Part shown: piece by piece, positions 1 through 64,000 of the stretch | How positions within the stretch are numbered: position 1 is the stretch's first letter | Layout: each line of letters opens with the position of its first letter | NCBI GenBank assembly: GCA_903869345.1 | Contig: CAIPYM010000053.1 | Location: forward strand, 1-64,000 | Direction of reading: 5' to 3' | Length of the DNA stretch: 64,000 nucleotides | From: an uncultured Pseudomonadota bacterium | GTDB taxonomy: Bacteria > Pseudomonadota > Alphaproteobacteria > UBA9219 | Translations under genes and position numbers: made by a program | Notes under the pieces: model-generated | Database searches by the model: none | What the model was told of the DNA's origin: nothing | Seen by the model: only the letters and a program-made list of their open reading frames with translations

Positions 1-112
1 AGGCTGGGTAGAGCGGTTCACGAATCCCTCGGGATTCCGGCTTTCGCCGGAATGACGGCTGAGGGGACGGGGCAAAAAAAGAAACGTCGTCCCGGCGAAG
101 GCCGGGACCTCG
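1..112. repeat. REP/MITE-like palindromic repeat, family 1 (composite copy)
   Basis: Contains ATTCCGGCTTTCGCCGGAATGACGG and GTCGTCCCGGCGAAGGCCGGGACCTCG; bases 32-112 recur almost identically at 910-990. Confidence 0.85.
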
Positions 113-191
113 CGCCGCCGAGGAAGAGCCTCACGGCTCCCCGTCCCCAGCCGTCCCTCCCGCGTAAGGACGAGGGGAGGAGATGAGGGTT

Positions 192-740
192 TTAAAGATT
201 GAGAGCTGGGGCGAAAGGTGTTTTAACACCATTTCCAAGTCCGCCAGGTGTAGAGGGTTGAGGTATTGGCTGCAGCCATGTCTCATCCCCTGGTTCAACA
301 TGCTTCACCCCCGATCTCCTGTCGTCAGCAGACACTTCCCTGTAGCGATCAATGATTGCACGCTGATGCTCAAGGGGCAGCACATTATTGTCAATGCTTG
401 CCAAGAATTCCTTTGCCGCGCCAGGTATCTGTGTACGTGTAAAGGACCCTGCTACGATCAAGTGGGGGAAAATTGGAGTTTGGCCATCAGCTCCTTTCAC
501 TCCAGGCTCTGTTGTCTGTGTGAGTGTCCAAGAACTTCCTTGTGCCTCGGTGATATTCCTGACACGTGCGTGCAAAAGATCCAGTTCTGTCTGTTCTACT
601 GCGTTCGAAGCAAGCTTTAGGATCAACCCAATCTCCGCTCCGATTGTGCGCCCTGTGCCCTGATCTCTCACCTCATGGATTTCCACGGCAGTGAGTGGAG
701 TGCTTTCTAACCGTAAACTATAGTGCATTTTTTCCTCCAT
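192..740 (-). CDS. hypothetical protein (182 aa), orphan
   Basis: Intact ORF (MEEKMHYSLRLESTPLTAVEIHEVRDQGTG...), not low complexity, visibly more AT-rich than neighbours; no family recognised. Confidence 0.55.
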   Translation of the reverse strand: MEEKMHYSLRLESTPLTAVEIHEVRDQGTGRTIGAEIGLILKLASNAVEQTELDLLHARVRNITEAQGSSWTLTQTTEPGVKGADGQTPIFPHLIVAGSFTRTQIPGAAKEFLASIDNNVLPLEHQRAIIDRYREVSADDRRSGVKHVEPGDETWLQPIPQPSTPGGLGNGVKTPFAPALNL

Positions 741-909
741 TAATCCTTAGATTTGGCCCCTCTCTGGTCACGAACACCATCTTACCCTACTCCCCTGCAA
801 TTAAAGAGCGGTAAATGCGGCCGTTGGCGCAACAAAAACGGAGGATGGAGGACAGGGGGCGGCTGGGCTCCAGTCGGGTCGTTGTCGTTGCGATACAGGA
901 AAAGCCCTT

Positions 910-1052
910 GGATTCCGGCTTCCGCCGGAATGACGGCGGAGGGGACGGGGCAAAAAGAGAAACGTCGTCCCGGCGAAGACCGGGACCTCGAGAGGCTGGG
1001 CAGAGCGGTTCACGAATCCCTCGGAATTCCGGCTTTCGCCGGAATGACGGTT
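910..1052. repeat. REP/MITE-like palindromic repeat, family 1 (composite copy)
   Basis: Same units as 1-112: 910-990 matches 32-112 and ~993-1050 matches 1-57. Confidence 0.85.
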
Positions 1053-1196
1053 TTCTCTTCTAAGCCCCAGCTTTCGCCGGGGGTTTTTGACTCCCCGTCC
1101 TGTCGCCCGCTAGAAGGTGTCTTCGGGTCGGCTCCTTCAAAGGGGTTGGCCTGGACGCGCGGTCGTCCCAAGTCCACACCGGAATCCGGAGGCCCC

Positions 1197-2648
1197 GTGA
1201 TCGTTGACGATACCCTCGAAATGCTGGCGTTCAACCTCAAGTTGGTCGGCCAGAAAACGCGCAAAAACGTCTTGGTCAGCATCGGGACGCCTACGGATAA
1301 GGAGCGGCTCTTGCCCTCCATCCGGCGTCTGGTGGACCTGGGCAACGTGGCGCTCTACGCGACGCACGGCACGAGCCAGTTTTTGACGACCAGCGGCGTC
1401 GCCAACCAAGAGCTTTTCAAAATCGCGGAAAAGAAGGAGCCCAACATCCGGTCCTTCCTCGCGGGCGACCGGTTTGATTGCGTCATCAACATTCTGGTGG
1501 GCGACCACACCGACGAAACCAGCGACAACCGCTTGATCCGCACCGCGTGCATCGAGCACGGCATTCCGCTCATCACGGACTTGGAGGTGGCCGCCGAGAC
1601 CATCCGTTCGCTCGTGTCCGTGGCCGAGCGCAGCCGCGAGGTGTTCCGCTACAAAATCGCGGACCCCGAGCGCCCCTGGGATGCGCGGGCGCATTTTCTG
1701 CAGCATGTGGCCGACCTCGGCGGGTTTGCGTGCTACCACGCGCACTTTGATCGGGCCTACATGATGACGCGCGAGAACCTGAAACTCGCGCACATTGATA
1801 TGCAGAAAAAGTGGGACCTCGTGCGGTATTTCAAGGAGAACTTCACGCCCGAAGACTTGATCATGCGCATGTCCCGGTGCCTGGAGACAATGATCCGGCA
1901 AGGCGTCACGGCGTGCCGCACGCACGTGGACGCGGACAAGACCGTGGGGCTCATGTGCCTGGAGGCGGCGCTGGAGGTGAAAAAACTGTTCGCGGGCCGC
2001 ATTCGGTTTCAGATCAGCTTGCAACCCGCGCAGGGGCTGCTCGACCCCGAATCGCGGGCGTTTTACGCCAAGGCCGCCGAGCGTGCGGACTTTCTGGGGG
2101 GCTTGCCCTCGCGCGATCGCCCAACGCCCGAGAAGCACCTGGACATTCTGATGGACCTTGCCAAGAACCTCGGCAAAGGGGTGGACGTCCACATTGACCA
2201 GGAAAACAACCCCGACGAAAACGAGACGGAGCTGCTCGCCCTCAAGACGATCGAACACGGCCTGGAAGGACGCGTGCAGGGCATTCATGCGATCTCGCTG
2301 GCCAGCAAGCCGGAGCACGAACAAGACCGCATCTTCGCCCTGATGAAAGACGCGGGGCTGGCTGTCATCATCTGCCCCTCGGCGGCGCTCAGCATGAAGG
2401 CACTGCCCAAGTACGCACCCTTGCACAACTCCATCGCGCCCATGCCGCGCCTGCTGGAGGCCGGAATCCCGGTCTACCTCGGCGTGGACAACATCCACGA
2501 TGTCTACATGCCGCTCGTGGATGGCGACCTCTGGTACGAGTGCCGCACGATGATGGAAGCCTGCCGATTCTACGACACCGAGCGTGTTGCATCCCTCGCC
2601 TGCGACAAGCGCGGGTTTGAGGTGGGAACAGTAGGCGTTGTTGGCTGA
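1197..2648 (+). CDS. MGS-like domain fused to cytosine-deaminase-like amidohydrolase; possibly 3'-truncated
   Basis: N-terminal NVLVSIGTPTDKERLLPSIRRLVDLGNVALYATHGTSQFL...DHTDETSDNRLIRTACIEHGIPLITDLEVA resembles the MGS-like domain of CarB. C-terminal HAHFDRAY, TACRTHVDAD, DVHIDQENN, IHAISLA and GVDNIHDVYMP match CodA-type motifs. GTG start at 1197 preceded by GGAGG; ATG 1221 is an alternative. The ORF-track start at 753 runs through repeat DNA. Confidence 0.75.
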   Translation: MIVDDTLEMLAFNLKLVGQKTRKNVLVSIGTPTDKERLLPSIRRLVDLGNVALYATHGTSQFLTTSGVANQELFKIAEKKEPNIRSFLAGDRFDCVINILVGDHTDETSDNRLIRTACIEHGIPLITDLEVAAETIRSLVSVAERSREVFRYKIADPERPWDARAHFLQHVADLGGFACYHAHFDRAYMMTRENLKLAHIDMQKKWDLVRYFKENFTPEDLIMRMSRCLETMIRQGVTACRTHVDADKTVGLMCLEAALEVKKLFAGRIRFQISLQPAQGLLDPESRAFYAKAAERADFLGGLPSRDRPTPEKHLDILMDLAKNLGKGVDVHIDQENNPDENETELLALKTIEHGLEGRVQGIHAISLASKPEHEQDRIFALMKDAGLAVIICPSAALSMKALPKYAPLHNSIAPMPRLLEAGIPVYLGVDNIHDVYMPLVDGDLWYECRTMMEACRFYDTERVASLACDKRGFEVGTVGVVG

Positions 2649-3739
2649 TAAGGAATCCATCCAGGAGGTTCAAGCCTTTTGACGGCGGGTTGCTGGGTTC
2701 CCTCGGGCGTTTGGTAAACGCCGAGCCCACCGAGGAGATTGTGAAGGTAAATGCCCTCGAGTGATTCAGGCAAAAACCTTTGGTCTTCTTCCAATGTTTG
2801 AGCATTATGGAGGACGTCTAATATAGGATTTCCTGACGATGGTGAGCCAGGTGTGTTCATGGCTCGCCGTATATTGCCCCAGGCTGCTTGGAGGGCAGAG
2901 GCGGGAGGTTGAGATGCGCTGTGTACATCTTGTGGCATAAAAGCAAGATTGGCGTATTCGTCATTGTTGGTAATGGCATACATAGCGCGTAGGGAGCGAA
3001 ACGCGGGTTCAAAGCGTTCAGCGAGCCTCGAGTTGATGTGACGCACGGTATCGTACGCTATCGCGTCAGCTCTGTATTCATCACTGTATCGAATGTGGGC
3101 GACCTCATGTGCAAGGCTCCATAGTCGTCCATACAAAAGGGCATCATGCGAAAATGACATGGCAATCGTGTGCGGTGCAAAGGCGGCTAGCCCTGTAAGT
3201 GACTTTATGGACGGTACGACATCGTGTGGAGTGACGATGAGACGCAGTACGTTTGCGCCGGCTCCAAGCATAAATGTAGGTGATTGTTCGAAAGATTTAT
3301 CTTTTTTGCACAGTTTTTGTGCCGATTCCTCCCATGATTTTTGTAATCCAGCGGGGGCTCTTTGTGGAAAGAGAGCCTTAAATCCGTTTGTGCATTGTTC
3401 TTTATTTCCTGAGCTGATTCCATGAGTGATGTTTGCGGTGTGTTCGTTTGGGGTCGTAATAATAATTGTCGATTTTTCATTTGGAATAACATATTTAATA
3501 ACACGTGCGATCTCATTTCGCCAATTAATGTTTGAACTCACATAAACTCTTGGTAGATTGAAGCCTAAGGGTACGGAGCCCATTTTTGTTGGAGGTGTAA
3601 CGACTTGAGCTGAAGTGGGGCTCCCTCTGGGTGTCGTGTGTGGGGTCGGAGCCGCATTCACACCCATGGGTGTCGCTAACGCCATGGCAGCAGCTAGGAA
3701 AGCTCCATGCACAAGAGAAGAACGTTGCCAAGACATCAA
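2570..3739 (-). CDS. secreted putative zinc metalloprotease-like protein (HEVAH motif)
   Basis: 389 aa; N-terminal signal-like segment (AAAMALATPMGVNAAPT) and LAHEVAHIRYSDEYRADAIAYD (HExxH followed by EYRAD). AT-richer than flanks. Confidence 0.6.
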   Translation of the reverse strand: MMSWQRSSLVHGAFLAAAMALATPMGVNAAPTPHTTPRGSPTSAQVVTPPTKMGSVPLGFNLPRVYVSSNINWRNEIARVIKYVIPNEKSTIIITTPNEHTANITHGISSGNKEQCTNGFKALFPQRAPAGLQKSWEESAQKLCKKDKSFEQSPTFMLGAGANVLRLIVTPHDVVPSIKSLTGLAAFAPHTIAMSFSHDALLYGRLWSLAHEVAHIRYSDEYRADAIAYDTVRHINSRLAERFEPAFRSLRAMYAITNNDEYANLAFMPQDVHSASQPPASALQAAWGNIRRAMNTPGSPSSGNPILDVLHNAQTLEEDQRFLPESLEGIYLHNLLGGLGVYQTPEGTQQPAVKRLEPPGWIPYQPTTPTVPTSNPRLSQARDATRSVS

Positions 3740-3884
3740 ATCGCCTCACTGTTCCATTTTATGCGAAAAAACTGAAGAAAAAGTAACGTTTCCATGAAAA
3801 ATACTTCAACACATCGGCCAGCTTGACCTTCAGCCCGCGAACGGACAAAACCGGGCGCATCTTTCCTTCTCTTGGAGCCTCCCC

Positions 3885-4760
3885 ATGATCCAACCCGTTC
3901 GCCAAGCCGTGTTTCCCGTTGCGGGTCTCGGGAGCCGCTTTCTGCCCGCGACGAAGGCCATGCCGAAGGAGATGCTCACGCTCGTGGACCGTCCGCTCAT
4001 TCAGCACGCGGTGGACGAGGCCAAGGCCGCTGGGATCGAGCGGTTTATTTTTGTGACCAGCCGGGGCAAGGGCTCGTTGGAGGATCACTTCGACGCGAAC
4101 AACGACTTGCGCCGGTCGCTCGAAAGCCGGGGGAAAAAGCGCGAGATTGAACTTTTGGACATGACCGAGATTGAATCGGGGCGGTTGGTGTTCACGCGCC
4201 AGCGCGAGCCTCTGGGCCTGGGGCATGCCGTGTGGTGCGCTCGGCATTTGGTGAACAACGAGCCCTTTGCGGTGCTGCTGGCCGACGACGTGGTGTTGGC
4301 CAAGAAGCCCTGTTTGCAGCAGATGATGGGGGCGTACGCGACCGTCGGCGGGAACGTGCTGGCCGTCGTGGACGTGCCGCGCGAGCACACGAGCCGTTAC
4401 GGGATTCTGGACGTCGCCAAGACCGACGGGCGCTTGGCCACGGTGAAGGGCCTGGTGGAAAAGCCGAAACCCGAGGACGCGCCGTCCACGCTTTCGGTCA
4501 TTGGGCGGTACATCCTGCAGCCCGACATTTTCAACAAACTGGAGGCCAAAAAAGCGGGCGCAGGCGGCGAGATTCAGCTGACCGACAGCATCGCGCAACT
4601 GATCGGCGAGCAACCCGTTCACGGATTTCGGTATGAGGGCGAGCGCTACGACTGTGGCGACCGCGTGGGATTCATCGAGGCCAACGCCGCCTTCGCCCTC
4701 GCTCACCCCGAAATTGGCAGCAAAGTCCGCGTCGCCCTGAAGAGGTTGTTGGAGACGTAA
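3885..4760 (+). CDS. galU: UTP--glucose-1-phosphate uridylyltransferase
   Basis: QAVFPVAGLGSRFLPATKAMPKEMLTLVDRPLIQHAVDEA... Confidence 0.95.
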   Translation: MIQPVRQAVFPVAGLGSRFLPATKAMPKEMLTLVDRPLIQHAVDEAKAAGIERFIFVTSRGKGSLEDHFDANNDLRRSLESRGKKREIELLDMTEIESGRLVFTRQREPLGLGHAVWCARHLVNNEPFAVLLADDVVLAKKPCLQQMMGAYATVGGNVLAVVDVPREHTSRYGILDVAKTDGRLATVKGLVEKPKPEDAPSTLSVIGRYILQPDIFNKLEAKKAGAGGEIQLTDSIAQLIGEQPVHGFRYEGERYDCGDRVGFIEANAAFALAHPEIGSKVRVALKRLLET

Positions 4761-4866
4761 GCAAGGATCTTGTCCGAGTCACGAGGAGAGGGGAACGTTC
4801 CCTCTTTGCTCCTCCCCCGTCATCAGCCCTGTTGAAAGGGGGGGGTCAGACCCCTCCCCTCACCCG

Positions 4867-5481
4867 TCAATCGCGAGGTCCCGGAGGGGGCTCCAGATCC
4901 TCGCCAAGGGCTTCCCGCACATGGCGCAAAAACGCCTCCCGCTCACCCCGCACAAGCAGGGGAAACGCGGTCGGAAGAACCTCCAACAACGGCTGAACCC
5001 ACGTTTTCTCGTCATGACCTGAAAAGGGCCCCAAGACGTAATCCGTCACAGCATCCTGCCGCCCCGGACCTGGGTGGCCGATGCCCATCCGCACGCGCTC
5101 ATAGTCGGGCCCCAGCGCCGCATCCAGCGATTTTAGGCCGTTGTGCCCGCCCGCGCCCCCTCCCCGCTTGACCTTGACCCGCCCCGGCACCAAATCCAGA
5201 TCATCGTGCAAAACGATCAGGGCCACGGGGGTCAGCCGGAAAAAGCGGAGCGCTTGGACCACCGCCTGCCCCGAGAGGTTCATCATCGTCATGGGCTTGA
5301 GCAGCAGGCACGGAATCCCGGCCAGCACAGCGCTGCAGACCGCCGCGTCAAACTTCGCGCTCCACCGTGCTCCGGGAGGGGCAAGTGTCTCCACCCCCCG
5401 GAACCCGATGTTGTGCCGCGTCCGCGCGTACGCCGCCCCCGGATTACCAAGCCCTACAATCAGACGCTCAGGCTGAGTCAT
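4867..5481 (-). CDS. pth: peptidyl-tRNA hydrolase
   Basis: LIVGLGNPGAAYARTRHNIGF...HDDLDLVPGRVKVKRGGGAGGHNGLKSL; adjacent to rplY and prs. Confidence 0.95.
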   Translation of the reverse strand: MTQPERLIVGLGNPGAAYARTRHNIGFRGVETLAPPGARWSAKFDAAVCSAVLAGIPCLLLKPMTMMNLSGQAVVQALRFFRLTPVALIVLHDDLDLVPGRVKVKRGGGAGGHNGLKSLDAALGPDYERVRMGIGHPGPGRQDAVTDYVLGPFSGHDEKTWVQPLLEVLPTAFPLLVRGEREAFLRHVREALGEDLEPPPGPRD

Positions 5482-5508
5482 GGCACACGCGGGGCCGCGA
5501 CGATGCCG

Positions 5509-6270
5509 TTATTTCTTCTTGGCCGGAGCCGCCTTGTCAGCCGCCGCTGGAGCCGCCGCTGCCGCTCCCGCCTTGGCACCTGCCGCTGGAGCCGCTGCCG
5601 CATCGGTTGCCGCACCTTCCGCCGCCGTTGCCGCCTCCGCCGTCGCAGCAGCCGCCGCCGCTTCTTGCGCTTCGGACCGGATGGCCGAAGGCACCGCGAT
5701 GGTCGCGATGGTGTAGCCCTTCTCCGCCGAGGTAAACGCCGCGCCTTCCGGCAGCTTCAACGATTCCAAATGGATGGCATCACCAATGTCACGACCTTCC
5801 AGACTGACCTCAAACGCCTCGGGAATCTTGTCCGGAGCGCAGAGAATCGCGATCTCGTGGTGCACGATATTGAGCGTACCTCCGCGCTTGATCCCCGGAG
5901 CCTTGTCCGCGTCGATGAAGTGAACCGGCACCGCCACGCGCACTTTCGTGCTGGACGAAACGCGCAGGAAATCCACGTGAATCGGCTTGTCCGACACGGG
6001 ATCGAACTGCGCGTCACGCGGAAGGACGCGGTGCTTTTGCCCTTCGACGTCCACATCAAACAAGTGGGTGAAGAATCCGGAGCGCACGACATGCCGCGCC
6101 AAAACGGTTTCGGCCAAGCTGATCGCCATCGGCGCTTGCTTGGCCCCGTAAATCACGGCGGGCACGCGACCCGCACGGCGGAGCGCATGGGAGGAGCCTT
6201 TGCCCGCTTTGCCGCGCTTTTCAGCTTCGAGCGTGGTGGTCGACGGAACGTTTTCTTTGTGCGTGGTCAT
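5509..6270 (-). CDS. rplY: 50S ribosomal protein L25/general stress protein Ctc, Ala-rich C-terminal tail
   Basis: GKAGKGSSHALRRAGRVPAVIYG...; gene order prs-rplY-pth. Confidence 0.93.
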   Translation of the reverse strand: MTTHKENVPSTTTLEAEKRGKAGKGSSHALRRAGRVPAVIYGAKQAPMAISLAETVLARHVVRSGFFTHLFDVDVEGQKHRVLPRDAQFDPVSDKPIHVDFLRVSSSTKVRVAVPVHFIDADKAPGIKRGGTLNIVHHEIAILCAPDKIPEAFEVSLEGRDIGDAIHLESLKLPEGAAFTSAEKGYTIATIAVPSAIRSEAQEAAAAAATAEAATAAEGAATDAAAAPAAGAKAGAAAAAPAAADKAAPAKKK

Positions 6271-6392
6271 GGTGGTGTCCCCTTAACGTGTCTGGAAGAT
6301 GGCTTTTGATCGGCCTCCAGGGGTGCCGAACGAAAGGCGCGAACGTCATGGCCCGCCGCGCAAGGCCTTTGGGTCCCCAGGACCTGGGGGCC

Positions 6393-7349
6393 CTAGTTGA
6401 ACAAACTCGAAATCGAGGTCTCTCCGCTGATGCGCCGAATGGCCTCGGCCAAAAGCGGCGCGAGGCTGATATGACGAATCTTGGCCGAGGCCGCCGTTGC
6501 AGGCGTTGAGGGAATCGAATCCGTCACCACCAGTTCCTCCATCGGCGAGGCGTTGATCCGCGCCACGGCCTCGCCCGAAAACACACCGTGCGTCACGTAG
6601 GCCGAAACGCTCGTGGCCCCTGCCTCGCGCAGAGCCGTGGCCGCGTTGCAGAGCGTCCCCGCGCTGTCCACAATATCATCCAGCATCACGCACACGCGAC
6701 CCTTCACGTCGCCGATGATGTTCATGACTTCCGATTCGCCCGCCTGCTCGCGCCGCTTGTCAATGATCGCCAAGTCCGCGCCGATGCGCTTGGCCAGCGC
6801 CCGCGCCCGCACAACCCCGCCCACATCCGGCGAGATAATCACCATGTCCTCGGGTTTGGTGCCCTTCTTCAGAACATGTTCTTGAAGATCGCGCACAAAC
6901 ACGGGCGCGGCGTGCAAGTTGTCCAAGGGGATATCGAAAAAGCCCTGAATTTGCCCCGCGTGCAAGTCCACGGTCAGCACGCGATGGGCCCCCGCCACCG
7001 TGATGAGGTTCGCGACCAGCTTGGCCGTGATGGGCGTTCGCGGCCCCGTGCGGCGATCCTGCCGTCCGTAGCCATAGTAAGGAACAACCGCCGTAATGCG
7101 CCGCGCCGAGCTCCGACGCAGCGTGTCGATCATGACAAGCAGCTCCATCAGGGAATCGTTGGCCGGAAAGCAGATCGGCTGAAGCACAAAGGCGTCTTCC
7201 CCGCGCACGTTGTCAAAGACTTCAACAAACACTTCCATGTCGGCAAACCGCCGAACGCTGGCCTCGGCAAGCGGAAGCCCCAACTGGCGCGCCATCTCTT
7301 CGGCCAAGGGGCGGTTGCTATTGCCCGCAAGAAGTTTGATGCCTGACAT
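6393..7349 (-). CDS. prs: ribose-phosphate pyrophosphokinase
   Basis: [21 protein letters not shown]...[13 protein letters not shown]...[22 protein letters not shown]...[12 protein letters not shown]. Confidence 0.97.
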
Positions 7350-7514
7350 CGCGTTTCCCTCACCCTAGCGCCTTGAGGACCCAAGGCGCTTCCGGGCAGG
7401 CGGTGTATACCAGCCCCCGAAGGAGCCTGTAAATCGGCTTTTTATTTGCCTTATTTGACCCCAGGGCGAGGGGTACGGTACGAAACGGGACGATCCACCA
7501 AACGGTGAGGGGTT

Positions 7515-8402
7515 ATGCGTCAAGATCGGCTTTGTATTGCACTTCAGAAAAGCGGCCGTCTGGCCGAGGAAAGCCTTGCGCTGCTCAAAGCGTGCGGGCT
7601 GCACATCGCACGCGGCAAGGACCAGCTGCTTGTGCGCGTGCGGGAGATTCCGCTGGACGTCCTGTTTGTGCGCGACGACGACATCCCCGCGTTCGTGAGC
7701 CGGGGAGTCTGCGGCCTCGGGATTGTTGGCGAAAACGTGTTTCAGGAGCGGCGTCTTGAAGACAGCTCTGGCTTCCACGCGACCATCCTGCAGCGCCTTG
7801 GCTTTTCCGCCTGCCGCCTCGCTTTGGCCGCGCCGGAGGAAGGCCCCATCACCACGCCCGAGACCCTCGCGGGCAAGACCGTGGCCACAACCTACCCGCA
7901 CCTTTTGGGCGCGTTTTTGCGCGAGCGCCATCTTGACGCGACGGTCCTGACGATGAACGGCTCGGTCGAGGTCGCTCCGCGCCTCAAGATCGCGGACGCT
8001 ATTTGCGACCTGGTGGCCTCGGGCGCCACGCTCGCCGCGAACGGTCTGCGGGAGATCACCACCGTCCTCAACAGCGAGGCCCTGCTGATCCGCCCGGACA
8101 TCCCCCTGTCGCCCGCGCACGAATCCGTCATCACGCGCCTTCTGACTCGCATCAAGGGCACCCTGCAGGCCGAGGACAGCAAATACATCATGCTGCACGC
8201 CCCGCGCGACCATCTGGCCGCTATCACGGCGCTTTTGCCGGGGTGCGAGAGCCCGACGGTCCTGCCCCTCCAAGGGTCCCCCGACAAAGTGGCCGTCCAC
8301 GCCGTCTGCCGTGAGACCGTGTTCTGGGAGACGATGGAGCAGCTCAAAGCCGCCGGAGCAAGCTCCATCCTCATCCTGCCCATCGAAAAGATGATGGGGT
8401 AG
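7515..8402 (+). CDS. hisG: ATP phosphoribosyltransferase, long form with C-terminal regulatory domain
   Basis: LCIALQKSGRLAEESLALLKACGL...DIPAFVSRGVCGLGIVGENV...; 295 aa. Confidence 0.93.
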   Translation: MRQDRLCIALQKSGRLAEESLALLKACGLHIARGKDQLLVRVREIPLDVLFVRDDDIPAFVSRGVCGLGIVGENVFQERRLEDSSGFHATILQRLGFSACRLALAAPEEGPITTPETLAGKTVATTYPHLLGAFLRERHLDATVLTMNGSVEVAPRLKIADAICDLVASGATLAANGLREITTVLNSEALLIRPDIPLSPAHESVITRLLTRIKGTLQAEDSKYIMLHAPRDHLAAITALLPGCESPTVLPLQGSPDKVAVHAVCRETVFWETMEQLKAAGASSILILPIEKMMG

Positions 8403-8521
8403 CCGACCAAAAGACAGGAATCAGCAATGGTCCTGAATCGTGAACCCAGGCTGTCAACACCCGCAACGTTGGACAGCCCTGGCCGCTTGATGCTGCGGCG
8501 CGGCTATGACAGGGTGCGGCC

Positions 8522-9562
8522 ATGACGGACTCGACTTTCCCTTCCTCGTCCTCGTCTCTGCTCGCGTTGGCGCGGGGACGTTTGACCGACACGCTCACCG
8601 ATGCGCAGTTTCCGGACTGGCCCGGATTCAGCCGGGGCAAGGTGCGCGACATCTACGACCTGCCACCCCCTAAGGGCCAAACCGAGGGGCGTAAACTCTT
8701 GATCGCCACGGACCGCCAAAGCGCCTTTGACAAGGTGTTGGCCGCCGTTCCGTTCAAAGGGCATGTTCTGACGTCCACGGCGAGGTACGGGTTCACGACC
8801 ACGGCCGACATTGTCCCTAACCACGTCCTGGATTACCCCGACCCGAACGTGACGTTGGTGCGCACCCTTCGCATGTTGCCGGTGGAAATCGTCGTGCGCG
8901 ACTACCTCACGGGCTCGACGGCGACATCATTGTGGTCCCTGTACGCGCAAGGCGAAGCGCATCCCTACGGCCTCACCCTGCCCGAGGGGTTGCGCAAGAA
9001 CGCCAAATTGCCGCAGACGGTCCTCACCCCCACCACCAAGCCGACCGATGGTGGGCACGACCGCCCCCTCACACCTGAGGCCATCACGCAAACGGGCCTG
9101 GTGGACGAACGCCTGTGGGCACAAGTTGCCGAAACCGCCCTGGCCCTTTTTGCCCAAGGACGGGAACGCGCCGCCGCGCGGGGGCTCATTTTGGTGGACA
9201 CCAAATACGAATTCGGCCTGGACGCGAGCGATCGCCTGACCCTGGCCGACGAGATTCACACCCCTGACAGCAGCCGGTATTGGCAGAACGAGACCTACGC
9301 GGCCCGGCATGCGGCGGGACAAGAGCCCGAAAGTCTTGATAAAGAGTTTCTCCGCCTCTGGATTGCCTCGCGCTGCGATCCTTACAACGAGCCCATTCCA
9401 ACGATTCCGCCCGCGACCCTGGCCGAGTTCAGCAGCCTTTACGTCCGCCTTTACGAGACCCTCACGGGCGAGCGTTTTGTCCCGCCGCCCGAATCGCCCC
9501 CCATCCGGGAGCGTGTGCGCCTGGCGCTGGAGCCGTACATTCAGAAGACCGGAATCGCCTAA
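8522..9562 (+). CDS. purC: phosphoribosylaminoimidazole-succinocarboxamide synthase, long (Ade1-like) type
   Basis: GKVRDIYDLP...LIATDRQSAFDKVLAAVPFKG...VRDYLTGSTATSLW...DTKYEFGLD...DEIHTPDSSRYW. Confidence 0.93.
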   Translation: MTDSTFPSSSSSLLALARGRLTDTLTDAQFPDWPGFSRGKVRDIYDLPPPKGQTEGRKLLIATDRQSAFDKVLAAVPFKGHVLTSTARYGFTTTADIVPNHVLDYPDPNVTLVRTLRMLPVEIVVRDYLTGSTATSLWSLYAQGEAHPYGLTLPEGLRKNAKLPQTVLTPTTKPTDGGHDRPLTPEAITQTGLVDERLWAQVAETALALFAQGRERAAARGLILVDTKYEFGLDASDRLTLADEIHTPDSSRYWQNETYAARHAAGQEPESLDKEFLRLWIASRCDPYNEPIPTIPPATLAEFSSLYVRLYETLTGERFVPPPESPPIRERVRLALEPYIQKTGIA

Positions 9563-9576
9563 ACTCCCCCCTTCAG

Positions 9577-9657
9577 CGTCATCCCGGCGAAAGCCGAGAT
9601 CCATTTTTGTTTCGACACGGAAAGTGGCCCTGGATTCCGGCTTTCGCCGGAATGACG
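9577..9657. repeat. REP/MITE-like palindromic repeat, family 1
   Basis: CGTCATCCCGGCGAAAGCCGAGATCCA...TGGATTCCGGCTTTCGCCGGAATGACG: bipartite inverted repeat. Confidence 0.85.
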
Positions 9658-9716
9658 ACGGTGGGGACAGACTTCACATGGATGATCGTTTGATCCGGGA
9701 CTGGCGATAAGTCGGA

Positions 9717-10520
9717 TCAAGCAACGGGCGCACGTCCTTCGCCGCAGAACATCTGCCAACATGCAAGGGCCGTCAGAGCCGCTGTTTCGGCCCGCAGAAT
9801 GCGAGCCCCCAAGCGCAGCACAAGGACATTCGGCAAGGCGGCCAGACGCTGCAATTCGCCCAGCGTGAATCCACCTTCGGGTCCGGTGAACAGAGCCAGA
9901 CTCGGCGGAAGCGGGGCACGATCCCCCAGGGTGGCCCAGGGTTGCAGGGCCTCGGCCACCGGGCGAGCGGGACCAATCTCGGCGCACACGAGGGGCAGCC
10001 GATCGGCGGGCCAGGTTTCCACAACTTGCCGCAAAGGAAGGGACGCATGAATCGTCGGAATCGAAAGCCGCTCCGACTGTTCGGCGGCTTCAAGGGCGAC
10101 GGCCTGAAGATGCGCCAGCCCCAGACCCTGCACCTGCGTGCGATCGGTGAGGATCAACTGAAGGTGCGCGATCCCGAGCTCGGTCGCCTTCATCACCAGA
10201 AAATCAACGTGTGCCTTTTTCAAAGGCGCCGCGTAGAGCCAAATCTCGGGGCACGGCGGCTTTTCCGGGGGCCGCAACACGGCCACCACCTCCAACGCAG
10301 CGGTCGCCGCACGTTTCCCCCGCGCGGAGCCCGAGGGCACCAGAGCCAGCCGCGCATGGACCTCGCCATCGCGTTCGTTGAAAAGACGCACATCGTCCCC
10401 CGGCCCCCGCCGAAGAACGCGCCGCAGGTAGTGATCCGCCTCGGGCGTGAGGACAACGTGCACCCCTGGAGCCAACGCGTCGCTTACGGATAACCGTGGC
10501 CAAAGATGAGGGTCTGTCAT
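9717..10520 (-). CDS. rsmE: 16S rRNA (uracil(1498)-N(3))-methyltransferase
   Basis: HYLRRVLRRGPGDDVRLFNERDGE...LQLILTDRTQ...EAAEQSERLSIP...LFTGPEGGFTLGE. Start set to ATG 10520 because the upstream ORF extension lies in repeat DNA. Confidence 0.9.
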   Translation of the reverse strand: MTDPHLWPRLSVSDALAPGVHVVLTPEADHYLRRVLRRGPGDDVRLFNERDGEVHARLALVPSGSARGKRAATAALEVVAVLRPPEKPPCPEIWLYAAPLKKAHVDFLVMKATELGIAHLQLILTDRTQVQGLGLAHLQAVALEAAEQSERLSIPTIHASLPLRQVVETWPADRLPLVCAEIGPARPVAEALQPWATLGDRAPLPPSLALFTGPEGGFTLGELQRLAALPNVLVLRLGARILRAETAALTALACWQMFCGEGRAPVA

Positions 10521-10536
10521 CACCACCTCCCCGCCT

Positions 10537-10620
10537 CGTCCCGGCGAAGGCCGGGACCTCGAGAAGCTTGACAGAGACATTCCCGATTCCCTCGAGACCC
10601 CGGCTTTCGCCGAGGTGACG
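10537..10620. repeat. REP/MITE-like palindromic repeat, family 1
   Basis: CGTCCCGGCGAAGGCCGGGACCTCGAGAAGC...CCCCGGCTTTCGCCGAGGTGACG; a degenerate half copy follows near 10690-10708. Confidence 0.8.
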
Positions 10621-10713
10621 GTCCTTTTTTCGGCTCCGCCTCCTCCCCCATCATCTCCGTGCCTCCTTCTGGGGCGAACGCGAATCTCGGCTTTCGCCGG
10701 AAGGTCGGATTGA

Positions 10714-12603
10714 TTACGGTGCACTCTCGCGGTGACGAAGGGCGTTCAGGACGTTTTCGTGCACCGTCACGGTCAAGCGTTTGTTCACGTCACGAAGAGC
10801 CTGGTCCAAGATTTCGTGCGGAAAATCTTTGACCAACGATCCTGCCACTTGGGACCGTTCGGGAGAAGCCTGGGCGGGATCAACGTCCGTTGTTGTCGCA
10901 AGACGCGCCACGATGAATCGCCCACCATCCCTGATGAGCGTCACGTCCCCCCGTTTCAGCGCCAAAAGAGCAGGCAGAGAGTCTTTCGGCAGCCCAGGGT
11001 CTGTGTCTCCCAGGGCCGAGACGGGGCGCGAAAGCCGCGTTTCCACACCTGGACGCGCCGCAAGGGTCGCAAGGGAAGCTTTCTCCCGCAGCGCTTTTTC
11101 AATCTCTTTCGCAGCGACCTCGGCGGTTTGGCGTTTTTGCGCTTCCACCCACGCCCGCCGCACCTCGTCCCGCGCCTCGGCAAACGTACGCCGATGGGCA
11201 GGTGTCACGCTGTCCGAGCGAACGACCAGGGACGCTCCCTGCCGATCATCCAGCACAGGGCTCGTTTCCTCCGCGCTTTGCGAAAAGGCGGTCCGTAGGA
11301 TATCCGCGCGTCCGGGGAGGTTTTCCACGGACTTGCCCTCCGGGGTCCGGCCCTCCGCATCCACGGCGGGCCAGGTCACCAGGCGAAGCCCGAGGGGTTC
11401 TTTCAGCGATTCCAACGTTTTCCCGGCGGCCAGCGCATCGTCCAGCTCGTTCACGCGCCGCGCAAGGGCGTCGCCGACACGCTCTTGCTCCAGTTGCGTA
11501 CGCAGGCTCGCGCGGACATCATCCAGCGAAGGAACCGTCGAAGGGTGCACCGCCCGGAGCGTGATCACATGCCACCCGAGAGGGCTCTTCACGGGGCCGC
11601 TTACATCCCCGATCTTAAGCGCAAAAACGGTTGTGTAGAGCGCGGGCGGAATCGTGCCTTCCTCCAAGCCCTCCAACACAACGGGCTTGAGCCCCGCCGC
11701 ACGAACGGCGGCTTCAAACCCCTCGGGACCTTGGGCGGCCTTGGCCAGGGCTTGCGCCTGCGCCGGGTCTTGAACAACGACGTGCGCCATGTCCCGTCGC
11801 TCGGGCGTGGCGAGGTTAGCCCGGCGATCTTCGTAGGCGCGTTCCACATCGGCGTCGGTCACCGTGCTTTCCGCAGCGGCGGACGACGCGTCCAGAATCC
11901 CGACCGTCACGGCCCGAAACTCCGGAGCCATAAAGCGATCTTGAGCCGCGTCGTAAAAAGCCTTCAACGTCGCTTCATCGGGAGCTGCCGGTTCCGGTTG
12001 GCGGTCGTTCGGCACCGTGACAACCTCGAAGACACGTTTTTGCCCCCGCGCTTTGTAAAGAGCGTCCATCATGACGCGCGGGACCGTCGTGTTGGCCATC
12101 AGAGCATCAAAGATCAAGTGACGTGCCGCGTCAGCACGTTCATTCTCCAGAATAAACTTTTCGGCCAGACGGTTGCTTTGCAGAAGGGCCTTCCAACGCT
12201 CCTTATCAAAGTGCCCGTTTTCATCTTGGAACATGGGGCGCCGCGCCATCCATCGAAAAGCAGTCTTGTCATCCACGCGCAATCCCAGACGCGCCGCTTC
12301 CTGGTCGAACGCCGCATGTTCGATCAACGAGCCGAGGGCCAGGTCCAAAAGTCCCTGGTCGCGGGCTTCTTGCGCGGTCAAGGCACTGCCAGCTTGCTCG
12401 CGCATTTTCTGCAGACTCGCCGAAAATTCGCGCTCCAGCTCATGCGCCGTGATCGTCACACGACCGACCTTGGCAACGGCCCGTTGCTCGGGATGTCCCC
12501 TGAACATGTCGCCGACGCCCCAGACCGCGAAGCTTACAACGAGCAGGATCATCAACAGTTTAACGACCCACGAATGGGCCGCCGAGCGCAGGGATTGAAG
12601 CAT
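10714..12603 (-). CDS. SurA N-terminal domain/PpiD-like periplasmic peptidyl-prolyl isomerase
   Basis: 629 aa; N-terminal TM anchor then VAKVGRVTITAHELEREF, and parvulin-like PEGFEAAVRAAGL...GDVSGPVKSPLGWHVITL. Confidence 0.85.
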   Translation of the reverse strand: MLQSLRSAAHSWVVKLLMILLVVSFAVWGVGDMFRGHPEQRAVAKVGRVTITAHELEREFSASLQKMREQAGSALTAQEARDQGLLDLALGSLIEHAAFDQEAARLGLRVDDKTAFRWMARRPMFQDENGHFDKERWKALLQSNRLAEKFILENERADAARHLIFDALMANTTVPRVMMDALYKARGQKRVFEVVTVPNDRQPEPAAPDEATLKAFYDAAQDRFMAPEFRAVTVGILDASSAAAESTVTDADVERAYEDRRANLATPERRDMAHVVVQDPAQAQALAKAAQGPEGFEAAVRAAGLKPVVLEGLEEGTIPPALYTTVFALKIGDVSGPVKSPLGWHVITLRAVHPSTVPSLDDVRASLRTQLEQERVGDALARRVNELDDALAAGKTLESLKEPLGLRLVTWPAVDAEGRTPEGKSVENLPGRADILRTAFSQSAEETSPVLDDRQGASLVVRSDSVTPAHRRTFAEARDEVRRAWVEAQKRQTAEVAAKEIEKALREKASLATLAARPGVETRLSRPVSALGDTDPGLPKDSLPALLALKRGDVTLIRDGGRFIVARLATTTDVDPAQASPERSQVAGSLVKDFPHEILDQALRDVNKRLTVTVHENVLNALRHRESAP

Positions 12604-12824
12604 CAGAGATCACGCGAAGACAGAGAGGCCGGGACTCAACGGACGACGTGCGCCCGTGTCCCGGAAAACGAGAGGCATGATAAAGGGCTCCTCCGGAATC
12701 GGCAAACGTCGCGCTGACTCGCCCCGTGGACGCGCCACGCTGACTCGCTACGTTGACTTCGGACCGGAAAGTTGATTGTGTGAGGGTGTTCCTTCCGTTG
12801 TTCAGGATTGAGGAGATTGACGTC

Positions 12825-13616
12825 ATGCGTACACGGCTTGCTCTCGCGGCTCTTGGGGCTTTCATTCTTGTCGCGCCGAACGGCACCGCAAGCGCCTCGA
12901 CTCCGACCCTGACCGACGACCAGAAAACCGCCGTGGAAAGCGTTGTGCGTGAGCTCCTGACGCAAAAGGAGCCCGAGATTATCCTGCAGGCCGCGCAGAC
13001 GCTCCAAAAGCGCGAAGCCTCGGCCCAAGCCGACAAGAGCGTCGCGGATGTCGCGAAAAACGCCACCAAACTTTTCAACGATCCAACATCACCCGTGGGG
13101 GGCAACCTCAAAGGGGATGTCACGATGGTTGAGTTTTTTGACTACCGATGCGGCTATTGCAAGGCCGTTCACCCCGAAATTCTGAAGGCCTTGGACGCCG
13201 ACAAAAACATCCGTTTTGTCTACAAGGAATTTCCGATTTTTGGGCCCGACTCGGTTGCGACCTCCAAACTCGCCCTCGCAAGCGTGCGGCAGGACAAATA
13301 TCCCCTCTTTCACAACGCTCTCATGGCAGCTAAAGGGCATTTGACCGAGGAAGAAGTTCTGAAAGTTGCGAAAGCCGTTGGCCTTGATGTTGCCAAGCTC
13401 CAGAAGGACGCTAAAGACCCAGCCATCGCCAAAGCGGTTGAGGCCAATCAGGACCTCGCGACGACCTTGGGCCTTCACGGAACGCCCGCCTTCATCATCG
13501 GGGACAAGGTGTACCCCGGTGGTCTCGGCGCTTCGCAGATTCAGGCGGCCGTCGCGGAAGCACGCCGCGACGCTCCTGCCAAGCGCGCCAGCGAAAACGT
13601 CCCGGCGCAGTCCTGA
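12825..13616 (+). CDS. DsbA-family thioredoxin-fold protein
   Basis: Signal peptide, FFDYRCGYCKAVHPEIL (CxxC), HGTPAFIIGDKVYPG. Confidence 0.9.
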   Translation: MRTRLALAALGAFILVAPNGTASASTPTLTDDQKTAVESVVRELLTQKEPEIILQAAQTLQKREASAQADKSVADVAKNATKLFNDPTSPVGGNLKGDVTMVEFFDYRCGYCKAVHPEILKALDADKNIRFVYKEFPIFGPDSVATSKLALASVRQDKYPLFHNALMAAKGHLTEEEVLKVAKAVGLDVAKLQKDAKDPAIAKAVEANQDLATTLGLHGTPAFIIGDKVYPGGLGASQIQAAVAEARRDAPAKRASENVPAQS

Positions 13617-13691
13617 CGCAGCAACGCTGCGAACGGACGATCCTTTCCCGACGCACCCGTACTCCTGGATTTGATACGAGGGAATCGCACG

Positions 13692-14153
13692 ATGACCCCC
13701 CCGCCGTTTGACATCGCTACCGACGCGATTCGCGAAGTTGCCGCCCTCCTGAAAGAAACGGGCCTCGGCGAGATCGAGTACGCCGAAGGGGATCGCCGCA
13801 TTCGTTGCGTGGCGGCGGTGTCGGCTCCTGTTGCCGCCCCAACGCCCCTTCCCGTCGCGTCCACGGCGGGAACTTCGGCTCCTGCGGCAGGACCCGCCAC
13901 CGCGTCCAACGACACCGAAGGAACGCCCATCAAATCCCCGATGGTGGGAACGGTGTACCTCGCGCCCGAGCCCTCTGCAAAGCCGTTTGTGGACGTCGGC
14001 AGCGTCGTGAAAACAGGGTCCACCCTGCTCATCATCGAAGCCATGAAAGTGATGAACCCCATCAAGGCCCCTCGGGATGGCACGGTGATCAAGGTGGTGG
14101 TCCAAGATGGGCAGCCCGTTGAATTCGACGAGCCCCTCGTGATCTTGGCCTAA
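13692..14153 (+). CDS. accB: acetyl-CoA carboxylase biotin carboxyl carrier protein
   Basis: Biotinylation motif IIEAMKVMNPIKAP; immediately precedes accC. Confidence 0.95.
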   Translation: MTPPPFDIATDAIREVAALLKETGLGEIEYAEGDRRIRCVAAVSAPVAAPTPLPVASTAGTSAPAAGPATASNDTEGTPIKSPMVGTVYLAPEPSAKPFVDVGSVVKTGSTLLIIEAMKVMNPIKAPRDGTVIKVVVQDGQPVEFDEPLVILA

Positions 14154-14167
14154 GGGAAGGGTTCCCC

Positions 14168-15511
14168 GTGTTCGAAAAAGTCCTGATCGCCAACCGAGGG
14201 GAAAGCGCCCTGCGCATCCACCGCGCGTGCCGCGAGATGGGGATTCAAACGGTCGCCGTCCATTCCACGGCGGATTCGGACGCAATGCACGTTCGCTTGG
14301 CCGATGAAAGCGTGTGCATCGGCCCGCCCTCGCCCCGTGAAAGCTACCTCAACATTCCGGCCATTTTGACGGCGGCGGCGATCACGGGGGCGGACGCCAT
14401 CCACCCCGGCATCGGGTTCATGGCGGAAAACGCCACGTTTGCGGAAATGGTGGAAGAGCACGGATTTGTGTTCATCGGCCCCACGCCCCAACATATCCGA
14501 ATCATGGGCGACAAGATCACGGCCAAAAGGACGGTCAAGGAACTGGGCCTCCCGACGGTTCCGGGCTCGGACGGCGTGGTCGCAACGCTCGAGGCCGCCA
14601 AGCCTCTTGCGGCGCGGATCGGGTACCCCGTCCTGATCAAAGCCTCGGCGGGCGGTGGCGGTAAGGGCATGAAAGTCGCCTCCAGCGCCAAGGACCTTGC
14701 GGAAGCCTACACGCTGGCTCGCAACGAGGCGCGGGCCGCGTTCGGCAACGACGAGGTTTACCTCGAAAAATACCTCGCGCACCCCCGGCACATCGAAGTG
14801 CAGATTCTCGGCGACACACACGGGCACGCCATTCACCTCGGGGAGCGCGATTGCTCCATCCAACGGCGTCACCAAAAAGTGATCGAAGAGGCCCCCTCAC
14901 CGGGACTGAATGACGCCGAACGCGCCCAGATCGGCAAGCTGGCAGCCTCCGTCGTGCAACGGCTCGGGTACCGTGGGGTCGGCACGCTGGAGTTCCTCTA
15001 CGAAAACGGGCGGTTCTATTTCATTGAAATGAACACGCGCCTGCAGATTGAGCACACCATCACCGAGATGGTGACAGGCCTTGACCTCGTGCGTGCGCAA
15101 ATTCGTGTGGCCGCTGGCCTTCCGCTGGGGATCAAGCAGAGCGACGTGCTCCCCTCGGGCCACGCCATTGAATGCCGGATCAACGCCGAGAATCCGGAAA
15201 CGTTCATCCCCTCGCCCGGCCTTGTCACGGATTTTCATGCACCCGGAGGCCTGGGCGTGCGCGTGGACAGCGCCCTTTACAGCGGCTACCGCGTGCCGCC
15301 CTATTACGACAGCATGATCGCCAAGCTCATCGTCCACGGTAAAACACGCAATGAATGCCTGCTGCGCCTTCGCCGGAGCCTGGAAGAATTCGTCATCGGG
15401 GGCATTGAGACAACACTCCCCCTTCACCGCCGCCTCGTGGCCCAGCCGGATTTTATTGACGGGCGCTACGACATTCACTGGCTTGAAGGGTTCCTGGACC
15501 CCCTGAGCTAA
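14168..15511 (+). CDS. accC: acetyl-CoA carboxylase biotin carboxylase subunit
   Basis: [25 protein letters not shown]...[14 protein letters not shown]...[24 protein letters not shown]. Confidence 0.96.
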
Positions 15512-16578
15512 GCTTCCTGCAAAGCCGCCATGCGGTCGGCCTCGTCCTGGGCGATGAGGGCGTCCACAAACAAATCCAACGCCGTGCCCTCAATCATCTC
15601 GCTCAGACGGTAAAGCGTCAGGTTGATCCGGTGGTCCGACACCCGGCCTTGCGGAAAATTGTACGTGCGAATGCGCTCGGACCGGTCGCCCGTCCCGACT
15701 TGGCCGCGCCGTGCCGCCGCGTGCTCGGCTGCGCGAAGGGCCCGCTCGCGTTCATAAATCCGGGCCCGCAGAACCTTCATGGCCCGCGCCCGGTTCTTGA
15801 TCTGTGAGCGTTCGTCCTGCATCGCCACGACCGTTCCCGTCGGAATGTGCGTGATGCGCACGGCGCTTTCGGTCTTGTTCACGTGCTGCCCGCCCGCACC
15901 CGAGGACCGGTACACGTCGATCCGCAAATCTTTCTCGTCAATCTGAATGTCCAGCTCTTCCACCTCGGGCAGGACGGCCACGGTCGCCGTGGACGTATGA
16001 ACACGCCCGGAGGCCTCCGTCTGCGGCACGCGCTGCACACGGTGAACGCCCGATTCAAACTTGAGCCGGGCAAAAACGCCCTTGCCACCGATGGAGGCCG
16101 TGCCCTCGCGCACGCCGCCGAGGTCGTTCTCCGACAACGCGAGAACCTCAAACGTCCAACCGCGAAATGCCGCGTACTTGCGGTACATCTCCAGCAAAAG
16201 CGCCGCAAACAGAGCGGCCTCATCGCCCCCGGTTCCCGCCCGCACTTCCAAAATCGCGTTACGCTCGTCGGCCGAGTCCTTGGGCAAGAGCAGCCGCCGC
16301 AACGCAAGCTCGACCTCGGGCACGCGGGGACGCAGGAGGTCCAACTCGGCCTTGGCCTCCTCGCGCATCTCGGGGTCCGTCAACAGCGCCTCGGCCTCGC
16401 GTGTTTCCTGGTAGAGGCGCAACAGCTCCTCGGCTTTTTCCGCCGCCGGGATCAGGTCGGAATATTCTTTCGACAACTGCGCCATGCGCGGCGGGGCCAA
16501 CCCCTCTTCCGCCAGAGCGTCGCGCAACGCGCGATGCCGCGCCAAGATATGATCACTCGTTTCCGCCAGCGTGGACAT
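15508..16578 (-). CDS. prfA: peptide chain release factor 1
   Basis: [25 protein letters not shown] (GGQ motif), [15 protein letters not shown]. Confidence 0.95.
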
Positions 16579-16704
16579 GCATCGTTCCTAAGCAAACACG
16601 GCCGAGGCGTCTCCCCTGCACGTGAGAAGGTGGTTAGGGGGCGACGGCGCAAAAAGCAAGGTTGCCCTCGTTGTGTCCTTAGGATGACGAAAGCCGCCCT
16701 TGTC

Positions 16705-16841
16705 CGTCATTGCGAACCCGCGTAGCGGGTGAAGCAATCCAGGGCCGTTTGTCCCGTCCTCTCCGTTGTGAGGTAAGAACAGCAAGAACAGTTTTGTGCG
16801 GCCCTGGATCGCCACGCCCCCTTCGGAGGCTCGCGATGACG
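16705..16841. repeat. palindromic repeat, family 2 (CATTGCGA...GCAATCCAGG type)
   Basis: CGTCATTGCGAACCCGCGTAGCGGGTGAAGCAATCCAGGGCC...GGCCCTGGATCGCC...CTCGCGATGACG. Confidence 0.85.
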
Positions 16842-16866
16842 GTGGAAGGGACAGGACCCTAAAAAC

Positions 16867-17841
16867 CTACCACCGCACCAGCGCCGAAGCCCAGGTGAGG
16901 CCTGCGCCGAGGGCGTCCAGCAGCACGAGCTGCCCCGGTTGCAACCGTCCGTCGGCCTCGGCCGCCGCCAGCGCCAAGGGAATGGAGGCCCCCGACGTGT
17001 TGGCGTGTTCGGCCACGGTCAGCACCACGCGTTCGGGCCCAAGGCCGAGTTTTTTCGCGGTGGCCTCGATGATGCGTTGGTTGGCCTGATGCGGCACAAA
17101 CCAGTCCAGGTCCTGAGGCGTCAGGCCGTTCGCCGTCAGCGTTTCCTCGACAACCTCGGTGAGTTTTTCAACGGCGTGGCGAAAAACCTCCCGCCCGCGC
17201 ATCCGAACTTTTCCCGTCGTGGCCGTGCTGCCCGCCCCGCCGTCCGTTTTCAGAATGTCATAGAGCCGCCCATCCGCATGAAGCCGCGTGTCCAGAATCC
17301 CGCGATCCTGGATCGAGCCCGTTCCGGGCGCGGCTTTCAGAACAACGGCCCCCGCGCCGTCCCCAAAAAGGACGCACGTCGTTCGATCCGTCCAATCCAA
17401 GAGGCGTGAAAAACTCTCGGCCCCGATCACAAGAATCGTCTCGGCTTGCCCCAAACGAATCGCGTTATCGGCCATGGTCAGCGCGTACAGGAACCCCGAG
17501 CACGCGGCCTGCACATCAAACGCAAAACCTTGTGTAATCCCGAGAGCCCCCTGCACGCGCGTGGCCGTGGCGGGCATGGTCTCGGCGGGGGTTGTCGTCG
17601 CCAGCACAACGCCCTGAACGTCCCGCGCCTCAACCCCGGCCCGCACCAACGCCGCCCGCGCCGCCTGAATCGCAAGGTCCGCTGTGGTCTCCCCGTCCGC
17701 GACAAGGTGCCGCCCCTGAATGCCGGTACGCTCTCGAATCCAGGCGTCCGAGGTCTCAACGCGCGATTCGAGCGCAGCATTCGGCACCAACGGTCCGGGC
17801 AAGAAGCTCCCGCACCCCGCGATCACGGAACGCCGAATCAT
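16867..17841 (-). CDS. fabH: beta-ketoacyl-ACP synthase III
   Basis: SDAWIRERTGIQGRH...VQAACSGFLYAL...WFVPHQANQRII...EHANTSGASIPLAL; start overlaps plsX stop by 4 nt. Confidence 0.95.
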   Translation of the reverse strand: MIRRSVIAGCGSFLPGPLVPNAALESRVETSDAWIRERTGIQGRHLVADGETTADLAIQAARAALVRAGVEARDVQGVVLATTTPAETMPATATRVQGALGITQGFAFDVQAACSGFLYALTMADNAIRLGQAETILVIGAESFSRLLDWTDRTTCVLFGDGAGAVVLKAAPGTGSIQDRGILDTRLHADGRLYDILKTDGGAGSTATTGKVRMRGREVFRHAVEKLTEVVEETLTANGLTPQDLDWFVPHQANQRIIEATAKKLGLGPERVVLTVAEHANTSGASIPLALAAAEADGRLQPGQLVLLDALGAGLTWASALVRW

Positions 17842-18950
17842 ACGGCGCTCCCCAGCAGGGAAATCGGTGGGACGTTCGCGCCCTCGATCCCCGCCGGGTC
17901 GGGCGCACCCCCCGCAGAAAGGGAATCGAGCACCCCGTAATGGACGGCCAGTTCGTCCCGAAGACGCTCGTTAAAGCGCCGATCCACCAGGTCAAAGGCC
18001 TCGCCAATCGCGTTCGCAAAACCTTCCCCGTCCGTGCCGCCGTGACTCTTGACGCACACGCCCTGCAACCCCAGGAACATCGCGCCGTTGTACCGGCGAG
18101 GGTCGGCGCGGGCTTCCACCCGGCGCAACGCGCTCCGCGCTAGCAGGTACCCGAGACGAGCGGGCAGCGAGGACATAAACGCCATCCGCAAAAAGCCCGT
18201 CACAAGACTCGCCGTGCCCTCGATGGTTTTCAGGGCGACGTTGCCGCTGAACCCGTCGGACACGATCACATCCACCGTCCCCGCCGTGATGTCGTTGCCC
18301 TCGACAAAGCCATGGAAAACGCCCGGCAACGGACGGTCGCGGAGAATCGCGGCGGCCGTGCGAATTTCGTCGTGGCCCTTCATTTCTTCGACGCCAATGT
18401 TCAAAAGGCCAATCAGCGGCTGATCCACACCCCCCACGACGCGGGAGTAAATCGCACCCATCAGAGCAAATTGCACAAGATTCTCGGCGTCACATTCGAT
18501 GTTCGCGCCCAGATCCAGCATGACGCACTCGCCGGTCCGCGTCGGCAACAGCGAGGCAATCGCGGGTCGATCAATCCCCGGCAAGGTCTTGAGCACACGC
18601 TTGGCCAGCGCCATCAGCGCACCCGTGTTGCCCGCCGAGACCGCACACGCGGCCTCCCCCTTGGCGACGGCTTCCAACGCAAGCCGCATGCTGGAGCGGC
18701 GACCCTGGCGCAGCGCAAGGGACGGCCTCAGGTCCGAGGCAATCACCTCGTCCGTGTGGCAAATCTCGCTAACGCGGCGCAAAGCCTCGGGCGCAGCGTC
18801 CAGCAACGGGCGCACACGCTCCCGATCCCCGTAGAACAGGAAGTTCACGTTCGAGGCACGTTCCCGCGCTCGCGTGGCCCCTTCGACGATGATCGAGGGG
18901 GCGCAATCCCCCCCCATCGCGTCAAGGGCGATGATGGTTCGAGCAGTCAT
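17838..18950 (-). CDS. plsX: phosphate acyltransferase PlsX
   Basis: IALDAMGGDCAPSIIVEGA...SAGNTGALMALAKRVLKTLPGIDRPAIA; upstream of fabH. Confidence 0.95.
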   Translation of the reverse strand: MTARTIIALDAMGGDCAPSIIVEGATRARERASNVNFLFYGDRERVRPLLDAAPEALRRVSEICHTDEVIASDLRPSLALRQGRRSSMRLALEAVAKGEAACAVSAGNTGALMALAKRVLKTLPGIDRPAIASLLPTRTGECVMLDLGANIECDAENLVQFALMGAIYSRVVGGVDQPLIGLLNIGVEEMKGHDEIRTAAAILRDRPLPGVFHGFVEGNDITAGTVDVIVSDGFSGNVALKTIEGTASLVTGFLRMAFMSSLPARLGYLLARSALRRVEARADPRRYNGAMFLGLQGVCVKSHGGTDGEGFANAIGEAFDLVDRRFNERLRDELAVHYGVLDSLSAGGAPDPAGIEGANVPPISLLGSAV

Positions 18951-18992
18951 CCAAGGCCAAAAGACGGGCGACGACCGAGCCGTCCCCCACGG

Positions 18993-19181
18993 TTAGGAAC
19001 GCTGACGTTTAACCGAGACGATTTTCTTCGTCCCGTAAGACCCACACGCCGCGCAAACATGGTGCGGGCGCTTCATATCGCCACACGTCGGGCACTCCAC
19101 AAGACCCACCGGTGACAAAGCGTGATGCGAACGGCGTTGGTTCCGCACGGATTTCGATGTTTTTCTCTTCGGAACAGCCAT
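18993..19181 (-). CDS. rpmF: 50S ribosomal protein L32
   Basis: MAVPKRKTSKSVRNQRRSHHAL...CPTCGDMKRPHHVCAACGSYGTKKI; start ATG 19181. Confidence 0.95.
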   Translation of the reverse strand: MAVPKRKTSKSVRNQRRSHHALSPVGLVECPTCGDMKRPHHVCAACGSYGTKKIVSVKRQRS

Positions 19182-19319
19182 AACACCCCTCGCGTTTTGC
19201 AGGAGGTCCCGTTCGCCTGTGCGCACGTCCCCCTTGATCTTCCCGGCCCCGAACCCCGAGGCCCTTGCAACCCGCCCCTTCTAAAGCAACGCGCCGAAAA
19301 AGCAAGAGGGGCCAAAAAA

Positions 19320-19395
19320 TGGTGCCCAGGGACGGAATTGAACCGCCGACACGGGGATTTTCAGTCCCCTGCTCTACCGACTGAGCTACCTGGGC
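19320..19395 (-). tRNA. tRNA-Phe (anticodon GAA), CCA encoded
   Basis: Reverse complement GCCCAGGTAGCTCAGTCGGTAGAGCAGGGGACTGAAAATCCCCGTGTCGGCGGTTCAATTCCGTCCCTGGGCACCA folds as a cloverleaf; anticodon loop CTGAAAA. Confidence 0.97.
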
Positions 19396-19604
19396 ATCAC
19401 AGAGAAGCCCCCCAACAAACCGGGGGCCCTTTTGCTGCGAAAGGGGATTGTATACCCGCACCTCCCTCGGATTCACAACCTCTTTCTTGCGCCTCGCGCA
19501 GGGCTTGGCGAAACGGGACTGTTAATGCGGTCTTGCCGCGCACACGGCAGCGGGCGCATACTCGGGGGACCACAAACGTTGTTCTGACGATTCCAGAGGT
19601 TTGC

Positions 19605-20198
19605 ATGCCCTTCACTCTGCCCCCTCTGCCCTACGCCCCGGACGCGCTCGCGCCCCATATTTCCGGGCAAACGTTCGCGTTTCACCACGGCAAGCACCAT
19701 CAGGCGTACGTGAACAACCTGAACGGCCTGGTGCAAGGAACGCCGCTGGCGGATGCGCCCCTGGAGGACGTGATCCGCGCCAGTGCGGGCAAACCCGACC
19801 AAGCCGGGGTGTTCAACAACGCCGCGCAAGTCTGGAACCACACGTTTTTCTGGAACAGCCTGTCCCCTCAAGGGGGTGGAGAGCCAACGGGCGACCTGGC
19901 CGAGCGCCTGACCAAGGCCTTTGGCAGCGTTGCCGCGTTCAAAGACCAGTTCAAGCAAGCGGGCGCGACCCTTTTCGGCAGCGGGTGGGTTTGGCTTGTT
20001 GCGGACCAAGGCACGCTGAAAATCGTCAAAACCTCCAACGCCGATACGCCGCTGGTTCACGGTCAAAAAGCCCTTGTGACGTGCGACGTGTGGGAGCATG
20101 CCTATTACCTGGATTACCAAAACCGCCGCCCTGATTTTCTTCAGGCGTTTCTGGACCACCTGATCAACTGGGATTTTGCCGCCCGGAATCTCGTCTAA
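19605..20198 (+). CDS. sodB: superoxide dismutase (Fe/Mn family)
   Basis: FTLPPLPYAPDALAPHISGQTFAFHHGKHHQAYVNNLNGL...DVWEHAYYLDYQNRRPDFLQAF. Start set to ATG 19605; the ORF-track extension crosses the tRNA gene. Confidence 0.93.
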   Translation: MPFTLPPLPYAPDALAPHISGQTFAFHHGKHHQAYVNNLNGLVQGTPLADAPLEDVIRASAGKPDQAGVFNNAAQVWNHTFFWNSLSPQGGGEPTGDLAERLTKAFGSVAAFKDQFKQAGATLFGSGWVWLVADQGTLKIVKTSNADTPLVHGQKALVTCDVWEHAYYLDYQNRRPDFLQAFLDHLINWDFAARNLV

Positions 20199-20233
20199 GT
20201 TTCCCCTCCCTCTTTTCCTTTCAGGAGTCATCC

Positions 20234-21238
20234 ATGACATCCTTGTCGTTTGACGTGTGCGCCATTGGCAACGCGATTGTGGACGTGATCGCCGAGGGCG
20301 ATGAAGCGTTTTTGCGCCGCCACAGCATCTCAAAAGGCGTCATGACGCTGATTGATGAAGTCCGCGCGCGGGCCCTTTATGACCAAATGGGCACGGCGGT
20401 GGAATCGTCCGGGGGATCGGCAGCCAACACAGCGGCCGGAATCGCCTCGTTCGGCGGAAAGCCAGCGTTTATCGGCAAAGTGCGCAACGACCAACTGGGC
20501 CATATCTTTACGCACGACATGAAGGCCACGGGGGTGCATTTTGCGACCCCGCCGCTCATCCACGGCCCCGCGACGGCGCGAAGCCTGATCATTGTCACGC
20601 CCGACGCACAACGCAGCATGAGCACGTACCTCGGGGCCACGGTGGAACTGACGCCGGGCGACGTGGACGGCGAAGTGATCGGCGCGGCGCAAGTCACCTA
20701 CCTTGAGGGCTATTTGTTCGACCGTCCCGCCGCGCAAGCCGCGTTTGCGCTGGCCAGCCACAAAGCCCACGAAGCTGGACGACTCGTCGCCCTCTCGCTC
20801 TCCGACCCCTTTTGCGTGGAGCGGCACCAAAAGGCCTTCCGCGAGCTCGTTCAACACGATGTGGACATTCTGTTTGCCAACGAGCGTGAACTGAAGGCCC
20901 TCTACGACCTCCCCACGTTTGAAGAGGCTTTTGATGCGGCCCGCCGTGACTGCGCAACCGTCATCGGTACGCGCAGCGCCAAAGGGGCCGTTCTGGCACA
21001 AGGCGACCACACGATCCTGGTCCCGGCCCAAGCCGTTCAGGTTGTTGACACAACAGGCGCGGGTGATGCCTTTGCCGCCGGAGTCCTCTTTGGCCTTACG
21101 CACGGCCACAGTCTGGAAGTCGCGGGTCGCCTCGGGGCCTTGGCCGCCGCCGAGGTTATTAGCCACTACGGTCCCCGCCCGCAAAAATCCCTGAAAACCC
21201 TCGCCCTTGATCTCGGCCTCCCCGTAGAGGAATCGTAG
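20234..21238 (+). CDS. PfkB-family carbohydrate kinase (adenosine kinase-like)
   Basis: FDVCAIGNAIVDVIAEGDEAFL...GGSAANTAAGIASFGG...VDTTGAGDAFAAGVLFGL. Confidence 0.9.
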   Translation: MTSLSFDVCAIGNAIVDVIAEGDEAFLRRHSISKGVMTLIDEVRARALYDQMGTAVESSGGSAANTAAGIASFGGKPAFIGKVRNDQLGHIFTHDMKATGVHFATPPLIHGPATARSLIIVTPDAQRSMSTYLGATVELTPGDVDGEVIGAAQVTYLEGYLFDRPAAQAAFALASHKAHEAGRLVALSLSDPFCVERHQKAFRELVQHDVDILFANERELKALYDLPTFEEAFDAARRDCATVIGTRSAKGAVLAQGDHTILVPAQAVQVVDTTGAGDAFAAGVLFGLTHGHSLEVAGRLGALAAAEVISHYGPRPQKSLKTLALDLGLPVEES

Positions 21239-21267
21239 AGGGTGAAGAGAGTGCGACACGGCACACC

Positions 21268-22533
21268 ATGGCCTCTTCCCCTTCCCTCACCCTCATCCCC
21301 CCACGTCGTCCTCTCACGGGGGCGGTGGACGTGCCGGGGTCGAAGTCGCTGACCAACCGGGCGCTTTTGGTTGCGGCCCTCGCGCAGGGCGCATGCGTCC
21401 TGTCCGGGTTTCTTGCAAGCGACGATACGCGCTACATGGCTGAAGCGTTGCGTCGGATGGGCGTCTCCGTCACCCCCGGCGACACCCCGCACACCGTGCG
21501 CGTCGAATCCTCGGGCACCTTGCACCCGCCGGGGGAAACCCTGTTTCTGGGCAACGCCGGGACCGCCACGCGTTTCCTGACCGCTGCCGCCGCCCTCGTG
21601 CTCGGACCTGTCACCCTGGACGGCGACGCGCACATGCAGAAGCGTCCCCTGAGGCCGTTGCTGGACGCCCTGCGGCTTCTCGGCGTTGAAAGCGATTCCC
21701 CCACCGGATGCCCGCCCGTCACTGTGCACGGGACCGGCGGCACGTTCCCGACGCCGCGCATCACGGTGGACGCCCGCCTTTCCAGCCAATACGTTTCGGC
21801 GCTTTTGATGATGGCGGGGGCCAGCCGGACAGGGCTGGACATTGCGCTGGAAGGCGGAGCCGCTATCGGCGGACGTGGGTACATTGATCTGACGCTCGCC
21901 GTCATGCGCCACTTTGGGGCCGAGGTCACAGAAAGTGAATCCGGCGCGTGGCGCGTGGCCCCGCGCGGGTATACGGCGCGGGATTACGCAGTCGAGCCCG
22001 ACGCTTCCTCCTGCACGTACGTTTGGGGCTTGGAGGCGCTGACGGAAAGCACGTTGCCCGTGCCGCTCGACCCCTTAGCCAGCCTTCAGCCGGACGCCCG
22101 GTCGCGGGCGCTCTTCCGGCTTTTCCCGCATATGCCCGCCATCGTGGACGGCGCCCAGATGCAGGATTCCGTCCCCGCCCTGGCCGTGGTCGCCGCGTTC
22201 AACGCCAACCCCGTTCGGTTTGTTGGCATTGCTAATTTGCGCGTCAAGGAATGCGACCGCATCCGTGCGCTGGCCGAGGGGCTGAACCAAATCAAACCGG
22301 GCCTGGCCACAGAAGAGGGCGACGACCTGGTGGTGCGGGGCGATCCCACGCTCACCAAGGCGGCTCCGGGGGCCGTGATCGACACGCACGACGACCACCG
22401 CATCGCCATGAGCTTTGCCCTCGCCGGTCTCCGCGCCGAAGGGGTCACGATCCAAAACCCCGCTTGCGTCGCTAAAACCTTCCCGACGTTTTGGGATGAA
22501 CTCACGAAGCTGGGTGTTATCCTTAAGGCATAA
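21268..22533 (+). CDS. aroA: 3-phosphoshikimate 1-carboxyvinyltransferase
   Basis: VDVPGSKSLTNRALLVAALAQG...LFLGNAGTATRFLTAA...RVKECDRIRALAEGL...DTHDDHRIAMSFALAGL. Confidence 0.96.
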   Translation: MASSPSLTLIPPRRPLTGAVDVPGSKSLTNRALLVAALAQGACVLSGFLASDDTRYMAEALRRMGVSVTPGDTPHTVRVESSGTLHPPGETLFLGNAGTATRFLTAAAALVLGPVTLDGDAHMQKRPLRPLLDALRLLGVESDSPTGCPPVTVHGTGGTFPTPRITVDARLSSQYVSALLMMAGASRTGLDIALEGGAAIGGRGYIDLTLAVMRHFGAEVTESESGAWRVAPRGYTARDYAVEPDASSCTYVWGLEALTESTLPVPLDPLASLQPDARSRALFRLFPHMPAIVDGAQMQDSVPALAVVAAFNANPVRFVGIANLRVKECDRIRALAEGLNQIKPGLATEEGDDLVVRGDPTLTKAAPGAVIDTHDDHRIAMSFALAGLRAEGVTIQNPACVAKTFPTFWDELTKLGVILKA

Positions 22534-22536
22534 AGC

Positions 22537-22559
22537 ACTACCGCCTATAAGTCGGTAGT
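22537..22559 (+). terminator. hairpin after aroA, weak terminator candidate
   Basis: ACTACCG-CCTATAAGT-CGGTAGT 7-bp stem directly after the aroA stop; no strong T-tract. Confidence 0.35.
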
Positions 22560-22812
22560 TTGAAAATACGCTTGGAAAGCAGATGATACGCCTGAAGGCC
22601 TCCATCTCCCATTCCCGTTCGGAAACATTCTAAAATCTTATGCCCATAAAAACGACCCTCCATTTTGGGGCACACGAATTGCGGGGGCACGGTGGGATTC
22701 CCTCTCTCCCAAGGGGCGAGGGAGCCGCGCTGCGCTTCGCCTGATTCCGTGCTCATGCGACACGAGCCGAGCTCTCATCCACCCGTTCGCCCTGGTTTCC
22801 CGGCCCTCTCCC

Positions 22813-24618
22813 CTACTTCTCCCGATCCGTTTTGAGGACCGCGACGAAGGCGGACTGGGGGATTTCGACATCGCCGAACTGACGCATGCGCTTTTTGCCC
22901 TCTTTCTGTTTGTCCAAAAGTTTGCGCTTGCGGCTGATGTCGCCGCCGTAGCACTTGGCCGTCACGTCTTTGCGGAGTGCCGGGATGGTCTCACGCGCAA
23001 TGATCCGGCCCCCCAGCGCGGCTTGAATCGGAATCTTGAAGAGGTGCCGGGGGATCAGTTCCTTCAGCCGTTCACACAGCGCCCGCCCTCGCCGGTCGGC
23101 CTGCTCCCGGTGAACGATGCACGCGAGCGCGTCCACGGGCTCGTCGTTCACGAGGATGTTGAGGGGCACCAGATCGCCCTCGCGGTAATCCGCAAACACG
23201 TAATCAAAACTCGCGTAGCCACGGCTGACCGACTTCAGGCGATCGTAAAAATCGAACACCACTTCGTTGAGCGGCAGGTAGTAAATCACGAGCGCCCGTT
23301 GCCCGACGTACGTCAGCTCAATCTGCACGCCGCGCCGTTCACTGCACAAAGCCAGAATATCGCCGAGGTACGTGTCGGGGGTGAGGATCGTCGCCTTGAT
23401 CCAGGGCTCCTCGATGGTGGTAATCGTCGAGGGGTTGGGCATGTCGGCGGGGTTGTGGAGCGTGAGGATCGAGCCGTCCACGCGATGCACACGGTAGATA
23501 ACCGAAGGGGCCGTCGTCACAAGGTCGAGGTTGAATTCACGCTCCAGGCGTTCTTGCACAATTTCAAGATGCAGTAGCCCCAGGAACCCGCACCGGAATC
23601 CGAACCCCAGCGCAGCCGAGGTCTCGGCCTCAAACTGGAAACTCGCGTCGTTCAGCGCCAACTTGCCCAGCGAATCCCGCAAGCGTTCAAACGCGCCCGC
23701 ATCGGTCGGGAACAAGCTGCAGAACACGACAGGCACGGAGGGCTTGAATCCCGCGAGCGGCGCGGACGCGGGCCGACGCTCTTCCGTCACCGTGTCGCCC
23801 ACGCGCGTTGCGCTGATGTGCTTGATCCCCGCCGTCAGAAACCCGATCTCGCCGGGGCCGAGTTCATCCACCTCAACCTTTTTCGGCGTGAAGACGCCGA
23901 CGCGGTCCGCCTCGTGCGTGGAGGCCGTGCCCATAAAACGCACCTTCATGCCCTTGCGCAGAACCCCGTCCACGACGCGCACGAGCACCACAACACCGAG
24001 GTACGCATCGTACCAGCTGTCCACGAGCAGCGCCTTCAGGGGAGCGTCGGCCTGGCCCTGCGGCGCGGGCAGGCGCGTGACGATGGCCTCCAGCACGTCC
24101 TCGATCCCAATCCCCGTCTTGGCCGAGATCAACACGGCGTCCGAGGCGTCCAGCCCCACGACGTCCTCAATCTGCTGGCGAATGCGGTCGGGCTCGGAGG
24201 CCGGGAGGTCAATCTTGTTCAAAAGGGGCACCAGCGTATGCCCCGCATCAATCGCCTGGTAAGCGTTGGCGAGCGTTTGCGCCTCAACACCTTGCGTGGA
24301 ATCCACGACGAGCAGCGAGCCCTCGCACGCGGCCAAGCTGCGGCTGACTTCGTACGCAAAGTCCACATGCCCCGGCGTATCCATCAGATTCAGAACGTAC
24401 GTTTTCCCGTCTTTCGCGAGGTACCGCAGGCGCACGGTCTGGGCCTTGATCGTGATGCCGCGCTCGCGCTCGATGTCCATGCTGTCGAGCACCTGGGAGC
24501 GCATCTCCCGCGCCTCCAGCGCACCGCAGCGCTCGATCAGCCGATCCGCGAGCGTGGACTTACCGTGGTCAATGTGTGCGACAATCGCAAAATTGCGGAG
24601 GCTTTCGAGGGATTCCAT
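22813..24618 (-). CDS. lepA: translation elongation factor 4
   Basis: [25 protein letters not shown]...[16 protein letters not shown]...; C-terminal [29 protein letters not shown]. Confidence 0.97.
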
Positions 24619-24825
24619 CGCGTCCTGTCTTTCGGGGGCCTGTCCGCCGCTGGGTCTAGCAGGAAACCGCCCCGCGCGGAACAGAGGGCAAAGCGTGGAC
24701 CAGGGCTGTTCCGTGCCAACCGCACGTCAAGCACGACCGTCCGGTTAACTTTTGAACACATTCAACGGGTTAGCGAGTTGTCGTGATGGGTTTTGTTTTT
24801 GCTCACGCTGGAAGGTGGAGCTTGG

Positions 24826-25812
24826 TCACGGCGTGACGGGAGCCGTGCGTCGGCCGAAGACGCCGCGCCCTTCCCAGACCTGCCACGCGATAAGCCCTGG
24901 AACGTACAGCACCACATCTCGGCAACGACGGATGACGGCCAGGGCACCTGCGATTTCGGGTGTCAGCCCCAGGGCCGCGCCGAAGACAAGAAATCCCGCT
25001 TCTTGAACGCCCAAGGCTCCGGGCACAAAGAATGCGGCTTGGCTTGTCGCCTGAATGAGGGCCTCGATCATCACGGCCTCGGTCAGCGTCACCGGGTGGC
25101 CGAGGAAAAACAACGCGAGCGCGATTTCCCCGCTGCCCGCCGCCCATGATGCGAATTGGAACACACTGCAGATCAGCACGCGCTTGCGCCTTCGGTAAAG
25201 AATCCGCACGCCTCGATCCCAGCGACCAAAGGCCCCCGCAAGCCGAACCGCTTGGTCATGAAACAAAAGCCCCAGAATTCGACGCGCGAGACCGAAGAAC
25301 CCGATCCGCTGAACGATGACGAACGCCGCCAAAAGAGGAATAACGACCAAGAGTCCGATGGTCAGCGCGAGGGTGGAATCGTGGGACCCCATCCGGAGGG
25401 TAAAGAGCGCCACCCCCAAGAGGCTGAATAAAAAGACCGCGATGACGGACAGCGTAATCTCCACCATCGTGCTGGCGACCGCGACCGAGGGCGCGACGCC
25501 TCCGCGCGTGAGGATTCGCACGGACACGATCTCGCCCCCGATCCGCGCGACGGGCATCAGGTTGTTGATGGCGGCGCGAATCCACAGGACATAAAGGAAA
25601 AACACATACCCCGGCCCGCGCCGTCCCAAAAGCGCCCGCCACCCGATCACGCACAGCGTCATGGGAACCAGGTGCGCGAGGCACGTCACCAGAATCCCCC
25701 CCAGCCCCGCCTTTTCAAGCGCGGCCAGCACAGCGCCCGCGCCGCTCCACGCAATCACGCCCGTCGCACCGACAAGACCCGCGAGTCCCACGAAAAACGC
25801 TAACCGCTTCAT
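24826..25812 (-). CDS. lysylphosphatidylglycerol synthase TM-region/HpnL-like membrane protein
   Basis: Multi-TM protein with NNLMPVARIGGEIVSVRILTRGG and VPGALGVQEAGFLVFGAALGL; start ATG 25812. Confidence 0.75.
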   Translation of the reverse strand: MKRLAFFVGLAGLVGATGVIAWSGAGAVLAALEKAGLGGILVTCLAHLVPMTLCVIGWRALLGRRGPGYVFFLYVLWIRAAINNLMPVARIGGEIVSVRILTRGGVAPSVAVASTMVEITLSVIAVFLFSLLGVALFTLRMGSHDSTLALTIGLLVVIPLLAAFVIVQRIGFFGLARRILGLLFHDQAVRLAGAFGRWDRGVRILYRRRKRVLICSVFQFASWAAGSGEIALALFFLGHPVTLTEAVMIEALIQATSQAAFFVPGALGVQEAGFLVFGAALGLTPEIAGALAVIRRCRDVVLYVPGLIAWQVWEGRGVFGRRTAPVTP

Positions 25813-25840
25813 GCTGGGGTTCCTCGACAGGCCACTTCCC

Positions 25841-26719
25841 TCAACATCCCCGAGTGTACCGGATTCCGGGGCGCAAGACGTAGCGGTTGGGATCAAACGT
25901 CGCAAACAGCGATTCCAACTCGCCCGAGACAATCATGCGCTGGAGGTTGTTGTTCAAAAGACTTTTCAGCATTTCCTCGCCGGGTTTCAAAGCGAACGCG
26001 ATGGCGAACACGTGCAACGGCTCTTCCGAGGGCAGCGGTTTCAAAAGGCCGGGGTGACTTTCTTCAAACGCGGCGAACACCGTCGGAATCAAAAACGCGA
26101 CATCGGCCTTGTGGTTCACGACGTTCAGCAAGAGGTCCGGAATCAAGGTCCCTTGCGGTAAGTCCAAAAACGCCGCGCGAGGAAACCGCCGGTGCGCGAT
26201 GGCCGTGGCCCCTTCGCCTTCAAGCCCCACAATGCGGTAAGCGGGATCGTCCAACGCCGCGAGGTCAGCGCCAAAGCGTTTGTCATTCGCGCGCACATAC
26301 CCATGAACGGGCACGTAGGCATACGGCATCGTGTAATCCAGCCGCCCCGCGCGGGGCATCATGAACAGGCTCGCGCACACGGCATCGCACCGCGCGTGTT
26401 CCAGGTCATCCACCAACGTCGCAAAATTCACGTCCACCCATTCAAGGCGCAGGTTGACACTGGAGGTCAGCGATTCAGCCAGCGCGACCGTCAGGCCTTT
26501 GCGGGTGTTCGTCGCGGCATCAAAAAACGTGAACGGCGGTTCGATGAACGAGCCCGCGCGCAACACGCCGCGCTTCATGACGCGTTGGTAGGCCACGGTT
26601 CCGGAAGAAGGGACGGGCTCCGTTCCCGGAGGTTTCAACGCCAGGGACGTGGCCGCTGCCACAGGGGCGGCAACAAGTGCGCTCGACAGCACTTTTAAGA
26701 AACCGCGTTTGTCCATCAC
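25841..26719 (-). CDS. periplasmic amino-acid-type substrate-binding protein (SBP_bac_3-like)
   Basis: Signal region, then VLRAGSFIEPPFTFFDAATNTRKGLTVALAESL...DAVCASLFMMPRAGRLDYTMPYAYVPVHGYVR. Confidence 0.8.
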   Translation of the reverse strand: MMDKRGFLKVLSSALVAAPVAAATSLALKPPGTEPVPSSGTVAYQRVMKRGVLRAGSFIEPPFTFFDAATNTRKGLTVALAESLTSSVNLRLEWVDVNFATLVDDLEHARCDAVCASLFMMPRAGRLDYTMPYAYVPVHGYVRANDKRFGADLAALDDPAYRIVGLEGEGATAIAHRRFPRAAFLDLPQGTLIPDLLLNVVNHKADVAFLIPTVFAAFEESHPGLLKPLPSEEPLHVFAIAFALKPGEEMLKSLLNNNLQRMIVSGELESLFATFDPNRYVLRPGIRYTRGC

Positions 26720-26884
26720 GTCCTCCCCTTTGAGAATCTATCCCGTGCCCGACCTTGCGTCCGCAGCAACCGGAGCCTAGGGCCACGTCCGGGACTTGCC
26801 AAGACGTATCCCCGCCAGGATGTTTCCGGCTTGCCTTCGCGGGACTCCGAGGGACAAGGCCAGGGTCCCAACCTTCACTTTCCG

Positions 26885-26986
26885 CGTCATTGCGAGCGAA
26901 GCGAGGCAATCCAGGGGACTGGACTCGTGGCCCTGGATTGCTTCGTTGGCCCCAGGCCTTCGGCCCGTTGCCGCCTCGCAATGACG
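26885..26986. repeat. palindromic repeat, family 2
   Basis: CGTCATTGCGAGCGAAGCGAGGCAATCCAGGGG...CCCTGGATTGCTTCG...CCTCGCAATGACG. Confidence 0.85.
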
Positions 26987-27119
26987 TCCAGAAGCCCCGC
27001 GTGGTAGGAAAACACTCGTAGAACAGCCCCGTCCTCCCCACCCCCAAGATTCACTTAGGCACGGCCAAGCGCTTGCGGTAGAATTCCCTCCTTCGCCGCT
27101 CTCCTTGAGGTCCGTGTTC

Positions 27120-28589
27120 ATGACCATTCCGTTTCCCTCGATCAGCCGGTCCTTTAGTCCCCTGGCCGTTGGGACGGTGCATTTTGTCGGAATCGGCGGA
27201 ATCGGCATGAGCGGCATTGCCGAGATTCTTCATGCTCTCGGGTACACGGTGCAGGGCAGTGACCTCCACGAAAACGCGAACGTCAAACGCCTTCGCGCCA
27301 AGGGCATTTCCGTTGTCTGCGGGCACGATGCGGCGAATCTGGGTGCAGCGCACGTTGTTGTGGCCTCCTCCGCCGTCAAACCCAACAACCCCGAGATTGT
27401 TGCGGCTCGTGCAGCCCGGCTGCCGGTCCTCCCCCGCGCCGAGATGCTGGGCGAGCTCATGCGCTTTCGTTGGTCCGTCGCGGTCGCGGGGACGCACGGC
27501 AAGACGACGACCACCTCGCTCGTCGCGGCCTTGTTTGATGCGGCCAAGCTTGATCCGACGGTGATCAACGGCGGGATTATCAACGCGTACGGCACCAACG
27601 CTCGTTTAGGTGCGGGCGATTGGATGGTTGTGGAAACCGATGAATCGGATGGCAGTTTCACGCGCCTGCCCGCGACGATTGGCATCGTCACGAACATGGA
27701 CCCCGAGCACCTGGACCACTACGGTACGTTTGAGTCCGTGCGCGAGGCGTACCGCGCGTTTGTGACCAACCTTCCCTTTTACGGCTTTGCGGTCCTCTGC
27801 GCCGACCACCCCGAGGTGCAGGAACTCATTGCTCGCGTGTCGGACCGCGCGGTGGTCACGTACGGGTTTTCCCCGCAAGCCGACGTGCGGGCCGTGAACC
27901 TCGTCCCCTCGCCGGAGGGCACGCGGTTCGATGTGCGCTTGGCGGAATCGCTGGGCGGCTCTGTGCGCGAGATTCACGATCTGTTTCTCCCCATGATGGG
28001 GCAGCACAATGTGCAAAATGCGCTGGCGGTTGTGGCCGTCGGCTGGAAACTGGGGTTTGGCGAGTCCATTCTCCGGGCGGCGTTCGGCCATTTTCAAGGC
28101 GTGAAGCGGCGGTTCACCTGCACGGGCGTTGTCGGAGGAGTCACGATCATCGACGACTACGGGCATCATCCTGTGGAAATTGCGACAACGCTCCGCGCGG
28201 CGCAGCAGGCCAAGGGCGAGCACGGGCGCGTGTTGGCCGTCGTGCAACCGCACCGCTACAGCCGCGTGCGCGATTTGTTCACTGAATTCTGCACTTGCTT
28301 CAACGACGCCGACAGCGTGATCCTGGCCGATATTTACCCGGCGGGGGAGGAACCCTTGCCCGGCATCACACGGACCGCCCTGGCCGAAGGGCTCCGCGCC
28401 CATGGGCACAAGGATGTCGTTGAAATCGCGGGGCCCGAGGACCTGGCCCCCCTTCTTGCCGAGCGGACCCAACCGGGTGATTATGTCATCTGCCTCGGGG
28501 CGGGGTCGGTCAGCCAGTGGGCGCAGGCCCTGCCGGGCGAGCTTCAGGGGCTTGTCGCTCCCGGTGCCCTCCGCGCATCGGGCGCATGA
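27120..28589 (+). CDS. murC: UDP-N-acetylmuramate--L-alanine ligase
   Basis: [29 protein letters not shown]...[20 protein letters not shown]. Confidence 0.96.
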
Positions 28590-28622
28590 CGGGCTTGCGC
28601 GGAAACGCCTCCGAATGAAAGG

Positions 28623-29627
28623 TTGGGAATGTTGGCCGCCCTCCGTTCCGATCAGCAGTTGCACGGCCTCCGAGCCGATGACTTCCTGCCCGAGGGGCTT
28701 TTGGAACGTCTTCCGCCTGCGCGGGGATCGCTGGTTCCCAACGCGCCGCTCGCGGGACACACCTGGTTCCGTGCAGGTGGACCTGCGGAAGTTTTGTTCA
28801 AACCGGCGGACGTGGACGACCTTGCGTGGTTTCTTGCGCATTGCCCGCAGGACATTCCCGTCACGGTCCTCGGCGTGGGCTCCAACATCCTGATCCGCGA
28901 TGGCGGGATCAAGGGTGTGGTCGTGCGGCTGGGGCCTGGGTTTGCCAAAATCAAAGTGGAAGGGGCCGTCATCACGGCGGACGCCGGGGCGCTGGACCTG
29001 AACGTGGCGCGCGCGGCTCAAGCGGTGGACCTGACGGGGTTCGAGTTCCTGTGTGGCATTCCCGGCACTGTCGGCGGAGGCCTTCATATGAACGCCGGGG
29101 CCTACGGGCGTTGTTTCGCGGACATTGTGGAAAGCGTCATCGCGCTGGATCGGTCCGGAGCGCGGCACACGCTGAAAGCCGCCGACGTGGGATTCGGGTA
29201 TCGCCGCAGTGGTCTGCCCGACGATTGGACGTTCCTCAGCGCCGTTTTTCTGGAAGGTGAGCCCGGCAAGCCGGAAGCCATTCGCGCCCGGATGCGGGAG
29301 ATTCAGGAATCCCGCGCCCGCAGTCAGCCCTTGCGCGAACGGACAGGCGGCTCGACGTTTGCCAACCCCGAGAACGATCCCCAAGGACGCAAGGCTTGGC
29401 AGCTAATCGAAGCTGCGGGGTGCCGGGGGCTCAAGATCGGTCAGGCCAAGGTTTCGGAAAAACACGCCAACTTTTTGATCAACACGGGCTACGCGACCGC
29501 CGCCGAGATCGAACACCTGGGCGAAGAGGTCCGCCGTCGCGTCAAAGCCAAAACGGGGATTGACCTGCGCTGGGAAATCAAGCGCTTTGGCGTGGAGAAG
29601 CCGCCTCGGGAGAAGGAAAAAGGGTAA
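28623..29627 (+). CDS. murB: UDP-N-acetylmuramate dehydrogenase
   Basis: NAPLAGHTWFRAGGPAEVLFKPAD...VLGVGSNILIRDGGIKGVVVRLG...IPGTVGGGLHMNAGAYG. Confidence 0.95.
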   Translation: MGMLAALRSDQQLHGLRADDFLPEGLLERLPPARGSLVPNAPLAGHTWFRAGGPAEVLFKPADVDDLAWFLAHCPQDIPVTVLGVGSNILIRDGGIKGVVVRLGPGFAKIKVEGAVITADAGALDLNVARAAQAVDLTGFEFLCGIPGTVGGGLHMNAGAYGRCFADIVESVIALDRSGARHTLKAADVGFGYRRSGLPDDWTFLSAVFLEGEPGKPEAIRARMREIQESRARSQPLRERTGGSTFANPENDPQGRKAWQLIEAAGCRGLKIGQAKVSEKHANFLINTGYATAAEIEHLGEEVRRRVKAKTGIDLRWEIKRFGVEKPPREKEKG

Positions 29628-29759
29628 AATTTTCCTCGGACGATTGGTAAGTTCCTGTTTTCAGAGGGCCTTTTGCCCGTCACACCGTGAAAGCAAGGGT
29701 CAACGGAGGCTTTTCGAGCGACGTGGACAATTTGGGGCGATTTTTGCCAAAAATTCCTC

Positions 29760-29788
29760 TTGACTCGAGGGGGCAGAAGGCGTATTGA
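29760..29788 (+). promoter_or_regulatory. sigma70-like promoter candidate
   Basis: TTGACT - 17 nt - TATTGA, about 20 nt before a hairpin terminator. Alternatively coincidental. Confidence 0.35.
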
Positions 29789-29807
29789 AAAACCCATGGC
29801 GAACTGT

Positions 29808-29842
29808 ACCCGCGATTCCTCAGGAAGGGCGCGGGTTTTTTT
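29808..29842 (+). terminator. Rho-independent terminator
   Basis: ACCCGCG-A-TTCC-TCA-GGAA-GGG-CGCGGGT followed by a T-tract. Confidence 0.8.
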
Positions 29843-29856
29843 GTGCCTCCGCTCTC

Positions 29857-31203
29857 TCACCCGGCCCTTTGCAACGTCTGCGCCAGGCTTTCCACGACGT
29901 GGCGCACGAGGGGCTCGTCCTCGCCCTCGGCCATGACGCGCACCAAGGGCTCGGTCCCGGACTTGCGGATCAGCAAGCGCCCCGTGCCCTTCAGTTGGTC
30001 CTCGGCGGCCTGAACAGCGGCGCGAACGTTGGGGAGATCCAGCACGCTGGCAGGGGCTCGGACACTTTGCAAAACCTGGGGCAGAGGCTCAAAAAGGTGG
30101 CACACCTCGCTGGCGGGGCGGCCCTGGTTGCGCAGCACGGCAAGAATCTGCAGGGCGGCGATCAAGGCGTCGCCTGTGGGACTGTAATCGCTGAGGACAA
30201 TATGCCCCGACTGTTCGCCCCCGACGTTGCCCCCCTCGGCGTGCATGGCCTCCACCACGTACCGATCCCCCACGGCGGCGCGTGTCAGGCCGATACCTTG
30301 GGCGTTTAGGTACCGCTCGAGGCCCAAATTGGACATGACGGTGGCGACCACGCGCCCCCCCTTGAGACGGCCCGATTCGGCCCATGCGCGGGCAATCAGG
30401 GCGAGCAGTTGATCCCCGTTGATGACGCGGCCTTTTTCGTCGGCCAGGATGAGGCGATCCGCGTCGCCATCGAGCGCGAGGCCAAGGTCGGCCTTGTGCG
30501 CGATCACAGCGTCTTGCATCGATTGGGGGTGCGTAGCCCCACAGTTCAGGTTGATGTTGAGCCCGTCGGGGGCCACGGCCAGGGGAACGACCTCCGCGCC
30601 GAGTTCCCAGAGAATCAAGGGGGCGGCCTTGTACGCCGCGCCGTTCGCGCAATCCACAACAATCTTGAGGCCGTCCAGACGGAGGCCCGTGGGGAACGTG
30701 CCTTTGACGTATTCCACGTACCGGCCCAACGCATCGTCCAAACGGCTTGCGCGACCGAGGTCTTTGGAATCGACAGGTGGCTCGGTCCGCGGGGTGGCGG
30801 GGTCCATCAGGTGCTCAATCTGCGTTTCCTTGTCGTCGGACAGCTTGGAGCCGTCGGGCGCGAACAGTTTGATGCCGTTGTCCTGGTAAGGGTTGTGCGA
30901 GGCCGAGATCATCACGCCCAAATCTGCCCGCAGGCTGCGCGTCAGAATCGCAACCGCCGGGGTGGGCAAGGGCCCGAGAAGGGTCACGTCCATGCCTTCC
31001 GCGATAAATCCCGCCGTGAGCGCGGGCTCAAGCAGGTACCCCGAAAGGCGCGTGTCCTTGCCGATCACGACGCGGTGACGGTGATGGCCTCGCCGGAAAA
31101 GCCGCGCTGCTGCCATGGCGACGGACAACGCCGTGGCTGCCGTCATGGGCTCTTGGTTAGCCTGTCCGCGAATCCCGTCGGTGCCGAAGAGTCTGCGAGT
31201 CAT
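29857..31203 (-). CDS. glmM: phosphoglucosamine mutase
   Basis: [24 protein letters not shown]...[22 protein letters not shown]...[17 protein letters not shown]. Confidence 0.96.
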
Positions 31204-31342
31204 GGAACGCCTTGATCACGAGGGTAAGGGGCTGCTTCAGGGGTGGACGTCGTGTCGCCAAACCGCTAGGGCAGACGGGGGCTTGTTTCGGAGGGCAGAA
31301 GACACCCAAGGCCCAAAAGTCTCGGTCCTTTCGGCAGTGGGG

Positions 31343-32080
31343 TCAAGCCTTTTTCAGCCCTTTGTCGGCCTGTCGTGGCCAGGCGGTCAGAAAGGCGCGT
31401 GTTGTGAAAAAAGGTGTTTCAAACGGCGTGTAGCGCCTGAGTTCTTGGACAGTCACCTCGGCGGGCAGAGGAAGACTTCGGCCCGGAACATCGTTCACCA
31501 CGACGGCGGCCAGGGGCACATCCCGAGCGCGGAGGACCTCGAGAGCCGTGAGCGTTGGGCTGAGGCTCCCCACGAAACTGTCCGTGACAAGAAGAAGGGG
31601 GATCCGAAGGCCCTCCGCCCAGTCCAAGACCGTGGCGTTGTCCGTGATGGGGCTCATGATGCCCCCAAGACTTTCGAGGAGCACGACGTCCTCAGGCCCT
31701 TCCAGAGCGCGACGGCACCACGCGAGGAGTTCACGGACGATGAGGGGCCGTGTCGCCGCCAGGGAACGTGCCCCCGCCGCACGAGCCGCCATGGAAGGCG
31801 CGCGCGCGGCCTCCCACCGCCACGGGGACAGAGCTTCCAGGGCAGCAAGGCTCGACCCATCGTCCTCAGCGGGAGGGCGGAGAGGTCGCCCGAGCGCAGC
31901 ACTCAACACACCTGCGTCGCTGGTCGCAGGGTCGGCGGGAGCATACCCGCTCATCAGGGGTTTGAACGCCGCGACGGTGCGCTGTTCGTGCCGTGTGGCG
32001 CGGATCAGGGAGGCCGTCACAAACGTTTTGCCGACGCCGGTCCCGGTCCCGGTGACGAAAAATCGCCCCTGGGACGTCAC
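31343..32080 (-). CDS. bioD: dethiobiotin synthetase
   Basis: GRFFVTGTGTGVGKTFVTASLIRA...AAFKPLMSGY...EDVVLLESLGGIMSPITDN. Confidence 0.88.
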   Translation of the reverse strand: MTSQGRFFVTGTGTGVGKTFVTASLIRATRHEQRTVAAFKPLMSGYAPADPATSDAGVLSAALGRPLRPPAEDDGSSLAALEALSPWRWEAARAPSMAARAAGARSLAATRPLIVRELLAWCRRALEGPEDVVLLESLGGIMSPITDNATVLDWAEGLRIPLLLVTDSFVGSLSPTLTALEVLRARDVPLAAVVVNDVPGRSLPLPAEVTVQELRRYTPFETPFFTTRAFLTAWPRQADKGLKKA

Positions 32081-32553
32081 ATGCCGTCCCCGTCATCGCC
32101 ACTGCGCTCTTCGGGGAAATCCACACTGTCGGCCTTGAGCCCCGCGCTCATTTCATCGGCGTAGTTGATCCAGCGGCGTTTGAAAGCAACCCAGCAAATT
32201 GCGGCCCACAGAATCCCCGGCCCCACCAAGAGCATAGCCGTCCACGCCGCTTGTTGACCCACGTCCTTGCCAGCCGGACAGAAAAGGGTGCCCCATTCGG
32301 TGGCCGCTGCGGAGCAAAGCCCCAGGCCCGAAACGCGACTGCCCACAACGGCGGCCATCCAAAGAGCGATGAAAGGCACTAAAACGGCCAAGATGCCCCG
32401 GAAGATATACCGTTGGCGGCTGATTTCCTGCACAAGCGCCAACTTGGACAGCCAACGCGCCAGGCGCACAAGCCCCCAAAACGCGAGGACAATCAGGAGC
32501 AGACCGGGCAAACGGTGCAAAAGCTCGGCGCCAAGGGAAGCAGGAGTGGGCAT
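32077..32553 (-). CDS. hypothetical membrane protein, translationally coupled to bioD
   Basis: MPTPASLGAELLHRLPGLLLIVLAFWGLVRLARWL... with several TM segments; stop overlaps the bioD start by 4 nt. Confidence 0.65.
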   Translation of the reverse strand: MPTPASLGAELLHRLPGLLLIVLAFWGLVRLARWLSKLALVQEISRQRYIFRGILAVLVPFIALWMAAVVGSRVSGLGLCSAAATEWGTLFCPAGKDVGQQAAWTAMLLVGPGILWAAICWVAFKRRWINYADEMSAGLKADSVDFPEERSGDDGDGM

Positions 32554-32645
32554 CGCGTCAGGTCCGTTCAAGGTGGGAAGGGGAACACAGGGGAAGGGAT
32601 AAGGCGCTTTCGATCCGCGAAAGCCTAAGAATCCCACAGAAACGC

Positions 32646-32669
32646 CCCCGATTCAAGGACGGGGTTTTT
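32646..32669 (+). terminator. hairpin plus T-tract upstream of the methyltransferase gene
   Basis: CCCCG-ATTCAAGGA-CGGGG-TTTTT. Confidence 0.5.
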
Positions 32670-32679
32670 ACGTTCTCCC

Positions 32680-32714
32680 TTGACGAGAATCTGCCCCAGG
32701 TGATACTTTTAGTC
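32680..32714 (+). promoter_or_regulatory. methyltransferase promoter with overlapping C-box-like site
   Basis: TTGACG (32680-32685) - 18 nt - TACTTT (32704-32709); ACTTTTAGTC (32705-32714) differs by one base from ACTTTAAGTC in the C-box at 35066-35075. Confidence 0.5.
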
Positions 32715-32735
32715 ATCACTGCGGGGGGTGTCTAA

Positions 32736-34025
32736 ATGGTCTGCTCCAAGTCCACTGCTTCAAAACAATTGACGTTCATCGACCTGTTTTCCGGCGCGGG
32801 AGGCATGAGCTTTGGATTTCATGCTCATCCCGCCTTCCAAGTCACGGCCGCTTTAGACGGTGAGTTCGGAAAACCGAGCAGCGGGAAGGGAAAACTTGGC
32901 TGCAACAATACTTACCTCGCGAATATTTCGGTGTCTCCCATCGCCGTCGACTTAGCACACATTGAAGACCACGACATTGAGTCGATTCGAATGCAGCTCT
33001 TGGGGGGGCATAACCTTGATGTTCTGTCTGCCTGTCCTCCATGCACGGGGTTCTCGCGCACGAACCCAAACAACCATCTGACAGACGATCACCGCAATAG
33101 TCTCGTTGTCCGGACTGAGAAATGGGTGCGTATTCTCAGCCCTAAGGTTCTTGTCATGGAAAATGCAAGAGAACTATTGAGAGGAAATTTCTCACACCAT
33201 TTTCGTGTGTTGAGACGATCTCTTGAGGAAATGGGATATGATGTGCATGCATCAATCCATATGCTGAATGAGTTTGGCCTTCCACAACGTCGCGAACGAG
33301 CTTTGGTGATTGCAACTCGTCTCGCCAGTGGAGCAAAAAGTCTGGAGGACTTGTGGATGGGGCACCGGGTTGAGGAGGAGGCCACTACAGTTCATCGTTG
33401 CATAGCTCATCTCCCAAAGATCACAGCAGGTGAGTGTGATACTTTGGATCGTTTCCATGTGTCGCCAAGCATGAACCCTGATTCGTTAATTCGGCTCAGG
33501 GCTATTCCCAGGGATGGAGGTTCATGGATAGATTTGCGTCTCCGCAAAGATGGCCATCATTTGATGACTCCAGCCATGCGCCGATACGTTGAGGCTGAAG
33601 ATTACGGCTCTCACCCCGACGTTTATGGACGGATGGCTTGGCAACGCCCAGCTGTAACGATTAAGAGAGAATGTGCTCATATTGGCAATGGGCGATATGC
33701 ACATCCCGACCAAGATCGCCTTTGTAGCGTTCGTGAAATGGCACTTCTTCAAGGGTTTCCTGAGACTTACAAGTTTGGAGGAAGGGCTATGTCGAACATG
33801 TATCGACATATAGGTGATGCTGTTCCTCCGCTGATTTCTTTCCAACTCGCACACCTCATCCATTGGATGTTTTCGGGCATTAAACCAGACATTAAGAGTT
33901 GTGTTTTGCCGAGGACAAGCTTGCATCCGGAGGATATCAGACCTGCTGAAAGAGCATGGAACAGACAACTTGCCTGGTTGCCTGAACCTGCCGAGAGCTC
34001 CGAAAAATTGTTGGCTTCAGTCTAA
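32736..34025 (+). CDS. DNA (cytosine-5-)-methyltransferase (type II R-M methylase)
   Basis: FIDLFSGAGGMSFGFHA (motif I), SACPPCTGFSRTNP (motif IV), MENAREL, QRRERALVIA, RPAVTIKRECAHIGNGRYAHPDQDRLCSVREMALLQGFP. Confidence 0.93.
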   Translation: MVCSKSTASKQLTFIDLFSGAGGMSFGFHAHPAFQVTAALDGEFGKPSSGKGKLGCNNTYLANISVSPIAVDLAHIEDHDIESIRMQLLGGHNLDVLSACPPCTGFSRTNPNNHLTDDHRNSLVVRTEKWVRILSPKVLVMENARELLRGNFSHHFRVLRRSLEEMGYDVHASIHMLNEFGLPQRRERALVIATRLASGAKSLEDLWMGHRVEEEATTVHRCIAHLPKITAGECDTLDRFHVSPSMNPDSLIRLRAIPRDGGSWIDLRLRKDGHHLMTPAMRRYVEAEDYGSHPDVYGRMAWQRPAVTIKRECAHIGNGRYAHPDQDRLCSVREMALLQGFPETYKFGGRAMSNMYRHIGDAVPPLISFQLAHLIHWMFSGIKPDIKSCVLPRTSLHPEDIRPAERAWNRQLAWLPEPAESSEKLLASV

Positions 34026-34819
34026 TGACTAAGAAGGGAAACTTCCCATGTCGCGTGAATCTTGCATAGTCGCAGGGGGAGACTACGGACGGTTATTTTT
34101 TCAACCGAGCCATCTAAGCTTAGAACAAACCACACGCTCCCGTCGCTTCCTCGCACAGTAGCACGACTTGAACCGTTGGCTGTTTTTTTTGAAAAATCGT
34201 TTGGGCACAATCGAGAGATTCCCAAAAGAATTTCTTTGGGAATCTCGACAAATTCATATTTAACAATCGAATCAGCAAGAAAAGAGCGAAGCGAAACGAT
34301 TCGCTCGTAATGCGCTAGGTGCGCCTTAACCCTTGTTTTTGCGTGCGTGCAAAAGTCATCTTGGGTCTCGCACTCGCGAATCCATCGGGCTTCCATGAGT
34401 TTTGATACATGGATGGAGGTTCGGCTAATTGACTGGCCACTTTCCGTTTTTAACGAAAACTTCTGCCCATCAACAACGACATCCTCCCCAGAATAGACAG
34501 AATTTGATGTCTGATATGCTTGTCTGCCGGCCGCTCGCGAAGAACCACAAAAGAAATACTCGAATGTTTTCTTGGTCAGCGCGGCATCATGCATCGCATG
34601 AAACAGTAAGAGACGGCCAGAAAAATCGTGCTCGAATGCCCTTACGACGATATCCGATTCTGCTGAAACATCCGCCACCACAGAGCGTGTCAGGGCATGC
34701 CCCATTTCGATGAGAAGCCTGGTACGCTCAGGCGAAAGCTTGTTGACAAGGCTGGCAATTTCCTTTTGGGCACCCATTTCAACTCCTCCGTAGGAGACCT
34801 GACTTCTCGTTTTCAACAC
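34022..34819 (-). CDS. putative type II restriction endonuclease
   Basis: Convergent with the m5C methylase, directly downstream of and overlapping the C-protein-like HTH gene; possible PD-(D/E)xK-like [17 protein letters not shown]. No family recognised. Confidence 0.6.
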
Positions 34820-35039
34820 AGCTCAGTAATGCGGGGGCAGAAAGCCCAAGGGCATAAGCAATCTTGGTTAAATTCAAAATCGATATATTTCGCTCTCCAC
34901 GTTCCACGGACCCGATATAGGTTCTATGGAGCCCAACATTCTCTGCGAGGGCTTCTTGGCTCAAGCCCAATTCTACCCGATGGCGCCTGACTGTATTCCC
35001 AAGCCCAATGAGAATCGCTCGTTCGCTGTTCGTATTCAT
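34779..35039 (-). CDS. XRE-family controller (C) protein of the R-M system
   Basis: 86 aa: [54 protein letters not shown]; overlaps the putative REase gene by 41 nt. Confidence 0.85.
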
Positions 35040-35064
35040 AGCTTGAGCAGATTGAGGATTAGAT

Positions 35065-35090
35065 GACTTTAAGTCTAGAGACTATAAGTA
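35065..35090 (-). promoter_or_regulatory. C-box operator (two sites)
   Basis: GACTTTAAGTC-TAGA-GACTATAAGTA fits GACT-N3-AGTC-N4-GACT-N3-AGTC with one mismatch; 26 bp upstream of the C-protein start codon. Confidence 0.8.
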
Positions 35091-35134
35091 GCATTGTGGG
35101 GCCGGAGGTGCAGGATGCACACTTTATCTGAATA

Positions 35135-35512
35135 GTGGAGCAAAAACGAGGGGCTGCGATTCTTTCCCTGCCCCTGCTGGCTGTTCTCTCCCCCGAAACA
35201 CGGGCTTTTTCGCTCACCCCCGAGAAATGGGGCCTGTTGATCGTGTCATCGACCCTCATCATCGGTATCGGGACAAATCTCTATTACAAAGGACTTCGGC
35301 GCGTGGACGTTCCGACGGCGAGTTTTCTGGAGATGACCTCGCCCCTTGTGTGCGTTCTGATGGGCTGTCTGTTTTTGAACGAGACGCTGACGCCTTCTCA
35401 GACCGCCGCCATGGTTGTCCTTTTGGCCGCCGTCTATCAGATCGTCCGTGTGAGCAGTTTGTCCAAAACGTCGACCAAGAGCCCGGCACCGATCTGTGAG
35501 AAGCAAGGATAA
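35135..35512 (+). pseudogene. DMT/EamA-family transporter, C-terminal fragment
   Basis: LTPEKWGLLIVSSTLIIGIGTNLYYKGLRRVDVPTASFLEMTSPLVCVLMGCLFLNETLTPSQTAAMVVLLAAVYQIV is typical of the second EamA repeat; no N-terminal half upstream or on the far side of the R-M locus. Confidence 0.7.
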
Positions 35513-35525
35513 CGCGGGCTTTTTT
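35480..35525 (+). terminator. possible terminator
   Basis: AGCCCG...CGGGCT followed by a T-tract; long loop (~29 nt). Confidence 0.35.
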
Positions 35526-35605
35526 CCTGAAGTTTAAGGTGAGAGGTTGGGATGAACCCCTTTGTCAAAAGCGGAAAACGGGTTTGACCTTCCCCAGACC
35601 TCAAC

Positions 35606-36685
35606 CTACCCCCGCTCTGCTTCGTCCCTCTGTTTGCGCTCGTAGTGGCGCAGGTAGCGTTGGGCCATAAGGTTGGTCCGCACGATGATGCACACGTCCG
35701 TTGTGTTGAACGCCGTGTCCACGACCGCGCCGTCGCCGACAACCCCCCCGACGCGCAGGTAGCCTTTGATCAACGGAGGGAGCTGGTTCCCGCCGCTGCG
35801 TGGATCCAGCTTCAGCGTGTCAAACGCCTGTTCGGGGTTGAAGGCCTCGCGTGGCAAAAGGCGCATGTCCACGTACTTGTCGGGGAGCGCTCGGCATCGA
35901 AGGCTTGGGGGCGCGAGATGGTCGTAATAGAGGTAGGACAAGGGGACCGCGAGCGCCTGAGGGTCCGTCCCCGGTAGACTCGCGCAGCCAAACATCAGCC
36001 GAATGTCGTGCTGGAAAATGTAGGCCGCGAGGCCTTTCCAAAGAATCTGCATGACCGCCCCGGTGCGGTAGTCGGCATCAATGCAGGATCGCCCGAGTTC
36101 CAGAATCTCGCCGGGGTAACGTTCGAGCGGAGACAGATCATACTCGCTGGCCGAATAGAACCCGCCGTGTTGGTGCGCGACGGCGCGGCGCAAAAGCCGG
36201 TAGGTTCCGACCACGCGCGGGGCGCGATCGTTTTCCCCCTGGTCCAAAACCAACAGATGATCGCAGATCGCATCAAACGAATCGTGGTCGCGCCGAGCGG
36301 CACGAAGGGCGGGCAAGGGTTGCGCCCCCATCTCGTCGTAAAAAACGTGGTAGCGCAGCTCTTGGGCGGCCTGAATCTCGGCCGGGCTTGCCGCGAGGCG
36401 AACCTCCAGCGTTCCCGCGGTGATCCGTTCAGGCAGTGCGGACGGGGAACAAACGCCAAGCGGGGGCACAAACGAACACTCCACGGAAACCAACCTGACG
36501 ATGATCCTACCCCGCTTTCGCTCGCGAAGCCAGCGCAGGAGCGGCAGCGCAGCGGCGGTTCCCAGCCCCCCTTTGTTGCCAACGTGTTGCAAAGGGCTTG
36601 CTTTCGCGGAAAGGCGACGGTAGAAAGGGGGCTTCGGCGCGTCCGGGCCTCCGACATGCCTGGCCGCCTTTTGTTCAACATCCAA
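35606..36685 (-). CDS. GNAT/OlsB-like N-acyltransferase (ornithine-acyl-ACP acyltransferase family)
   Basis: [29 protein letters not shown]...[30 protein letters not shown]...[33 protein letters not shown]; start uncertain. Confidence 0.8.
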
Positions 36686-36701
36686 CCCTCAGGGGATCCA
36701 A

Positions 36702-36902
36702 ATGTCGAAACTCAAGACCCACAGCGGGTCCAAAAAGCGCTTTCGCGTCACCGGGGGCCGTCTTGTGAAAGCCGGTGCCGCCGGACGCCGTCATGGACTA
36801 CGGAAGCGGCCCCAGAAAATGAAGCGCGAGTCGCGCGGGGTGATGATCCTGTTCAAGACGGACGGGGACAACATCCTCAAGCATTTTCTGCGCAACGCTT
36901 AA
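36702..36902 (+). CDS. rpmI: 50S ribosomal protein L35
   Basis: [43 protein letters not shown]... Confidence 0.95.
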
Positions 36903-36920
36903 GCCCGAGGGAGATCCGCT

Positions 36921-37304
36921 ATGGCACGTGTCAAAAGAGGCGTGACGACTCACGCCCGTCATCAAGAAATGGTCAAGCTGGCTGCCGGGTACCGTGGGCG
37001 GTCCAGCACCAATTTTCGGATGGCGATTGAAAAAGTTGAAAAGGCCCTTCGCTACGCCTACCGCGACCGTCGCAACCGCAAGCGCGACTTTCGGGCCCTC
37101 TGGATCGTTCGCATCAACGCGGGCGTCCGGGCGGAAGGCCTGACGTACGCGCGTTTCATGAACGGCCTCAAGAAAGCCGGGATCACGGTGGACCGCAAGC
37201 AGCTGGCCGAGCTCGCGGCCACGCAGCCCGAGGCGTTCTCCGCCCTGGTCCAGCAGGCCCGCGCTGCGTTAGAAGCCCCCGCTGCTTCGCCTTCCGCCGC
37301 CTGA
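36921..37304 (+). CDS. rplT: 50S ribosomal protein L20
   Basis: [70 protein letters not shown]. Confidence 0.97.
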
Positions 37305-37331
37305 TGGTGGCCCTTTCCTGATGGAACGGCC

Positions 37332-39068
37332 ATGCGGCTAGAGCGCCACAGCTCGCGGACGCTTGAGCCCCTGTCCTCCGGGGGGCTTTCCAGGTTTGGG
37401 ATTGTGTTGGTTGTTCTGGGCACACTGCTGCTCGGCTTTGCGGCGATGGCCGTTTTGCCGATGTTTGAGGGCCCCGACGAGGAGGCGCATGTCTCCAGCG
37501 TCCTCCAGATTGCCTCCACCGGGCGGGCCCCCGTTTACGGGGAGGACGGGTTTGCACGTGCCGTCACCGCCTATTGGCATCACGGTCCTCTGTTTATCCC
37601 TGCCGCCGCAACGTTCCAGCATCCCGGCAGTGTGTTTTACCGGGCTTTTTTCCAAGATTCTCAAAAGGTCGCGGCCTACGGCCCCCTGTACCGCGAGGGA
37701 CCCGCGCCGCACGATTACGTGTCCGACCCCGCGATAGTGAACTGGCAGGCTCAACATCCTCCCGCTTATTACGTCCTGATGGCGGGCGTGATGCACCTCA
37801 CGCAAGCCCTGCCCTGGGTCACACAAACGTTCGTGCTCCGTGGGTTTTCGTTTTTGCTCGCGTACGCGGGCTTGCTTCTTGGGCTCATGGGGGCTCTTCG
37901 CGCCGCGTCGTCGTCCGACGAGCGCCGTTGTCTCACATGCGCTTTTCTGTTGTACCCGGTTCTTTTCCCGTCCTTTTTTGCCGAGTTTGGGCGGATTGGA
38001 AACGATTCCTTGTGCCTGTTTCTGACGGGAGCCATTGCCGCGCAGCTGGCCCTCGAACCCCGGCAGCCTCACCGTCCTTTTCATCATGTTCTTTTAGGGG
38101 GTTTGTTTGCCCTTGGACTTCTGACCAAAGGCTTTTTCCTGCCGTTCACGGCGGGCTACGTGGCGTGGCGGCTCATCCCCCTCGTCCGGGACCGTCGTGA
38201 TCAAGCCCTGACTCGCGCCCGGTGGGAGGAGCTGGAATACTGGGGAGCCCCCGTTGTTCTGACGATGATCTGGTACGCTTCCAAGGCTCTCGTCTACGGT
38301 TCCTTCCTCGGCGGAGCTGATGGGATCGTGCTGAAGGGGTACGGGGGGCTCACGGTTGAGACCCTTGCGTGGCGTTTTGATCCCCCCGTCTTTCTCCACA
38401 TCCTGGCGAACATCTTGCAAACATGGAGTTGGTTCGGAGGGGGAAGCTATTGGCAAATGCCGCTTGGATTTTCACTGCTTCTTCTGATGCTTCCGCTGGG
38501 CTTGCTTGTCGCCGCCCTGAAACCCCTCCGGCGTGAAAAACCGACAGCCTTCGCGTCACTCGGATTCTTTTGGATAGGGTTGATGGTTCTCGGCTTTTTG
38601 CACCATATTTTGGTGTGTTTGGCGCTTGCAGGGTTTGGAGCCACCCCCGGATGGTACCTCAACATCCTGATCCCTGTGTGGGGCGTGTGGCTCGCCAAAG
38701 GCCTCGGGGTCGTCGTACCTTCACGCCCCCTTCGGGGAATCGTCGTCGCGCTCGCAACCCTTCATATCCTCGCTCTGCCTGTCTTGATGATCGCCCAAGC
38801 GTTTTTCTTTGCAGGGCTTGCCGATCTCAGCCCCGACAGGCACGTGGTGCTTAACGCCGGATGGGACTCGCCCGCGACATGGGGCCTGCTCCGCGAACGC
38901 CTGGGGGTTCTCGGATGGCCCGACCTTGCGGCGGTCGGCCTTGTCGTTGGCGGGATCAGCTTGGCGATGGGGGCTGCCCTCGTGGGACGCTCCCTTTTCC
39001 GGTCTTCAACGGCACCGCAAACCCTTAACCCGCGACGATGTTCACAATCTTGCCCGGCACAACGATGA
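37332..39068 (+). CDS. DUF2142/glycosyltransferase-39-like polytopic membrane protein
   Basis: 578 aa, many TM segments; early luminal motif [18 protein letters not shown] resembling PDExxH of DUF2142-type proteins. Confidence 0.65.
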
Positions 39069-41649
39069 CCTTGCGGACGATTTTACCTTCGAGAGCGCGA
39101 AGAACACCCGCATCGGTCCGAGCAGCGGCCTCAGCAGCAGCGTTATCGGCATCCGCCGGAAGCGTGATCGTGCCGCGCAATTTGCCGTTGACCTGAACGG
39201 CCAGCGTGACGGTTGTAGCCTCCAGCAACGTGGGATCGGCCTCGGCCCAGGGCTCTCGGACCAACGGTATCGTGCGCCCCAGGCGTTCCCACAATTCTTC
39301 CGTGATGTGCGGGATCATGGGGTTCAAAAGCCGCACCGCCGTTTCGATCCCTTCGCGCAGAGCCCAGGCCACGTCCGCCCCTGACGCGCCCTCCCCTAGC
39401 CGCACGGCCTCCAGCGCGTTCGTGAGCTCACGGATGCGGGCAATCGCACGGTTCAGGTGGAACCTTTCAAGGTCTTGCGTGAACGCCGCGCGCGTGCAGT
39501 GGCTGAGTTGCCGCAGGGCAAGCGCCTCGGGGCCGAACGTCCCCGGCGGGGGAGCGTCCGGCGGGGGAAGCATGCCCGCTGCCTCGGTCCCAAGTTTCCA
39601 CAAACGGTTGAGGTACCGCCACGCGCCCTCAACGCCCGCATCGGTCCATTCCAAGTCGCGCTCCGGCGGGTTGTCGGACAGAATGAACAGCCGCGCCGTG
39701 TCCGCGCCATAGCGGTTGATGATCGCGCCGGGGTCCACGACGTTCTTTTTGGATTTGCTCATGACCTCGACACGGCCCACCGTCACGGGCTCGCCCGTCG
39801 TGACGTGCGTGGCCGAGCCGTCGGGGTTCTTTTGAACGTCCTCCGGGTAGAGCCATTTGCCCGCCGCGTCTTTGTAGGATTCGTGGCACACCATGCCTTG
39901 CGTAAAGAGTCCCGCGAAGGGCTCCGACAGCCCGACGTGGCCCGTGGCCTTCAGCGCGCGGGTGAAGAACCGCGCGTACAGCAGGTGCAAAATCGCGTGC
40001 TCCACGCCACCGATGTACTGGTCCACGGGGAGCCAACAATCCGCGTCCTCGCGGCGCAAGGGCACATCGGTTGCATCCGCCGAGGTGTACCGCGCGAAGT
40101 ACCAGCTGGAATCCACAAACGTGTCGCACGTGTCGGTTTCGCGCTGCGCGGCCTTGCCGCACACGGGGCACGGGACATGTTTCCACGTGGGGTGACGATC
40201 CAAGGGATTGCCGGGTTTGTCGAACGTAACGTCATCCGGCAACCGCACGGGAAGGTCCGGAGCGGGCACCGGGACGGGGCCGCACGATGGGCAGTGGATG
40301 ATCGGGATCGGGCATCCCCAATACCGTTGGCGGCTGATGCACCAATCGCGCAAGCGGAACTGCACGTGGCCCCGCCCCGCGCCGAGCGATTCCAGCCGTG
40401 CAATCACGGCTTTCTTCGCGTCGTCCACCGTCAAGCCGTTCAGGAAATCGGAGCGAACAATTCGGCCGGGTCCGGTGTAGGCCTCCTCCGTGACCTCAAA
40501 CGTCGCGGGGTCGGTGCCCTCCGGCGCGACAACGGTTCGCACAGGCAAGCCATAGCGCCGCGCAAACTCAAGGTCGCGTGGGTCGTGCGCGGGGCAACCG
40601 AAAATCGCCCCCGTGCCGTAGTCCATCAGAATGAAGTTCGCGACGTAAACGGGCAGACACTCGGTCGGGGCGACCGGGTTCGTGACCTCCAGCATCGTGC
40701 GATAGCCCTTCTTCTCGCCCGTTTCCAAAAGCACCTCGGACGTGCCAACGCGTCCGCAGTCCTCCATGAACGCCGCAAGCTCGGGGTCCGTCGCGGCAAG
40801 GCGCTGGGCGAGGGGATGCTGCGGAGCGAGCGCCAGAAACGACGCGCCAAAGAGCGTATCGGGGCGCGTGCTGTAGACTTCGAGGTTTTCGCCCGAAGGG
40901 GAGCCCACGATGGGGAACCGGAGAATCGCCCCTTCCGACCGCCCGATCCAATTTTCCTGCATCAGGCGGACTTTCTCGGGCCAGCGCGTGAGGTCCGCGA
41001 GTCCGTCCAACAAATCGTCCGCCGCCGAGGTGATGCGAAGGAACCACTGCGAAAGTTTCCGTTTTTCCACGAGGGCACCGGATCGCCAGCCGCGCCCGTC
41101 AATGACTTGCTCGTTCGCCAGCACCGTGTTGTCCACGGGGTCCCAGTTGGCCCAGGCCTCCTTGCGGTAGAGCAGGCCCGCTTTCAGAAAATCCAAAAGC
41201 AATGTTTGCTGGTGCTTGTAGTACGTCGCATCGCACGTCGCGAACTCACGGCTCCAATCCAGCGCGAGTCCCATGCGGCGCAACTCGCCCCGCATCGTGC
41301 GAATGTTGCCGTACGTCCATTCGGCGGGGTGAACGCCCTTTTCCCGCGCGGCGTTCTCGGCCGGAAGACCAAAAGCGTCCCAGCCCATCGGGTGCAGGAC
41401 GTTGCACCCTTGCGCGCGGCGGAACCGCGCCATGACGTCGCCCAGCGTGTAATTCCGCACGTGCCCCATGTGAATGCGCCCCGACGGATAGGGCAGCATG
41501 GACAGCACGTACGCCTTGCGCCGCGCGGGGTCGCGTCGGGCCTCAAACGCCTTTGTGCTGTCCCACAAATCCTGCCACTTGGTCTCGGTGGCGTGGACGT
41601 CGTAGGGGGACGCGGGTTCAGGAGGGGAAGAAAGAGGCGCGGTCATCAC
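39025..41649 (-). CDS. leuS: leucyl-tRNA synthetase
   Basis: [55 protein letters not shown]...[14 protein letters not shown]. Confidence 0.97.
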
Positions 41650-41830
41650 ACAACGTCCTTAGGCCTTGAACAGGTCGGGCCCCTGAGGGAGCTTGAACCG
41701 AAGGGCGGACTTTAATGCCTTTTGTGCCCGAGGGGGAGGGTGTTTGTGGGGGGATGTCGTCGGGGCTTTGGCGTGTGCAAAAGCCAACCGCCAACCCCAA
41801 GGGGCCCAAGGACCGCACCCTGCTGAAAGC

Positions 41831-43039
41831 TCAAACGACGTCCTCACACCCCGTTGCTTCTGAAGCCCTTGCGCTCTTCAGCTGCCCGCAAGCGGCGAGA
41901 ATGTCCCGCCCACGTGGGGCACGGACGGGGCTCGCGTACCCCGCGCGGTGGATGATGGCGGCAAAGCGTGCGACGGTCGCGTCGTCGGAAGGCTCAAACG
42001 GTGAGCCCGGCCACGCGTTGAAGGGGATCAGGTTGATCTTGGCCGGAATCCCCGAAAGAAGCCGCACGAGCGCTCGCGCGTCGTCGGGGCTGTCGTTGAT
42101 TCCCTTCAGCATGATGTATTCAAACGTGATGCGGCGAGCGTTGGAAATCCCTGGGTAAGTGCGGCAGGCGGCTAACAGCGCACGGATCGGGTATTTGCGG
42201 TTGATCGGCATGATCGTGTCCCGCACCGCATCGGTGACGGCGTGCAAGCTAATGGCCAGGTTCACGCCGAGCTCGCGCCCGCAACGCTCAATCAGGGGCA
42301 CGACGCCCGAGGTGGACAGCGTGACCTTGCGTTTCCCCAGCGCCAACCCCGAGCCGTCCATGATGATCCGCACGGCCTTGGCGACGTTGTCGTAATTGAA
42401 AAGCGGCTCGCCCATGCCCATCAAAACGAGGTTGGAGATTTTCCGGGTTTCGCGCGTCGAGGGCCAATCGTCCAGGGCATCCCGCGCCGCCAAGACTTGG
42501 CCCACAATCTCGCCCGCCGTGAGGTTCCGCGTCAGACGCTGCGTACCCGTGTGACAAAAACGACACGTCAGCGTGCATCCGACCTGGCTGGAGACGCACA
42601 GCGTCCCACGATCCTCTTCGGGGATGAAGACGGTCTCGATGAACTGGCCGTCCTCCAGCGCCAACAGCCATTTCCGCGTGCCGTCCGTGGACACCTGTTC
42701 CGTCACAACGCGGGGCCGCGCCAGAGAAAACCGCTCGGTCAAAAGAGCCCGAACGGGCTTGGCGAGCGTCGTCAAGGCGTTCCAGTCCTGCAAGCCCCGA
42801 TCGTACACGCCCCCCCACGTTTGCGCGACGCGAAAGGACTCCAGCCCCAGCGCCGCGAACGCCGAGGCAAGGTCCGCCCGGTCACGACCGATGAAGGAAG
42901 TCGGGGGGGCAGGATTCCCCACCGTCCCCTCGGCGAAGGCCGGGGTCCCGAGGGATTCCTCACCGCCCATCGCAACGTCTCGCGATTCCGGCTTGTGCCG
43001 AGATGACGGTGCTTCGTTTTGTTGTGCGTCTTGCGTCAT
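41831..43039 (-). CDS. rlmN: 23S rRNA (adenine(2503)-C(2))-methyltransferase
   Basis: [20 protein letters not shown] (CxxxCxxC), [25 protein letters not shown]. Start uncertain (ATG 43039, ATG 42970 or a GTG further in); repeat DNA overlaps the N-terminal codons. Confidence 0.93.
42923..43008. repeat. REP/MITE-like palindromic repeat, family 1, overlapping the rlmN 5' end
   Basis: CGTCCCCTCGGCGAAGGCCGGGGTCCCGAGG...GATTCCGGCTTGTGCCGAGATGACG. Confidence 0.75.
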
Positions 43040-43100
43040 TCGTCCCTGTCCTCTGTCCCTCGCGGTTATAGGGCCTTTTTTCAGTCCCGGCCCCCTCCCC

Positions 43101-43185
43101 CGTCGTCCCGGCGAAGGCCGGGACCTCGAGAGACTGAGAGAACGCAAAGGACTCCCTCGGGATTCCGGCTTTCGCCGGAAGGTCG
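43101..43185. repeat. REP/MITE-like palindromic repeat, family 1
   Basis: CGTCGTCCCGGCGAAGGCCGGGACCTCGAGAGACTG...CCCTCGGGATTCCGGCTTTCGCCGGAAGGTCG; a half copy follows at ~43211-43240. Confidence 0.85.
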
Positions 43186-43276
43186 ATTTTTTCTGCCCCA
43201 TCCCCCCACCGACAATCCCGGCGAAGGCCGGGGTCCCGAGCCGTTTTTCCGGGGCGGCGTGAACTTTCCCCCGCCC

Positions 43277-43570
43277 TTACGTCGCCCCCGGCAACATGAA
43301 CCGACGGAGGGTGTCGGCTTCTTTTTTATCGGCCTCCAGGTGTTTTTGAAGGTCCGCGTTGGTGGCGGGCGACGGCACGTCCGTCGGGCGCGGAGGCACC
43401 TCGGCCAAGTTCGGCCACGAGCGCTCGCCCTGGCGCGAAGGCGTTGCCACGTTGCGCGGCGCGGCAAAGACCTCGGCCGGGGGCTCCCCCGTGATCCACG
43501 ACGGCAAAGGCACGTTCGCGCATCCGCTTAAAAAGACGAGGAAGAGGACTGATGAGAATCGCCCTTTCAT
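43277..43570 (-). CDS. putative lipoprotein (97 aa)
   Basis: MKGRFSSVLFLVFLSGCANVPLPSW: signal peptide with lipobox LSGC; start ATG 43570. Confidence 0.65.
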   Translation of the reverse strand: MKGRFSSVLFLVFLSGCANVPLPSWITGEPPAEVFAAPRNVATPSRQGERSWPNLAEVPPRPTDVPSPATNADLQKHLEADKKEADTLRRFMLPGAT

Positions 43571-43619
43571 GGTAAAAGGAAAGTCCCTCCTTCGTCGCGT
43601 CTTTCGTGAATCGTGTGCC

Positions 43620-45749
43620 ATGACCCTAGCAGATCGCCGCTCTAAAGCCAAAAAGAAGGCCTCCAAACGGAAGGCCGCACCGCCCGTCGCCGCGCCCTCG
43701 GCCGAGCCCGACCCCCTGAAGGCCCTCGCCTCGGCGATGGCCAAGGTCCGCGCTAAACCGGGCCCTGGCCCTAAGTCGGCCACGCCCCGTGCCAAATCGC
43801 GTCGGAGCCGCCCAGCCCCTGCCGCCTTGCCGACTGATCCTGCTCCGGTCCAGGCCGCCCCTGCCGCCACAGCGTCCAGGCCGGAGGCACCTTCCTCCCC
43901 CCGCCGGGGTTCGCCCCCCCCTCCCCCTCCCCCTCCCCCACCGTCGGAATCCGGGACGTCCTGGCCGGACGCGAGCGAATGGGCCGCGATTCTTGTGCGC
44001 GTGGCCCTTCAAAGCCGGGAGCGCGTGCAGGATTACCTGAGCCACCGCCCGGCTTCGCCCGCCGTGCTCCCTGTGTCGGACTTTGCGCCCATGATCCAGG
44101 CGTTTTCCGAACTCACCGGGCGTCTGCTCGATGAACCCGACCGCCTGACCGAGGCGCATCTCGCGTTTTGGCAAGATTACGTGCGCCTCTGTCAGGCCGC
44201 GCTGGCCCGTGCAGCGGGGCAAGAAGCCGAGCCCGTCGTGACACCCCGCGCGGGGGATCGTCGGTTTCAAGACCCCGCGTGGCGCGAGGTCTGGCTGTTC
44301 GATTTCATCAAACAGTCTTACCTGTTAGCCACACACTTGGTGCAGGACTTGGCCGCAAAAGCCGACGGCCTCAGCCCCCTCCAGGCTCAACGAATCGAAT
44401 TTTACACGCGCCAAGCAACCGACGCGTGTGCGCCCACGAATTTTTGGATCACCAACCCCGAAGTGCTTCGGAAGACCGCCGAAACGCACGGCGAAAATCT
44501 GATCAAGGGCCTGGACAACCTGTTGACGGATCTGGAGCGCGGCCACGGCCGCTTGGCCATCAGCCTCAGCGACACGCAGGCGTTTCGCTTGGGCGAGACC
44601 CTGGCGACCACACCCGGAAAAGTTGTGTTTCAGAACGAGCTGTTTCAGCTTTTGCAGTACACACCGCAGACGCCCAAGACGTTCCAAACGCCGCTTTTGA
44701 TCGTGCCGCCGTGGATCAACAAATACTACGTTCTCGATCTGCGGGAGAAAAACTCGTTCATCCGGTACCTCGTTGCCGAAGGGCACACCGTGTTTTGCGT
44801 GTCGTGGGTTAACCCCGACGCGCGGCACAAGGCCATTGGGTTTGAGGACTACCTCGACCTCGGCTTGTTGACGGCGCTGCGTGAAGCTGGCCGCGCGGCC
44901 GGGGCGCACGAGGTCAACGTGATGGGGTACTGCATCGGGGGCACGCTGCTCGCCTCGGCCCTGGCGTACATCGCCGCGCTCGGGCCCAAGGCCCCTGCGG
45001 ACCTGCCCCATGTCCGCAGCGCAACCTACCTGACAACCCTTGTGGATTTTTCCGAACCCGGCGATCTCGGCGTTTTCATCAATGACGAGCAAATCAGCCT
45101 GATTGAAGAGCGCATGGAGGAGCAAGGCGGCTACTTGGACGCGTATGCGCTGACGTCCACGTTCAACATTCTCCGCGCGAACGACCTTGTGTGGTCCTTC
45201 GTCATCAACAATTACCTGCTGGGCAAGGAGCCCTTTCCGTTCGACCTTTTGGCCTGGAACATGGACGCCACCAACCTCCCGGCGGCCATGCAGAGCTTTT
45301 ACCTCCGCAACATGTACCTCAAGAACCTTTTAATGCAGCCGGACGGATTGGCGATGAAGGGCGTGCCGTTGGATATGCGCCGCATCACAACCCCGACGTT
45401 CCTCATGGCCGCGCGCGATGACCATATTGCCCCGTGGCGGTCCGTGTACACGGCCACGCAGCTTTACGGCGGCCCCGTCACGTTTGTGTTAGCCGATTCG
45501 GGCCATATCGCGGGGGTTGTGAATCCACCGGCCGCCAACAAGTACGCCTACATGACCAACGCCAAACTGCCCCCCGAACCCGAGGCCTGGTTAGCCGATG
45601 GCGAAAGCCAGCCGGGGTCCTGGTGGCCCGCTTGGATGCAGTGGCTTGCGGATTATGCCGGACCCCGCGTTCCCGCCCGCGAGCCCGGTGCCTTGGGTCC
45701 CGTCATTGAAGACGCCCCCGGCAGTTACGTGAAAGTCCGAGCGGGATAA
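43620..45749 (+). CDS. phaC: class I poly(3-hydroxyalkanoate) synthase with extended N-terminus
   Basis: VMGYCIGGTLLASALAYIAAL (lipase-like box), TPLLIVPPWINKYYVLDLREKNSFIRYLVAEGHTVFCVSWVNPD; start ATG 43620. Confidence 0.95.
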   Translation: MTLADRRSKAKKKASKRKAAPPVAAPSAEPDPLKALASAMAKVRAKPGPGPKSATPRAKSRRSRPAPAALPTDPAPVQAAPAATASRPEAPSSPRRGSPPPPPPPPPPSESGTSWPDASEWAAILVRVALQSRERVQDYLSHRPASPAVLPVSDFAPMIQAFSELTGRLLDEPDRLTEAHLAFWQDYVRLCQAALARAAGQEAEPVVTPRAGDRRFQDPAWREVWLFDFIKQSYLLATHLVQDLAAKADGLSPLQAQRIEFYTRQATDACAPTNFWITNPEVLRKTAETHGENLIKGLDNLLTDLERGHGRLAISLSDTQAFRLGETLATTPGKVVFQNELFQLLQYTPQTPKTFQTPLLIVPPWINKYYVLDLREKNSFIRYLVAEGHTVFCVSWVNPDARHKAIGFEDYLDLGLLTALREAGRAAGAHEVNVMGYCIGGTLLASALAYIAALGPKAPADLPHVRSATYLTTLVDFSEPGDLGVFINDEQISLIEERMEEQGGYLDAYALTSTFNILRANDLVWSFVINNYLLGKEPFPFDLLAWNMDATNLPAAMQSFYLRNMYLKNLLMQPDGLAMKGVPLDMRRITTPTFLMAARDDHIAPWRSVYTATQLYGGPVTFVLADSGHIAGVVNPPAANKYAYMTNAKLPPEPEAWLADGESQPGSWWPAWMQWLADYAGPRVPAREPGALGPVIEDAPGSYVKVRAG

Positions 45750-45795
45750 AGCCACCGTTCCCCTCTCTGTCTTGGGGAGGTAAGGGGGTCCGGGA

Positions 45796-46146
45796 TCAAG
45801 GGGCGTGGCTTACGTTGTCCCCTTCCGTGAACCAGAGACGGCCTCGGCGGTCTTCAATTTCCAAAATCCAAGCGTCCGAATCAAAGGATCCGTAGCGCTC
45901 AAGACAGGCCTCAGCCTCGGCATCGGGCAAGGGGTCCGTCGCGCCCAGGGGGTTCCAGGCGGGGGAGCCGTCATCGCGGGCGACTTGTTCCAGGACTCGC
46001 GCCGTGCCGTTTAAAAGGTTGATTTTGATCAAAAGACTCCCGCTGTCGGGATCCCCTCGGTGACGCACGACGATGGGCACGCCTTCGCTGGCCGCGCGGC
46101 GAATCGTGGCCGCGACCCAGAGACCTGGGGGCAAGCGGTCCGTCAT
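45796..46146 (-). CDS. DUF1491-family protein
   Basis: PPGLWVAATIRRAASEGVPIVVRHRGDPDSGSLLIKINLLNG...DAWILEIEDRRGR; start overlaps the surE stop by 4 nt. Confidence 0.75.
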   Translation of the reverse strand: MTDRLPPGLWVAATIRRAASEGVPIVVRHRGDPDSGSLLIKINLLNGTARVLEQVARDDGSPAWNPLGATDPLPDAEAEACLERYGSFDSDAWILEIEDRRGRLWFTEGDNVSHAP

Positions 46147-46970
46147 GGGGTCAAGGTCGGCACAAAATCGGGGTACGGCACATCAACGTGGCGATCCAGG
46201 CCAAGGGCCGTCAGCGAAATGTAGCCAGCTGCAAGAGCTTCGCGTTCACTGCCAGGGGGTGGTGGGGGACAGCGATGGCCAACCATCAGCCAATAATAGG
46301 ATTGGCCACGGGGATTCTTGTTCTCCTCAACCACCACCCCTGAGATGTTCCCTCGTTCCTGGTGGCGGCTCCAACGAAAGCCCTTGATGGCTTCAGGAGA
46401 ACAGTCCGGGAAATTTACGCTTAGGCATGTGTCCTTCGGCCATGCCTGCCGGATAAGGTGGTGAAGGGCACAATGAGTCCACGCCTGAGCCGTCTTTAAG
46501 AAGGCGGGATTTCGTTTGGCATACCGTTGGCTGAGGGCGATTCCGGGCACGCCCAGCATCAAGCTTACAAGCACGGCTCCGACAGTCCCCGAGGGCGTGT
46601 AATCATCGCCCATGTTTGCGCCGTCGTTGATGCCCGAAAGGATCAGGGTGGGCGGCAAGTCTTTCATCACATGGTTGATCGCCAACGCCACACAATCGCC
46701 CGGCGTGCCCGTCACGGCCCAACGCCGAGGCCCCCCTTTGTTTAACAGAAAAAGGGGTCTTGTGGTGGTGATGGCTTGGCTGGCTCCGCTTTGGTCATGG
46801 TCGGGCGCGACAACCCACACGTCGTCGGCAAACGCGTGGGCGATTTCCTCCAGCATCGAAAGACCTGGAGCCTCAATGCCGTCATCGTTGGTGATGAGCA
46901 CCCGAGGAAGTTTTTCGCGGAGCGAATCACCGGGCAAAAGCGGCGGAGCAAAGGAAGGGGGGGATATCAT
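46143..46970 (-). CDS. surE: 5'/3'-nucleotidase SurE
   Basis: RVLITNDDGIEAPGLSMLEEIAHAFADDVWVVAPDHDQSGASQAIT...LSGINDGANMGDDYTPSGTVGAV. Confidence 0.95.
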   Translation of the reverse strand: MISPPSFAPPLLPGDSLREKLPRVLITNDDGIEAPGLSMLEEIAHAFADDVWVVAPDHDQSGASQAITTTRPLFLLNKGGPRRWAVTGTPGDCVALAINHVMKDLPPTLILSGINDGANMGDDYTPSGTVGAVLVSLMLGVPGIALSQRYAKRNPAFLKTAQAWTHCALHHLIRQAWPKDTCLSVNFPDCSPEAIKGFRWSRHQERGNISGVVVEENKNPRGQSYYWLMVGHRCPPPPPGSEREALAAGYISLTALGLDRHVDVPYPDFVPTLTP

Positions 46971-47009
46971 GGGGAATCAATCCTTTTTGTCGTCGCATCT
47001 CTTTTTCCC

Positions 47010-47090
47010 CGTCACCCCGGCGAAAGCCGGGGTTCCTGGTTCATCTGTCACGGAAAACGGCTCTGGATCCCGGCTTTCGCCGGGATGACG
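47010..47090. repeat. REP/MITE-like palindromic repeat, family 1
   Basis: CGTCACCCCGGCGAAAGCCGGGGTTCC...GGATCCCGGCTTTCGCCGGGATGACG. Confidence 0.85.
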
Positions 47091-47159
47091 GGGGAGAGGG
47101 CCGGGTTGAGAAACAGGGTCATGTTATGTTGTGCCGCAGTATCCCCTTTTTCTTCCGCC

Positions 47160-48431
47160 CTACGCCTGCGCCAAACGCTGCGCGGGCTTGCGGTCGCTGT
47201 GCACGAGCAGGGGCGGGACCTTGCCTTCGACCACGTCGCGGTTGACGACGACTTTTTCAAGCCCCGCCGTACCGGGAAGATCGAACATGGATTCCAAGAG
47301 GACGTTTTCGAGAATGGACCGCAGACCCCGCGCCCCGGATTTCCGCAGGATAGCTTTTTGCGCAATCGACTTAAGGCCGTCCTCGGTCACTTCCAGATTC
47401 ACGTTTTCCATCTCAAAGAGGCGCTGGAACTGCTTCACAATCGCGTTCTTGGGGCGAACGAGAATGTCCACCAGCGCGGCCTCGTCCAAATCGGCCAACG
47501 TTGCGACCACGGGCAAGCGCCCAATGAACTCGGGGATCAGGCCGAATTTGAGCAAGTCATCGGGCTCCACGTCGCGCAAAACGTCGCCCACGCGCCGATC
47601 ATCCGGCCCGCGCACGTCCGCGCCGAAGCCAATGGACGAACCGCGCCCGCGCGCGGCCACGATTTTATCGAGCCCGGCGAACGCGCCTCCGCAAATGAAC
47701 AGAATGTTCGTCGTGTCCACTTGCAGGAATTCTTGCTGCGGGTGCTTACGTCCACCCTGCGGGGGGACCGAAGCCACCGTGCCTTCCATGATCTTCAAGA
47801 GCGCCTGTTGAACGCCCTCCCCCGACACGTCCCGCGTGATCGAGGGGTTGTCGGATTTGCGGCTGATCTTATCGATTTCGTCAATGTAGACGATGCCGCG
47901 CTGCGCCCGCTCCACGTTGTAGTCCGAGGCCTGCAGCAGCTTGAGGATGATGTTTTCGACGTCCTCGCCAACGTACCCGGCTTCGGTAAGCGTGGTCGCA
48001 TCCGCCATGGTGAAGGGCACGTCAATGATTCGGGCGAGAGTCTGCGCCAGCAGAGTCTTGCCGCATCCCGTCGGACCGATCAGCAAGATGTTTGATTTGG
48101 CAAGTTCCACGTCGCTGCTGCGTGAGCCGTGCGCGAGCCGCTTGTAATGGTTGTGCACGGCGACGGACAGAACGCGCTTGGCGTGTTCCTGGCCCACGAC
48201 GTAGTCATCCAAGACGGTCTTGATGTCGCGGGGCGTAGGGACGCCATCGCGCGATTTCACAAGCGTTGTCTTGCTTTCTTCGCGGATGATGTCGGTGCAG
48301 AGCTCGACGCATTCATCGCAGATGAACACCGTCGGGCCCGCGATGAGCTTGCGGACCTCGTGCTGGCTCTTGCCGCAGAAGGAGCAGTAGAGCGTGCTCT
48401 TGGCGTCGCCGCCTGTCGTCTTTGCCGTCAT
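47160..48431 (-). CDS. clpX: ATP-dependent Clp protease ATP-binding subunit ClpX
   Basis: [30 protein letters not shown] (zinc finger), [22 protein letters not shown]; start ATG 48431. Confidence 0.97.
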
Positions 48432-48592
48432 ACCCCTCAACGCCTCCCACCGGACCGAGCCCGAGGACCACACTCGCCAAAGCCCCTGACCCGAGTCTTA
48501 ACCGTTGGACCCGTCCGCCGTCAATCAAAAGGCTCAAAAAGTGCTCTTCCTCTCAACGATCCCAACGGGAACCCTGGAAGGGCCGTCATCTG

Positions 48593-49750
48593 CTACGTGG
48601 CGTTCCACCCGGCCAGCCAACGCTCAAAGGCGTCGGGAGGAATCGGAGGGCTCATGTAGATACCCTGGGCAAAATCGCAGCCACGCGCGGCAAGCTGACT
48701 CCAAATCTCCTCGTTTTCGACGCCCTCGGCGATGATTCGGAGCCCCAGGTTATGCCCAAGATCGATAATGGCCTTCACAATCACGGCGCAATCGGGATGG
48801 TCCACCATGCCCATGACGAAGCTTTTATCAATCTTCATTTCGCTAAAGGGCATACGTTGGAGTTCGCGCAGCGACGAGTGCCCCGTGCCGAAATCATCCA
48901 CCGACACGCCGATGTTGCGCAAACGCATGCGCAACAAGACGTCCATGGTGCGCGTGACGTCGCGCATGGCCTCAGTTTCCGTGACTTCAATGACCAAGCT
49001 TTCCGGGTGGACGTTGTTCTGCAGACACTGGGACGCGATTCGATCCGGAAGCCCGAGCTCCAAAAGGGACGAGGCGGTGACGTTGATCGACACCGTCAGA
49101 GAATACCCCGCCCTGTCCCACGCGGCGGATTGCCGCACGGCCGACGTGATGGCGAACTCGGTCAGAGGCTGCATGAGGCCTTCTTGGGTGATTTGATCCA
49201 AGAAGGAATCCGGCGCGAGAATGCCGCGCGTGGGGTGATTCCACCGCATCAGGGCTTCGGCCCCTTTGACGCTCCGGGTCGCGATGTTGACGACCGGTTG
49301 GTAGTACAAGAGGAACTCGCCCGACGCGATGGCTTGGGCCAGACGCGACTCGCCGCTCGACCGCGCAGGGGCGAGGGCAGGCGGTTCAGCTATTTGATCC
49401 AGGAGGGTGCGTAACGCCCCAACATCAATAGGTTTTTCAAGGGTCGCTACAACGTTCAGCCCATGAGCATTGCCCAAGCGTCGTGCACTGCTCAAAACCC
49501 GCGCGTCACTTCCGCTCATCAAGGCAATTTTGGATTCACGCACATGATCGCTGAGGAGCCGTAACAGCTCGACGCCGTCGGTGCCCGGCATCATCAAATC
49601 CAGAAGAATCACGTCCGGCACGGCGCGAAGAACCTCACCCGCGACCCTTGCAGGATCCGAGATCGTTGTGACGTCAAAGCCCTTCTTTTCAGCAACCTCC
49701 GCGATCATCGCGCACAGGTCTTCTTCGTCATCAATGACAAGTAGGCGCAT
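48593..49750 (-). CDS. response regulator receiver-EAL domain protein (putative c-di-GMP phosphodiesterase)
   Basis: LLVIDDEEDLCAMIAE...DVILLDLMMPGTDG; GAEALMRWNHPTRG (EAL), VTETEAM, DDFGTGHSSL, KIDKSFV, IAEGVEN. Confidence 0.9.
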   Translation of the reverse strand: MRLLVIDDEEDLCAMIAEVAEKKGFDVTTISDPARVAGEVLRAVPDVILLDLMMPGTDGVELLRLLSDHVRESKIALMSGSDARVLSSARRLGNAHGLNVVATLEKPIDVGALRTLLDQIAEPPALAPARSSGESRLAQAIASGEFLLYYQPVVNIATRSVKGAEALMRWNHPTRGILAPDSFLDQITQEGLMQPLTEFAITSAVRQSAAWDRAGYSLTVSINVTASSLLELGLPDRIASQCLQNNVHPESLVIEVTETEAMRDVTRTMDVLLRMRLRNIGVSVDDFGTGHSSLRELQRMPFSEMKIDKSFVMGMVDHPDCAVIVKAIIDLGHNLGLRIIAEGVENEEIWSQLAARGCDFAQGIYMSPPIPPDAFERWLAGWNAT

Positions 49751-49848
49751 AGGGACGGTCCTGGAGAATCAGAGGCGGGGTGGACACGAAGGCAGACGCA
49801 TAGTGCGCCCTCTCGCGTGGGGCTTCAACGTGTTGTTAACGCTATTTT

Positions 49849-51219
49849 TCACGGCGCGGGACAGAGAAAACCCACCTTCGCCCGCAGGTACGCGGCGAGG
49901 TCAGTGGCCGGGATATCGGCCTGAGTCTTTTGGGCCAGGTCTTTGACGGCCACAACGCCTCGGGTGGCCTCGGCGCTGCCCAAAATCACGACAAACGGGA
50001 TGCCCAGCTTGTCGGCGCGGCGGAGTTGCTTGTCGAGCTTCGTGCCCTCCAGGTGCGTCTCCACATTCAGCCCCGCGCGGCGAAGCTCGGCCCCAAGAGC
50101 CAGGCACGCCGGGCGAAGCGCGGGCTCAACTTGGGCGATCAGCACGTGCGTGCCCTCGGTGACAGAATCCGGCGGCAACGCTCCGATGCTGCGAAGCTGC
50201 TCGAACAGCCGCGTCGCGCCGATGGAGATCCCAACCCCCGGCAGACGGGAGCGCGTGTAGTACCCCGCGAGGTCCTCGTACCGCCCGCCCGAGCAGATGC
50301 TGCCAAAGCCAGGATGGTTGTCCAGAAACGTCTCGTAGACCGTGCCCGTGTAGTAATCGAGCCCCCGAGCAATGCGGAGATCCAACCGCACGCGCCCCTC
50401 GGGAACGCCCAGTGCCTTCAGCGCAATCCCCATGGCGGCCACTTCCTGCACGCCTTCGGTGTAAAGAGGCTGATTGAGGGCCAGCGACTGCAGAGCCCGC
50501 GTGACCTCGTCCGAGGTGCCCTCCAAGGTCACCAGCCGTCCCAACGGTTCGGCCAGCTCCGTCCGCCCAAGGGCCGCAAGGGATTCCCGCAGCCCCTCCA
50601 TCCCCGTCTTGTCCAGCTTATCAATCGCCCGCAGAATGGGCTCTTGCGCCTCCGGCCCCACCGCGCCGTGCGCCTCCAGAAACCCGCGCAGCACTTTGCG
50701 GTTGCTGAAATGGATCGTGAAAGGCGGCAAGCTCAGGTCCGTAAAAATCCCGACGATGATCGCGGGGATTTCAGCATCGTGCAGCGGATCGAGCGCGTCC
50801 TTGCCAATCACGTCAATGTCGCACTGGGTAAACTCCCGCTCCCGCCCCAGCTGGGGACGCTCCCCCCGGTAAACGCGCTGAATCTGGTAGCGCCGAAAGG
50901 GAAACGCCAGGTCGCGCTCGTGCATCGCCACGTACCGAGCGAGCGGGACCGTCAGGTCAAACCGCAGCGCAAGCTCGGGCGCGTGCCCCTGCTGCAACGC
51001 CCCCGTGGACTGCACAAAGTACACCTGCTTTTCCGTCTCACCGCCCGATTTGGTGAGCAACACATCTTTCATCTCAAAGACCGGCGTTTCGATGGGGCCG
51101 AACCCAAAGCGCTCAAACCCCTTGCGGATCACGTCCAGCATGCGTTGAAACTGCCGCTGCTCGCGGGGGAGGAGCTCAAGCGTGCCCGAGGGAATCCGAG
51201 GAGCAATCAGCGGCGGCAT
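49849..51219 (-). CDS. hisS: histidyl-tRNA synthetase
   Basis: FGFGPIETPVFEMKDVLLTKSGGETEKQVY...LRFDLTVPLARYVA...RYQIQRVYRGERPQLGREREFTQCDIDVIG. Confidence 0.95.
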   Translation of the reverse strand: MPPLIAPRIPSGTLELLPREQRQFQRMLDVIRKGFERFGFGPIETPVFEMKDVLLTKSGGETEKQVYFVQSTGALQQGHAPELALRFDLTVPLARYVAMHERDLAFPFRRYQIQRVYRGERPQLGREREFTQCDIDVIGKDALDPLHDAEIPAIIVGIFTDLSLPPFTIHFSNRKVLRGFLEAHGAVGPEAQEPILRAIDKLDKTGMEGLRESLAALGRTELAEPLGRLVTLEGTSDEVTRALQSLALNQPLYTEGVQEVAAMGIALKALGVPEGRVRLDLRIARGLDYYTGTVYETFLDNHPGFGSICSGGRYEDLAGYYTRSRLPGVGISIGATRLFEQLRSIGALPPDSVTEGTHVLIAQVEPALRPACLALGAELRRAGLNVETHLEGTKLDKQLRRADKLGIPFVVILGSAEATRGVVAVKDLAQKTQADIPATDLAAYLRAKVGFLCPAP

Positions 51220-51386
51220 AGCGAAAACGCACCCTTTCGTGGGGGAAAACGAGGCCAGGACCTTCCACTTATAGCCGACCTAAGTGGAAAAAATCCACGG
51301 CCTGACACGGTCTGAAGGCGTTCAAGAGGCTTGTCGAACCAAGGGTTGATCGCCAAAATGCCGTCTTTTCGCCCTCTAGGACGTTT

Positions 51387-53165
51387 GTGAAGGATCCTTT
51401 CACGATGTCTCCCCCCCCGGATCGCCTTCGTGCGTTGCACGAACACCTGATGATCGCGACCTTGATCGCGACCGATTACGTGGCGCCCCACAAAGCGGAG
51501 GCGCTGGCCAGGTCCCTTGCGGAATCGGCAGCGGATTCCGAGGGCTTCTGCGATGACCAAGTCCTCTTCGACGCCCACGGGTACGCGCTCAACCTCCTGC
51601 TGTTTCAGCCCTCACCGAGCGGCCAGAGGGCGGTTGACCGTGCGCGTCGTCAGGGACGGTTTCAGACCCCCGAGGACCAGGAGGCCGCTGACCTTCTGTC
51701 CTCGTCCACGTTTCGCCTGATTCAGCTGGAGGCCCCTTTAGGCAACGAAAAATTCCGTGCCCGTGATCTTGTGGACGGAGAGAGCCTTGTCTTTTGCGAT
51801 CTCCGGGAAGCCCCTCATGCCCCGATGGAAGGAGCCTGGGCGTTGAACGGCTGTAGGTTCGAAGGACTCTTTTTGGCAACAGGTTTTCTCACCCCGCTCA
51901 GCGATGCGATGTTGGAAGCGGCGAGGCCCTTTGTCGTGCCGGGGCAAGGGCTCAAAAATCCCGAGCGCTGCGCGGAAACCCTGGCCCGCGTCTACCTGCA
52001 CGCGATGAACGCAGCGTTGGCGCACACGTTTCCGTTTACGGCAGCGGATGGCCCCCTTCACGTGATCGCCCTGCGGTGGGCCGAGGCCACCACGTTGCCG
52101 GAGCCAACGCCAAACGATCTGACGATTCTTCGCTTGGTCACCGACTCGCACGCTATTTTTGAGACCTTGGCGGGTCTGCATGCCGGACACGCGCTGAACC
52201 AGCCGGGGCATGCCGCCGCTTACGAACGCGTTCTGGTGATCCAGCTGGAAACCGTCCACCGCCGCACCCTTTTGGGGCTTCACCTGGAGCTGGAGACTCT
52301 GGAGATTCTGACCGCCCATCTTCGCCAGGGCATCGCGCAGGGCCACCTCCCTCCGGAATGCGAATCGTTGTTTGTCCGCGCCTGCCAACGCGCGCGATTG
52401 GCTGTCTCGGCCAAAGCCCCAAACGTCCCGAATCGCGATGGGCTGGACAAGGTTCTCATGCGCATTCAAGCGTTGCGTAGCAAGACGTTGGACCAGGGGT
52501 GTACCGAGGAGGAGGCCCTGGCCGCCGCCGATAAAGTCGCCGAACTGCTCGAGCGTTACGGCCTGTCGCTCAGCGCGATGGACCTTCACGAGCAAAGCTG
52601 CGGCAGTGAAGGTTTTGAAACGGATCGCCGCCGCCCCAACGCGTTCGATCAGTGCGTTTCGATCCTCGCCGAATTTTGTGATTGCCGAACGTGGACGGAA
52701 CGCACGGTCTCGGGGTGTTTGCGGCACGTCGTGTTCGGTCTTCCCGCCGACGTTGCGGGCGCTCGCTGCCTTTACGAAAAAGTCGACAAGGCTTTTGAAA
52801 CGGAAACGCGGGCGTTCAAACAAGGGAAGCTTTACAGCCAGCACCCGTCCTCGCACCGTCGCACCGCCACCACATCGTTTCAGGCGGGTCTGCAGCAGGG
52901 AATTTGCTCCAAACTTCGGGCCCTGAAAACGGCCCGGACACGAGCATGCCTCACGACAACAGGGCGCGACCTGGTGCCGGTGAAGGAGGACATCATCGCG
53001 GACGAGATGTCCGCCCTCGGCCTGAACCTGACGTTTAAAACAGTCCGAGCCTCCCGTGTGCTCGGCAAGGCCTACCACCTGGGCCGCGTCATCGGCGAAA
53101 ACCTGGCGTGGGACGACAAAATCAACGATCACCCCGAGGGCTATAGCCGACCTCTAACAAAATGA
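51387..53165 (+). CDS. uncharacterised protein with C-terminal DUF2786-like region
   Basis: 592 aa; GLDKVLMRIQALRSKTLDQGCTEEEALAAADKVAELLERYGLSLSAMDL resembles DUF2786; N-terminal ~330 aa unrecognised. Confidence 0.65.
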   Translation: MKDPFTMSPPPDRLRALHEHLMIATLIATDYVAPHKAEALARSLAESAADSEGFCDDQVLFDAHGYALNLLLFQPSPSGQRAVDRARRQGRFQTPEDQEAADLLSSSTFRLIQLEAPLGNEKFRARDLVDGESLVFCDLREAPHAPMEGAWALNGCRFEGLFLATGFLTPLSDAMLEAARPFVVPGQGLKNPERCAETLARVYLHAMNAALAHTFPFTAADGPLHVIALRWAEATTLPEPTPNDLTILRLVTDSHAIFETLAGLHAGHALNQPGHAAAYERVLVIQLETVHRRTLLGLHLELETLEILTAHLRQGIAQGHLPPECESLFVRACQRARLAVSAKAPNVPNRDGLDKVLMRIQALRSKTLDQGCTEEEALAAADKVAELLERYGLSLSAMDLHEQSCGSEGFETDRRRPNAFDQCVSILAEFCDCRTWTERTVSGCLRHVVFGLPADVAGARCLYEKVDKAFETETRAFKQGKLYSQHPSSHRRTATTSFQAGLQQGICSKLRALKTARTRACLTTTGRDLVPVKEDIIADEMSALGLNLTFKTVRASRVLGKAYHLGRVIGENLAWDDKINDHPEGYSRPLTK

Positions 53166-53235
53166 TGCCTGGATTTTCGAGCACAAAAGTTGAGGAAGGC
53201 ACGGCGCGACTCCCTCAACTGCCCACCCCAAAAAT

Positions 53236-54195
53236 TCACAGTCCCGTCAGGTACGCGGTGAGGGTCCGGCCCACGGCTTCTAAGCTGGTTGTCGAGCACT
53301 TGTCCGGTGTGTCGGCGGTCGTGTTGTAGAAAGGCTCATAGTCAAAATCAATGACAAGGAACGCAGGGATTCCGGCCTGGATCAACGGCACGTGATCATC
53401 GTTGATCGGGAACCGCGTAGGCTTGAGGGTGAAGGCCGAGGGCGCGAGTCGCGTGCCAATGTCCCAAAAGCGACGTGTCTCCTTGGGCGCGGCCTGCAGC
53501 GAATGTCCCTCGGGCCGTAGGGCCAGGTCACGGTCGCAAACCATGTCCACCACCACCGCGCCTTCGGGCCGTTGGCCCGTGGGGTAAAGGGCGTCCAGCT
53601 GCTCGTGGGCGAACAGTGTGGACCCCAGGGGGCTCCAATGTGGGTCCCCGGCTCCCAACGCTGCGGGGCCCTCTTCCCCATCGAAGAAGACGAAATCCAC
53701 CCCCACGGTGAGCGGTTTGGGCAAGGCGTGCAGGACACGCAGCGTTTCCAGAAGAACCGCCACGCCCGAGCCGCCGTTGTTCGCGCCAGGCATGGGAGCG
53801 TCCGGGGTACGCTTGTCCCGGTAGGCTCGGACGATGCTGTCATAGTGCGTGGCGAGGATGATGCGGCGCGGAGCCTCAGGATTCCAGCGTCCGATGAGAT
53901 TCACAAGCGAACGCACGGTGCCGTCCGCCGTCGTGATCGTGCCTTTTTGAAAGAGAGGCTCAGCGATTCCGGCGGTTCTGAGGACCGCCACAATAAAGTC
54001 TCGTGCCTTTGCAAGCCCTGGGGTTCCCTCGGCTCGGGGGCCAAAGGCGACAAGAGTTTGGATGTCCTTCAGGGCTCGGGCTCCGTTCCAGGAGACGCTG
54101 ACGTCGTCCGCGCGCGCTTCGTTTGAAATTCCTCCCAGGCTAAGAAGGACCATGAGAACGTTCAGTCCCGATCCAAAGGAGAAACGCTTTTTCAT
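53236..54195 (-). CDS. exported M28-family peptidase / glutaminyl cyclase-like protein
   Basis: Signal peptide; RIILATHYDSI...MPGANNGGSGVAVLLETLRVL...VDFVFFDGEEGPAALGAGDPHWSPLGSTLFAHE...INDDHVPLIQAGIPAFLVIDFDYEPFYNTTADTPDKCS; start ATG 54195. Confidence 0.8.
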   Translation of the reverse strand: MKKRFSFGSGLNVLMVLLSLGGISNEARADDVSVSWNGARALKDIQTLVAFGPRAEGTPGLAKARDFIVAVLRTAGIAEPLFQKGTITTADGTVRSLVNLIGRWNPEAPRRIILATHYDSIVRAYRDKRTPDAPMPGANNGGSGVAVLLETLRVLHALPKPLTVGVDFVFFDGEEGPAALGAGDPHWSPLGSTLFAHEQLDALYPTGQRPEGAVVVDMVCDRDLALRPEGHSLQAAPKETRRFWDIGTRLAPSAFTLKPTRFPINDDHVPLIQAGIPAFLVIDFDYEPFYNTTADTPDKCSTTSLEAVGRTLTAYLTGL

Positions 54196-54247
54196 GGATG
54201 GAATCTTTCTTCCCTCGCGTGTCGGGTGATACGTCTTTTCCAAAACC

Positions 54248-54826
54248 CTACCGTTGGTATTCCAAGGGGATTTGGTCAAGTTGGCGTTTGAGTTCATCCA
54301 GGTTAGCGGAAACGGTTTCGTTGCTATGAACACCCGCGCCGGATTGCTGTTCCCACCAGGCCATTTCCGCTTCGATTTTTTGCGCTTCGGAACGGTACGT
54401 TGCCGCCTTTTCGTTGATTTCAATTTCTTTGGCTTGGTCTTGTTGTTGATCATACTCCTTCCTATCAGCTTCTTTTTTGGCCTCGTCTGCAAGAAATTGT
54501 TCGTGTTTACGTCGAGATTCATTCTGGTAGCGTTTGACGTAGTCGGTCCCTTGTTCGTTGGCCTCAACGAGGAGACCGTGAGCTTTCAATTTTGATTTCT
54601 TGTAACTCTTGAGGTAATTTTCGCCGGTAACGGTCTCGGGAGCGTCGGTTTGAGAGTTTTTATCGCCCGACGCTTGAGTGCGACGGGATTGTTCCCCCAA
54701 CGTGCTCAGGGACAAAACTTCGAACCTTGACGGGGGTAGAGGGGCGGACGACTCGCTACGATCCGGCTTCTCTTCAATCAACGAGCGCGGCATCAAACGG
54801 CTGTTCGGATCGAGGGTGTCGGTCAT
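54248..54826 (-). CDS. hypothetical charged coiled-coil-like protein (192 aa)
   Basis: ORF with heptad-like charged region KKEADRKEYDQQQDQAKEIEINEKAATYRSEAQKIEAEMAWWEQQ; directly upstream of the M28 gene on the same strand. Confidence 0.55.
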   Translation of the reverse strand: MTDTLDPNSRLMPRSLIEEKPDRSESSAPLPPSRFEVLSLSTLGEQSRRTQASGDKNSQTDAPETVTGENYLKSYKKSKLKAHGLLVEANEQGTDYVKRYQNESRRKHEQFLADEAKKEADRKEYDQQQDQAKEIEINEKAATYRSEAQKIEAEMAWWEQQSGAGVHSNETVSANLDELKRQLDQIPLEYQR

Positions 54827-54878
54827 GGCCTGATTTTATCACGACAGGTTATGGTCTGCGAAGGGGGGGGGCGCGTTC

Positions 54879-55511
54879 CTACGTGTCCCCGTTTTCCGTT
54901 TCGGGGTCCCAAGCATCGCGGCCCAGAACCTGCCGCGCGGTGGTGTACGAAAAGCCCGCGCGGAGGAGAATCCCTGTCTCGCGGCGTAGGCGTTCGGGTG
55001 AAGAATCTCCCTCGCGGAACGGCCCCAAGCGGCGGCGACGCGCGAGGGCGCGGGCGGCCTTGAGCTCGGCGTCTTGGAGGGCCTCGGCGGAATCGGGGGA
55101 ATTTTCCTCCGGGTCCACCGATTCGTTCGCATGATGTGCGAGGGCTTGGCGCACAAGGGGCTCTGCCACCCCGTCGGCCCGCAGACCCGCCGCGATGCGC
55201 TGAGCGGACCGCCCCGCGCGGCGAAGACGGACGACTTTGGCGGCGGCAAAAGAAGCATCGTTCAACACGCCCGCGTCGCGGTAACGCACAATCAAGCTTT
55301 CAATGTGCGCCGCGAGTCTTGCCTGTTCCTCGGTGTCCTCGGCCCAGGTGGGGTGGGCGTGCGCAGCGCGGATCAAGCGGTTTTTGAGGACGCGCCGTAG
55401 ACGGCTTTCGGACGCCGCGAACTTTTCGAGGTAACGCAGCGCGGCCTCGGTCAGCTGCTCGGGCGTCGGGCACGCGACGGACGGGAAACGCCGGGGCGGT
55501 CGGGGACTCAT
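54879..55511 (-). CDS. recX: RecX-family regulatory protein
   Basis: LTEAALRYLEKFAASESRLRRVLKNRL...YRDAGVLNDASFAAAKVVRLRRAGRSAQRIAAGLRADGV. Confidence 0.8.
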   Translation of the reverse strand: MSPRPPRRFPSVACPTPEQLTEAALRYLEKFAASESRLRRVLKNRLIRAAHAHPTWAEDTEEQARLAAHIESLIVRYRDAGVLNDASFAAAKVVRLRRAGRSAQRIAAGLRADGVAEPLVRQALAHHANESVDPEENSPDSAEALQDAELKAARALARRRRLGPFREGDSSPERLRRETGILLRAGFSYTTARQVLGRDAWDPETENGDT

Positions 55512-55544
55512 GACTGTTTCACTCTATTCGGCCGAGAGGCCCTG

Positions 55545-55576
55545 AGCTGGATCGCTTCGCTCCGCTCGCGATGACG
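55545..55576. repeat. palindromic repeat, family 2 (half copy)
   Basis: GAGCTGGATCGCTTCGCTCCGCTCGCGATGACG. Confidence 0.6.
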
Positions 55577-55671
55577 ACGGAGAGGACAGGACACAAAGGA
55601 GAACTCCTACCGTGCCGCACTATAAAACGCCCCTCACCCCCTTTGCCGAGGGCGAGGGGCGGCGTTGGGGG

Positions 55672-57252
55672 TTAGTCCTCGAACTTCAAGGCGTGGGCGC
55701 TGACAACGCCCGGAAGGGCCTTGAGTTTCGCAAGCAGGCCCACCGGGATGGCACCGTCCACCGCGACAAGCGCCATGGCGTTTTTCCCAGGCTTGCTACG
55801 TCCGAGCGTGAAGTTTGCGATGTTGACCTTGGCTTCGCCGAGCGCCGTACCGAGGCGACCCACAAAGCCGGGTTTATCCTCGTTGTGGATCAGCAGCATG
55901 CTGGGCGTGAGCTCGGCCTCGCACATCAGATCATCCAGTCCGACCACGCGCGGCGCGTGGTTGAAGAGGCTCCCCACGACACAGGCCGTTCCCTTGTCGG
56001 TTTCGACCTTGAGGCGCACGAGCGTTTGGTAATCGCCCGCACGTTCATGCTTGGTCTCACTCACCGCAATCCCACGCTCCTTCGCCAAAGCGGGCGCGTT
56101 CACCTGGTTCACGCCTTCGAGCGAGGGCGACAGAAGCCCCTTCAGCAACGTGTTCGTCAGCGGCTTGGGGTTGAGCGTCGCCGCGTGGCCTTCGTACTCG
56201 ACGGTCACAGCCTTGATCGCGCCTTCCAGCATTTGCCCCGCGAGGCTCCCCAGTTGCCCGACAAGCGCCAGGTAGGGGCGGAGTTTCGGGGCTTCTTCGG
56301 CCGAGACCGAGGGCATGTTGACGGCGTTCGTCACGGCTCCCGTCAGCAAGAAATCACTGATCTGCTCGGCGACTTGCAGGGCGACGTTTTCCTGCGCTTC
56401 CGTTGTCGACGCTCCAAGGTGGGGCGTGCACACGACGTTCGGTTGGTTGAAGAGGATGTTCTGTTTGGCGGGTTCCTCAGCGTACACGTCCACCGCTGCA
56501 CCCGCGACGTGGCCGCTTTGCAGAGCCGCGAGAAGGTCGGGCTCCACCACCAAAGCGCCACGGGCACAGTTGATGATCCGCACGCCTTTCTTGCACTTCG
56601 CAAGGTTGGCCGCGTTGATGATCCCCCGCGTTTGATCCGTGAGAGGTGTGTGCAACGTGATGATGTCGGCCCGCGCGAACAGGGCGTCCAGCTCCACCTT
56701 CTCCACGCCCAGGCTCGCGGCCCGTTCAGCCGAGAGGAAGGGATCGTACGCCAGAACGTGCATCTTCAGGCCAAGGGCGCGGTCGGCCACGATGGAGCCG
56801 ATGTTCCCGCATCCGATGATGCCCAACACTTTGCTGGTGAGCTCAACACCCATGAACTTGGTCTTTTCCCACTTTCCGGCGTGCGTCGACGCGTTGGCCT
56901 CAGGGATCTGGCGAGCGAGAGCGAACATCATCGCCAGCGCGTGCTCGGCGGTTGTGATGGAGTTGCCGAACGGCGTGTTCATAACGACGATTCCACGGGC
57001 CGTGGCAGCGTCTTTATCCACGTTGTCAACGCCGATTCCCGCGCGTCCAACGACTTTCAGGTTCTTGGCGGCGGCCAACACATCTTTAGTCACCTTGCTG
57101 GCTGAGCGAATGGCCAAACCGTCATACGCGCCGATGATGGCAAGGAGTTCCTCGGGCTTCAGGCCGGGTTTGTAGTCCACGTCAACGCCGCGCTCTTGAA
57201 AAATCGCGACAGCGCGAGGGGACATTTTGTCGGAAATCAGAACTTTGGGCAT
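55672..57252 (-). CDS. serA: D-3-phosphoglycerate dehydrogenase
   Basis: MPKVLISDKMSPRAVAIFQERGVDVDYKPGL...VVGRAGIGVDNVDKDAATARGIVVMNTPFGNSITTAEHALAMM; ACT-like C-terminus; start ATG 57252. Confidence 0.96.
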   Translation of the reverse strand: MPKVLISDKMSPRAVAIFQERGVDVDYKPGLKPEELLAIIGAYDGLAIRSASKVTKDVLAAAKNLKVVGRAGIGVDNVDKDAATARGIVVMNTPFGNSITTAEHALAMMFALARQIPEANASTHAGKWEKTKFMGVELTSKVLGIIGCGNIGSIVADRALGLKMHVLAYDPFLSAERAASLGVEKVELDALFARADIITLHTPLTDQTRGIINAANLAKCKKGVRIINCARGALVVEPDLLAALQSGHVAGAAVDVYAEEPAKQNILFNQPNVVCTPHLGASTTEAQENVALQVAEQISDFLLTGAVTNAVNMPSVSAEEAPKLRPYLALVGQLGSLAGQMLEGAIKAVTVEYEGHAATLNPKPLTNTLLKGLLSPSLEGVNQVNAPALAKERGIAVSETKHERAGDYQTLVRLKVETDKGTACVVGSLFNHAPRVVGLDDLMCEAELTPSMLLIHNEDKPGFVGRLGTALGEAKVNIANFTLGRSKPGKNAMALVAVDGAIPVGLLAKLKALPGVVSAHALKFED

Positions 57253-57314
57253 GGGATGGGTCCTTTCGTGCAGAGAGTAAGGGGACAAGAGGGGATGCGG
57301 CGTAAAAGGACCAC

Positions 57315-57425
57315 CCTTGCGAGGCCCTGAAAGGGCCGTGGCGATCCAGGGAAACCTTTTGAGCCCCCTGGATTGCTTCGTCGGCCTTCGTCTCCTTCGG
57401 AGACGGGGGCCTTCTCGCAATGACG
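57315..57425. repeat. palindromic repeat, family 2
   Basis: CTTGCGAGGCCC...GGCGATCCAGGGA...CCCTGGATTGCTTCGTCGG...CTCGCAATGACG between serA and serC. Confidence 0.8.
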
Positions 57426-57442
57426 ATTCCTTTGCCGTTGTT

Positions 57443-58627
57443 TCAGGCTGCCTTGCGGAGCGTGCTGGCACCTTCCGCGTAGGACCAATCGATCCACGCG
57501 GTGAGAGCCGCGATATCGCTGGCCTCCGCCGTTGCGCCGCACCAGATCCGAAGACCGGCGGGAGCATCACGGTAGCCGTTGAAATCGTAGCCTGCGCCTT
57601 CGGCCTCAATCCGGGCCACAAGCTTTTTGCAAAAGCCCAGTTGGTCCTCGGAGCTGAGATCCAAGAACGCCGGATCCACAATCTTGAGGCAGACCGAGGT
57701 CGGTGACCGCGAGGCTGGATCCCGCGCGAGGAAATCAATCCACGGCGTTCTCTTCACCCAGGCCTCGACCGCGGCAAAGTTCGCGCGCGTGCGGGCGATT
57801 GTGCCCTTCTGCCCACCAACCGATTGCGCCCAGGCCATCGCGTCCAGCACATCTTCCACGCAGAGCAGGGAGGGCGTGTTGATCGTCTCCCCTGCAAAGA
57901 TGCCTTCGACCACTTTGCCCTCTTTCGTCATGCGGAAGAGCTTGGGCATTGGCCAGGTGGGCTTGTAGCTTTCCAGCCGCTCCACGGCGCGGGGGCTGAG
58001 GATCAAGATCCCGTGCGCACCTTCCCCGCCCAGGCACTTTTGCCAGCTGTACGTGATGACGTCGCACTTGGCCCAGGGGATGGGCATGCCCAAAACGCCC
58101 GAGGTCGCATCGCACAGCGTCAGCCCCTCGCGGGTATCGGGAATCCAATCGCCGTTCGGCACGCACACGCCGGACGTCGTCCCGTTCCAGGTGAACACGA
58201 CGTCATGTGTGAAGTCCGCTTGCGTCAGGTCAGGCAGTTCCCCGTAGGGGGCAACGAAGGACCGCGTGTTCGGAAGCTTGAGCTGCTTGGTGATGTCCGT
58301 CACCCAGCCTTTGCTGAACGATTCCCACGCGAAGACGTCCACGGGGCGCGGACCCAAAAGGCTCCACATCGCGGCCTCAAACGCGCCGGTGTCCGAGCCC
58401 GCCATGAGCCCCACGCGGTAGTCCGCCGGAAGTTCCAGAAGGGCTTTGGTGTCGTCGATAACTTTCTTGATACGTCCCTTGCCGAGCTTGCTGCGGTGCG
58501 AACGACCGAGTGATTCCGTGGGCAGGGCCGCGAGCGACCAACCGGGCCTTTTGGCGCACGGGCCGCTGGAGAAGTTCGGACAGCGGGGACGAACGGTTGG
58601 CTTGGAATCCGAAGAAGGAGACGACAT
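57443..58627 (-). CDS. serC: phosphoserine aminotransferase
   Basis: [19 protein letters not shown]...[21 protein letters not shown] (PLP lysine region); upstream of serA. Confidence 0.94.
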
Positions 58628-58830
58628 GGTAAAGACCCCTTACACGCTTGAACGTGGCTCGGTGGGGAGCCACAACCCGCGCCGACGCTAGGCCCGCCCA
58701 AGGGGGTAAGTCAACGCCGGGATGACACGCCGGAATGACAGACCTTTGCTAATGCTAACAGTGCCTAGAGTGTTTTTCGGCTCAACGTAACATCCCTCGT
58801 AGGCGCATCGAAAAACCGCATGGGAAGCGC

Positions 58831-59382
58831 GTGAATTATGCATTTTTTCAAGGGTGGACAGGGATGTTGCGCGTGCATACCGTCCAAGACGTCATGGTCA
58901 ATGCTGTCGCCCGCCTCCGAGCCGCCCGTGGATGGTCGCAAACCGCGCTTGCGCGGAAGCTACCCGGTTGGCACCAGTCCGATGTTTCGCGTGTCGAAAA
59001 GGGCAAAACACGCCTCACGGATCACGACATCCGCGACCTTGCGCGGGTGTTCCAGGTGACCGTTTCCGTCGTTCTGGGCGAAGAGGTGTCCGCCGAGCCG
59101 GGGCGTACACCTGCCCATCCCCCGGTCTCCAAGGGATTCCGGGAGCATGCTGTGCAGGTCGAATCCTCGCCCGCATTCCAAAGCTCGCTGAAAAGCCTTG
59201 CGCGGGGCTACGTGGCAGCGGCGTTGACGCGCCTGGACGAGCCGCCAACAAGTCGCAACCAGATTACGCGGGCGCGGGCGCGTCTGGCGGCGTACCTGGA
59301 GGCCGATATGCGGGCCGGGGAGGATGTGGACCATGATAAGATGGTGGTGTTGGCCCGCATGATTCTGGACGGGACGGTCTAA
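58831..59382 (+). CDS. XRE-family HTH transcriptional regulator
   Basis: VNAVARLRAARGWSQTALARKLPGWHQSDVSRVEKGKTRLTDHDIRDLARVFQV. Start uncertain; ATG 58864 or later is likely, because the ORF 5' end overlaps a palindromic motif. Confidence 0.8.
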   Translation: MNYAFFQGWTGMLRVHTVQDVMVNAVARLRAARGWSQTALARKLPGWHQSDVSRVEKGKTRLTDHDIRDLARVFQVTVSVVLGEEVSAEPGRTPAHPPVSKGFREHAVQVESSPAFQSSLKSLARGYVAAALTRLDEPPTSRNQITRARARLAAYLEADMRAGEDVDHDKMVVLARMILDGTV

Positions 59383-59441
59383 AACAAGGCCCTCCAACGT
59401 TCGGGAGAGCCGTTGAAGCGGTTGGGGTTCAAAAAATCCCT

Positions 59442-59473
59442 TGACGTTTTATGCGGTTTATGCATAAATAAAT
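59442..59473 (+). promoter_or_regulatory. promoter/operator candidate with TTTATGCATAAA palindrome
   Basis: TTGACG followed by TTTATGC repeats and the perfect 12-bp palindrome TTTATGCATAAA (59458-59469). Confidence 0.5.
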
Positions 59474-59497
59474 CTCCCTTTCACGCCGGGAGGTTCC

Positions 59498-59827
59498 ATG
59501 GCCACACCTGCGAGGATTCGCACGTTTTTCGCCAACATCTGCAACGACACCATCGCGCGGTCGCCGTTGGATGATTACCTGGCGGGTTCGTTTGAAAACC
59601 GGGAGCTTGCCGTCCAGTCGCTTGCCGCGCCTCCCAGCGACGAGGACCGTGGACGAGCATGGGTGATCAACGCGGCCTACCGCTACACGCTTGTGATCAG
59701 TTTTGATGACGACGGCCAGCCACGTTTTCTGCAAGCCACAAACCTTCTGCCAGAGGTTCGCGCGTACGCTCGGGCACAAGGGACTGCGACTGGACGTTCC
59801 TCGCGCGACAAAAATCGGTTGGAGTGA
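59498..59827 (+). CDS. small hypothetical protein (109 aa)
   Basis: MATPARIRTFFANICNDTIARSPLDDYLAGSFENRELAVQSL...; own promoter-like region; no family recognised. Confidence 0.55.
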   Translation: MATPARIRTFFANICNDTIARSPLDDYLAGSFENRELAVQSLAAPPSDEDRGRAWVINAAYRYTLVISFDDDGQPRFLQATNLLPEVRAYARAQGTATGRSSRDKNRLE

Positions 59828-59963
59828 ATCAGGAAAGGACACGCGTTAAGGAAGAATCAACCTCTCGGGTGTACACTCGGGCGCATCGGCCGATTCGCGG
59901 TTTTCACAGGCTGCGTTCCTTCCTTCGGTCGCGTCTCGGGTTCATTCCTGCACGGGGGCTGAC

Positions 59964-60743
59964 ATGCTTCAAGGAAAATCGGCCGTTATCACGGGCTCCA
60001 CCAGTGGCATTGGGTTTGGAATCGCCAAGGTTCTCGCCCGCGCCGGGGCCAACATCATGCTCAACGGCTTTGCCGATGCCGCGACCATCGACGCGTGCAA
60101 GGCCGAGATTGCCGGACTGAACGTAAAGGTTGCGTTCAACCCGTGCGACGTGTCGAAAGCCGATCAGGTCGAAGGCATGATTGACTCGACCCTGCAGGCG
60201 TTGGGCAGCGTGGACATCATGGTCAACAACGCCGGGATTCAGTTTGTCGCCCCTGTTGAAGAGTTTCCCTTGGCCAAGTGGGACGCCGTGCTGGGCACGA
60301 ACCTTTCTGCGGCGTTCTATGCGACGCGCAAGGTTGTCCCCTTGATGAAAGCCAAGGGATGGGGGCGGATCATCAACATCGCCTCGGTTCAGGGATTGGT
60401 CGGGAGCCTTGGCAAGGCCGCCTATGTCGCCGCCAAGCACGGCCTTGTCGGTCTCACGAAAGTCGTGGGGCTTGAGACCGCCGGGAGTGGTGTGACGTGC
60501 AACGCCATTTGTCCAGGATGGGTTTTAACGCCGCTTGTGCAACAGCAAATTGACGCCATCGCCGCTCGGGATGGATTGGACAACACGGCGGCGTCGGAAA
60601 AACTGTTGTCGGAAAAACAGCCCTCGCTGCAGTTCGTCCAGACCGAGGATGTCGGGGCCATGGCCCTCTACCTCTGCTCGGACGCCGCACAGCAAGTGAC
60701 CGGCACCGCCCTCAGCATTGATGGAGGGTGGGCCGCGAGGTAG
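59964..60743 (+). CDS. bdhA: 3-hydroxybutyrate dehydrogenase (SDR family)
   Basis: GKSAVITGSTSGIGFGIAKVLARAGANIMLNGF...VNNAGIQFVAPVEEFP...YVAAKHGLVGLTKVVGLE...CPGWVLTPLVQQQI. Confidence 0.92.
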   Translation: MLQGKSAVITGSTSGIGFGIAKVLARAGANIMLNGFADAATIDACKAEIAGLNVKVAFNPCDVSKADQVEGMIDSTLQALGSVDIMVNNAGIQFVAPVEEFPLAKWDAVLGTNLSAAFYATRKVVPLMKAKGWGRIINIASVQGLVGSLGKAAYVAAKHGLVGLTKVVGLETAGSGVTCNAICPGWVLTPLVQQQIDAIAARDGLDNTAASEKLLSEKQPSLQFVQTEDVGAMALYLCSDAAQQVTGTALSIDGGWAAR

Positions 60744-60750
60744 GGGATCG

Positions 60751-61935
60751 TTAACGATAGAGGGTGTCAGCCATAAGGCCCCTTGAATCAACCGTCCACG
60801 GCTGCGCGCCTGCGGCGACGAAGGGCGCGAAGACCTCGGGGTCGGTGCCCGTGAGCCAGGCCTGAACGCCCAGCGACGTCAGTTCTTCAAACAGCGCGGC
60901 GCGGCGAAGGGAATCCAAATGCGCGGCGATATCATCCAATAACACCAGCGGCGCAAGGCCGCGCGTTCGCGTCACAACGCGCGTGTAGGCCAGGACAATC
61001 GCGACCAGCAGCGCCTTTTGCTCGCCCGTTGAGCAGTGCGCGGCCAGGCACGCGTGAACGGGGTGCGTGACGCGCAAATCGCTCCGGTGCGGCCCGATCG
61101 ACGACAGGCCTTGTGCGGCGTCCTCGCGCCGGGCACTCGCCAACGCCTCGCGGAAATGATCTTCCACAACAAGCGCGGGGGTGCGATCCAGGGCTTCCTC
61201 GGCCAGACCCTCCAGCGCCAACTCCGCCTGAGGAAACGCGCTGGTGGTCTCCGGCATGACCGCCTGCAATTGGCGCACGAGGTGCCGCCGCGCGGCGGCA
61301 ATCGCCACGCCCGTTTGCGCCAGATCGTTTTCCAGCGCCCCGAGCCACGTCGTGTCCGCGACCCCGTCCCGCAGCAGACGCAGGCGCTCGCGCAAAGCGC
61401 GTTCGTAACGTTGCACGCGGCCCCCGTGCGCCGGATCGAAACTCGCCGCCAAGCGGTCCAGAAGCTTACGCCGCGCCCCCGGCCCCTCGGCCAACAGGCG
61501 GTCCATCGTGGGTGTGATCCAGGCCACCGCGACGTGCTCGCCCAGAGCCTGTTGGCTGGACACAGGGCGACCGTCCACGCGCAAAACGCGCCGTCCCGTC
61601 GGGCTCCCTTCCGGGTCGCGCCCGGTCCCCAGCGCCACGATCCCCGCCGAAGTCTCAACGTGCGCGGCGACGGCCCAGGGCTCGGCGCTGGTGCGGCACT
61701 GGAGGTCACCGCCCCCGGCGCGGCGAAGACCCCGGCCCGGCGCAAGCAAGCTAATCGCTTCCAAAAGGTTCGTTTTACCGCTGCCGTTGGGACCCGTAAG
61801 GACGACGGGGGAGCGGTCCACGGTCAGCCGCGCCTCGCGGTAGCTGCGAAACGCCCGCAGGGTCAGCTCCAGGACGGCCAGCGCCCGAGGCTCCTCCTCC
61901 AGGGCGGGGCAAGGCGAGGCGGCGGTGGACGGCAT
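60751..61935 (-). CDS. recF: DNA replication/repair protein RecF
   Basis: LELTLRAFRSYREARLTVDRSPVVLTGPNGSGKTNLLEAISLLAPGRGLR...STGEQKALLVAIVLAY...LVLLDDIAAHLD. Confidence 0.94.
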   Translation of the reverse strand: MPSTAASPCPALEEEPRALAVLELTLRAFRSYREARLTVDRSPVVLTGPNGSGKTNLLEAISLLAPGRGLRRAGGGDLQCRTSAEPWAVAAHVETSAGIVALGTGRDPEGSPTGRRVLRVDGRPVSSQQALGEHVAVAWITPTMDRLLAEGPGARRKLLDRLAASFDPAHGGRVQRYERALRERLRLLRDGVADTTWLGALENDLAQTGVAIAAARRHLVRQLQAVMPETTSAFPQAELALEGLAEEALDRTPALVVEDHFREALASARREDAAQGLSSIGPHRSDLRVTHPVHACLAAHCSTGEQKALLVAIVLAYTRVVTRTRGLAPLVLLDDIAAHLDSLRRAALFEELTSLGVQAWLTGTDPEVFAPFVAAGAQPWTVDSRGLMADTLYR

Positions 61936-61983
61936 GCGCCCCTTCTCCCACGCGCCCTTCCCGCCGTCAACGCGGGGGACGGA

Positions 61984-63075
61984 TTAAGCCCCCGCCTCCC
62001 GTTTCAGCAACCCCAGGACATTCAGCAAGACGGTTTTGCGGTCGAGGTGGACGGTGTCGGCCTCGGCAAACAGGCGGGCGATGCGCTCGGCCAGGTCCAC
62101 CAAATGACCTGCGGGAACCGATGCCGCCAAACGCGCCGCGAACGCGGGCAGAGCGTGCGCGTCGGCTGCACTCGTGCCCGCCCCACCCGGACCTCCGCCA
62201 AGAACGGCGGCGCGTGCGGCACAGCGGAGCATGTCCACAATCAACGCGGTGATCAAACCAAACGCGCGGGAATCGGCCTTCCGGCTCACGCGGTCGGCCA
62301 GCGCGTGCAACGTCCCCCCATCGCCGCGCGACCCGGCGGCAAGCCACGCCACGATATCCTCGTAAAGCGGCACGATGCCGCTGGCCCGCAACCGCAGCGC
62401 AAACCCCGGACTGCCACGGGCAAGCTCCACCAGACGCTGCCCCTCTCTGGCGTCGGTCGGCCACGCCCCGAGGCGCTCCAGCGCCTGCCGCACGTCTTCG
62501 GGCGGCAACGGACCCAGAGGCATGACGCGGCAGCGTGATCGGATGGTCGTGAGCAACGTCCCGACCGAAGGAGCCGTCAGAAGGATCAGGGTCTTTGGAG
62601 GTGGCTCTTCAATGACCTTCAGCAGGGCGTTTTGGCCCGTGCGGTTCAGGGACTCGGCCTCCTCAATCAGGGCGACGCGCCAGCCGCCGCGCGTGGCGGT
62701 CTTGCTGAGAAAAGGCGTGAGTTTCCGGGCTTCTTCGACGGGCAACGTGTCGCGCGGGAGGCCCGTTTTCTCGTCCATCGGGCGGCGAAGGACGATCAGA
62801 TCCGGGTGGCTTTCGGCGGCGACCAAACGAGCGGCGGGTGTTTCCAGATCCACCTCGCGCGGGCCGTTGCGCCCGTCCGACAGCACGTAATGCGCCCCGT
62901 GCCACGCGAGCGTCGCCTTGCCGATTCCCGCCCGCCCCGTAAAAAGCCACGCATGCGGCATGCGGCCTGAATCGTAAGCTTGCGTGAACGCCTCGAGCGC
63001 CGCCGTATGCCCGACCAAAACGGGCGTCGCGGCGGAGGACGGGATGGTGACGGCAAGATCAGGATCAGCGGCCAT
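61984..63075 (-). CDS. holB: DNA polymerase III subunit delta'
   Basis: LVGHTAALEAFTQAYDSGRMPHAWLFTGRAGIGKATLAW...TGQNALLKVIEEPPPKTLILLTAPSVGTLLTTIRSRC. Confidence 0.92.
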   Translation of the reverse strand: MAADPDLAVTIPSSAATPVLVGHTAALEAFTQAYDSGRMPHAWLFTGRAGIGKATLAWHGAHYVLSDGRNGPREVDLETPAARLVAAESHPDLIVLRRPMDEKTGLPRDTLPVEEARKLTPFLSKTATRGGWRVALIEEAESLNRTGQNALLKVIEEPPPKTLILLTAPSVGTLLTTIRSRCRVMPLGPLPPEDVRQALERLGAWPTDAREGQRLVELARGSPGFALRLRASGIVPLYEDIVAWLAAGSRGDGGTLHALADRVSRKADSRAFGLITALIVDMLRCAARAAVLGGGPGGAGTSAADAHALPAFAARLAASVPAGHLVDLAERIARLFAEADTVHLDRKTVLLNVLGLLKREAGA

Positions 63076-63102
63076 GCAATGCCCCTTCTCGCCCTTGCCC
63101 CC

Positions 63103-63561
63103 TTAGCCCCCGAGCCGCGCCTTGACCTGCGGGCCGACGGTGGCGAAATCAAGGACATCCGCGTGCGTGGCTTTCAGCGCGGCCATCACCTTGCCCATGT
63201 CCTTCAGCGTCGTCGCACCCGTGGCCTGAATCGCGGTGGCAATGGCCGCATCGGTTTCCTCCGCGCTCAAAAGCCGGGGCAAGAAACGCTCAATCACGGT
63301 GATTTCGGCGGCTTCCTTTTGCGCGAGTTCCGGGCGGTGGCCCTGCTCGTAAAGCGTCATGGACTCGCGTCGTTGCTTGACCATCCCGCGCAGCATCGTG
63401 ACCAGCTCGGCGTCACCGACCCCTTGCGTGTTGCCACTGGGCCGGGCCGCAATGTCCAGGTCTTTGGCTTTCGCAAGAATCTGACGAACCGTGCCAACCG
63501 TCGTCTCATCCTTGGCCAACATCGCGACCTTCAGGGCTTGGGTCAACGTCTCACGAAGCAT
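63103..63561 (-). CDS. yqeY: GatB/YqeY domain protein
   Basis: MLRETLTQALKVAMLAKDETTVGTVRQILAKAKD...LYEQGHRPELAQKEAAEITVIERFLPRLLS; divergent from carA; start ATG 63561. Confidence 0.92.
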   Translation of the reverse strand: MLRETLTQALKVAMLAKDETTVGTVRQILAKAKDLDIAARPSGNTQGVGDAELVTMLRGMVKQRRESMTLYEQGHRPELAQKEAAEITVIERFLPRLLSAEETDAAIATAIQATGATTLKDMGKVMAALKATHADVLDFATVGPQVKARLGG

Positions 63562-63646
63562 CGGGAACCTCCTTCTTACGCAAGGGAAAAACACCTCTCG
63601 GGATGGGTTGCCTCCTACCACGCGGGACGCCATAGTGCCAACCGCT

Positions 63647-64000
63647 ATGCTTCCCACGGACCCCTCTTTGGCGCTCGGCGCCCTTTCCCCACCCCCTTCC
63701 GGCACGACGGGGGCGCTTGTTTTGGCCGACGGCACAACGCTTTGGGGCCGGGGTCTCGGGGCCGAGGGGCACGCGGTGGGCGAGGTCTGCTTCACCACCG
63801 CCATGAGCGGCTACCAAGAAGTCCTGACCGACCCCAGCTTTGCGGGCCAAATCATCACGTTCACGTTCCCGCACATCGGCAACGTGGGTACGAACCCGGA
63901 CGACCTGGAAAGCAAGCGTCCCGCCGCCCGAGGGCTTGTGATGCGGGCGCATCCGACCGAACCCTCCAACTGGCGCGCCAAAGAGCCGTTGGAGGCGTGG
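63647..64000 (+). CDS. carA: carbamoyl-phosphate synthase small subunit (partial, runs off window)
   Basis: ATG 63647 opens MLPTDPSLALGALSPPPSGTTGALVLADGTTLWGRGLGAEGHAVGEVCFTTAMSGYQEVLTDPSFAGQIITFTFPHIGNVGTN...; open at window end and absent from the ORF track. Confidence 0.93.
   Translation, partial: MLPTDPSLALGALSPPPSGTTGALVLADGTTLWGRGLGAEGHAVGEVCFTTAMSGYQEVLTDPSFAGQIITFTFPHIGNVGTNPDDLESKRPAARGLVMRAHPTEPSNWRAKEPLEAW

Follow-up and report, generated by a model that had tools for sequence, protein, structure and literature searches.

An MGS–amidohydrolase fusion protein proposed to provide an argininosuccinate-dependent entry into de novo pyrimidine synthesis

To our knowledge, the conversion of carbamoyl phosphate and aspartate to carbamoyl-aspartate and on to dihydroorotate, by PyrB and PyrC, is usually taken as the sole de novo route to pyrimidines. 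In the CAD protein of animals, the dihydroorotase, an amidohydrolase, likewise follows an MGS domain, and the fusion protein described here carries a regulatory domain of the same kind; its amidohydrolase, however, is CodA/AtzC-like and does not match the dihydroorotase models. AtzC hydrolyzes a C–N bond at a triazine ring, freeing the alkylamine isopropylamine. In Thermococcus kodakarensis, an arginine synthetase (ArcE/ArcB) supplies carbamoyl phosphate for pyrimidines (PMC13260591), so that arginine carbon feeds pyrimidines, as it would in the route proposed below; in contrast to that proposal, the product of the T. kodakarensis route is carbamoyl phosphate, and PyrB and PyrC remain in use (PMC13260591). 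In the literature outside subscription papers, we found no description of the fusion, of PRK06886, of a route from argininosuccinate to pyrimidines, or of the missing genes in the groups discussed here, the T. kodakarensis pathway being the closest one described, and the entry into de novo pyrimidine synthesis that we propose is likely to be new.

The fusion gene (Table 1) lies near the beginning of the window, i.e., the whole analyzed stretch of 64,000 nucleotides from an uncultured alphaproteobacterium. Its open frame extends in the 5' direction to a TTG codon at 753. Since the alignments of homologues start with the residue for which the GTG at 1197 codes, and since a GGAGG sequence is located just upstream of this codon, the GTG is preferred as the start. 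The N-terminal part of the protein had been read by eye as an MGS-like domain, and the profile search bears this out (PF02142, E 3.5e-14, 53.1 bits versus a gathering cut-off of 24.1). The remainder, predicted to be an amidohydrolase of the CodA type, was likewise recognized by PF01979 and, with 404.8 bits (E 2.4e-121, curated cut-off 340), by the NCBIfam equivalog model NF005365 (PRK06886), and its metal motifs are invariant in 33 homologues. This model comprises 327 aa, has no function assigned, and is named only "hypothetical protein"; the protein of the window is a member of the family that differs by its additional N-terminal MGS domain.

Table 1. Positions of the fusion gene, of its domains and putative active-site residues, and of further features mentioned in the text. 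Coordinates refer to the window unless a locus is given.
Feature	Position	Strand	Remarks
MGS-amidohydrolase fusion gene	1197..2648	+	483 aa, GTG start, stop codon ends at 2648
GGAGG, possible ribosome-binding site	1188..1192	+	4 nt before the GTG, read in the sequence
MGS domain, residues 38-127	1308..1577	+	PF02142 and alignment with E. coli CarB
PRK06886-family amidohydrolase domain, residues 163-469	1683..2603	+	NF005365; AtzC and deaminases of the CodA type closest among solved structures
HxH metal-ligand motif H181/H183 (HAHFD)	1737..1745	+	invariant in 33 homologues; putative role, by CodA/AtzC homology
H332-I-D-Q335 (HIDQ), third metal ligand and Gln at the CodA Glu position	2190..2201	+	putative role, by homology
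H364 (IHA), putative active-site His	2286..2288	+	invariant in 33 homologues; role by homology
D431 (GVDNIHD), putative metal ligand	2487..2489	+	invariant in 33 homologues; role by homology
carA, 5' part	63491..64000	+	continues beyond the window up to contig position 64819; 40% identity to CPR CarA
ArgG:MGS	L056:6983-8617		
ArgG:MGS	L114:9036-10670	-	
ArgG:MGS	seven further CPR loci		

In the alignment of 33 homologues, H181, H183, H332, Q335, H364, and D431 are all invariant. The suspicion that the general acid/base glutamate of CodA is shifted or replaced turned out to be justified, as the glutamate found in CodA three residues past the third metal histidine is absent and the position is occupied by Gln335 in 33/33 homologues. 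An AlphaFold2 model based on the 33-row family alignment (mean pLDDT 87.5) was compared with the PDB by Foldseek; top matches of the predicted structure were cytosine/5-methylcytosine deaminase (1k6w, 4r7w; 8e-22) and AtzC, and E. coli CarB followed lower in the list with alignments of about 140 columns, in agreement with the domain reading of the original prediction. Among solved structures, the profile search ranked AtzC first (2qt3, 4cqb; 3.5e-36); this enzyme shares the overall fold and the metal motif with the fusion protein, but is only about 25% identical to it, has HIHD instead of HIDQ, and acts on a catabolic triazine. Alignment indicates that the H-H-H-D metal set is shared with CodA and 5-methylcytosine deaminase; in contrast to CodA with its glutamate, however, the fusion protein has the invariant Gln335, and it scores far below the CodA family cut-offs. 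All NCBIfam cytosine deaminase cut-offs were missed (106.9 vs 403, 98.8 vs 438, and 74.9 vs 483 bits), and the dihydroorotase models TIGR00857 and TIGR00856 did not match the fusion protein at E ≤ 1.

A survey of genomes for this architecture, as the original prediction had proposed, revealed the same fusion in several phyla, with about 23 genomes in all. Bearers are found among the Thiotrichaceae (Thioploca, Parabeggiatoa, Halobeggiatoa), Thiodictyon, and the cable bacteria and their relatives, and furthermore among the Verrucomicrobiota, Planctomycetota, Myxococcota, Campylobacterota, and Alphaproteobacteria; the window's own order contains one more fusion genome, G026, whose protein shows 58% identity. 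In the amidohydrolase tree, the fusions form a single clade (support 96/92), which suggests transfer of the fusion between phyla. The same genome scan detected the standalone amidohydrolase mainly in CPR bacteria. Four distant CPR matches (L126-L129, about 30-35% identity) and L006 in G020 were set apart as different subfamilies. L006 (1366-2637, minus strand) is a divergent family member with 33% identity, located between purN- and purM-like genes; in G020, a relative equipped with PyrB and PyrC, it probably has a different function. Seven metagenomic viral contigs (L145-L151, 33-465 kb) code for a standalone family member of 38-51% identity. On some of them, PurA-like, IMPDH-like or, as judged by eye, ThyX-like genes lie near the family member, and the viral proteins possibly are encoded by nucleotide-supply genes. 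No close homologue was found in named phages and plasmids, which yielded only distant matches of ≤33% identity.

Presence or absence of enzymes was assessed by family profile searches and from chosen genome stretches. With the PyrB model TIGR00670 (ATCase), all 14 named control genomes scored over the cut-off. Only 1/23 fusion genomes did so, as compared to 60 of the 74 fusion-free class relatives (Fisher p 2e-11, a value that is overstated because the relatives are phylogenetically non-independent). The single positive, G106, is a 5.6-Mb MAG with eleven matches to dihydroorotase models and may be a mixed bin; it also is the only one of the 23 genomes in which a dihydroorotase of either type exceeded the cut-off. 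Two DHOase-like matches of G107 (208 and 180 bits) stayed below it. The other fusion genomes mostly gave one match of OTCase level with TIGR00670, and four gave none. PyrD, CarB, and ArgG, on the other hand, were over the cut-off in 21/23 fusion genomes each, and ArgH in 20/23. A pair of genomes from the same genus illustrates the alternation: G026, which is 100% complete, has the fusion without PyrB, and G032 has PyrB without the fusion.

Relatives lacking both PyrB and the fusion include genomes without convincing PyrD (G037, G038, G052, G056, G070, G079, G087, G090); against a clean rule, G017, G034, G039, G051, and G082 keep PyrD with neither PyrB nor the fusion, most of these five being incomplete or without an OTCase match. 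Many of the surveyed genomes are MAGs of unstated completeness. Assembly gaps were considered as the cause of the absence of PyrB and PyrC, but are unlikely, because G000, the window's genome, and G026 are 99.3% and 100% complete, respectively, and the pattern recurs in several phyla. We are highly confident that the fusion protein has its place in de novo pyrimidine synthesis, where it replaces PyrB and PyrC.

Family searches of G000 detected neither PyrB nor PyrC. OTCase, ArgG, PyrD, and CarB exceed the NCBIfam equivalog cut-offs, and ArgH is over its cut-off as well, so that G000 has the gene pattern of the proposed route, with PyrB and PyrC absent and PyrD and ArgG kept. No operon surrounds the fusion gene in the window, its flanking genes being located on the opposite strand and without Pfam match; hence, the window alone gives no clue to the function. 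An open reading frame of 389 aa at 2570-3739 (minus strand) codes for a protein with an HEVAH zinc-protease-like motif and without a match in Pfam. At the other end of the window, the match to CarA sets in only around residue 76 of the frame, indicating that the true start of carA is located downstream of 63491; pyrD (65807-66874) follows carA on the same contig, outside the window. A palindromic 25-bp repeat, ATTCCGGCTTTCGCCGGAATGACGG, occurs in six copies with ≤3 mismatches (34, 912, 1026, 9634, 43162, and 47067 of the window, plus strand), none being expected by chance; two copies are situated just upstream of the fusion gene.

The neighborhoods of the standalone amidohydrolase are more telling: in 31/32 loci it is located beside, or clusters with, ArgG or ArgH. 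These loci comprise a first set of 16 and a second, independent set, for which 380 genomes from the phylum to which G117 belongs were searched and the flanks of the hits taken. In the first set, 14/16 loci directly adjoin ArgH or ArgG, L068 (longer stretch, L131) contains one cluster of the order amidohydrolase-carA-carB-pyrB-pyrC-x-ArgH-pyrD-pyrK-pyrE-pyrF, and L061 is the only standalone locus with neither ArgG nor ArgH nearby. All 16 full-length members of the second set have ArgH or ArgG adjacent or one gene off, on the same strand. In loci of the ArgG type, pyrD, pyrE, pyrF or pyrK are common; the L133 cluster reads amidohydrolase-ArgG:MGS-pyrD-pyrK-pyrE-pyrF. The L114 cluster, which encodes a protein of the DDAH/arginine-deiminase family, ArgG:MGS, the amidohydrolase, PyrD, PyrF, and PyrE, is a candidate for the full set of steps leading from arginine and aspartate to UMP, and L122 codes for an additional protein of the aspartase/fumarase family. 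In two Verrucomicrobiota loci (L049:5914-8147 and L050:5989-8153), the fusion gene overlaps or abuts pyrF, which is followed by guaB.

In six CPR genomes (G117, G118, G121, G122, G124, G131), no match to CarB, PyrB, PyrC or any transcarbamylase was detected. They possess the amidohydrolase together with ArgH (five genomes) and/or ArgG (G118, G131), and each shows a PyrD match, which is weak in G122 and G131. Because G117 and G131 are mostly on single contigs (831 and 1,020 kb, respectively), a gap is a less likely reason for the absence of these genes. In other CPR genomes (G119, G120, G127-G130, G132), the amidohydrolase adjoins ArgH or shares a cluster with it, yet PyrB and, in most cases, PyrC are kept. 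The amidohydrolase is not a replacement there, and these bacteria may run both routes or may have a differing enzyme.

ArgG proteins encoded beside the amidohydrolase carried a C-terminal MGS domain in 9/9 loci, confirmed by Pfam for L056 and L114 and read from the alignment for the others. G131 has a second ArgG beside ArgH (L134), which with 419 aa is too short for an MGS domain, as expected for a separate copy dedicated to arginine synthesis. An AsnRS-like (tRNA-synt_2) protein, possibly an asparagine synthetase A-like enzyme, is fused to MGS in two loci (L069:7301-8716 and L119:10471-11967), inside the ArgG-amidohydrolase-pyrD cluster. Phylogenetic analysis placed the MGS domains fused to amidohydrolases, to ArgG, and to AsnRS-like proteins in one group, apart from those of CarB (98/96). 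The MGS domain of the fusion protein keeps the residues equivalent to K954, T974, T977, K993, N1015, D1025, and T1042 of E. coli CarB. The positions of T977 and K993, which in the E. coli enzyme matter for inhibition by UMP and its binding (PMC6245113), are conserved in every fused MGS domain aligned, and those of K954, T974, N1015, and D1025 have likewise been retained in these domains. The fused domain presumably acts as a feedback sensor for UMP or a similar nucleotide. In the CarB protein of G000 (L074:3817-7188, minus strand), the position of N1015 is occupied by Thr, whereas the fused MGS keeps Asn, and to judge from this exchange the nucleotide control of G000 CarB may differ.

ArgG and ArgH, the enzymes encoded next to the amidohydrolase, have one metabolite in common, argininosuccinate, and PyrD needs dihydroorotate as a substrate. 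Taken together, these relations lead to the proposal that the fusion enzyme converts argininosuccinate, probably in its cyclized form, and water to dihydroorotate and ornithine. We consider this reaction quite probable on the grounds of comparative genomics and homology, from which we infer the substrate, the product, the ring closure, the direction of ArgH, and the identity of the effector. Argininosuccinate is known to cyclize; closure of its aspartyl β-carboxyl group on the guanidine, probably prior to hydrolysis, would form a six-membered ring corresponding to dihydroorotate with the ornithine nitrogen at C2. Hydrolysis of the guanidino C–N bond to ornithine would then release L-dihydroorotate and L-ornithine. 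By analogy, AtzC, which cuts an alkylamine from a pyrimidine-like ring, performs the same type of bond cleavage. Dihydroorotate would enter the ordinary PyrD-PyrE-PyrF route to UMP, both PyrB and PyrC being replaced. The proposed route thus would share its product, dihydroorotate, with the canonical entry, but the latter transfers carbamoyl phosphate directly to aspartate, whereas the N–C unit would here travel via citrulline and argininosuccinate.

In bacteria which synthesize arginine, such as the organism of the window, carbamoyl phosphate (from CarAB) and ornithine would be condensed to citrulline by OTCase, and citrulline and aspartate would be converted by ArgG to argininosuccinate, the presumed substrate of the fusion enzyme; ornithine would serve as a recycled carrier. 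CPR bacteria might obtain argininosuccinate from ArgG, or from arginine and fumarate by ArgH acting in reverse. The MGS domain would sit at the step that first commits the pathway to pyrimidines, namely at the amidohydrolase in organisms whose ArgG is needed for arginine synthesis as well, and at ArgG where this enzyme would serve pyrimidines alone.

Other explanations share part of this evidence. The amidohydrolase could be a non-orthologous dihydroorotase cyclizing carbamoyl-aspartate, which OTCase or another enzyme would make in place of PyrB; a protein of the amidohydrolase superfamily in genomes which miss dihydroorotase and keep PyrD is what one would look for in this case. Since the six CPR carriers described above are devoid of CarB and of any transcarbamylase match, carbamoyl-aspartate cannot originate from a moonlighting OTCase in these bacteria, and such an OTCase was rejected as a general explanation. 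Moreover, in G000, G026, and G113 the OTCase scores exceed the equivalog cut-off for OTCase and fall far short of the one for ATCase, the fusion protein does not match either dihydroorotase model, and the linkage to ArgG and ArgH as well as the occurrence of MGS on ArgG would be left unexplained, rendering a dihydroorotase function improbable. Hydrolysis of linear argininosuccinate to ornithine and N-carbamoyl-L-aspartate, with the ring closed by a second enzyme or spontaneously, would agree with the same genomic evidence as the reaction favored here and would dispense with prior ring closure, and dihydroorotase chemistry is reversible. However, as both types of PyrC are absent from the fusion genomes, one more missing activity would have to be assumed, and the substrates of the structurally closest enzymes are rings; we therefore see little chance that the linear compound is the substrate.

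A role in the arginine pathway outside pyrimidine synthesis, such as breakdown of argininosuccinate or arginine to gain ornithine and nitrogen, might account for the adjacency to ArgH and for the CPR genomes which keep PyrB and PyrC. It is very unlikely in view of the fusion genomes, which have lost PyrB and PyrC but keep PyrD, the co-clustering with pyrD/E/F, and the fusion to a nucleotide-effector domain of the CarB type. The original prediction rightly connected the protein to pyrimidine metabolism, probably under allosteric control, but its further suggestion of a cytosine- or pyrimidine-type deaminase for salvage or catabolism did not hold. The CodA-type fold, the metal motifs, and the MGS domain would be compatible with a deaminase; the scores far below all cytosine deaminase cut-offs and Gln335 in place of the CodA glutamate argue against it, and salvage would explain neither the loss of PyrB and PyrC nor the ArgG and ArgH neighbors, so that we give this function hardly any credence. 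Missing PyrB and PyrC, or adjoining ArgG/ArgH and pyrD/E/F genes, rather point to de novo biosynthesis from an intermediate of the arginine pathway.

On balance, we favor the wider proposal that conversion of argininosuccinate to dihydroorotate constitutes a second natural entry into de novo pyrimidine synthesis, which would bypass aspartate transcarbamoylase and dihydroorotase, with ornithine as carrier and argininosuccinate as branch point. In CPR bacteria, scavenged arginine and fumarate would be channeled to UMP by reverse action of ArgH without carbamoyl phosphate, and one mobile MGS domain would have been attached to the amidohydrolase, ArgG, and the AsnRS-like protein in different lineages. 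If this is true, some bacteria build the letters of RNA and DNA without two enzymes thought to be standard, and the apparent gaps in the pyrimidine pathways of giant sulfur bacteria, cable bacteria, and CPR bacteria would be explained. Predictions of auxotrophy based on missing pyrB and pyrC would have to be corrected. A protein family annotated only as hypothetical would gain a function, and arginine metabolism would turn out to be linked to that of nucleotides in an unforeseen way.
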